DNA of 64,000 nucleotides, taken from assembly GCA_028753945.1 (NCBI GenBank), contig JAPNXP010000002.1:15383624-15447623 (forward strand). Direction: 5' to 3'. The notes below the pieces were generated by a model. That model was not told the DNA's origin, made no database searches, and worked only from the letters and a program-made list of their open reading frames with translations. The DNA comes from Hexactinellida sp. DTS-2022. Lineage: Eukaryota; Porifera; Hexactinellida. Of the stretch, positions 1 through 64,000 are shown piece after piece (position 1 is the stretch's first letter; each line of letters starts with the position of its first letter). Position numbers and translations under genes: made by a program.

Positions 1-3000
1 ATATTGACAGAGTCAAGCGAGCTATCGAGAGGAAGAACACGACTACTAGAAGCCAGCTACAATCGGAAGTTTTGTCACACAATGATAATGGTAGTTAGTG
101 TATTATACAGCCATTTGTAAATACGCTCCTAATCCTGGTCTGATCCAATTTTCATACTCCTAAATCACAAATTAATGTTACGGTATAGGAGAGGATTCCA
201 AATTTTCCAAAAAACCATGCTCCAAAAGGAGCGTCTCGCTTTCCTGGATAATTCCTTGATGGTAGTATGTTGTTATTTCTTTTTGATACATTCACGTTAT
301 ACCCTAGCTAATCCGAACATTTATGTACCAAAGACAAACATTGTCTGGTCAGTTAATACTTATGACCGACAGAGAAATACGAATACAGTAGATGCCGGAT
401 ATAAGAACACCGGTTATAAGAACATTATATTGCAAAACATTTGCCATATACCCTATATACTTTATGCCGGTTATAAGAACACCGGTTATAAGAAGATGCG
501 GATATAAAAACATTATATTGCAAAACGGTTACCATATACCCTATATACTTTATGCCGGTTATACAAACAGTCTCGATCAATTTATACTAATTGAATGCTA
601 GCTGCTGATCCATACTGGGACAACCCTTGAATTTAATTGGCTAAAGGTTTTGTCACCTTTTGGGAGGGAAGATGTGAATATTTATCTTAGATATTAGAAC
701 TTGTTTCTAGATACAGTATTCCCTACCCCCCTGCCAAATTTAAGGTATGTAGCTCTTACCAGTTCCTCAATCTATTCCGGGCAAACAGACATTATAATTG
801 AATTTATTTGGGTTACGTGTACTGTGCATTAGCTACCCAAAGTAAATAAAATGCGTAGTAAAAAATTGTGTTTTAACTTTATAAGAAAACCCACCCGCTT
901 TTCAAATTACTGAGGTTACGATTTAAATATTTAATAGAAAATATGCAAACGAAACTTAGTACGAATAGAAGTACAAATAATCTTGTTGTTGTCTGTCACT
1001 GTTATTCCTTGTGGTCTTATTCTCCTATCTTCTTCCTGCGTATTTCCCAGTGTGTGTAGCAGAGCTCCTTCTCGAGAGAATACTTTAATGGAATTAGCTT
1101 CTGAGTCGCTAATGAGGATATTCTGCTGTTTGTCGAAACAGAAGAAGTATCCGCTTTTAACTTGTTCGTTTCCTCGTGAGCTACGTGTTATGAGGGAGCG
1201 GAGTTTCTCACCAGATTGTGAGAACACATGGAGACACGGGTTGTCACTAGAGCTGAGGACAAACACCTCATTGCCCAGTAGTTTGACGTCACGTGGCTGT
1301 GTCATGCTGGCATGCGAGATGGACAGTTGGAATTCGAGTTTATTTGTCAACACTACTACTCTGTTATTATTCCTATCTGCTATAAGTACAGACCCGTTAG
1401 GCGCTACTGTGAGTTGTCGAGGATAATCGAACTTTCCGTTACCAGTTCCTTGCTTGCCTACCTTAGTTATTAACCGGAAACCTGGCAACTTAAAGTGGAG
1501 AATGGAATGCAGGCCTGAGTCGCTCACATACACCTCATCCCCATTAATGGCTATGCCTAGTGGCCATACAACTTGTCCCTCACAGAATGTATTAATGTAT
1601 TCTTCGGTAACAGAGAATACAATAATACAAGTATTGATTGAAAATAATGGATTTCCGTTCGCTACGTAGATTAGCTGAGTTCGCTCATCGAAAGCTATTC
1701 CATTTGGGCAGCCAACTTCTCCCGGACCTGTTCCTTCCTTCCAGACTGAGATCCGAGGTTGTAGGAGTGCGGGGTAGTTCGGAACTGGAACTGGAACTGG
1801 AACTATCTCCCTCTCTGCCAGCTGTCCCAGTGCAGAGATGGTCTCCTCCAGCTGTCGAGTGTGGCACTCAAACAACACCTCCATTTCTCTCTCCGGCACC
1901 TCCAGCTGTGCCATCCGAGTCTCGATCTCCGCTACCATTCTCTCCCGCATGGAGCGGAGCAGGTTCTCCTTCATTTGGGTTTGGAGATTAGCTCTCGTGT
2001 CGGCCAGCTCTCTCACCGTCCGAACGCGAGTTGTGGTCGCGGCGCGTCTCTCCTCCTGTCTCTCTCGGTGCTCAGCGATCAGCTGTTCCCGTCTGCGGTT
2101 GAGACAGACGATCAGCTGATCGAACTTCGCGTGAATGCGAGCCTCGATCGGGTCCGTGGGGAGGGGAACTTCTGGGTACCGTTCTGCCATTTGTGCTCTG
2201 TAGTTAGGTTGGTTGTGAGACTGTTAGGTTGTTGTGTGTATAATTGTGTGAGCAGAGACAGTAGCATTACTTATAGTCCCGTGTGTACAGAATATACTCT
2301 GGCAACATTGTGGCTAATAAGCAGATTCGTGGAAGAATATCTGTTTTGATGGAACAGAGTTCTCTCACGAGACAGAAAGTTCCCACACTCGAGACACAAC
2401 TATGTTGTTAGTTCCAGTTTATAGAAAGTATAGTTGCAGTTTGATGAAAAGTATATAGTTGCAGTTTGATGGAAAGTGTATAGTTGCAGTTTATAGAAAG
2501 TGTATAGTTGCAGTTTGATGAAAGTGTATAGTTGCAATTCTTAATTTAAACTTCCCATTAATTAACGATCTTACTTTAGTTGTTTTTATGTTTTACTTAT
2601 TCTTTATTATACGTAATTACTTTTTTAATTGCATACTACTATATTCATTAGGCAAATAAATTTGTTTGCTTCTTGCCATCATATCAGCTACAACAACAAA
2701 CATAACAAACAAACTAACGAACGAACAAACAAACAAACAAACAAACAAACATACAAACATACAACCAACCAACCAACCAACCAACCAACCAACCAACCAA
2801 CTAAACAAACAACCAAACAAACAAACAAACAAACATACAAATAAACAAACATACAAACAAACAAACAAACAACAACAAACAACATACTAGCATACTAGCA
2901 TACAATCAGTATCTTGACTAACTAACTATGTTTCAGATGAGGAGATTCATTACGAGCTGGCAGATGATTTTGAGGAAATCGGTCAGAAGCAGAGATTCCA

Positions 3001-6000
3001 TAGCAACGCTTCTGGCATTAGCAATGTGAGATCTCACCAGGTTCCCGTTAAGTACCCAGACACAGGTGCGTTATACTCTATTTGTTTGTTCAAACCTTAA
3101 GTCAGCGATTCCCAACCTTTTTCAACCGTGGACCCCACCCCCTATAGCAAATATTCTACCTTCTGTGGACCCCCTCCCATTGACCGTAATACAAATTTTG
3201 ATCTTGTGGACCCCAGGTTGGGAAGTTCCAAGGAATTATCCAGGAGCGCGAGACGCTCCTTTTGAAGCATGATTTTTGGAAAATTTGAATTTAGGACCGC
3301 GAAAATTTGAATCCTCTCCTATACCGTGACATTAATTTGTGAATTAGGCGTATGAAAATTGTATCAGACCAGGATTAGGAGCGTATTTACAAACGGCTGT
3401 ATAATACACTGTTGGGAACCACTGCCTTAAGTATTCCATTTCATTATATCTATAGTCTATATACTTTACTATATCCTTTCGGTATACCTAATAGTGTTAC
3501 TACAGTAGTACCTCGTTGGTAGGAACACGGCTAATACGAATTTCCGGATAAGACAAACAGTTCCACAAAATCAGGTCCCTACAATGGCTATTCAATGGGT
3601 ATTACTCCAGTTAATACACGAACTCTGGATAAAGCGAACAAATTTTTACCGTCCTTCTACTGTAGTTATATATCGGCCAACACATTTATAATGTAAATTT
3701 TATGGCACTGCAAAAAGGTAATTTTTAACATAAAAAGCCGGGTTTTATATTTAAAAGGTGTTGCATATCGATCGTAATTTGGTCGTAATTCCTTTTGGTG
3801 AATCTAATAGTGTTACTATATATAGATATGTTACTGTATATAGATATGTTACTGTATATAGATATGTTACTATATATAGATATGTTACTATATATAGATA
3901 TGTCACTATATATAGATATGTTACTATATATAGATATGTTACTATATATAGATATGTCACTATATATAGATATGTTACTATATATAGATATGTTAGGTCA
4001 CACCCCTAACCAGGCCCGCATGTACCGGTTCCCGTCCCCCGACGCGGGCAGCCGAGACGCACACAGACAGCACATACACTCCGTGCCAGTTATGGAGGAT
4101 ACCCTGGCCAAGGCGCAGGTACTCAGGATTAGGTCCAACAGTCCCATTAATGGAGCTGAGAACACACGAAGGGTAGCTTATAGGAACTGCTTATACAGTA
4201 TACAGTACTGTACTGTTTGATATGACGATACTTATAGGAATTGGTTATACAGTACTGTTTGATATGACGACATTTATAGGAATTGGTTATACAGTACTTG
4301 TTTGATAAGAATACAGTAGAACCTCGTTAGTAGGAATTCGGTTAATACGAACACTATTTCAGTCCCCTTCAAAGTATTTTCAACCAAAAAGCCGGGTTTT
4401 ATATTAAAAAGGTGTAGCATAATGGTCGTAATTTGGAATCCTTTCTAGAGAGTACATACAGTCAACTCCGCTTAATAGAGCCACCGGTTAATAGATAGAC
4501 TATAACAGGAACTATAACAGGAGGGTACACATGTGATTACTGCTTATGTAGGGAGATAAGCGAGAGGCGAAGAGACGGTCCCGAAGCCGGAATGCCTTCC
4601 GTATCCTAGGAACCGGTAGATCCACTCCGAATGAATTCGCGGATATTTCGCAATGCGAGCCCTCTTCCCGCGGCAGCTCCCGTCCCGTGTCCCCACACAG
4701 CTTTATCTACAGAGCTCTCTCGAAACTGAAGGGGCCCTTCGGTCGGAGCAGAGACAACCTCGCTAGTCAGGAGGATATAACACTTGGTCAGCTGTCTCCG
4801 AGGCATAGCGGTAAAGGTAGGAGCACTGTCATAGGTTAGTTGCTGTTGTTGTTGTTTGTTTGGAAGTCCATATGGTACTTACCGAATTATACGAAATTTT
4901 TTATTATAACAAACTCCCTGACTATCCTAAAGTAGTCACAATGAACTCCCGTTATAACGAAATACCTGCTTATTACGAAATGGAAATTTCCCCCAGAGCA
5001 CTAAATACATTAATTATTATCCGCTTATAACGAAGTGATTACAGGTCCCAAGCACTTGGTTATACCGGAGTTCCCTATGGTTATTCCCTGCATTCACTAG
5101 TGCCTGCCACGCGTATCAGCCAGAGCTCTCGCGCTAAGCTAGAAAGGCCTATACCTCCCAGACACATTCCCAAGCAGCCGAGTCAGCCAATCATAGTGCA
5201 GCATCCGCAGCCCGTAGAGCCTACACAACCCGGTCACTTCGTGCCGACTCACTACAACCTGCGTTCCCACTGCCCAGCAGCTATAAATACCCCTGCCACG
5301 GCTATAAATACCCCTGTCACGGCTATAAACAATCCATCAACAGCTATAAACAATCCAACAACTGGTGTTCTCACTCAGCGACATAACCTTGTTACCAACA
5401 GTACCGTCCCTACACAATATGCACATAACGGGAATATACAAGCCCCTATAAACCCTATTGCCCAACAGACTGCACAATGGGTACAGCAACACCGAATCGA
5501 AGCTACGAATTATAGCAAGCCGCATTCCAACCAACCAAACAGTAACCTAAGCAGACAGCATTCTCAAAGCAACAGCCAAGGAGTGTCTCAATCTGACAAA
5601 TCCCAGTTTCCGCATCACATTGTTCGCACCTCCTCTCCCGAGCCTGCTCCCTTCAAAGGTGTGAAAATATTAATAATCAGTAGAACTTCGTTAGTACACA
5701 CACGGCTCTTACGAATACGGGTAATATGAACACTATTTCTGTCCCCTTCAAATCTTTTCAATACAAATGATATTGGTTAATACGAATTCCGGATAAGGCG
5801 AATGCATTTTGACTTCCTACTAACGAGGTTTGACGGTCCCCTGGTGTTCCTATAACGAGGTTCTACTGTATACAGTATACTACTGTGCTATACATTTCTA
5901 TTTATAGGTCTGTAGTATACAGCAGTTCTATTTATAGGTCTGTAGTATACAGCAGTTCTATTTATAGGTCTGTAGTATACAGTGCACTACTGTGCTTATA

Positions 6001-9000
6001 TTCTATTTATAGGTCTGTAGTATATAGTAGTTCTATTTATAGGTCCGGCTAACTTCATTCAGCAGAGGATGATGCAACAGAGGTCTAACACGCCCACCAA
6101 TCAGCCGCTGCGGTCCCCCACCCCGGATAAGACGGGCACTCATGTGGAGGGGAGGGACTCGCATAACTACGATCATTTGTCCCCTAACACCTCACCTAAG
6201 GTACATGTTGGTAAAGCATATATAAGTTCTGTCATACAACTAACATATTGAGAAAATGTTCATAGTTTTGCTATACATATTATAATACAGTCGGCGAAAA
6301 AATCCAAAATTGCAGCCTGTGCCGAAAGTATTTCCCTTTGGAGGCACTACCTTACCCAACCACGAAATGTAGTGCGTCGGCACAGGCTGCAATTTTGGAT
6401 TTTTCAGTACATTATATGTATATTCTTTATTAAATTAATACTACTCATAACAATATAATTTGATTTGACCAGGTCAACCTGGTCAGATCTTGGTCTTGAA
6501 AAATTAGATTTTGTATTAATGGCATGGCCCTGAGATGATGAAATATTTGTTGATGACATATTTGTGATGAGAAGCAGTATTTGCCTTTTGTTGTTGTTGT
6601 TGTTCTTGGTGTTGGTGTTGGTGGAACAATGGTATTGTTGTTGTTGTTGTTATTTTGGAGATAATGTTGGAGTATCATGGAAATTTAATGAAAGCACAGA
6701 TTAACACAAATCAAAATTACTGATTATTTGACCTTCGTAATATGTCTATGAGGATGGAAAGAATTCGTTTGGCGGTTGTTTTCTGAGAACAGATCTATAA
6801 CAGGTAGACATGAATTGATGTGTAAATTTTGTACCGTATAGAAATTACAGATTATGTTGAGTTGGGACATTCATAAATCTTCCCCAATCGTGTTAACTAT
6901 TGAGTTCTTAGTTAATTTATACTCAAGTTGTTGCTCTATTTAAGCGAAGGCTACAGTATATATATCAGAGGTTCAATACAAGGTATTATCTAGGAGCGAA
7001 AGACGCTCCTTTTGGAGTATGATATTTGGAATCTTTTTAGAATCGGGAAAATTTGGAATCCTCTCCTATAGCGTAACATTAATTTGTTGTTATTTAGGCG
7101 TATGGAAATTGCATCAGACCAGGATTAGGAGCGTATTTACAAATGGCTGTATAATACACTGGTTGAATAGAATACTGTTTGCTCCATATTTATGTTAGGT
7201 TCGTTCAAACGTTACGTAACGCTTCCAAGGGTGAGGGGTTAACCAATGTGTGACAGACCATCCTTTTTGTATTTTAAATGGTTAAAAGAGCTGTCATAGA
7301 GGGGGTATTTAATTTTTGGAATTTGCGTTACGTAACGTTTGACCGCCCCTAGCTAGGCTACTGTGAGTAGAATGCCTGCTTGAGAGAATACTTGTATTTG
7401 ATTATCGGACAACGGATTGTTGTTGTTTACTGTGACGTAATACAGATCCTTTGCTTAGCGATGACCTATGTATTTCCACATAAACATCGATGGTTTGTGA
7501 ATGCTACAATTCGTGAATTGGTTGATTAATATTGAAACCTGTCTCATGAAGTTTCTCTGCTATGAAAATCTGAATAACGAACGCTGTTGTATTTTTCCGG
7601 TAATTGGAATTATTGGAATATTAGTTCTGTACACAAATAATCCTGTTGGCATTCATAACATATATCTTTTAAAAAATACAATTTTTAACGGTGTTTATTA
7701 TTTGTGTTTGTTTTTTGAAAGAATGTGATATGAATGCCAACCTGATTACGGAACAAGAATCGGAACTAAGAATTGATTGGAATTGGAACTATCGGAATAC
7801 CTGTGTTGTTCTATGGTAACTATGTATTCGCCTTTCTCTGAGAAGATTAACACTTTATAGGAACTGTCGGGAAATGGAATGTTCCCAATGCGAGAGAAAT
7901 GACAGGGTTTAATTGTTGGATATCCATGGTTCGAAATAACAATAATAATAACTTGAACTGTGAAATTAAATACAGTCGACTCCGCTTAATAGAGCCACCG
8001 GGTAATAGATTTATCTGCTTAATCGGGTAAAAATTTCACAGGATTTATAGGACGGAATGACAGTTTGGCTTTTTAAAAATTTCAGTAATAGATTTCTCTG
8101 CTTAATCGGGTCAAAGTAACCTGGTCCCGAGGTGACTCTATTAAGCGGAGTCGACTGTATTCTCACTCAACAGAAGATATTACAGTTTAATTTATGCCAA
8201 TTTATTTAACACATTCCTATTGGAACTGTTAGATTGGTATACAAAAGCTCTTTTGTTGTTGTTTGTATTTACTTGTGTTTGTTTCGAACTAGGATTCTAA
8301 TGTACCGGTGCCGCAAGCTCTTCCTGATATTCTGCAGCCCACCCAGCAACCAGGTATGTCACAAGGAATGCAGCCAGCTCTCTCCTCGTCCCCTGAGAAG
8401 AAAATTCCTCCCGGAGGACAACTAACACCTCTGGCATTCATACATCAACAACAACAACACCAACAACAACAACAACAACACCAACAACAACAACAACACC
8501 AACAACAACACCAACAACAACAACAACAACACCAACAGGTTATTTATTATACACTGCCATATGTTTATTCTGTGTATACAGTATAACTCGGTTATAACGT
8601 ACCCCCTCGGGAATGGAATAAATATGTACTAACCGAGTTTACCCTACATAGGAAATTAGGAATATATACTGCTTTATAAACTTGGTTAAATATATGTAAA
8701 TCCGCTTTATTACACACTAGTATTAACCATGCATTAGCATCTACTATAACTGAGTGTATTTATTTAGACTGTTACTTCCAAATCGAGTCCAGATAGGAAG
8801 TTGAGACGAAACGAAGCTTTTCGTTCCAAATCCCAAACAAAACCTCCCTCTGTCCCGCCTAAGCCTACTGGCCTATCTCCCATTAACTCAAGCACAGCTG
8901 TTATTCAGTCTATAGGCACAGCTGTTAATCAGTCTATAGGCACAGCTGTTAATCAGTCTGTTGTAATAGATGCTACGTCATCGCCAGTAGGCGCTCTAGA

Positions 9001-9033
9001 TTATCTGCAACTGTCACAGGTAGTACCACAGGT

Positions 9034-9080
<47 letters not shown>

Positions 9081-9139
9081 ATTGTTGTTTTTAGATTCCT
9101 GTTACGCCACCAGAAACCTTCCCAACAACAGATTGCTAA
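1..9139 (+). CDS. 3' part of a long disordered Pro/Gln-rich protein (possible receptor tail or scaffold)
   Basis: Exons joined by phase: ..90, 2937-3065, 3997-4118, 4552-4810, 5101-5658, 6043-6200, 8293-8538, 8768-9031 (or ..9019), 9095-9139 with stop TAA. All junctions agree in phase, giving 622 residues in the window; the 5' end lies upstream. The first exon reads through to a TAG at 96-98, but a GT donor at 91 in phase 1 joins cleanly to the exon at 2937, forming an acidic stretch (HNDND-EEIHYELADDFEE). No folded domain is recognised. Visible features are a Ser/Arg-rich part (4552-4810), short repeats of the type TAINNPS (about 5281-5362), a polyGln/His tract (8446-8538), two near-identical copies of GTAVNQSIG type, and an SH3-ligand-like PPSVPPKP. 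It could be the cytoplasmic tail of a receptor or an adaptor; function is unknown. The intron 91-2936 contains a complete gene on the other strand. Confidence 0.6.
99..257 (-). repeat. GGAGCG-type MITE, copy 1
   Basis: This is one of about seven copies of a roughly 185-bp element. One end reads tgtattatacagccattt and the other ggagcg...ctggataattcctt. Other copies are at 3229-3412, 6980-7161, 26640-26822, 27798-28377 (broken), 34808-34990 and 47247-47429. It has no coding capacity. Confidence 0.8.
386..580. repeat. CAGT MITE with GGTTATAAGAACA words (family C)
   Basis: The end acagtagatgccggatat is followed by several copies of the word ccggttataagaaca and the internal word ccatataccctata. 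The same family occurs at 16952-17085, 18748-18910, 21376-21535, 34193-34370, 35850-35975 and 36422-36525. The remainder of 581-930 shows nothing I can identify. Confidence 0.7.
931..2190 (-). CDS. Coiled-coil NHL-repeat (TRIM-NHL-like) protein, copy 1
   Basis: This is a single-exon gene of 419 aa. Residues about 15-125 are a long Arg/Glu/Gln-rich coiled coil. A short VPVPVPVP linker follows, and residues about 150-419 hold NHL-type beta-propeller repeats with signatures such as PNGIAFDE, PLGIAING, PRQLTVAPNG and ADRNNNRV. The layout matches the C-terminal half of TRIM-NHL proteins, but no RING or B-box precedes it, so ligase activity is not supported. Such propellers usually bind protein or RNA. 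It lies wholly inside an intron of the gene on the other strand and is an inverted duplicate of the gene at 11224-12480. The first ATG gives the same N-terminus in both copies, supporting this start. Confidence 0.85.
   Translation of the reverse strand: MAERYPEVPLPTDPIEARIHAKFDQLIVCLNRRREQLIAEHRERQEERRAATTTRVRTVRELADTRANLQTQMKENLLRSMRERMVAEIETRMAQLEVPEREMEVLFECHTRQLEETISALGQLAEREIVPVPVPVPNYPALLQPRISVWKEGTGPGEVGCPNGIAFDERTQLIYVANGNPLFSINTCIIVFSVTEEYINTFCEGQVVWPLGIAINGDEVYVSDSGLHSILHFKLPGFRLITKVGKQGTGNGKFDYPRQLTVAPNGSVLIADRNNNRVVVLTNKLEFQLSISHASMTQPRDVKLLGNEVFVLSSSDNPCLHVFSQSGEKLRSLITRSSRGNEQVKSGYFFCFDKQQNILISDSEANSIKVFSREGALLHTLGNTQEEDRRIRPQGITVTDNNKIICTSIRTKFRLHIFY
2191..2545 (-). promoter_or_regulatory. 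5' flank of NHL copy 1 with short tandem repeats
   Basis: About 350 bp upstream of the ATG is shared with the 5' flank of the second NHL gene (10925-11223 on the other strand), including a T-rich leader and the word gagacagaaagttcccacac. Farther upstream are four to five imperfect copies of a roughly 25-bp unit containing tatagttgcagtttgatg. The second gene has about three. Conservation in both copies suggests the promoter or 5'UTR was duplicated with the gene. Confidence 0.5.
2698..2887. repeat. (AAAC)n/(AACC)n microsatellite
   Basis: Nearly pure tetranucleotide repeat drifting between AAAC and AACC units, about 50 bp before the exon at 2937. It creates long open frames of Thr/Asn/Lys or Cys/Leu/Phe/Val that are not genes. 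Confidence 0.95.
3106..3428. repeat. hAT-like MITE split by a GGAGCG element
   Basis: Left part starts near cagcgattcccaaccttt with repeated gtggacccc words. The right end is ttgggaaccactgcctt, the inverted match of the left end. A complete GGAGCG-type element (3229-3412) is inserted between them. A second member of the GTGGACCCC type lies at about 12755-12900. Confidence 0.65.
3815..3992. repeat. 18-bp tandem repeat, about 10 copies
   Basis: Unit tatatagatatgttacta, with some copies reading cacta. It ends at the AG acceptor of the exon starting at 3997, so the last copy supplies the splice-acceptor region. The repetitive frames it creates are artefacts. Confidence 0.9.
4915..5080. repeat. 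CAGTGAACTCCCGTTATAACG MITE, degenerate copy (family B)
   Basis: Contains cagagcactaaatacatta and several words of the type cttataacgaa, matching the cleaner copy at 15649-15817. Fragments of two other families (cagtagaacctcgttagtag at about 4312 and cagtcaactccgcttaatag at about 4460) lie just upstream. Confidence 0.6.
5679..5873. repeat. CAGTAGAACCTCGTTAGTA pogo-like MITE (family A)
   Basis: Begins cagtagaacttcgttagta and ends aacgaggttctactgta, with the typical core tcagtccccttcaaa...aatacaaatgata and ggtcccctggtgttc. It is the commonest element here: I see about 25 full or partial copies. It lies directly after an exon donor at 5659. Confidence 0.8.
5880..6042. repeat. About 30-bp tandem repeat ending at an exon acceptor
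   Basis: Units contain ttctatttataggtctgtag and tatacagcag, about five copies. The last copy provides tttatag, the acceptor of the exon starting at 6043; each unit therefore carries a potential 3' splice site. Confidence 0.8.
6298..6404. repeat. 28-bp perfect inverted repeat (hairpin)
   Basis: Left arm 6298-6325 (aaaaatccaaaattgcagcc and on) pairs perfectly with right arm 6377-6404, separated by about 51 nt. It lies in an intron. The nearby cagt words allow a small MITE; a structured small-RNA precursor is the alternative. Confidence 0.6.
6980..7161 (+). repeat. GGAGCG-type MITE, copy 3
   Basis: Runs from aaggtattatctaggagcg to ggctgtataatacactgg. It is intronic. The stretch 6405-6979 shows only AT-rich sequence with a GTTGTT run near 6590-6650. 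Confidence 0.75.
7203..7352. repeat. ACGTTACGTAACG MITE (family G)
   Basis: Termini tcaaacgttacgtaacgc and gcgttacgtaacgtttga are inverted repeats around a roughly 120-bp core containing aaccaatgtgtgacagacca. Related copies are at 16252-16370, 20830-20925 (partial) and 54155-54290. Confidence 0.75.
7973..8161. repeat. CAGTCGACTCCGCTTAATAGAG MITE (family D)
   Basis: Perfect-looking terminal inverted repeats (cagtcgactccgcttaatag and its complement) with internal words gcttaatcgggtaaa. Other copies are at 14070-14150 (partial), 19300-19412 and 47228-47580 (split). 7353-7972 shows no clear feature apart from an unconvincing open frame. Confidence 0.8.
8578..8757. repeat. CAGTATAACTCGGTTATAACGTACC MITE (family K)
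   Basis: Starts cagtataactcggttataac and contains taaccgagtttaccctac. Copies also at about 37858-37990 and 51205-51350. Lies in the intron between the exons ending 8538 and starting 8768. Confidence 0.6.
9032..9094. repeat. (GTT)n tract filling a whole mini-intron
   Basis: Almost the whole 63-bp intron between the exons ending at 9031 and starting at 9095 is GTT repeats, with gttttt-tag at the acceptor. It exemplifies the GTT-rich intron pattern in this window. Confidence 0.8.
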
Positions 9140-9338
9140 TTATTTCTTATTTCTTAATTATTTATTTTGTTGGACTAATTACTTCATTCTTTTGTATTTC
9201 CATTTCTTTCCTTTTATTTAATAATTAAATTAATTTTCTAAGAATAGTATAGGTTTTCTGTGTTACGTAAGTTGGTATATGGAATGCTTTAAAGCTTCCA
9301 TATTATTAACATTATTCTCTTTTATTTATAGCCTTAGA

Positions 9339-10292
9339 ATGGAGCCTGTAGAGAGTGGAACTGAACTGACACAAGAAACAAACCAATCTCTTGAAACTGG
9401 AACCTCGCCCGTCTATAGTTCCGATTACACCTCCACCTCACAGGACCCCGCTGAGAGTGCGGACCAATCGGATCCTCTGCTCTGCGACTCCCCAGACATA
9501 GATCAGCTGATCGCAGAGGCAGACAGGCAGTTCGAGGCACTGGATATTGAAACTGGAACTAACCAGTCCCCAGCTGATATTGAAACTGAAACTATCATAC
9601 AATTGGAACCAACCAAGTACACACGCGCTCTTACGAAAATACAGAAGTTAGATACGAAACTCCGCGTGCTATCAATGCGCGACAAAGCCCTGAAGCGACA
9701 TACCAGATCTATGAAAGCGTTGCTAGAGGCAGGCAAACTCGAGGAGGCCGAATACCTAGCTCTACAGGTCCCTGGCAACGAAATGCTAGACGAGGAATGC
9801 ATAGAAGAAGATGGTATTTTCCACCAAACAGAACTGAATTCCAAATCAATACATCTCCCACCAATCAACACACAGGAGGGACCACTTAACCTCGTTAATA
9901 TGGAAGCAATAACCATGGATGCGCACACAGATACTGATTCATTTGTTGTATCTATTGATGACGTAACACGGTTAGAAGAGCTGCTGGAAGACACTGGGAA
10001 TAGCGAGGGTATTATCTCAGAAGGTGTTAGTTCCATATTGGAAGAGATAGATTCTAAACTGGAACTAATGGGGGCTATTCAAGGCCCGTTGTCTTGTGAT
10101 GACGAGTTGGTTTCAGTTTCGAGTAGTCTAGAGGATATTCTCTCCCGCGAGCTTATTCCAGATAAGTTCGCGTCATCAGACAGCTGTGATGAGTTGCTTA
10201 GAATTGATACGGAACTGGAACTATTGGCAAAACACGATACTTCACAGGATTTGGTGGGACCTATCCTATCTGCTATAAGCGACGCTAAATAA
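9339..10292 (+). CDS. Acidic coiled-coil protein, FSIP1-like (tentative)
   Basis: Open frame of 317 aa from the ATG at 9339 to TAA. An in-frame upstream ATG at 9279 would add MECFKASILL..., but a good acceptor (ttttatttatag) lies between, so I place the coding start at 9339 after a non-coding exon. The central part (about residues 90-140) is a basic coiled coil with ALTKIQKLDTKLR; later there are repeated EEIDSKLELM and RIDTELELLA helices in an acidic background. From general knowledge, fibrous sheath-interacting protein 1 has an A-I-x-K-M-x-K-L-D helix and repeated EIDxKLxxL helices, so this is a plausible distant relative, which would fit a cilium or sperm-tail role. It follows the previous gene by 200 bp on the same strand. 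Confidence 0.5.
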   Translation: MEPVESGTELTQETNQSLETGTSPVYSSDYTSTSQDPAESADQSDPLLCDSPDIDQLIAEADRQFEALDIETGTNQSPADIETETIIQLEPTKYTRALTKIQKLDTKLRVLSMRDKALKRHTRSMKALLEAGKLEEAEYLALQVPGNEMLDEECIEEDGIFHQTELNSKSIHLPPINTQEGPLNLVNMEAITMDAHTDTDSFVVSIDDVTRLEELLEDTGNSEGIISEGVSSILEEIDSKLELMGAIQGPLSCDDELVSVSSSLEDILSRELIPDKFASSDSCDELLRIDTELELLAKHDTSQDLVGPILSAISDAK

Positions 10293-10474
10293 GGTATCTT
10301 ATATTGGTGTAGTATAGCCTGTATTAATTGGTACTGTCAACTCCGTTATAACGAAGTACAAGGGACACTATAATTATTGTTTCTTAAACTTTCTTTTCCC
10401 CATCACTTTAATACAATCCGGACAAACAAACAAACACACAACAATCGAGTTTTATTTATAGGGATTTGTTTATT
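10293..10474. other. Intergenic, little content
   Basis: A short degenerate piece resembling CAGT MITE family B (actccgttataacgaagt) near 10335 and a short (AAAC)n run near 10425. No gene seen. Confidence 0.5.
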
Positions 10475-10892
10475 GGGAATCCTTATATAGAGCTGAGCTT
10501 TGTAGAGTTCAGATTTTTTCCCATACTAAAAGCCCAGGCTTACTTTCTAAAGGTCAATTTCAAACTCTGGAAAAAAACTGACCTTTCTCAGTGCATGAAT
10601 ACACATAGTGAAAAACTGAACTTTACAAAGCTCAGCTCTATATAAGTAATTTCTTGTTTTATTTTACAAATAAATAATGTATTAGCAAATCCAACTTAAA
10701 ATGAATAAATTATGAAATTACTTATATAGAGCTGAGCTTTGTAGAGTTCAGTTTTTCACTATGTGTATTCATGCACTGAGAAAGGTCAGTTTTTTTCCAG
10801 AGTTTGAAATTGACCTTTAGAAAGTAAGCCTGGGCTTTTAGTATGGGAAAAAATCTGAACTCTACAAAGCTCAGCTCTATATAAGGATTCCC
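10475..10892. repeat. 179-bp near-perfect inverted repeat with 60-nt loop
   Basis: Left arm 10475-10653 and right arm 10714-10892 are reverse complements with one mismatch that I can find (ctgaactttac against ctgaactctac), separated by 10654-10713. Each arm is itself bounded by inverted ends (cttatatagagctgagcttt), as if two copies of one MITE lie head to head. Transcription would give a long dsRNA hairpin. It ends about 330 bp before the start of the second NHL gene. Confidence 0.9.
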
Positions 10893-11223
10893 ATAAATTA
10901 TTACACAAAGTTTTAGTTAATACTGCAACTATACACATTCTATAAACTGCAACTATACACATTCCATCAAATTGCAACTATACACTTTCTATAAACTGGA
11001 ACTAACAACAGAGTTGTGTCTCGAGTGTGGGAACTTTCTGTCTCGTGAGAGAACTCTGTTCCATCAAAACAGATATTCTTCCACGAATCTGCTTATTAGC
11101 CACAATGTTGCCAGAGTATATTCTGCTACACACGGGACTATAAGTAATGCTACTGTCTCTGCTCACACAATTATACACACAGCAACCTAACAGTCTCACA
11201 ACCAACCTAACTACAGAGCACAA

Positions 11224-12480
11224 ATGGCAGAACGGTACCCAGAAGTTCCCCTCCCCACGGACCCGATCGAGGCTCGCATTCACGCGAAGTTTGATCAGCT
11301 GATCGTCTGTCTCAACCGCAGACGGGAACAGCTGATCGCCGAGCACCGAGAGAGACAGGAGGAGAGACGCGCCGCGACCACAACTCGCGTTCGGACGGTG
11401 AGAGAGCTGGCCGACTCGAGAGCTAATCTCCAAACCCAAATGAAGGAGAACCTGCTCCGCTCCATGCGGGAGAGAATGGTAGCGGAGATCGAGACTCGGA
11501 TGGCACAGCTGGAGGTGTCGGAGAGAGAAGTGGAGGTGTTGTTTGAGTGCCACACTCGACAGCTGGAGGAGACCATCTCTGCACTGGGACAGCTGGCAGA
11601 GAGGGAGATAGTTCCAGTTCCAGTTCCAGTTCCGAACTACCCCGCACTCCTACAACCTCGGATCTCAGTCGGGAAGGAAGGAACAGGTATGGGAGAATTT
11701 GACTGGCCTGAAGGAATAGCTTTCGATGAGCGAACTCAGCTCATATACGTGGTGAACGTACATCTATTTTCAATCAATAATTGTATTATTGTATTCTCTG
11801 TTACCGGAGAATACATTAATACATTCTGTAAGGGACAAGTTAAGGTGCCAGCAGGCATAGCCATTAATGGGGATGAGGTGTATGTGAGCGACTCAGGCCT
11901 GCATTCCATTCTCCACTTTAAGTTGCCAGGTTTCCGGTTAATAACTAAGGTAAGCAAGCTAGGAACTGGTAACGGAAAGTTCGATTGTCCTCACCAACTC
12001 ACAGTAGCGCCTAACGGGTCTCTGTTTATAGCAGATACATTTAATAACAGAGTAGTAGTAATGACAAATAAACTCGAATTTAAACTGTCCATCTCGCATG
12101 CCAGCATGACAAAGCCACGTGACGTCAAACTACTGGGCAATGAGGTGTTTGTTCTCAGCTCTAGTGACAACCCGTGTCTCCATGTATTCTCACAAACTGG
12201 TGAGAAACTCCGCTCCCTCATAACACGTGGCACACAGGGAAACGAACAAGTTAAAAGCGGATACTTCTTCTGTTTCGACAAACAGCAAAATATCCTTATT
12301 AGCGACTATGCAGCTAATTCCATTAAAGTATTCTCTCGAGAAGGAGCTCTGCTACACACACTGGGAAAGACACAGGAAGAAGATAGGAAAATACAACCCA
12401 GAGGAATAACAGTGACAGACAACAACAAGATTATTTGTGCTTCTGTTCATACTAAGTTTTGCTTGCATATTTTCTATTAA
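11224..12480 (+). CDS. Coiled-coil NHL-repeat (TRIM-NHL-like) protein, copy 2
   Basis: Single-exon gene, 418 aa, with the same plan as the gene at 931-2190: coiled coil about 15-125, VPVPVPVP linker, NHL propeller about 150-418 (PEGIAFDE, PAGIAING, PHQLTVAPNG, ADTFNNRV). No RING or B-box. The first 135 codons and about 300 bp of 5' flank are nearly identical to the other copy, and similarity stops at the stop codon. Most differences sit in the propeller and change amino acids, especially just before each P-x-G-I/L motif and in adjoining loops. One codon is missing relative to copy 1 near residue 177 (NVHLF against NGNPLF). Intact and probably functional. Confidence 0.85.
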   Translation: MAERYPEVPLPTDPIEARIHAKFDQLIVCLNRRREQLIAEHRERQEERRAATTTRVRTVRELADSRANLQTQMKENLLRSMRERMVAEIETRMAQLEVSEREVEVLFECHTRQLEETISALGQLAEREIVPVPVPVPNYPALLQPRISVGKEGTGMGEFDWPEGIAFDERTQLIYVVNVHLFSINNCIIVFSVTGEYINTFCKGQVKVPAGIAINGDEVYVSDSGLHSILHFKLPGFRLITKVSKLGTGNGKFDCPHQLTVAPNGSLFIADTFNNRVVVMTNKLEFKLSISHASMTKPRDVKLLGNEVFVLSSSDNPCLHVFSQTGEKLRSLITRGTQGNEQVKSGYFFCFDKQQNILISDYAANSIKVFSREGALLHTLGKTQEEDRKIQPRGITVTDNNKIICASVHTKFCLHIFY

Positions 12481-12633
12481 AAGTTTAATTAAACTGAATT
12501 TTTGTTTAAAAATAGATCCTAAGACTTTATTTAAAATCGAATCTACATATTAATTGTTCATTTTCCCTGAAATATAAATTCTAATTATGGAACATTATTT
12601 GGTTCCCTTTATAGTTCCAATTAGCTCTACAGA

Positions 12634-15600
12634 ATGGGTCAGCTTTTGAAAGCTATGAGAGAAGGATATTCCGGGACTCCGGGAAAAGTAGATATATTCG
12701 TAGATTTCGAAAGTAAGTTTGTTCTTCAAATTATCTGACATACAAACCCTAGAACATTGGTTCCCAACCTGGGGTCCACAAATAGCATAATTTGTATTAC
12801 TGGCAATGGTAAGGAGTCCACCTAATGTTTGTATTTGCTAGTATAGGTCCATATAATGTTTGTATTTGACATAGGGGGTCCATAGAATGTATAATACTGT
12901 ATTGCTTCAAATAATCTCCCGGCGCTTATTGTTTTCGTGGGCCAAAATTGTCGTGAATTTTTTTGAAAAATTCAAAAAATAATATTTTGGTCGGTTGTAA
13001 TGGTTCTCACAGTATACAATCCGAAGAGGCCAAAATGATAGGAATTACACTCCAGTGATCAACTAATGTGTTTGTCATACCATTGTCATTGTTATTTACC
13101 CGGTGCTTATAGGGGAAATACGGTATTTACTACACTGGTTATATTATTTTGTATTTTGGTTGTATTATAGATGCTAAGCCAATGGTTGTATTATAGATGC
13201 TAAGCCAACTGATAGCGAGAAGGGAGTATATGAGGAGGTTCTCGGCGTTCTAAAAATAGCTCCTCGACTTATGGAGGATATGAAGGGGTATGGAGGGGCC
13301 AGTGCAGAGATTAGAGAAGTGAGGTGTTGTTGTTGTTGTTGTTGGAGTGTAGAGTAGAACCTTGTTAGTAGGAACACGGTTAATACGAACGCTATTTCAG
13401 TCCCCTTCAAAGCCTTTTCAATACAAATGATATCGGTTAATACGAATTCCGGATAAGGCGAACACATTAAGACATAAATACAGTGGTGTTCGCGTAATAG
13501 TCGCATTTTGCATTAATTTGCTTGCTATTAGAGGATCGTTCTATTAATCAACCTTGTTGTTGTTAAACCTCTTTATTGGTAAATATACAATAGAGCCTCG
13601 TTAGTACGAACACCAGGGGACCGTAAAAATGTGTTCGCCTTATCCGAAATTAGTATTTTCTATATTATTTGTATTATAAAGGCTTTGAAAGGAACTGAAA
13701 TAGTGTAGGAAATACGTATTAACCGGAGTTCCTACTAACCGTGTACTAACGAGGTTCTACTGTATTATACTTGTTGCAGGCGATACAGAATCCCTCGGAT
13801 AACGACAGACAGGACAAGGCATGGGAGGTTATTCTCTGCTCCGTTAAGACCCTCAAAACCTTCTGGCTCTTCTCGGAGGACCTGGCTCAGGTTGTGATCC
13901 CCAGACTCCTCTCGGGGCTCTGCAACACCTCCATGAACCCACAGGAACATCTCGAGACTCAACAGGTACCTAGTAGGGGTAGCCTGACAACCAGGCTGGG
14001 TAATAGGAATCCAGAGTAACACACGTGATATTAAAGCGAGCCAACTAATACCGTAGTAAAATAATTAATTATATAAATCCTGTGAAATTTTGACCCGATT
14101 AAGCGAAGAAATCTATTAACTGGTGGCTCTATAAAGCGGAGTCGACTGTATATAAGTCAAACTTGGTTTAATAATGGCAAATAGAATCAAGTATTATAAG
14201 AAAGTAGTATTAACCGGATTAGACCGCATGCCCATATATGGTGTTAAGCAGAGTATACTGTCTAATTGACCACATGCCCATATATGGTGTTAAGCAGAGT
14301 ATACTGTCTCATTGACCACATGCCCATATATGGTGTTAAGCAGAGTATACTGTCTCATTGACCACATGCCCATATATGGAGTTAAGCAGAGTATACTGTC
14401 TCATTGACCACATGCCCATATATGGAGTTAAGCAGAGTATACTGTCCCTATCTCTCCATAGGCCTTAGCTAAGCTGTTGGCTGACACGATTCAGTTTGTT
14501 CTGCTGTTTGACGATCTCAAGATGACCACTCCCTCCATACAGAACGACTTCAGTTATTACAGACGCAGCATGAATAGGAGATCCATGAGCCAACTCGTAT
14601 GTTGTTGTTGTTGTTGTTGTTATAGTATATATCTCACACCTTTAATATACCAATTTAACCTCTATAGTTAAATTATTATAATAGAAATATTGTGTTCTTG
14701 TTGTTACATTATTATTTTTAACAACTTTTTATATCCCAAACTTACTTACATTATTTTGTGACTCTTAAATAGGACAAAGTTATCGAGAAATTATACTTTT
14801 GTTGTTGGATTAATCACATTTTCACACCTTTAAAGTCCTTTTATCATCATTAAGAATATGGTAGAACCTCGTTAGTATTAACATGGTTAATACGAACACT
14901 ATTTCAGTCCCCTTCAAAGCATTTTCAATACAAATGATAATGGTTAATAAGAATTCCGGATAAGGAGTATATTTTGCCGTCCCCTGGTGTTCCTACTAAC
15001 GAGGCTCTACACTATTCAGTACTAACTGACACTAGTTTATTCCACTACTATTAATTCCATAGCATTATTCCACTACAGTGCTATATTCCACTATTCCATA
15101 GCATTATTCCATAGCATTATTCCATAGCATTATTCCATAGCATTCACTACTATATCCATTAGGGAGCTACTAACTTTGACGACGGGGGCATTACCCAGGA
15201 GCAGGCTAACTCCATGGCTATGTTCTTTGCTAACGCGATGCCGATGCTCTCCTGTCTCACCCGCGGCACCGCCAGCTTCCTCTTCGGGGCACGTACCTAT
15301 TTATAGAACTCTTCTTATAACCGTACTTATAATACAGTGTTCCTATAATAGCAATATTGCTATAGCAGCAAGTTATTACAGTCCCAAAGCGAGCATTTAA
15401 TGTTAATTCTGTTCCTCTAATAGCAAGCTAATTTGGAGCAAAATACAAACTAAGCTAACAATTTGTAGACTGTCTATAAATTTTGTAGACCAAAAGCCCC
15501 TGCCGTTTATGGATAATATTATACGTATAAGTCAAGAAAATCTGGTTATATATAGACGGTCTACATATAAGATATTTCTTCCCAAAATATTTTCTTATAC

Positions 15601-17236
15601 AGGCATATTTTATACTGGTATTTACTGTACTTTTGATCTCGTTAATATACAGTGAACTCCCGTTATAACGAAGTCGGATATAACTAAATAACCGCTTATA
15701 ACGGATATTTCCACAGAGCACTAAATGCATTAATTATTATCTGCTTATAACGAATATCCGGATATAACGAAGGGATTTACAGGTCCCAAGCACTTCGTTA
15801 TAACGAGAGTTCCCTGTACTTTCTAATCTATTATAATTAGGACTCTTACAAGAGGTTTACAACTGTATATATTATTCCTGTTATTTAGCACCCAGAGATC
15901 CCAATGGAATACACCACGGATTGTCTGAGCACATTTGCTACTGTTTGCAGAATAATGATAGCCAACCCGTAAGTTGTCTGTTTAATATCGCATAACTAGT
16001 GTACATTCTCGTTGCTATAGAGAGTATTCAAGTCGGTTTAAGAATCGGGAGACTTCTCTATTCTGTTTGAGAGTTATGGTAAGTACAAACTGAAACTGAA
16101 ACTGGAACTAATATTCAGTTAATTTATATCGACCAACACCTTTTCGGACACTTAAAAAGGTCATTTCTGACATTAAATTCATCTTTTCGAATCTGGGTTT
16201 TATATTGAAGGGTGTTGGCTGATATATAAGTAGACCAGTTATATATTATGGCGTTGAAACGTTACGTAACGCTTCCAAGGGGATCAACCAATGTGTGACA
16301 AACCATACTTTTAGTATTACAAACTGTATACGTAATTTACTGGAATTTGCGTTACATTACGTTTGAACGGCTGCTTATTTGCACAACTATATGGGTGTGT
16401 TATAAGTATTGTTGTAGACGGGCACAATAATACTGTATGATCATGTACATCCTGATGGAGCGTTTGCAAAAACTTCAAAAATAGATGTGAGTTTATAGAA
16501 TACATAATTGTTATTTTAATTTGTTTATCAAAATGCTTATTTACTACCTTTATTGTTTGTTTATTACATGCTAAATGACTTATTTTGTTTGTTTATTAAA
16601 ATGCTTGTTTACCTTTCTTAATTGTTTATGTTTGTGTTATTGTTTACAGATAAAAGAATCGATTAGAATATTGCAAACAGATCCAAGCAGTTGTGAGAAT
16701 CTTATGAACGCATTAAGGTATCCCCCAATTAACCATGGATATTAACAAATACAATTATTCTTGTAATCCATAGTTCAATAATTAATATAGAGCTTTTTTG
16801 TACTATTTCACAAATTATTATTATTTTATTCAAATTCCTTGTAAAGTACATTTGCATATTGTTATTTTCATATACAGTGGTGTTTCCTAATAGCAATATT
16901 GCTCTACTAAAAAAATTATTTTCATTTTATGTTAATTATGTTCCTCTAATACAGTGAATGCCGGTTATAAGCACATCATCGGGAACTGCATATAATGTCT
17001 TATATCCGACATAAATTATATAGGGTATATGGCAACCGTTTTCCAATAGAATGTTCTTATATCCGGCATCTACTGTAGCAAATTCGCCTATTAATTAACA
17101 AACAAATTTCATGCAAAATGCGACTTACTATTATACGAACGAACACCACTGTATTATACAATCTGTATTTAGATATAATACAAAACACCTTCATGATGAT
17201 GGAACTCCAAAAGCTATAAAACTACTCCTTTGTTGA
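12634..17236 (+). CDS. CYRI: CYRI/FAM49 Rac1-binding protein, complete
   Basis: Ten coding exons: 12634-12712, 13197-13318, 13780-13965, 14462-14596, 15163-15292, 15896-15968, 16021-16078, 16418-16486, 16650-16717, 17173-17236 (stop TGA). All phases agree; product 327 aa, close to vertebrate CYRI-B. CYRI proteins bind active Rac1 at the membrane and restrain the WAVE/Scar complex that drives Arp2/3 actin branching. Family signatures seen: MGQLL start (Gly2 for N-myristoylation), VDFENAKPTDSEKG, IQNDFSYYRR with the Arg pair known to contact Rac1, TTDCLSTFATVCRIM, RETSLFCLRVM, ILYDHVHPDGAFAKTSKID and a RYNTKHL end. The exon 5/6 boundary is the least certain: I use gtacct with acceptor acccag, but a tttag seven bases earlier is possible. 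The exon 2 acceptor is tandemly duplicated; only the second copy keeps the frame. Confidence 0.96.
12755..12900. repeat. hAT-like MITE (GGTTCCCAACC ... GGTCCA)
   Basis: Starts ggttcccaacctggggtcc and contains repeated ggtcca words, as in the split element at 3106-3428. Intron 1 of CYRI. The rest of the intron (12901-13150) resembles sequence at 29560-29750 (cggcgcttat...cccacgaaaacaataag), another dispersed element. Confidence 0.5.
13353..13766. repeat. Two family A MITEs flanking a (GTT)n run, CYRI intron 2
   Basis: A partial copy at 13353-13476 and a copy in the other orientation at 13588-13766 (atagagcctcgttagtacga ... aacgaggttctactgta). They nearly fill the intron between the exons ending 13318 and starting 13780. 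Confidence 0.75.
14223..14450. repeat. 46-bp tandem array carrying five perfect CArG boxes
   Basis: Five copies of a 46-bp unit (ccacatgcccatatatggtg ... and on) in intron 3 of CYRI, ending next to the polypyrimidine tract of exon 4. Each unit contains CCATATATGG at 14232, 14278, 14324, 14370 and 14416, matching the serum response factor consensus CC(A/T)6GG. The array is certain; use by SRF is inference. Confidence 0.9.
14860..15146. repeat. Family A MITE followed by short tandem repeat
   Basis: 14862-15011 is a family A MITE (ggtagaacctcgttagtatt ... aacgaggctctac). 15056-15146 is a short tandem repeat of ccatagcattatt just before the CYRI exon 5 acceptor. Confidence 0.7.
15649..15817. repeat. 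CAGTGAACTCCCGTTATAACG MITE (family B)
   Basis: Clean copy with ends tacagtgaactcccgttata and cgttataacgagagttccc. Its right flank (ctttctaatctattataatt) also flanks the copy at 28113-28286, showing a shared host sequence or larger duplicated unit. Other copies: 19451-19612, 56515-56677, 61765-61922. CYRI intron 5; a family E piece (15465-15575) precedes it. Confidence 0.8.
16875..17156. repeat. Family I MITE interrupted by a family C MITE
   Basis: Outer element runs from tacagtggtgtttcctaata to cgaacaccactgta. The inner one (16952-17085) runs from tacagtgaatgccggttata to ggcatctactgta and interrupts the outer word cctctaat...gcaaattcgcc. The last CYRI exon starts 17 bp downstream. Confidence 0.75.
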
Positions 17237-18506
17237 TATCATTTTAATATTTTGATTATTTATATCCGTGAGATTTCTATTTTAGCCATTTTCCCAATAC
17301 TGTATATCTCAATGTGTTAATAGAATATATTGTTTGTCTATTTGAAAATAACTTCTCATTTATTATTTACAAAGTTGAATGATTATCGTTACTATTATAT
17401 TTTAAACGGTTTGGCAAATGGACTGTTGAATACTATCTACAATACCTTATAGGAACTAATACCTATAGTTCCAGTTCCAATAAGAACTATACTGGCACAT
17501 TACTGTGGTGCACTTATTGTAATAAGCCAGTGGTAAACACATCAAAGTAAACACTCAATTACCCCAGTGACTGACAAATCCTCTTTAAAATGTGTCCGTT
17601 TCAATATAATACAATGCAATTAAAACTTTTTCTGTTATAATATACGAATAAGGGAATATCGGTTAAGGCAGTGGTCGACAATTATGTTTTACTGTTCTTC
17701 ATTTATAGACGAGACAACCTGAGTTAAACTACTGAATATAAAGAAATAACTTATATGTGAGATGTGACCGTCTATTTCTAGACCAGGTTTTCTTACACAT
17801 ACATTAGTGTTACCCATAGACGGCAGGGCTTTTGGTCTACAGAATTTATAGACGGTCTACAAAATTTTGGCATATTTGTATGGGCTTTATAGACCGTCTA
17901 CATATAAGGATGTTCGAATATAAATCTATTCATAGCATTGTCTATTATTATAAAATTAATTACGGCAATTTTATTTTGGCCGCACTCATTTTCGAGGCAC
18001 AAATTTGCTTTAATACTATTTTATTCCGGTAAGGTCTTGCTACTCCCAGAAAACCTGAAATTACCCCCATGGGGTAATATACCCCTAATCGCCGACCACT
18101 GGTTTATAGGAACTAATTGAGATGCCATCCTTTGGAACAGCTGTTTATTGAATTATAGTTCCACTTCCAATAAGAACTATACATTTTACAGCACCCTAAA
18201 GGTGTTAGCCATAATACATAATTGGTATTATACATTATAAGGCATTATTTGGAGGTTCAATTTGTACGGAACCCAAACTAGAATTTTATGGTCAGACACC
18301 TGGCACCAAATTAACTATTTAAGTGCCAACCCGGCACCTAAATGAAATCACACTACAAGCACTTTTGCACCTATATAGCTATATACAATCAAGGAATTAT
18401 CCAGGAGCGCGAAACGCTCCTTTGGGTGTACTTTCCTTTCCTACAAGGCACCTATATAGTTATATCCCTTATCATACGTATCCTAGCTAGCTATAGCATA
18501 CAGTGT
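17237..18506. other. CYRI 3' / ROCK 5' intergenic region
   Basis: AT-rich. Holds a family E MITE (17755-17912, tagaccgtct words), words of the GGAACTAAT type, and a family J element (18182-18490, gcaccctaaaggtgttagcc ... ggcacc words) interrupted near 18395-18440 by a fragment of the GGAGCG element. A promoter for ROCK must lie here but I cannot point to it. Confidence 0.5.
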
Positions 18507-38350
<19,844 letters not shown>

Positions 38351-39472
38351 ACAGACAGATATACTAAGGCGTTCATTTGTTAGTTAGTTTGTTTGTTTGT
38401 TAGTTTGTTTATTTATATATTTATATATTTACTTGTTTGTTTATTTGTTTACTTGTTTGGTTGTTTATTTACTTGTTTATTTACTTGTTTGTTTACTTGT
38501 TTATTTACTTGTTTATTACTTGTTTATTACTTGATTATTTACTTGATTATTTACTTGTTTATTACTTGATTATTTACTTGGTTGTTTGTTTGTTTATTTG
38601 TTTATTTGTTCACTTGTTTACTTGTTTATTTACTTGGTCGTTTGTTTGTGTACTTTATTGTTTACTTGGTTGTTTGTTTGTACACTTTATTGTTTACTTG
38701 TTTGTTTATTTACTTGATTGTTTACTTGTTTATTTACTTGGTTGTTTACTTGTTTACTTATTGATTTATTTGGTACTTGTTTACTTGTTTGTTTCCCCAG
38801 AGGCCAGCTATGGAGAACCACTCTTCACTTCTTCCTACAGAGAACACCTTTTAATATTTTACACTAATTAGCTTGATTGGAAATGCGCCTATGAGAATGC
38901 CACCTGCTCTGGGTACTAATCTCCAATTATGTTAGCTTGATACTTTATGCATGTTCTTGGATTTTATTCGTGTATAACTGTGTCTATTGTTTATCATTTG
39001 TTTACTTTGTTAATTAAGGGAATATTGTATTTGTTAATAACTGATTTCTAGAGAGGGTTGGTTTATGCACCCTTTATAGGACTTACCCCATCACTAAACT
39101 AATATAACCTCGTTAGTAGAACACGGTTATACGAACACTATTTCAGTCCCCTTCAAAGTCTTTTCAATACAAATGATATTGGTTAATAACTTAATACGAA
39201 TTCCGGATAAGGCGAACGCATTTTGACGGTCCCCTGGTGTTCCTACTAACGATTCCCAATTCCTATCTGATTAATTAAATTAGTTTATTTAATCAATTAA
39301 CTTCATGCATCACAAATGAAGGGAATTAATTTAACAATGAATTATAGCATGTAAATATTAACAGAACAATGACAAGTTAATATATCTACATATTGTATGT
39401 AGATATAGCATGCAAAGATTAATTTATCATAGTAGCTATTAACAAATTAAGACCTTTGCATTAGTATAAATA
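38351..39472. other. ROCK downstream region
   Basis: 38380-38795 is (TTTG)n/(TTTA)n-rich sequence. It ends in a good acceptor-like tttccccag (38801), which could open a 3'UTR or alternative terminal exon (frame ASYGEPLFTSSYREH, stop at about 38868). 39100-39255 is a family A MITE. 39256-39472 is AT-rich with nothing identified. Confidence 0.5.
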
Positions 39473-40606
39473 TTATTTTTCACCGATTAAAGGACGGAAC
39501 ATATCTTCCGACCGAATACCGGTGTAGTTCTTGTAAACTCCCCTTTTCTTCAAAAACCTTTTAATTGCCTCTTTCCAGATGAACAGATGGTACAAAGTAA
39601 ACGTAGACATTGAAATTAATGCGAATATATTATACAACACATCGTACACTCGGAATCCAATGTCAACAAAGTCTTTGTTTTGTGAGGAAACGTTTATCCA
39701 TTGTATGTCCAAATCGAAAAATATTTGATTTAGTATGCAATGGTGATATAAAATCATTTTAAGGACATTCTCATAGCAAATTGCAAGTAACGTAATGACA
39801 AACGAAATCAAATAAATGACATACAGTATTGAACCTGTCTTGTATTCCCTACACATTCCATCTAACCTCTTGTGTGACTGGGGATCTTCAAACCAAGCGT
39901 CTAGCCGTCTCCACTTCAGCAGCAGATACAGACTACGGCTGTACTTAATGTACAGACACAGATGGATAGGGAATACATAAATAATTAATATACTAACCAC
40001 AAACAAAAAAGCCCGCCAATAGGTTATGCTTATCCATATAAGGATCAGCTGTATTAGCAGCCAGACTAGCAACACCTTATCTCTCCTAGCTAGGCTAACC
40101 ACACGCTTAATGGCGTAGGCATGGGACAGGTAGGAAGTCAGTGTGTGGATAAGAGACGTGTATATAAGCAAGGAAGATATTTCCAGAGCTAGTAGGGCCC
40201 CTGCGAAAGGGTGATAATATATTTCCTCAATCAAATATGACCCTCCAGGACAATTTGGTATGGCCTGTTGAGGTATACTATTAAATACTATTACCAATAT
40301 GAGTATAAACCAGAATACGAATGACTCGGTAATACATATAGCCGCTATAAAAACAGACTTTATATAGTCTACCCTTGCATTGATCAGTTCCTCATAACAC
40401 CTCTCTTCTCTCTGTTTCTTCAGATAGTGTATCTTCTTTCCCAGCTCTCTCACTCGGGACACAAAGTAGACACACCATACGATCGTTAAAAACGCGATCC
40501 CAAATCCTAGCAGCCCAATTATAACCTGACATGTGTATATAACTATTTTATCGTACTCATTCGTAAAATAAGATTCATTTGGAAATTTCACTAAATGAAT
40601 AGCCAT
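39473..40606 (-). CDS. Seven-pass membrane protein, paralogue A
   Basis: Single-exon gene, 377 aa. Hydrophobicity suggests an extracellular N-terminus with an N-glycosylation site (NESY), then seven membrane segments at roughly 21-49, 84-108, 143-165, 179-200, 201-223, 263-287 and 325-350, with Lys/Arg-rich loops where a GPCR would have its cytoplasmic loops (RVRELGKKIHYLKKQREER; KWRRLDAWFEDPQSHKR). One Cys lies in the loop before segment 3 (NCPGG) and another after segment 6 (HHCIL), a possible disulphide. No known receptor motif such as DRY or NPxxY is seen, so I do not assign a GPCR class. It shares its N-terminus and about 260 bp of upstream DNA with paralogue B. Confidence 0.85.
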   Translation of the reverse strand: MAIHLVKFPNESYFTNEYDKIVIYTCQVIIGLLGFGIAFLTIVWCVYFVSRVRELGKKIHYLKKQREERCYEELINARVDYIKSVFIAAICITESFVFWFILILVIVFNSIPQQAIPNCPGGSYLIEEIYYHPFAGALLALEISSLLIYTSLIHTLTSYLSHAYAIKRVVSLARRDKVLLVWLLIQLILIWISITYWRAFLFVVSILIIYVFPIHLCLYIKYSRSLYLLLKWRRLDAWFEDPQSHKRLDGMCREYKTGSILYVIYLISFVITLLAICYENVLKMILYHHCILNQIFFDLDIQWINVSSQNKDFVDIGFRVYDVLYNIFALISMSTFTLYHLFIWKEAIKRFLKKRGVYKNYTGIRSEDMFRPLIGEK

Positions 40607-41498
40607 ATTATTGAGGAATAGTTTAATAATTAATTAGCAAGGAACTACATATATATATATTGTTTAAGGTGTCCCTATATATTATCCCTCTGTAACGCAA
40701 TACAACTGATGATCTGGTTAATTTATCCTATGAAATAACTGGATTACTCTTAGCATTTGTAATCATAGTGTAATCAGTAAAAAATATTTTCTGGAAATTC
40801 AAACGTTCGTTATAAGTTGAATAATTTTTAATTCAAATAGAAATAACTTAGGCCACTGTTTGTTGGAATCTTGTTTCAGCTCCACCGCCCGCGTCAGATT
40901 TCCCTCCCGCACGAATATTGTCAATATTGTCATTATTCCCATTATTACACCTACATTTCAAGTAAGGCCACTGTTCGTTGCCAATTTTATTGTAGGACAC
41001 ACTCTAAAATAGGCATAATTAGCTAGTAACAAAATCAGAACCTATAACAAGCATTATTACCCAACGATTACATATTTTATCAATAAGCACTGACAAATTA
41101 GAATATTTGCTCAGATAATTATTAACTATGTCGTCATCAAATAATGATATAATGACAATGCGATGCCGCCCGCCCGCATCCTCTGATAGACTTCGTGTGG
41201 AGCTGAAACAATATTGTCATTAACAGTGGCCTTGTATGTAGACCGTCTATTTATAGACCAGGTTTTTTACTTAAATACTATTACCCATAGACGGCAGGGG
41301 CTTTTGTCGACATAATTTATAGATTTTTGCTTAGTTTGTATGGGTTTTATAAACCGTCTACATAGTATAAGGAAGCTCATTAAATTACTGTATTTAATTT
41401 CAATAAAAAATGACAATTCATATTTTTAATTAATACACAAAAACTATTAGTAATATTAATATTATTTTTTGTTATTGTTGTTATTGTTATTGTTGTTG
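40607..41498. other. Spacer between seven-pass genes A and B
   Basis: 40607-40860 is the 5' flank shared with gene B (word ggaactacatatatatatat, then gtgtccctatatattatccc). 40853-41232 may be an element with ends aggccactgttt and aacagtggcctt. 41236-41380 is a family E MITE; GTT repeats lie near 41465-41500. Confidence 0.5.
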
Positions 41499-42623
41499 TT
41501 AGTTACTGACGAGTAGGGGTCTGTACATTTCCTTTGCACCATTCTTGTAAGCGATTCTCCTTTCCCACAGTCTCCTAACTGCTTTGCACATAATATACAA
41601 ATGTAGAGCAAATAGAAATACAAAAACAAATATAGAAAATAGTTGGTACAAAATGTTAATTACGTCAAAGCATATGTTAATAGTGTCTTTGTGTTGCTCG
41701 TAAGCTGACTTTAACCAATCGATTTTCCAGTTAAAGAACACAAAATCAATCAAACAAGAGTCACTAAACACCATTTCTATTAAATTTATTAAAAACTCGA
41801 TAGTTAACGCAACAACCAATAGTACCATTGATGTAATATACAGTACGGAACCTGTCTTGTACTCCCTACACATTCCATCTAACCTCTTGTGTGACTGGGG
41901 ATCTTCAAACCAAGCGTCTAGCCGTCTCCACTTCAGCAGCAGATACAAACTACGGCTGTACTTAATGTACAGACACAGATGAATAGGGAATAAGGAAATA
42001 AGGAATATACTAACTACAAATATAAGAGCCCGCCAATAGACTATGCTTATCCATATAAGGATCAGCTGTATTAGCAGCCAGACTAGCAACACCTTATCTC
42101 TCCTAGCTAGAATAACGACACGCTTAATGGCGTAGGCATGGGACAGGTAGGAAGTCAGTGTGTGGATAAGAGACGTGTATATAAGAATAGAGGAAATTTC
42201 CAGAGCTAGCAAGCCCCTTGCGTACGTAAAATTTGCTACTATGTCAACTAGCGTGAAACCTTTGCATTGAAAATGTTTGTGTTCATAAATAGCTAAATTA
42301 AATACGAATGTTCCCAAAAAAAAGCAGATCATAGCGAGAACCTCAAAACCCGATATAGCCGCTATGAAAACAGACTTTATATAGTCTACCTTTGCATTGA
42401 TCAGTTCCTCATAACACCTCTCTTCTCTCTGTTTCTTCAGATAGTGTATCTTCTTTCCCAGCTCTCTCACTCGGGACACAAAGTAGACACACCATACGAT
42501 CGTTAAAAACGCGATCCCAAATCCTAACAGCCCAATTATAATCTGACATGTGTATATAACTATTTTATCGTACTCATTCGTAAAATAGGATTCATTTGGA
42601 AATTTCACTAAATGAATAGCCAT
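41499..42623 (-). CDS. Seven-pass membrane protein, paralogue B
   Basis: Single-exon gene, 374 aa, same topology as A. The first 50 residues and the loop 1, segments 3-4 and loop 3 blocks are almost identical to A. Segment 2 and the following loop (FQCKGF), the end of segment 6 and the next loop (DSCLID) differ strongly. Its C-terminus (RRLWERRIAYKN..KEMYRPLLVSN) matches gene C rather than A, making it a mosaic of the two neighbours. Stop is TAA at 41499, within GTTGTT-rich DNA that gene C also has after its stop. Confidence 0.85.
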   Translation of the reverse strand: MAIHLVKFPNESYFTNEYDKIVIYTCQIIIGLLGFGIAFLTIVWCVYFVSRVRELGKKIHYLKKQREERCYEELINAKVDYIKSVFIAAISGFEVLAMICFFLGTFVFNLAIYEHKHFQCKGFTLVDIVANFTYARGLLALEISSILIYTSLIHTLTSYLSHAYAIKRVVILARRDKVLLVWLLIQLILIWISIVYWRALIFVVSIFLISLFPIHLCLYIKYSRSLYLLLKWRRLDAWFEDPQSHKRLDGMCREYKTGSVLYITSMVLLVVALTIEFLINLIEMVFSDSCLIDFVFFNWKIDWLKSAYEQHKDTINICFDVINILYQLFSIFVFVFLFALHLYIMCKAVRRLWERRIAYKNGAKEMYRPLLVSN

Positions 42624-43830
42624 ATTGTTGAGGAATAGTTTAATAATTAATTAGCAAGGAACTACATATATATATATGGTTCAAGGTGTCCCTATATATT
42701 ATCCCTCTGTAACGCAATACAACTGGTAATTTGGTTAATTTATCCTATGAAAAAACTGGATTACTCTTAGCATTTGTAATTAATAGTGTAATCAGTAAAA
42801 AATATTTTCTGGAAATTCAAACGTTCGTTATAAGTCGAATAATTTTTAATTCAAATAGAAATAACTTCTATGTAGACCGTCTATTTATAGACCAGGTTTT
42901 TTTACTTACTTAAATACTATTACCCATAGACGGCAGGGGCTTTTGTCGAAAACATAATACATTATCCCATTAACTTCTGTTAAAAAGTTCATTATTTATA
43001 ACGTTATGATGACTCTTACAAACAACATACATTTTTATATTCTTTTATCTAAAAAATGCAATTACTAGCATTACGTTAAGAATACGCCTTCGTTATAAAA
43101 TGCAATATATATTACTTCATTATAATCCCAATAGATATTCCCCTTGTGTAATATCTCTTATTAATAGTAAATAATTTCTTAGTACGTATGATGTAATATA
43201 TTATACTCTCCACTCTTGCTCACAAATATTACTTGATATTACTAATTGAATATATAGGTAATACAGTATAAGGGGTTTATCTAGGATTTTCTTTGCCGGC
43301 ACTTGACTATGGAGGTTAAATTTTACAGCACCCTAAAGGTGTTAACCATAATACATAATCGGTATAATTCAATGATGCTGCATTATCTGAAATAGGTTAA
43401 ATTTGTACTGACTGAACCCAAACAGGGATTTCAAGGCCAGAAAATCTGGTCAGACACCTGGCACCAAATTAAGTGACAACCCGACACCTAAATGGAATCA
43501 CACTGCAAGCACTTTTGCACCTCAACCGATGCCTGACTGGCACCTATATAACCTTGTACAATACCTTCTGCTTTATTGGGTCTAACTATGTTTGGACCAA
43601 AGTGAGCCACTTAAGCGGAATCAATTGTATTATGTTATGCTATAATGATACTTTAAAATAGTTAGCATTTAATCAAATATAAATTGTCAACAAAACAGGT
43701 TATTAATTTATTACAAAAAGGATATTTTTAAACACCATATCTGTTGTTGTTGTTGGTTGTTGTTTGTTGTTTGTTGTTGTTGTTGTTGATGTTGTTGTTA
43801 CTGTTGTTGTTACTGTTGTTGTTGTTGTTG
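42624..43830. other. Spacer between seven-pass genes B and C
   Basis: 42624-42870 repeats the 5' flank of gene A. 42868-42960 is a truncated family E MITE. 43270-43560 is a family J element (gcaccctaaaggtgttaacc, tggcaccaa words). 43740-43830 is GTT/GTTT repeat at the 3' end of gene C. No further gene seen. Confidence 0.55.
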
Positions 43831-44913
43831 TTAGTTACTGACGAGTAGGGGTCTGTACATTTCCTTTGCACAATTCTTATAAGCGATTCTCCTTTTCCAC
43901 AGCCTGCTAACTGCTTTGCACATAATATTCAAATGTAGAGCAAACACAAATACAAACGTACAATCAAATAATATATTATATGCAAATTCCAATATTTCGA
44001 AGCTAACATCAATTGGACTCTGGAATTCGTTGTATACTGTTTGTAGCCAAGGAAAGTTCGAATTGAATACCAAATTGAGGAAGCAAGTTTGTGTTAGCAA
44101 CAATTTCAGTGCCACATTTATAGTTACTACTAGTGCGGCTATTCCTATAAGCACAACTGATACAACATACAGTATTGAACCTGTCTTGTACTCCCTACAC
44201 ATTCCATCTAACCTCTTGTGTGACTGGGGATCTTCAAACCAAGCGTCTAGCCGTCTCCACTTCAGCAGCACATACAGACTACGGCTGTACTTAATGTACA
44301 GACACAGATGGATAGGGAATAGGACTAGTGTTAGAGTAAAAACGACAAATATAAGAGCCCGCCAATAGGCTATGCTTATCCATATAAGGATCAGCTGTAT
44401 TAGCAGCCAGACTAGCAACACCTTATCTCTCCTAGCTAGGCTAACCACACGCTTAATGGCGTAGGCATGGGACAGGTAGGAAGTCAGTGTGTGGATAAGA
44501 GACGTGTATATAAGCAAGGAGGACATTTCCAGAGCTAGTAGGGCCCTTGCGGAAATGTAATGATACGATTCTACTAATATGTAGTTTCCAGTGCAGTTAT
44601 TTATATTTCTAATTTTGACAATGTTATTATTTATACCTATTTCTACGATTGGTACAAATAAAGCGAGAACCTCAAAACCCGATATGATCGCTATGAAAAC
44701 AGACTTTATATAGTCTACCCTTGCATTTGTCAGTTCCTCATAACACCTCTCTTCTCTCTGTTTCTTCAGATAGTGTATCTTCTTTCCCAGCTCTCTCACT
44801 CGGGACACAAAGTAGACACACCATACGCCAGCTAGCAACACGATTCCCACTGTCGAACTGATGAAAATTATTGAAGACAAATCTGATATTATTCTGTATA
44901 CTATATAATTCAT
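43831..44913 (-). CDS. Seven-pass membrane protein, paralogue C
   Basis: Single-exon gene, 360 aa. The N-terminus (MNYIVYRIISDLSS) is unrelated to A and B; from WCVYFVSRVRELGKK onward it carries the same cytoplasmic blocks (LSHAYAIKRVV, LARRDKVLLVWLL, KWRRLDAWFEDPQSHKR) and ends like gene B. The loop before segment 3 contains NNCTGN with a potential glycosylation site; the loop after segment 6 has QTCFLN. The start chosen is the first Met of the frame; it gives a hydrophobic first segment of normal length. Confidence 0.83.
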   Translation of the reverse strand: MNYIVYRIISDLSSIIFISSTVGIVLLAGVWCVYFVSRVRELGKKIHYLKKQREERCYEELTNARVDYIKSVFIAIISGFEVLALFVPIVEIGINNNIVKIRNINNCTGNYILVESYHYISARALLALEMSSLLIYTSLIHTLTSYLSHAYAIKRVVSLARRDKVLLVWLLIQLILIWISIAYWRALIFVVFTLTLVLFPIHLCLYIKYSRSLYVLLKWRRLDAWFEDPQSHKRLDGMCREYKTGSILYVVSVVLIGIAALVVTINVALKLLLTQTCFLNLVFNSNFPWLQTVYNEFQSPIDVSFEILEFAYNILFDCTFVFVFALHLNIMCKAVSRLWKRRIAYKNCAKEMYRPLLVSN

Positions 44914-45059
44914 TATTGTAACAAAATATATTATAAATTTAATTTATAACATGATATTATATATGTAAATATATATGCCTATAATATTACAACTAAGTGT
45001 TGTTTGGTTAATTTATATTTAATTATTGTAGCAATATATAATTCGTGAGAGCATATTTA

Positions 45060-46010
45060 TTACATAATAAATTTGTGTCTGTTTAATGCAGCAGCAACTG
45101 AAAGAGCCATAAGAGCGCTTTTCCATTTCCGTCTGGCATTGAATTTCTTGAGGTTGTTTGTATTTATTTTCCTGTTTGGTAAATAGTTTGCATTCTTAAG
45201 CCACGGATGCTGTAGAGCCAAATCAGCTGTTAATCTCTCCCTTTTGTCTTTCTTCAAAAGTTGTGAAATAAACTCGGTTGCATGCACACTCAGCTCAATA
45301 AATTCATCTGTGAACTCAAAATCTACGTTTATAATTTGTTGCATTAATTCGCTATCTTTATCACTGTCAAACGGGAACAAACCACTTAATAGAACAAAAG
45401 TACAAACGCCAGTTGACCACATATCTCTTGATGAATTTGTTGGTTCATAACACAACACTTCTGGAGGCGAGTACACTGTAGTTCCTTGTACAGATAAATA
45501 ATCAGCTGTTCCACTGCATTGTATAGCGATACCAAAGTCTACAAGTTTAATTCGTAGCTTATCTTTAGCAGAGACTATAACTATGTTGTCAGGTTTTATA
45601 TCCTGGTGGACAACCGAATTGGTGTGTAGGAATGCGAGTGCCTCGATCAGCTGATGTATATAAATAGCTGCGTCACTTTCAGTGAAGAATTCTGATTCTA
45701 TCAAATAGTCGATTAGCCCACCTCCCTCCAACAATTCTGTTACTAAATATATCCCATTTTGAGTCTCATAATCGCCATAATATGCCACAATATTTGTATG
45801 TTTAACTAACTTAAGAATTCCGATTTCGTTTCTAAGCTCCGTGAGCTGTTTACCGGTCGCTTTGGGAGAATATTTTGCAGCGAATTTCCGCTTAGTTTCT
45901 ATGTGAATGCATTCGTATATTTCCCCGAAATGTCCTTTCGCGAGTGGATTTCCTAAAATGAATTCTTTTGAGAAATTATTTTGAATTTCTTCTACATTTT
46001 TCGTTGCCAT
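45060..46010 (-). CDS. Single-exon CaM-kinase-like Ser/Thr kinase with CaMKII-type calmodulin-binding tail
   Basis: 316 aa with a complete kinase domain: nucleotide loop LAKGHFGEIY, AAKY lysine, NEIGIL glutamate, VHQDIKPDN catalytic loop (Gln for the usual Arg of HRD), DFG, SPPE, DMWSTGV and RLTADLALQHPWL. The layout is that of the CAMK group. The C-terminus LKKFNARRKWKSALMALS matches the calmodulin-binding segment of CaMKII (LKKFNARRK) and fits a 1-5-8-14 motif at W296, L300, L303 and L309. No hub domain follows, so a monomeric, Ca2+/calmodulin-regulated kinase is likely. The HQD loop predicts less dependence on activation-loop phosphorylation. The absence of introns, against intron-rich ROCK and Src, suggests a retrocopy. 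It is next to the seven-pass genes on the same strand. Confidence 0.88.
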   Translation of the reverse strand: MATKNVEEIQNNFSKEFILGNPLAKGHFGEIYECIHIETKRKFAAKYSPKATGKQLTELRNEIGILKLVKHTNIVAYYGDYETQNGIYLVTELLEGGGLIDYLIESEFFTESDAAIYIHQLIEALAFLHTNSVVHQDIKPDNIVIVSAKDKLRIKLVDFGIAIQCSGTADYLSVQGTTVYSPPEVLCYEPTNSSRDMWSTGVCTFVLLSGLFPFDSDKDSELMQQIINVDFEFTDEFIELSVHATEFISQLLKKDKRERLTADLALQHPWLKNANYLPNRKINTNNLKKFNARRKWKSALMALSVAAALNRHKFIM

Positions 46011-47062
46011 TATTGGTATTCATTATTTGAACGGATTTAAATACTCAATTAATACATATTTGTTCTTAGCAACAATCCCATGATACACTAGTCAATAGGA
46101 ATGTGCATTCTTAATATGTGAGAACAATAGCTAGCTATCTGCTGATACTTATGTATAGTATTATGGAACCATGGGACTGAATTGTTCCCATAGAAAAGTG
46201 TCCGTATAAGTTCATAAATGTCAGATTGCCAAATAGTCGGATTATGCAGGCTCTAATGCATAGTCCGTCGTTCATTGGGATAAGTAAAGTGTCGGTTCTG
46301 CTGAATTCCGGATTATAAAGGTTCGGATTATGCAGGTTATACTGTATAAGTAGAGTTTAATTAATAAAGCAAATTAATTGTTTGCAACAATCAATGAAGA
46401 AATTGATTATGCATAAATGGCATTCAAGTAAGCTAGCTACTATTTATAATTCCTATTATTATCTGTGGTACTACTGTGCTCAAGAAAAGTACATTCGATC
46501 CTATAAACCAATAATACAGTCAGGTCCGCTTAATATAGTGCTTATTATGAACAATTTTGTCTGCTTATTATGGAAAACTTTTTGTTTTGGTCAAGCCCTA
46601 TGGTCCCAATTTTACAACTTACATAGGGTTTGTATTCAGTTGAGCATAATAACAGAACCTGACTGTATTATAACCTGTATTAGCATAACTATTAACATTA
46701 TTTAGCTCAATATGTTAGTATATACTGTCCCTTCGTCTTATTCGTAATTTATCCATTGTAGAATTGTTAATTATCAGTAAATACAGTCCAAACCGGTTTT
46801 TTCTTACACCGGGTTTTTCTAACTAACTATTTATTCTAAATGTGTAAGAAATTCCAATTTTTGTTTTATTTTCAATCAGTTTATTCTTTCTGTATTTCCA
46901 TGCAAAGAATTTGTTAGAAAAAACCGGTTTCAACTGTAGTATTTCTATTTAATTATCTTTAATAATGTAACGGAACTTTTATAGTTAATAAGATAATTCC
47001 AATTTAATTAATAACAGAGCATAATACAATAATTGAGTTACAAGTTCTATTTTAAACTTTTA
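46011..47062. other. Intergenic region with three CAGT-type elements
   Basis: 46200-46345 is a degenerate element of the kind seen clean at 61630-61733 (ggattatgcaggttatactg). 46518-46672 is family H (cagtcaggtccgcttaatat ... cctgactgta). 46785-46940 is family F (cagtccaaaccggttttttc ... ggtttcaactgta). No RING-type sequence or other gene recognised on either strand. Confidence 0.6.
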
Positions 47063-47166
47063 TTAGTTTAAGAGATTGTTGTAAGTTGAGCTCTTGCATT
47101 CCTCCTGCTGTTCCTGTTGCCTAGCAACCCGCATGAAATGAAGCTCACTTGAGATATCCCACAAGT
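47063..47166 (-). CDS. Possible terminal exon of the FERM gene
   Basis: On the minus strand an acceptor ctatttttag is followed by a frame LWDISSELHFMRVARQQ and more, 34 codons ending in TAA. It would join in frame to the exon at 48602 only if the weaker donor gttata is used (A|gttata) instead of gttagt. With gttagt the other frame also reaches a stop. Not certain to be coding. Confidence 0.3.
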
Positions 47167-47227
47167 CTAAAAATAGAACAAAGGTCAGAATTATGTGGAG
47201 TCAATTTATTGAAAAGTAAACAAGTAC

Positions 47228-47580
47228 AGTATACTCCGCTTAACAATGTATTATACTACCATTTGTAAATACGCTCCTAATCCTGGTCTGATCCAATTTT
47301 CATACGCCTAAATCACAAATTATGTTACGGTATAGGAGAGGATTCCAAATTTTCGCGCTCCTAAATTCAAATTTTCCAAAAATCATGCTCCAAAAGGAGC
47401 GTCTCGCGCTCCTGGATAATTCCTTGCCGCTTAATAGAGCCACCGGGTAATATATTTCTCCGCTTAATCGGGTCAAAATTTAACAGGATTTATAGGACAC
47501 TATGGCTTAAAATATTTCGGTTAATGGATTTCTCCGCTTAATCGGGTCAAAGTAACCTGGTCCCGAGGTGACTCTATTAG
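47228..47580. repeat. Family D MITE split by a GGAGCG element
   Basis: Outer ends tacagtatactccgcttaa and ctggtcccgaggtgactcta; insertion 47247-47429 (aatgtattatacagccattt ... ctggataattccttg). 47581-48279 is AT-rich with nothing identified. Confidence 0.75.
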
Positions 47581-48279
47581 TAAAATTGATAATTTGATTT
47601 CATCATGGTGTAACTAGATATCTTATTATTGCATTTGTTGCAGACAAAATAAACAAGTCCGATTTACGTAATATATATTTGTATTAATTTCATTAATATA
47701 CTGCTAAACTAATTTTATTTGTCTGTATTTTCATTTATTGAATAATCACTAGACAAAACAATTCAAAGGGCAGAGTCTGTTGTTATAATAATCCCGCGAT
47801 TTTAGAGAAATGCTCTGTTTAGTTACAAATACTATTTAGTAGTTGTTTACACAACATTTGGTTCTGTCTCAAAAAACGTGTTATGTACTAAAATGTTTCC
47901 TTTTGTCTCTTAATAACAGCCAAATGTTTTGACTATTTGTATAACTGAATATATTTCACGACACAATGATTAATCCAGACCTTACTACACGAGTTAATAC
48001 AAACAATCTGTAACTGTAATTATAGATCTGAAACTAATACCCTCTGTATAGTACAAATAAACTAATTTAGTCTATGACAGTAATGTGATATGTATAGGGC
48101 TGTCCTATTAATGGGCCTGGCTAATTTATTCACATGGGGTACAAAGTAGAGACACTTTATGAATCAAGGGATGTTTGTAACAACCGATAATTTGAGTATA
48201 AACGCTGGTCTTTAGAATAGTGTAATTAAACTACAAAGGAGTATATATATATATGTATATTTAATATAAGAGATATCTT

Positions 48280-48456
48280 ATATGTAGACCGTCTAGAAAT
48301 AAACCAGGTTTTATTCCCTATGCATTAGTATTACCCATAAAAAGCAGGGCAAGTGGTCTACAGAATTTATAGACGGTCTACAAATTTTTGGCTTATTTGT
48401 ATGGGCTTTTATAGACCGTCTATTTCTAGACGGTCTACATATAAGGATGCTCATTA
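48280..48456. repeat. Family E MITE abutting the last clear FERM exon
   Basis: Starts tatgtagaccgtctagaaat and ends tagacggtctacatataagg. If the exon ending at 48468 is read through, its stop codon (TAG at 48435-48437) lies inside this element. Confidence 0.75.
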
Positions 48457-51400
48457 ATATAACTAACCACTCGTTTGTTTCTCTCATTCCTATCGCCTAT
48501 ATCTGTAACTAAGATGTTCCAGGTGTTTTGGTATGTTTCCCTACTGGTGTGTTCCACATCAAAGTTGTACAGGCGCAGTTGAGCTCCTCTGCTAGGCTGC
48601 ACCTTTGAAGGGATTATTAATTTCAATCTGTTAGTCAGACACTTTAATTGTTTTCAGTTTTTACAGTAAACTCTCGTGTTAATACAACACGGATAAGGCG
48701 AATTATCGGTTAATAAGGAGTACAAGGTTAATTCCCCTAGCCTATACAAATGCATGCAAGTGACTCCGGTTAGTACGAATTCCGGATAATAAGATCATAT
48801 TAAGACGGTCCCCTGGTGTTCCTATTAACTAAGCTACTGTATTTCAGCTAGAAAACCTAAATCTATTTACCCCGTATGTATTAGTTATAATCCAGTTATA
48901 ACAGGAACTAAGGCTGTATACGCATATACTCCTTACCTTAGCAATGAATGAATGCCACCTGCACTTATAGTGCGGATCTTCTATACCGTCCGCTCTCTGT
49001 CTCGAATAGAACACGATTCTCTCCGTTAGAGCTCGGTACGCGTGCCAGCATTGGTCTGCGTTCGTAAACTGCAGAGACACATCACTCAGGGAGCTAGTGC
49101 CATTATTAATGCCTATGTTAGTTCCGTTATTAGTTCCGGTATTAGTTCCAATACTAGTTCCAATATCAATTCCGTTGTTATTTCCTATGCTAGTGCCTAT
49201 ATTGGTTCCGATAATTGTTCCAATGTTAGTTCTACTGTTAGTTCTTGTTTGCTCGATCTCATTCTCGGGTTGGCCATTTGGTAGCAGCAAATTCTTGTGT
49301 GGGAAATCCTCCACAATAGTGTGTAGATACGTGTTGTTGACACGAGCACTGATAAAGTTCCTAAACGGAATGCTATAGGAGATATAGGAGAATAAATATC
49401 CACCAGGGGACCGTCAATATGCGTTCGCCTTATCCGGAATTCGTATTAACCAATGTCATTTGTATTAATAATAATAATAATAATAATTAGTGCAGGTTGA
49501 CAAGAATGAAGTTCAGGAAATAAAAGTATTGCCCTTACTGGGCATATGCACATCTAATCTAATCTTAATCTAATTTTAAGGTTTGTAACAGGAGCACGGG
49601 GGAAGTTTTTTGAAGGGGACTGAAATAGTGTTCTTATTAATCGTATTAACGAGGTTCTATTGTAATGTGAACCTGTTAATAATTATCGCTAAAAGGGCTG
49701 TTCAAAAATAGCCCTTATACACAGGTTGATTATAATATGGGAAGTCATGTGGCGACCTATTATAAGTGTCCGTAGACATGTTATACTGTAGTGATTTACA
49801 CATAAATAACCTCGGCTTAGCACTCAAAAATGAGGAACATATAACTATAGGTATGCTCACCATCGGTCGGGCTGTCCCTTAAGCGCTATGTACACATTCT
49901 CCATACAAATCTGTAGGGACATGACTGGCATTCCTTGGGAGTACACATTGTGTTTCTCCACTCCGTAGTCAGGCAGCTGATATACCTTAGACAGGAATAA
50001 ATTCTCAGCCTCGCACTTGGTTGTTAGGCGAAGCATAGAGTGGTTCCTCTTCAGCTCTTCAAATATAGATTCTAAGCGGAAGTATGGGATTAGGTGTTGT
50101 TGTTGTTGTTTGTTTGTTTGTTTGTTTGTTTGTTTGTTTGTTTGTTTGTTTGTTTGTTTGTTTGTTTGCTTATTTATTTGTTTGTTAATTATAGTGGTGT
50201 TCGTCTAATAGCAACATTGCTTTATGAGCAAGTTATTTCAGTTCCCAAGCGAGCATTTAATGTTAATTCATTCTGTTCCTCTAATAGCAAGTTCGCCTAA
50301 TAGCAAGCAAATTTCGTGCAAAATGCGACTTCCTATTACGCGAACACCACTGTAGTTTGTAGTTTGTTTGTTTGTTTGTTTGTTAATTAGTTTGTTGTTG
50401 TATGTTTATTAACTAGAATAGCTAGATACAATTTGGAAATATTCTCGTAATCCTTTGCAAACTACAAATACCAGTACCAAGTTACTACTTACACAGTCTA
50501 ATAACCAGCTATGAACACAGATTGATTAGCTAAGTTAGAACCTCCTATCGTTAATATTCAAATTACTTTACACCATAGCGACCAGTAAAGAATGTCCAGA
50601 TGTCTAAATACGCCACATTCCGACTAGTAACCATAACAATAAGAGCTCTTATACCTTGATGCTATTTATCGATATAAGCAAAAACCATTTAAAATCCATT
50701 TTTGTAATACTTATGTGTGATTTACTATTGTCTCGTTTATAAACTTGTTTCTTCCTTCTGATGTAAGATTATATTTTAAAGTATAATTGCAAGTAATTTC
50801 TCTATAACGTATTGTCTAACAAAATAGGTGTTTCCATACAATTTAATCAGTCATTATTTTAGTTAGTTCAGTGACATTACCATTAAGCTAGGATATCAAA
50901 TTTGTACCTTGTTGTATGTAGTACTGTAAGGGTTTAGCTCTCATTTATAGATTATCACCTAATGAGGTTCAATGGGTGTTTCTATTAAAGCTATAGGTTG
51001 ACAAGAGTGTAGTGTCGCTTACCAGTGTAACATGGGACAACTGTCCGGTATAAGATTTCCAAATCGCAGTCAGGTTGGTAGTCGCCTAGCTCGGCTTGTG
51101 CGATACAGGAAAGTATTTTAATCTTCTGGAGATAAGTTGGGATTCTGAGCCTGTCGTTTCCGAGTCTCTTCTTTAAATCCAGGTAGAAAAGGTGTCTATA
51201 ATACAGTAGACTCGTTATAACGTAACCCCTCGGTGAATGGAATAAGTACGTAATATCCGAGTGTACGTACTAATCGAGTTTACCCTACATAGAAATACAT
51301 ACTGCTTTATCAAAAATACTTACTACGTACTAACCCAGGTGCGTTATAACTGAGTATTTATGTTGGTTAATAATTCAAATTGGACTTAAGTTACAAATAC

Positions 51401-53035
51401 TCTGGTTAGTATCAATACTAGGGGACCGTCAATATTTGTTATCCTTTTCATTTACTAGTATTAATAAGTGTTTTAAAGGCTTTGGAGGAGACTGAAAAGT
51501 GTGTATGTTTACTGGGATTTTTCATCGTTTTTTCTTGATAAGTAACTTTCATTCTTATTGCACAAGAAATACGTAAATAGGTTGTTGTTATCATTAGTAA
51601 GATTATGTAATACAAGTAGTTGCAAGCAAATACTGTTTTCTATATTAATTGTAATCGTTCATAAATTTAATTATTTTTATTGTCGCAACCAAATAAAATA
51701 AAATTACTTAAAATTTTCTCCAAAATATAGTAATTTTTCCTTTTTGTATATTACTTCCTAATTACGCCAACACTATTCTTTAATTGAAATGTGCATTGAA
51801 ATAATCAGGTGGTTTGTCTAGGCATTTAATTGTGGCTGTGAATTTGAGAAGTGGTCACTGTTGAGAATTCTGAGACGAATCAAGCGCAAAAATGTTTGTT
51901 TATTAAATTTAGAAAATTATGATTGAATTAACCCGATTATTAATTTATTTTCATAAAATGAAGTTTGCTAACATAGTGAACAGAACATATTTTGGACCGG
52001 AATTACTTATTTATCAGACAGTCAGGTCTGCTTATTGTGAACAGTTTTCCGTCTGTTTAATAAGAACTTATTATGAACAAGCCCTATGGTTACAATTTAA
52101 CAACTTACATAGGGTTTGTATTAAGTTGAGTTCGCTTATTATGAAGTCTCTCTATTATGAACACAATTGAATGTTTTTAATAAAAGAACTTGACTGTATT
52201 TACCAGGCACTAACAAGGTATTTTGTTTAACATAAAAATTCACCTTTGCGAAGCCGGTGTTTATAATGAAAAGTGTTGGCCAATTTATAAGTATGAGTAA
52301 ATCCTTAAAAATAAGATGCCGGCTGGTTAAACCAACTTGTATATTCTTGTTTTGTGTATTTCAAAAGTTGAACACCTTAGCTAACTTAAAACTGTACCAT
52401 TTCATACAACAAGGGATATACAATAGTGCAACCACAAAAGTTAATAGCTATTTGGCTTTAAGAATCAGTTTTCATTTTTGGAATTTCCTACTAGTATACA
52501 TCTACCTGATTGATTTGTGATTATAGGGATTATATAATGACAGTTGCATCACTATGTAATCGGCACTTAGTTATTCTTAGAGATTATTCCTATGGGGTCT
52601 AGCAATTAGATAATGACACCCTATAGAGGGTATTTGGGTACAAATTATACAGTACTCTATATTAGGGTATTATGAATATTATTATTGTTAGGAGTATATC
52701 AGCCAACACCTTTCTAATGTAATTTTACATCAAAATTCACTTTTGAGAAGCCAGTTTTTATGTCGAAAAGGTATTGGCCATAATTTAAGTCAGCCCTACT
52801 TGTTGTAATCAATTTGTTTGTTTGTTTGTTTGTTTATTTGTTGCTTGTTTGTTTGTTGAATGTTTGTTTGTTTGTTTGTCTTGTTTGTTTGTCTGTTTAT
52901 TTGTTTATTTGTTGCTTGTTTGTTTGTTTGAATGTATGTTTGTTTGTTTATTTGTTGCTTGTTTGTTTGTTTGAATGTATGTTTGTTTGTTTGTTTATTT
53001 GTCTTATTTGTTTATTTGTTTGTCTGTCTGTCTGT

Positions 53036-53071
<36 letters not shown>

Positions 53072-53708
53072 GCAACTTACTTGGTGTGTGTGATCAGGAC
53101 CTGTTGAGGGGGCACAAAGAACTTTACCCTCAGCTGACAAGTGAAGTTGTCCGATCCGGGATACTCCTCCGTGAGTTGGGGGAGGAGAGGGTTCCTGTTG
53201 TTCAGCCATCTGAGCTCTCCTCGCGAGTTCACGTGTTGCAGACTGAAATAGTCCTGTTCCCAAATCCCGCGAGATTGACACACCTATATTATAAACAATA
53301 ATAATAATAACAACAACAACAACAATTACAACAACAACAGCAATAACAATAACAAATGCAAACAAACATTTCCTCTGCTTATACAGTAGAACTTCGTTAG
53401 TAGGAACACGGTTAATACGGATTTCCGGATAAGACGAACAAACAGTTCCACAAAATCAGGTCCCTACAATAGCTATTCAATGGGTATTACTCCGGGTAAT
53501 ACAAACTCCGGATAAAGCGTACAAATTTTACCGTCCCTTGGTGTTCGTATTAACAAGGTTATACCGTAGTTGAAAACTAAAATGTTGCTAAATTTAAATA
53601 GATCCTATTTACCTTTTCCAGAATATCTTTTCCAAATGTTTTCTTGCAAACTTTGAAATGCATGAGAGTATCATCCAACAGCATAACATGTAGAGTTTTA
53701 GAATTCAT
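48435..53708 (-). CDS. FERM-domain protein of the MYLIP/IDOL type, RING not seen
   Basis: Minus-strand exons: 53613-53708 (ATG), 53081-53283, 51023-51195, 49861-50071, 48937-49372, 48468-48602 (or read through to TAG at 48435). Phases agree at every junction; about 418 codons plus 10 if read through. The FERM domain is clear: LLDDTLMHFKV, IWEQDYFSLQHV, RWLNNRNPL and LRVKFFVPP (F1), KHLFYLDLKKRL and AELGDY (F2), YQLPDYGVEKHNV and YRALTERIVFYSR (F3). The downstream piece FDVEHTSRETYQ resembles the stretch after the FERM domain in MYLIP, the ligase that degrades lipoprotein receptors and binds myosin regulatory light chain. MYLIP ends in a RING finger; I find none before the next gene. An Asn/Ile/Gly/Thr repeat (about 49100-49250) interrupts F3. 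Confidence 0.8.
49395..49680. repeat. Family A MITE split by a (TAA)n-headed insertion
   Basis: Outer parts: ccaggggaccgtcaatatgc ... and ...gaaatagtgttc, gaggttctattgtaa. The insertion begins with attaataataataataa and runs about 120 bp. Lies in the intron between the exons starting 49861 and ending 49372. Confidence 0.65.
50072..51022. other. FERM-gene intron with microsatellite and family I MITE
   Basis: 50094-50170 is (GTT)n/(GTTT)n; 50192-50356 is a clean family I element (tagtggtgttcgtctaatag ... gcgaacaccactgtag). 50400-51000 is AT-rich with no feature found. Confidence 0.6.
51196..53080. other. Large FERM-gene intron
   Basis: 51205-51350 family K; 51400-51510 degenerate family A; 52018-52195 family H; 52680-52790 a fragment with ggtattggccataa words; 52815-53070 (TTTG)n and (GTT)n. 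The open frame 51919-52170 overlaps the family H element and is not a gene. Confidence 0.6.
53284..53612. repeat. (AAC)n tract and family A MITE in FERM-gene intron 1
   Basis: 53298-53360 is (ATA)n/(AAC)n; 53383-53567 is family A (cagtagaacttcgttagtag ... aacaaggttataccgtag). Confidence 0.7.
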
Positions 53709-56128
53709 TTTAATTGCAAATGTTACCAAGATCAAATTTACAATGTTTTATTATTTCAACATAATTGTGATCTACTATTTATACTAGTGTAAAACGTGTA
53801 TAATAAGGGCACACATATATTGTCAGGATTTATTATATCTATAGTCCAATTATTATATCTTCCATTGGGGTTTGGAGTTATTAACGAACAAACAAATTTA
53901 GATACCGAGTTAATTAATAAATGGATTAACTCGGGTTTCTTCAAATTACACTAATTTATGTATCAAACCACATATTGTATTAGAATAATTAGATTCTATT
54001 GTCCCATTGTATTATATCATTCAATTTTAATTCCCAAATAGGTATGAATTAGGGGAGCATAACTCTTTTCAAATAACCGTTCTACTATGCCGTTCAAACG
54101 GTACTTAGCGTAAAATCCCTGAAAATTACTTTAGTATTCTCATATTTTGTATAAGGGGCGTTCAAACGTACGTAACGCTTCCAAGGGTGTTAGCCAATGT
54201 ATAACAGACCATCCTATTTGTATCTGGTCAAAGGTGTGACATAGGGAGGGGGTATCTAATTTCATGGAATTTTTGCGTTACGTAACGTTTGAACGGTCCT
54301 ACTTTGTATTCTGATTAATGTTGACTTTAATCCCAATACAGTAGAACCTCGTTAGTACGAACACTATTTCAGTCTCCTTCAAAGCCTTTTCAATACAAAT
54401 GACACTGGTTAATACGAATTCGGATAAGACGAACACATTTTGACGGTCCCCTGGTGTTCCTACTAACGAGGTTCCACTGTATACCTTATACTACGATTAA
54501 TAGTTTAATTAATACTGTATACCTTCTATACTACGATTAATAGTTTAATTAATACTGCATACCTTTATACTATGATTAATAGTTTAATTAATACATCTGT
54601 CAGAGGCTCGTGTTTACTCCAGCAGTGTGCAATATAACTGCTAGGCTTCCTAATTACAGTGAATCATTATTGCAAACTGGGTACAAATAATATTTCTCAA
54701 AAGGAATCTAACTTATGCATTTACTGAATTATTCTTCAGCTGATTACACAGCTGTAACGTTACATTAAACAATTGAGTCAGATAGGAATATGTATGTGTA
54801 TGTTTGTGTGGCACACCTTTTATTTGTGTAAATGAAATAGTTACATACTATTGGCGTTGCCATAGATTTATCAAGCTAATTTGGAATTTACCCTTGATCA
54901 TAGATTAATACTACTTGATTGCTCGTTCGTATCTGTAATGGGAGTTTCTATATTAATCACTCGTCTATAGAATGCTGATAACTTCATAATCTTACTTACA
55001 ATAGATAATACAAGATTATAATTCAGCATATACATTTACATTATATAACCGAACGTTGGAACTTGGAAGTAGCCTTGGGTTCAATTTAACAATTCTTTAA
55101 TTTTCTTTGCCATTTTTTTATAAATAACACCAATTACCGTAATAACAATACAGTAATCTCTCGTAAACTGTCTATATAATGCTGTTATAACACCTTCTTT
55201 ATTACAGCAAATATCCGAACGGTGATCTAGTTTATATAATTTATTAGCTAAGGATTACGTATTTCTGCTAACCCAATACATTATACAGTCAGGTCTGCTA
55301 ATTATGAACAAGATTTCGTCTGCTTAATGTGAAGATTTTTTATTATGAACAAGCCCTTGGTCCCAATTTAACAACTTACATAGGGTTTGTATTAAATTGA
55401 GTTCGCTTATTATGAAGTCTCTCTATTATGGACACAATTTTTGGTCCCTTGAATGTTCATAATAAAAGAACCTGACTGTAGTTTGTTATAGATTCTATCA
55501 CACATCGCGATCTGAATATTCAGGGCACCTGTCTATAACGGATAAACATACAGTGGAGTTTGCTTATTAGCAGCTCCCCTTTTACTAGCAACCAGATTTA
55601 GGGCTAACACGGGTTGCTATTAAGCGAACTCCACTTTAGTTATAGACAATTTCACTGTATTTATTTCTTTTAATTTCCCCAGAGAGAGAGTAATGTCTGG
55701 ATTGCATTCTATATTAATTAAGTAAGCAGTACTGTATTCACAAGGTCACATTACTGGATATGCGGTTTGTATAATCTGTGGAGTTATGTTTAATTTATTG
55801 TTAGTAGTTAAAATGTGTTTAATACAAGATTCAAGCTAGTTGATATTATTTTGCATGTGAATGACTACTTCCAAAACACTTAATTCATAAACCAAGTGAA
55901 TGAATATATTTCAATGAGTTTACCACCTTATATTGTTATTCTTACCAAATGCATTCTACCTTATTGCCAAAGGAGTATACCTATAAAACCGGAACATTAT
56001 TTAACGAGAGTTCCTGTAGTTCCATTTATGGTAATGCAAACTTTTAAAATCACAAAGGAAATACCATGGATACGCTAAGGCACTTTGTTATGTGACTTTA
56101 ACAACTCTGACTAATTAGCATATTTAGC
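53709..56128. other. Divergent intergenic region, FERM gene to PARN
   Basis: Should hold both promoters. Contains family G (54155-54290), family A (54341-54482), three copies of a roughly 40-bp repeat with ctacgattaatagtttaatt (54480-54596), family H (55285-55480), and a small element with ends cagtggagtttgcttatta and taagcgaactccactt (55550-55640). The rest is AT-rich with no gene recognised. Confidence 0.6.
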
Positions 56129-58788
56129 ATGGATGTGACTAAAGATAATTTCAAAGAGAATTTCCATCTGTTCGAGTCTGCTCTCAGCCAATCAGATTTC
56201 GTTTCTATCGACGCAGAATTCTCGGGTCTGTACAACAAACTGAAACTAAATCCGCTCGACGAGTTTCCGGACAGATACGATCTGCTGAGAAAGAATCTCA
56301 GACAATACATGCTGCTACAGGCAAGCTGATATCCATGGTCCATCTATACTGTATTTGTTATTTGCAATCTAATTGAAGTAACTTGTTTGTAGACCGTCTA
56401 TTTCTAGACCAGGTTTTCTTGAATTAATTAAATAGTATTACCCATAGACGGTAGGGACTTTTGGTCTACAAATTGTTAGCTTACTTTGTATGGGCTTTTA
56501 TAGACCGTCTACATACAGTGAACTCCCGTTATAAGTTATAACGAATGGGTATTTTCCCCCAGAGCACTAAATCTAAATGCATTAATTATTATCCGCTTAT
56601 AACGAATATCCGGATATAATTATAACGAAAGGATTTACAGGTCCAAGCACTTCGTTATAACGAGAGTTCACTGTATTAGCAAGCTCTTTCTAACTACAGT
56701 CAAGCTTACTTATAGATCGGCCAAAACCTTTCAATATAATCCCTTGTTCCCAAGGGTGTATATTTACTGTTAACTAATTGGTTATGGTTATACAGCAGTA
56801 CACTTGTGTAGGTTGGCATTTGCTGCTTCAGATCTGTATCAGCCGGAGAGTACGTATGTCAGCCCTTCAACTTTAACATATTTCCTTACAGCCATGAGCA
56901 GAACAAGGATTTCAACACAGCGTTCCTATGTGACTCTAATACACTCACTTTCCTAGCAGAAAATAAGTGAGTTATAGTGTAAGAACCTCGTTTGTAGGAA
57001 CCTCGTTTGTAAGAACACGGTTAATACGAACACTATTGAATACGAACACTATTGAATACGAACACTATTTCAGTCCCTTCAAAGTCTTTTCTTTACAAAT
57101 GATATTGGTTAATATGAATTCCGGATAAGGCGAACACATTTTGACGGTCCCCTGGTGTTCCTACTAACGAGGTTCCACTGTACTATATTAGTTTCAGTTC
57201 CTTTAAGGGACCATCAAAATGTGTACTCATTATCCGGAATTCGTATTAAGTACTATTAACTAAATATCATTTGTATTGAAAAGTTTTTGAAGGGACTGAA
57301 ATAGTGTTCATATTAACTTCGTATTAACCATGTTCCTACTAACGAGGTTCTACTGTGTATCTATTTATAGATTCGACTTTAACAAGGTTATATACTCCGG
57401 CATTCCGTTCATCTCAATGCTTAACCTCAAACAGCTGACGAGACAGTCCCATCCGGGCCCCTCCCGAGACTGGTCAGATCTCTCCACGGAGAGTGACGTC
57501 ATAAACAGGTGCATTCTCTCCAGGCGCAAGGGGGACACGCATGCCAAGCTGGTAATCATGTTGCTATGCTTATATAGCTTGTTTTAGCCATACAGTATAC
57601 TGTCTTAAAAGGAAGACCAGGGGACCGTATTAATATGTTCGTATTAACCGGAGTCACTTGCATGCATTTGTATATGCTAGGGGAATTAACCTTGTACTCC
57701 TTAACCTATATTCCCTTATCCATATTCCTATTAACAGAGTCTACTGTAGTTCCTATTAACACAATCTACTGTATTTCTTATTACCGAGGTTCTAATGTGT
57801 CTATTTATAGGATGAGTTTGAGTCTGCTCTCCCAGCTGACCAATCAGCTCCCCTAGAGACAGACCCGACTCCCGATGTAATCACACAGGAGTACATGAAT
57901 AGGCTCTTAGAGATGAGTTCTTTCAACCAGATAATTCAATTGGTCTGCCAGTCTAACAAGCCAGCTGTGTTTCACAACGCATTTCTAGACTTGTTCCATT
58001 TGTTGAAGCAGTTCTACGGTCCCCTCCCGGATAAATGGGACGATTTTAAATCCATGGTCCATCGCTTCTTTCCGCAGCTATACGACACTAAGTACCTCTC
58101 ATGTGTGGATCCATTTAGGGAGTATATCGATAGATCGTCTCTGCTGGCTGTTTATGAGAAACTGGGTCCAATGTTCCCTATAATAACCAAGTTTCCGTCC
58201 GGGTTTTCTAGGTACGAATCTGAAGGGAAGTTTCAACACGAAGCAGGGTATGACGCGCTTATAACCGGAAATATCTTTGCGTCCATGCGGTTGTTATGTG
58301 CGAAATTAGAAAATCACGCGAACCATATATTTCTCGGGCTGCAAGGCATTTTTCATTTCCACACAACAAAACGTGATCCGAGGCCCCATAGAGATAATGT
58401 ACTGCATTTCTCGACAAAGTCCCCTGTTGATAAGCTGAGCAAAGAGGAAATTATAGGCCTGCTTTCGCCCTATAGTACAGTTAGTAACTTCTGGTACCAT
58501 AATTCTAGTGTGTTCGTTATAATAAGGAGAGTATTAAGGAAGGGCGAATTAATGGATTTACGGACATCTTGTGTGCATACTAAATACCATATAATGTCTT
58601 ATGAGGAATTCTGTAATGCAAAGACAAAGATTAATTCGATTCATAACGAAGCTTTTCCGAAACGTAATAAAAGCGCGGGTTATAAAATACAGAAACCTAA
58701 ATACCATTCTAACTATTCGGTTGCTAACGGGACGAGTGAGACTAGCGAGCAAACATTGTTCCCAAATGTTGATGACTGGGATTCTTAA
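56129..58788 (+). CDS. PARN: Poly(A)-specific ribonuclease PARN-type deadenylase
   Basis: Exons 56129-56320, 56812-56966, 57371-57551, 57811-58788; phases agree; 501 aa. PARN removes poly(A) tails 3' to 5' and matures small non-coding RNAs. The four acidic DEDD catalytic residues are present in context: FVSIDAEFSG (Asp and Glu), HNAFLDLFH (Asp) and HEAGYDALITG (His and Asp). A later part (DNVLHFSTKSPVDKL ... NSSVFVIIRR) matches the PARN RRM, and the end (TLFPNVDDW) resembles the PARN tail. The R3H domain that splits the nuclease in vertebrate PARN is absent: only about 60 residues separate the two halves and the intron there is too short to hide it. PNLDC1, which also lacks R3H, is the alternative, but the RRM and tail favour PARN. 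Intron 1 appears to use a GC donor (CAG|gcaagc). Confidence 0.92.
56391..56677. repeat. Family E and family B MITEs in PARN intron 1
   Basis: 56391-56515 is family E (tagaccgtctatttctagac ... tagaccgtctacata). 56515-56677 is family B directly abutting it (cagtgaactcccgttataag ... aacgagagttcactgtat). Confidence 0.8.
56970..57357. repeat. Two family A MITEs in opposite orientation, PARN intron 2
   Basis: 56970-57182 has a local triplication of tacgaacactattgaa and ends aacgaggttccactgta; 57200-57357 is the reverse orientation ending aacgaggttctactgtg. Another copy fills most of intron 3 (57600-57745). Confidence 0.75.
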
Positions 58789-60194
58789 AACCCCGGTTTA
58801 TTTGTTTGTATTTTCATTGATTGTTGTTATTTATATCAATCATTTGCCGGTTATTCTAAATGATTGTATTTGTACCTCACATCTATAACAACAAACTTTT
58901 TATTGTTATTTGTTTGGAAATTCGTTTAATACATTCTTCTACAAATTAATTCAGACTTGTCTCTTTTCTATTTAGCAAAATAAGAATATTATTCCATTTG
59001 CATGAATTTACATTTAATAATTTAGGTAGACCAACCTATATATGTACAGTAGAACCTCGCTAGTACGAACACTGTTAATACGAACACTATTTCAGTCCCT
59101 TTCAAAGCCTTTTCAATACAAATGATATTGGTTAATACGAATTCCGGATAAGGAGAACGCATTAATACGGTCCCCTGGTGTTCCTACTAACGAGGTTATA
59201 CTGTATTTGATACATTAGTGCTGTTAGAACCCTATGGCAATGGAATGTGCCCTGTTCATATAGAGACAAATAATAATAATACCCCCCCCCCCCCCAAGGC
59301 TATAATTGTGCTATCATGTTACACATATATTAAGTGCAATTAATTCTGTATGGACTAACAAGGTAATAATTATTATGTAGTTTTTCTCATTTATCTATAG
59401 AGATTACATTATTTTAATTCACAACTGACCTCAAACTTTATCTACATTTGCATTTAGCAAATTTGGGCAAGAGTTGCAATATGAATAGTCCTATTATTGA
59501 GCACATAATTTGTGTTACTAAATCTGTATCATATTAGAAGAAATTAAGAGGGCAAACTATTAGAAATAACTAATACAGTATAACCTCGTTAGTAGGAACA
59601 CCAGGGGACCGTCAAAATGTGTTCGTATTATCGGGAATTTGTATTAACCAATATCATTTGTATTGAAAAGGCTTTGAAGGGACTGAAATAGCGTTCGTAT
59701 TAACGAGGTTCTACTGTATGTAGACCGTCTATTTATTACCCCGGTTTTCTTGACTTAAATAGTATTACCCATATACGGCAGGGGCTTTTGATTTTCTGAA
59801 TTTATGGACCATCTACAAGTTTTAGCTTAGTTTGTATTGGCTTTTATATACCGTCTAGAAATAGACGGTCTACATATAAGGAAGCTTATTATATGTGTCA
59901 TATTGTTCGTATAGAATATAGATCATCCCCTATAAATATATACCGAATTAAGATTGTATGTGCATAAGAATACATTCCTTTTGTTAGCATGATTGCCACG
60001 GAGATTTAAGTTATGAGCTCAGTAAATTATACTGGAACTTAAATAGGAACTAATTCAAGACAGAACTTATTTGATTTTGTATTCCATTTCTCTAGAGGAA
60101 TATTTATTTTTAATTAGATCATTGTATCAGCTTTTATTGCGCTATTTTGAACACATATATACATATATTTTCACACCTATTTATACCCGTCATA
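58789..60194. other. Intergenic region, PARN to Src-type gene
   Basis: 59046-59205 and 59574-59718 are family A MITEs in opposite orientations; 59717-59885 is family E adjoining the second. 59282-59297 is a C homopolymer. The rest is AT-rich; no gene seen. Confidence 0.6.
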
Positions 60195-63100
60195 ATGTGC
60201 AACAAACCCTCTAAATCTCAAGTCCAGAGTCCAGTTTCCAAACCGAAGGAAGATTCCAATAAAGGCTACCGGTACGAGACAACAGTATCGGGTCAGAACA
60301 ACAACAACCTTACTACTCCGGTTAGTTATTATACTGTATTGTTATGTTTGTTTGTTTGTTAGTTTGATAGTTAGTTAGTTGTTTGTTTGTTTGTTTGTTT
60401 GTTTGTTGGTTGGTTGTTTGTTTGTTTGTTTGTTTGTTTGTTTGTTTGTATGTTTGTTTGTTTGGTTGTTTGTTTGTTTGTTTGTTTGTTTGGTTGTTTG
60501 TTTGTTTGGTTGTTTGTTTGTTTGTTTGTTTGTTTGTTTAACCCGAGTATACCGCATACACAGTATAAACTATTCGAGGTAATACTACTTATACCATTCC
60601 CGATGTGCTACGTTATACGGAGTACCGTTCTATAAATAGCTCTGTCCTACCGTACTATAAATATCTACTGTCCTGTCGTTCTATAAATAGCTCCGTTCTA
60701 TAAATAGCTATGTTCTATAAATAGCCCTGTCCCCAGGTGCGCGTGGAGCCGTCCCACTCGCCGGTGCAGCAGTTCTTCCCGTTGTACGTGGCTAAGTACG
60801 ACTACGACGCTCGGACACACGACGACCTCACTTTCCACAAGGGGGACCTCTTGGAGGTGTTGAGCAAGGAGGAGGGGGACTGGTGGCTCGCTAGGTCCCG
60901 AGCCAACAACCAGCAGGGGTTCATACCCTCCAACTATGTGGCCGAGGCCAAGTCTCTGGATGCAGAGGAGTGAGTTGTTTTAACCCCCCCCCCCCCTGGG
61001 GTCTGTTGTGTTATGTTACATACAGGGGTTTTTAAAGGCCGATCTTGGTGTAAATTTTGCATCAAGATTTTTTTGCGGCCTCTGCTTAAAAAACCTTTTT
61101 AAAAACCCTGATTATGCATACAGTCGACTCCGCTTAATGACACTCCACACTTCAGTATACAGTCGAAACCGGGGTTTTCTAACACTGGTTTTTTCTAATT
61201 AATCGATTTTTCTGATTGACTATTTATTCTAAATTTGTAAGGAATTCCAATTTTGTTTTATTTTCAATCGGTTTATTCTAACTATCGGATTTTTCTTACT
61301 TTATTTCCATGCAAAGAATTGGTTAGAAAAAACCGGTTCTACTGTACTACAGTAGACTGTTAATTTATGGGTCTGGAGGGGCAAGTGACTCCGGTTAATA
61401 CGAACATATTAAGACGGTCCCCTGGTGTTCCTATTAACAGAGTCTACTGTATACTATAACTAATCTTACACATATTTATTGTACAACCTTTAGATGGTTC
61501 TTTGGCCAGATTAAGAGAGTGGACGCAGAAAAGCTACTTTTGATGGATATTAACGATGTAGGTTCTCATCTGGTTAGAGAGTCAGAGTCAGTTCCAGGTA
61601 CCTTAGTTAGTTCCTTATGGAACTATGTACAGTATAACCTGCATAATCCGACCCTCTATAATACGGAATTCAGCATAATCCGACAATTTCCCCTATCCCA
61701 ACGGTATAGGATTATGCAGGTTATACTGTATCAACTATAGTTAGTTCAATGTGTAACTATATACATTCAACGCTCGTTATAATTAAGTCTTTAGGACCTG
61801 TAAATTCCTTCGTTATAAGCGGATAATAATTAATGCATTTAGTGCTCTCGGGAATATATACACCTTCGTTATAAGCGGTTATTTCGTTATATCCGACTTC
61901 TTATACGGGAGTTCTCTATACTACCAGTACTTAGGTATAGGTTCTACTGTATACAGTTAGTTTCACTTATAACTATAGTTAGTTCCATATATAACTATAG
62001 CACTCTGTACTACTATTGTGTGTCTGTGTAATATTAAATCGTTATTTTACCATTCCTGTAGGGGACTATTCACTGAGCATTCGGTCGGAGGATAAAGTTA
62101 AGCATTACCGGATCCGCAAGATGGATAACCAGGCTGGGTTCTTCGTAACGCGCCGCGCGATATTTAACTCAATTCCAGAACTTGTGGAGCACTACAGACA
62201 CGAGGCCGACGGCCTATGTACCAACCTCAGGTATGTAGCTGCTGTTGTTGTTGTTGTTTACGTGTCTTGTTGTTGTTTACGTGTCCTGTTGTTGTGTGGA
62301 ATTGTGGATACTGTTTGGTTACATTTGTTGTTGTTTTTGTTGTTTTTGTTGATGATGTTTACCTTGGTTTTTTTAACTGTCTTGTTACTGTTTACTTGTC
62401 TACTTGTTGTTTACCTGGTTGTTGTTGTTGTTTACCTGGTTGTTGTTGTTGTTTACCTTGTTGTTGTTTACTTTGTTGTTGTTGTTACCTGTGTTGTTTA
62501 CCTGGTTTTATAACTTTGTTGTTGTTGAACCTGTGTTGTTTACCTTGTTGTTTTTGTTGTTGTTTACCTGTGTTGTTGTTGTTTACCTTGTTGTTGTTTA
62601 CCCGTGTCCTATTGGTAGGAAGGTGTGCCTGCGGACTGAGATCCCGCAGACGGCGGGACTGAGTCGGGCCGTTAACGACCAATGGGAGATCGAGAGGAGT
62701 CAGATACAGCTGGTCAGGAAGCTGGGACACGGAATGTTCGGGGAGGTCTGGCAAGGTTTGTAGTTAGTTTTAGTACATAGTTAGTTAGTTAATAGTTAGT
62801 ACACACTTGGCTTAATAGGGATACTGTAGTTATTACACTCTTAGTTTGTATTTAGTAGTTAGTCTTAGTACACATATAGCTTTGTACACATAGTTAGCAA
62901 GGTTAGTAGTTAGTACACAGTTAGTACACACCAGGGTATTATACAGGTCTAGAATTGAACACTCCTAACTGTCCTGACTCCTAAGGTCACTATAGTATGA
63001 TCTTGTACGCCTAAAAGGTTAGTTTTGTAGTTTGTTCGCGCTCCTAAACGAAAACTCTTCACAATTTATACGCCTTTAGGCGTATGGCGCGCTCCTGGAT

Positions 63101-64000
63101 AAAACCCTGGTACACACTGTAGTTAGTAGTTAGTACACACTTAGCTTAATAGGATTTTATTGGCCGGCACTTTATTATATAACTAAGCTTTTCAGCTTTT
63201 ACCGGCACTTTATTATGGGGTAAACTTTTTACAGCACCCTAAAGGTGTTAGCCATAGTACATAATCGGTATAATTCAATGATGCGGCATTATTTGAAGGA
63301 ACTATAATTGTACGGAACCCAAACAGGGGTTTATCCATTAATTTCTGGGAAATAAAATCATGCCATATACCCGGCCCTAATTAAGTGCCAACCCGGCACC
63401 TAAATGGAATCACACTCCTGGCACCTATATAGCACCTATAACACGACACATTACGTCACTTAACACCTAGGTGTCTGGAACGGAACTACCCCTGTGGCTG
63501 TAAAGACCCTGAAGGCAGGCACCATGTCCCCTATGGACTTCCTCCAGGAGGCGCGTATCATGAAACAGCTGCGACATCCCAAGCTGATCCAGCTATATGC
63601 TGTGTGCACAAACGGAGAGCCCATATACATAATAACCGAGCTCATGAAGTACGGGTCTCTGCTGGACTATTTGCAGAGAGGAGATGGGAGGAACCTCAAG
63701 CTGCCGCAGCTCATAGATGTAGCGGCACAGGTATGTTGTTGTGTTGTTGTTGTGTTAAAGGCGTCATAAGGAGGTATATATATGCTAAGAGGGCCTGTTA
63801 TTAATGTAATTGATATACAGGTGCCATATTGTCGTTTGTTTATTCCCTCTTTGTTTACCAAATACAGTAGTTGTGGCTCTGTTAATAGGAACACCAGGGG
63901 ACCATTTTAATTTGTTCGTATTATCCAGAATTCGTATTAACTGGAGTCACTTGCATGCATTTGTATAGGCTAGGGGAATTAAACCTTGTACTCCTTAACT
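60195..64000 (+). CDS. SRC: Src-family tyrosine kinase, 3' end outside the window
   Basis: Exons 60195-60320, 60737-60969, 61494-61597, 62062-62230, 62619-62755, 63471-63730; phases agree; 343 residues before the window ends. Order: unique region (about 1-50), SH3 ([20 protein letters not shown] ... GDWWLARS ... GFIPSNYVA), SH2 ([16 protein letters not shown] with the phosphotyrosine-binding Arg, SIPELVEHY), linker, kinase N-lobe ([19 protein letters not shown] with the ATP-binding Lys, [15 protein letters not shown]). The hinge ([15 protein letters not shown]) and following helix are present; catalytic loop and tail lie beyond. Such kinases act at the inner membrane in adhesion signalling. 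The N-terminus is MCNKPSKS: Gly2 needed for N-myristoylation is Cys. An in-frame upstream extension has no ATG before a stop. Confidence 0.94.
60340..60545. repeat. (GTTT)n microsatellite in Src-gene intron 1
   Basis: Nearly pure GTTT with occasional GGTT units, starting about 25 bp after the donor of exon 1. 60640-60735 then repeats ttctataaatagctc up to the next acceptor. Confidence 0.9.
61015..61455. repeat. Three elements in Src-gene intron 2
   Basis: 61020-61110: about 90-bp element with ends caggggtttttaaagg and cctttttaaaaaccctg. 61155-61350: family F (cagtcgaaaccggggttttc ... aaaccggttctactgta). 61360-61455: degenerate family A. Confidence 0.7.
61630..61922. repeat. CAGTATAACCTGCATAATCCG element and family B MITE
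   Basis: 61630-61733 has clean inverted ends (cagtataacctgcataatcc and ggattatgcaggttatactg). 61765-61922 is a degenerate family B. Src-gene intron 3. Confidence 0.75.
62231..62618. repeat. GTTGTT/GTTTACC-rich intron of the Src-type gene
   Basis: Almost the whole intron is (GTT)n interspersed with gtttacctg words. The Cys/Val/Leu-rich open frames over it are artefacts of the repeat. Confidence 0.85.
62932..63440. repeat. CAGGGTATTATACAGG element and family J element
   Basis: 62932-63111 has ends accagggtattatacagg and cctggataaaaccctggta and contains cgcgctcctggat, related to the GGAGCG family. 63165-63440 is family J (gcaccctaaaggtgttagcc ... ggcacctaaatggaatcaca). Src-gene intron 5. Confidence 0.65.
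63731..64000. other. Start of a Src-gene intron
   Basis: GTT repeats after the donor gtatgt, then from about 63870 a family A-type element (caccaggggaccattttaat ...) running off the edge. Confidence 0.6.

Follow-up and report, generated by a model that had tools for sequence, protein, structure and literature searches.

Within a 64,000-nucleotide stretch of the Hexactinellida sp. DTS-2022 genome (the window), three adjacent genes encode membrane proteins of unfamiliar type. What are these proteins, and why is their DNA near-identical in some parts and not in others? The initial annotation had described three same-strand, intronless genes of 360-377 residues, each with about seven hydrophobic segments, basic intervening loops and one Cys in each of two presumed outer loops, and had interpreted them as a lineage-specific family of receptors or channels, perhaps chemosensory or used in allorecognition. 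The gene structure was confirmed by the ORFs, which run uninterrupted from ATG to stop. An Rfam search of the window gave no match.

39473..40606, minus strand: gene A, intronless ORF of 377 aa, seven-pass family member
41499..42623, minus strand: gene B, intronless ORF of 374 aa, seven-pass family member
43831..44913, minus strand: gene C, intronless ORF of 360 aa, seven-pass family member

A family of predicted seven-pass proteins

Topology was predicted with a hand-set program that combines hydropathy and the positive-inside rule. Seven segments with the N-terminus outside and the C-terminus inside were obtained for all three proteins. The predicted net charge was +4 for the inner loops, +6 or +7 for the tail and -4 to +1 for the outer parts, in agreement with the basic intervening loops noted initially. 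The Cys pair also proved to be conserved; Cys119 in outer loop 1 and Cys290 in outer loop 3 (gene A numbering, used as A119 and so on below) are invariant in the three proteins, as are four more Cys residues outside these outer-loop positions.

The presumed paralogue family is real. A search of the genome (112.4 Mb, 18 contigs) revealed at least 51 members at dispersed loci; 51 single-exon members were read, 50 of them to the stop codon. With the same simple, hand-set hydropathy predictor, seven segments with N-out orientation were found in 38 of the 51 members, counting L068 with its odd helix spacing, versus none of 153 shuffled sequences. The remaining 13 members gave five to seven segments in other arrangements, and N-in was predicted with seven passes in 1/51 and with six passes in 6/51. 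The members have in common a Trp in TM1, an acidic residue in TM2 (49/51) and in inner loop 3, long inner loops 1 (33-48 residues) and 3, a very short outer loop 2 (the TM4-TM5 link, 1-6 residues in the seven-pass predictions, L068 excepted), and a PLL-like tail, P-[LIF]-[LIMV] occurring within the last 28 residues in 28/51 members against 2.2 expected. An acidic dileucine tail is not claimed, because it was found in 5/51 members against 2.5 expected. The median lengths of outer loops 1 and 3 are 32 and 35 residues. Both outer-loop Cys residues are present in 40/51 members, neither in 7 and only one in 4 (Fisher p 8e-6, uncorrected for kinship), and a disulphide between the two loops would probably staple the outer parts together.

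A mosaic of core and outer segments

The three genes are near-identical in DNA over some parts and not over others, a contrast absent from the initial annotation. The segments that they share in pairs are as follows.

39819..40208, minus strand: gene A copy of the core (mid-TM3, inner loop 2, TM4, TM5, inner loop 3, TM6 start), 94.1% identical to 44165-44555
39821..40205, minus strand: gene A core against gene B, 92.7% identical to 41838-42222
41838..42222, minus strand: gene B copy of the homogenised core
44165..44555, minus strand: gene C copy of the homogenised core
40343..40483, minus strand: second homogenised tract of gene A (TM1 end, inner loop 1, TM2 start; codons 42-88), 97.8% identical to gene C
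42333..42498, minus strand: gene B inner-loop-1 tract, 96.4% identical to 44662-44827
44662..44827, minus strand: gene C inner-loop-1 tract
40607..40849, minus strand: gene A 5' flank common with gene B, within a 515-nt match (97.1%, 40336-40849 against 42353-42867)
42624..42867, minus strand: gene B 5' flank common with gene A, same 515-nt match
41470..41624, minus strand: gene B 3' end and 3' flank common with gene C, 91.6% identical to 43802-43956
43802..43956, minus strand: gene C 3' end and 3' flank common with gene B

The same pattern was found in five sub-clusters on five contigs. Between paralogues, the core (approximately mid-TM3 to the start of TM6) is 82-99% identical in DNA, synonymous sites included, whereas identity falls to 36-68% in the outer-loop-1 and TM6/outer-loop-3/TM7 segments. 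This mosaic is a new finding. Blocks alike at synonymous sites and with sharp edges, the mark of a gene-conversion mosaic, were present in 14 pairs from the five sub-clusters. In these 14 pairs, which were picked for showing the mosaic and are not independent within a cluster, identical amino acids were encoded by the same codon at 79-98% of core positions versus 29-82% of outer positions (Fisher p 2e-3 to 2e-11, below 4e-4 in 13 pairs). The core ended at A256-A278 in all 14 pairs and started at A134-A156 in 11, merging with an upstream tract in the other three. Purifying selection alone is an unlikely cause of the identical blocks because synonymous codons are also shared in them. Recent duplication followed by fast outer change is likewise unlikely for the mosaics, as the outer segments have also lost shared synonymous codons. 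Outer-segment identity averaged 27% within clusters and 11% between them, so that paralogues within a cluster mostly look old; three of the 14 pairs, at 12-16%, did not exceed the 95th percentile of comparisons between clusters (17%).

Homogenisation of the inner-loop-1 block is confined to sub-clusters C11 and C12 and to the L062/L085 pair; in C4, in C2 and in the two pairs with L086 the block is just 49-66% identical. A constant inside is thus strictly true for the core alone. The homogenised core also takes in the outer ends of TM4 and TM5, and L062 and L085 have their whole first half in common, outer loop 1 included. No silent donor cassettes were seen; gene A, used as a DNA query, returned four loci, itself included. 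When A and B together served as the query, an interspersed repeat swamped the search, and 40 of its 1126 candidates were scored.

On balance, we lean towards the view that genes A, B and C encode cell-surface seven-pass receptors of a large family, with variable outer recognition and a core homogenised by ectopic gene conversion, a process that we infer from the mosaic. The upper part of TM2, outer loop 1, the top of TM3, the upper part of TM6, outer loop 3 and TM7 would form a variable recognition surface, and the core a common signalling surface, joined by inner loop 1 in some sub-clusters. Conversion among copies would keep the core alike; in the outer segments it may be rare, or conversions there may be removed, so that recognition could diversify with coupling unchanged. 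Near-identical inner cores combined with strongly differing outer parts, often in close copies, are as expected if the proteins sense different things and signal in the same manner, and the mosaic is what would result if conversion acted on a signalling core and left ligand-facing islands distinct. It lends indirect support to the term receptor in the initial annotation. Diversified surface receptors are our best reading of these sequences, with ligands presumably bound outside and coupling inside, and their use is probably chemosensory.

The mosaic may instead be a by-product: purifying selection would keep the core similar enough for conversion to go on, and drift would have taken the outer parts below the similarity required. 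No selection for outer diversity would then be needed, and a role as transporters or structural proteins would be conceivable. Gene conversion requires sequence identity, and no clear mosaic was seen in 24 of the 38 pairs related at 40% identity or more. In two evenly diverged young pairs, dN/dS was 0.97 and 0.70 outside and 0.32 and 0.21 inside, a difference that speaks for the receptor view; a third, mosaic pair gave 0.62 outside and 0.63 inside. The outside values, near 1 but never above it in the three pairs tested, would also suit a by-product. Nevertheless, the edges of the core fall at comparable protein positions in the five sub-clusters, between which the cores average 19% identity, and 5/6 C11 pairs retain islands of 36-58 codons flanked by two homogenised tracts. 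We regard the by-product explanation as tentative, and less probable than diversified receptors. A comparable neutral alternative has been raised for other paralogues (PMC3728101), and the same article names Rh factor and opsin paralogues, in which islands of divergence are maintained in the face of gene conversion. Those paralogues, too, are homogenised save for diverged segments; here, on the other hand, five sub-clusters of a single membrane family repeat one core layout, and C11 has two tracts with an island between them.

Relation to known seven-pass proteins

We also considered whether the receptors are highly divergent GPCRs whose inner surface binds heterotrimeric G proteins. This would be a special case of the receptor reading, and the probabilities of the two overlap. 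Among the closest known systems, class A GPCRs (PF00001) have the seven passes, N-out and C-in orientation and basic inner loops that are predicted here, the division into ligand outside and coupling inside would also be alike, the homogenised core spans segments which in GPCRs contact the G protein, and the genome encodes one or more class A receptors of the ordinary kind. However, searches of Pfam, NCBIfam and PDB sequences gave no convincing match for the family. At E up to 10, the 15 Pfam families matched by 23 members included no GPCR family, nor did the best 25 of 33 matched by 51 members at E up to 1. E/DRY-like, CWxP and NPxxY motifs at TM3, TM6 and TM7 were found in the aligned regions of 0, 0 and 0 of the 51 members, while the control L088 matched Pfam 7tm_1 (6.9e-29) and carried DRF and NPIIY. 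Compared by profile with two GPCR-like proteins that this genome encodes, the family obtained probabilities of 0.1 and 0.3% (single sequences, a weak test), and a 38-member family profile did not match them. Inner loop 1 is unlike that of GPCRs in length, outer loop 2 is very short, and the Cys residues lie in outer loops 1 and 3, whereas in class A a disulphide links loop 2 with the upper end of TM3. Taken together, an identity as highly divergent GPCRs seems unlikely.

Weak matches to HemY_N, LapA_dom (0.0095; both Pfam, 51 members), TMHC2_E, connexin, MG406 (7.9e-6, one member only) and the TRK transporter TIGR00934 (1.4e-4, 20 bits where the cut-off is 442) were judged to be hydrophobic-helix noise. 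Two structure models were both too poor to use (mean pLDDT 52.9 and 48.8). In viral and prokaryotic contigs no relative was confirmed with two short peptide patterns each, a weak search for distant kin.

Ligand-gated ion channels, with seven-pass subunits forming a pore as in insect odorant receptors but in the opposite orientation, are a still less probable identity. Like the insect-type chemoreceptors (OR/GR/GRL), also among the closest known systems, the family is a large seven-pass repertoire without GPCR motifs, and the very short TM4-TM5 link, the long inner loops and the TM2 acidic residue would suit a channel. The predicted orientation is N-out, not N-in, and the TM7 TYx5QF-type motif, the signature of these channels, occurs in 0/51 aligned C-terminal parts; no insect-type chemoreceptor family was among the Pfam matches listed (15 families; best 25 of 33). 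The absence of known signatures reported initially is borne out for the GPCR and insect-type channel motifs tested. Allorecognition or self-recognition, for which variable outer and constant inner parts would be suitable, is very improbable given the median lengths of outer loops 1 and 3, the lack of an adhesion domain among the Pfam matches listed for 23 and 51 members, and the many dispersed loci rather than one polymorphic locus. Of the initial interpretation, this part finds no support here, lineage specificity is conjectural, and the seven-pass prediction, the absence of the signatures tested and the paralogue family are supported.

A possible sensory repertoire

A Pfam-based GPCR survey has been carried out for the sponge Amphimedon (PMC4302439). 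As Pfam does not recognise the present family, surveys of this kind would overlook such a repertoire, with its 51 or more putative receptor genes. Since the mosaic recurs, sequence data by themselves suggest a division into recognising and signalling parts, both of which are directly testable. A bolder and rather doubtful extension is that the family is an undescribed receptor superfamily with its own seven-pass fold, a conversion-spread signalling core and a variable sensor, and that it serves as a main environmental-sensing repertoire of this organism in place of class A GPCRs. In this genome, one PF00001 locus exceeds the cut-off, versus at least 51 members of the seven-pass family.

A large seven-pass membrane family

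The three open reading frames reported in the initial annotation were found, exactly as positioned there, to be intact single-exon genes:

window 39473-40606, minus strand, gene A, 377 aa
window 41499-42623, minus strand, gene B, 374 aa
window 43831-44913, minus strand, gene C, 360 aa

Pfam matches of the three proteins were all at noise level (E up to 10), and a profile of the three sequences matched no PDB chain. The genome comprises 112.4 Mb in 18 contigs, with the window at C11:15383624-15447623. Chained single-protein searches (E up to 10; first search, E up to 0.001) revealed at least 57 distinct places, search counts being lower bounds. Open frames of 343-432 aa, counted from the first ATG, were read at 51 of these, so that the paralogue count proposed in the initial annotation stands at 51 or more single-exon members in this genome. 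A stop codon was reached in 50; the remaining member, L065 (387 aa), was still open where the retrieved sequence ended. The six places left out were a 250-aa frame (C15:1055613), a 99-aa frame (C16:5082548) and four with stops (C3:480052, C18:2031329, C18:522118 and C18:3195317).

Thirteen of the 51 members were first recruited solely at E > 0.001. A profile of the other 38 recovered all 13 at E ≤ 1.6e-24; L076 and L080 are the two among the 13 that have close kin in the profile. The best of 204 reversed or shuffled decoys reached 1.7e-5. The two GPCR-like controls from this genome, L087 and L088, were not matched by this profile. Members occur singly or in small clusters on contigs C1-C7, C10-C12, C15, C17 and C18. 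The family is real, large and unknown to the libraries searched. In the literature searched, mostly restricted to sponges, no such family was described in titles or abstract openings among the matches listed. In the Amphimedon receptor survey (PMC4302439), receptors were gathered with Pfam models, and a family invisible to Pfam would for this reason be absent from it.

We also observed that L071 (C15) and L076 (C2), on separate contigs, share 86% protein identity, which suggests a recent inter-chromosomal copy.

Predicted anatomy and relation to GPCRs

With a topology program based on hand-set hydropathy and the positive-inside rule, seven passes with an outer N terminus were predicted for 38 of the 51 members and for none of 153 shuffles, in agreement with the roughly seven hydrophobic segments noted initially; among the initial 23 members, the figure was 22. 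Outer loop 2 spanned 1-6 residues in seven-pass predictions, the exception being L068, whose helix spacing is odd. When segments were projected from gene A onto the 51 members, inner loops 1 and 3 measured 33-48 and 36-43 residues. Mean net charges were +5.0, +2.6 and +5.8 for inner loops 1, 2 and 3, +4.2 for the tail, and -0.7 and -0.6 for outer loops 1 and 3. Aligned members shared a Trp in TM1 (44/51), an Asp/Glu in TM2 (49/51) and an Asp/Glu in inner loop 3 (47/51). An N-glycosylation sequon was present in outer loop 1 of 37 members and inner loop 1 of 15, and the tail motif P-[LIF]-[LIMV] was observed in 28 (2.2 expected). Cys residues were found in both outer loops 1 and 3 of 40 members, in neither of 7, in loop 1 alone of 3 and in loop 3 alone of 1 (Fisher p 8e-6, ignoring kinship among members), and the loop-3 Cys occupied the aligned column in 34/51. 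This co-occurrence suggests that a disulphide joins the two loops.

The GPCR motifs DRY and NPxxY, not seen in the three genes in the initial annotation, and the CWxP motif were found in the aligned regions of none of the 51 members. L088, the genome's own class A receptor, contains DRF and NPIIY. A six-frame genome search with PF00001 gave at least two places, in a procedure that scored eight candidates with exons taken separately, so that intron-split receptors may escape. L088 (C10:695461-696381; 6.9e-29) was the sole place over the cut-off, and L087 (C11:284116; 9e-6), a weak GPCR-like ORF, fell under it. Neither resembled the family in profile comparisons. The top PDB match of the 51-member profile was TMHC2_E (0.0053), a designed helical protein; the 23-member profile gave TMHC2_E at 0.044 and a stretch of the EP4 receptor at 0.065. 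NCBIfam matches were confined to one or two members apiece, and AlphaFold2 models of window proteins were not usable (mean pLDDT 52.9 and 48.8). Judged from sequence, the family most likely represents diversified surface receptors. Its members may be extreme GPCRs, channels or other proteins, and the odds assigned to these rival readings overlap.

A constant core with variable outer segments

A fourth copy, L004, lies on the same contig as genes A, B and C, 43 kb away and outside the window. Among the four, DNA identity was 91-98% in the inner-loop-1 and core blocks (the core running from mid-TM3 to the start of TM6), where 93/99 to 39/39 of the identical residues also had their codon in common, and 36-48% in the outer segments. 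The changes in identity along the genes were abrupt in 15-codon window scans.

Tracts delimited by the segment finder (gene A codon positions)
C11, core: A134 or A150 to A262-A264; A-B merged with upstream tract
C4, core: A150-A156 to A258-A270
C15, core, two pairs: A152 to A257-A266
C15, pair L062/L085, homogenised tract: A1-A256
C2, core: A152-A264
C12, core: ends A278, merged with inner loop 1

From these edges, the core layout is repeated in five sub-clusters on five contigs, and the mosaic of constant core and variable outside recurs in each. The inner-loop-1 tract was homogenised only in C11, C12 and L062/L085, being 49-66% identical elsewhere, and core identity was just 82-84% in C4 pairs with L054. 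When all 38 pairs with protein identity of at least 40% were compared, the mosaic was present in 14 and not clear in 24. The latter comprised 22 pairs formed by eight C3/C1 subfamily members, with mild contrast or similarity throughout, together with L071/L076 and L060/L061. Outer-segment identity averaged 27% within the five clusters and 11% between clusters; in three within-cluster pairs it was 12-16%, not above between-cluster values. We read the mosaic as ectopic gene conversion, by which cores would be copied between old paralogues.

In two evenly diverged young pairs, dN/dS was 0.97 and 0.70 outside and 0.32 and 0.21 inside. The values for L062/L085, itself mosaic, were 0.62 outside and 0.63 inside. 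That selection holds the outer islands apart is likely, not proven.

Repeats and other genes in the window

An interspersed repeat of about 395 bp (40838-41233) lies between genes A and B and is apparently missing from the matching 5' flank of gene B. With its inverted ends GGCCACTGTT...AACAGTGGCC and at least 39 further copies (92-96% identity) spread over 14 contigs, it looks like a MITE. A hydrophobic ORF at 38437-38871, underlain by a degenerate long repeat of the TTTG/TTTA type (38376-38794), is probably spurious. The stretch at 30370-33835 is a tandem array that repeats roughly every 178 bp and is long enough for about 19 units; its shifted self-matches are 92-96% alike. An inverted pair of NHL-repeat genes (923-2493 and 10918-12488) is 94.4% identical across 1577 bp, and ORFs judged by eye to be similar are present at loci L031 and L033.
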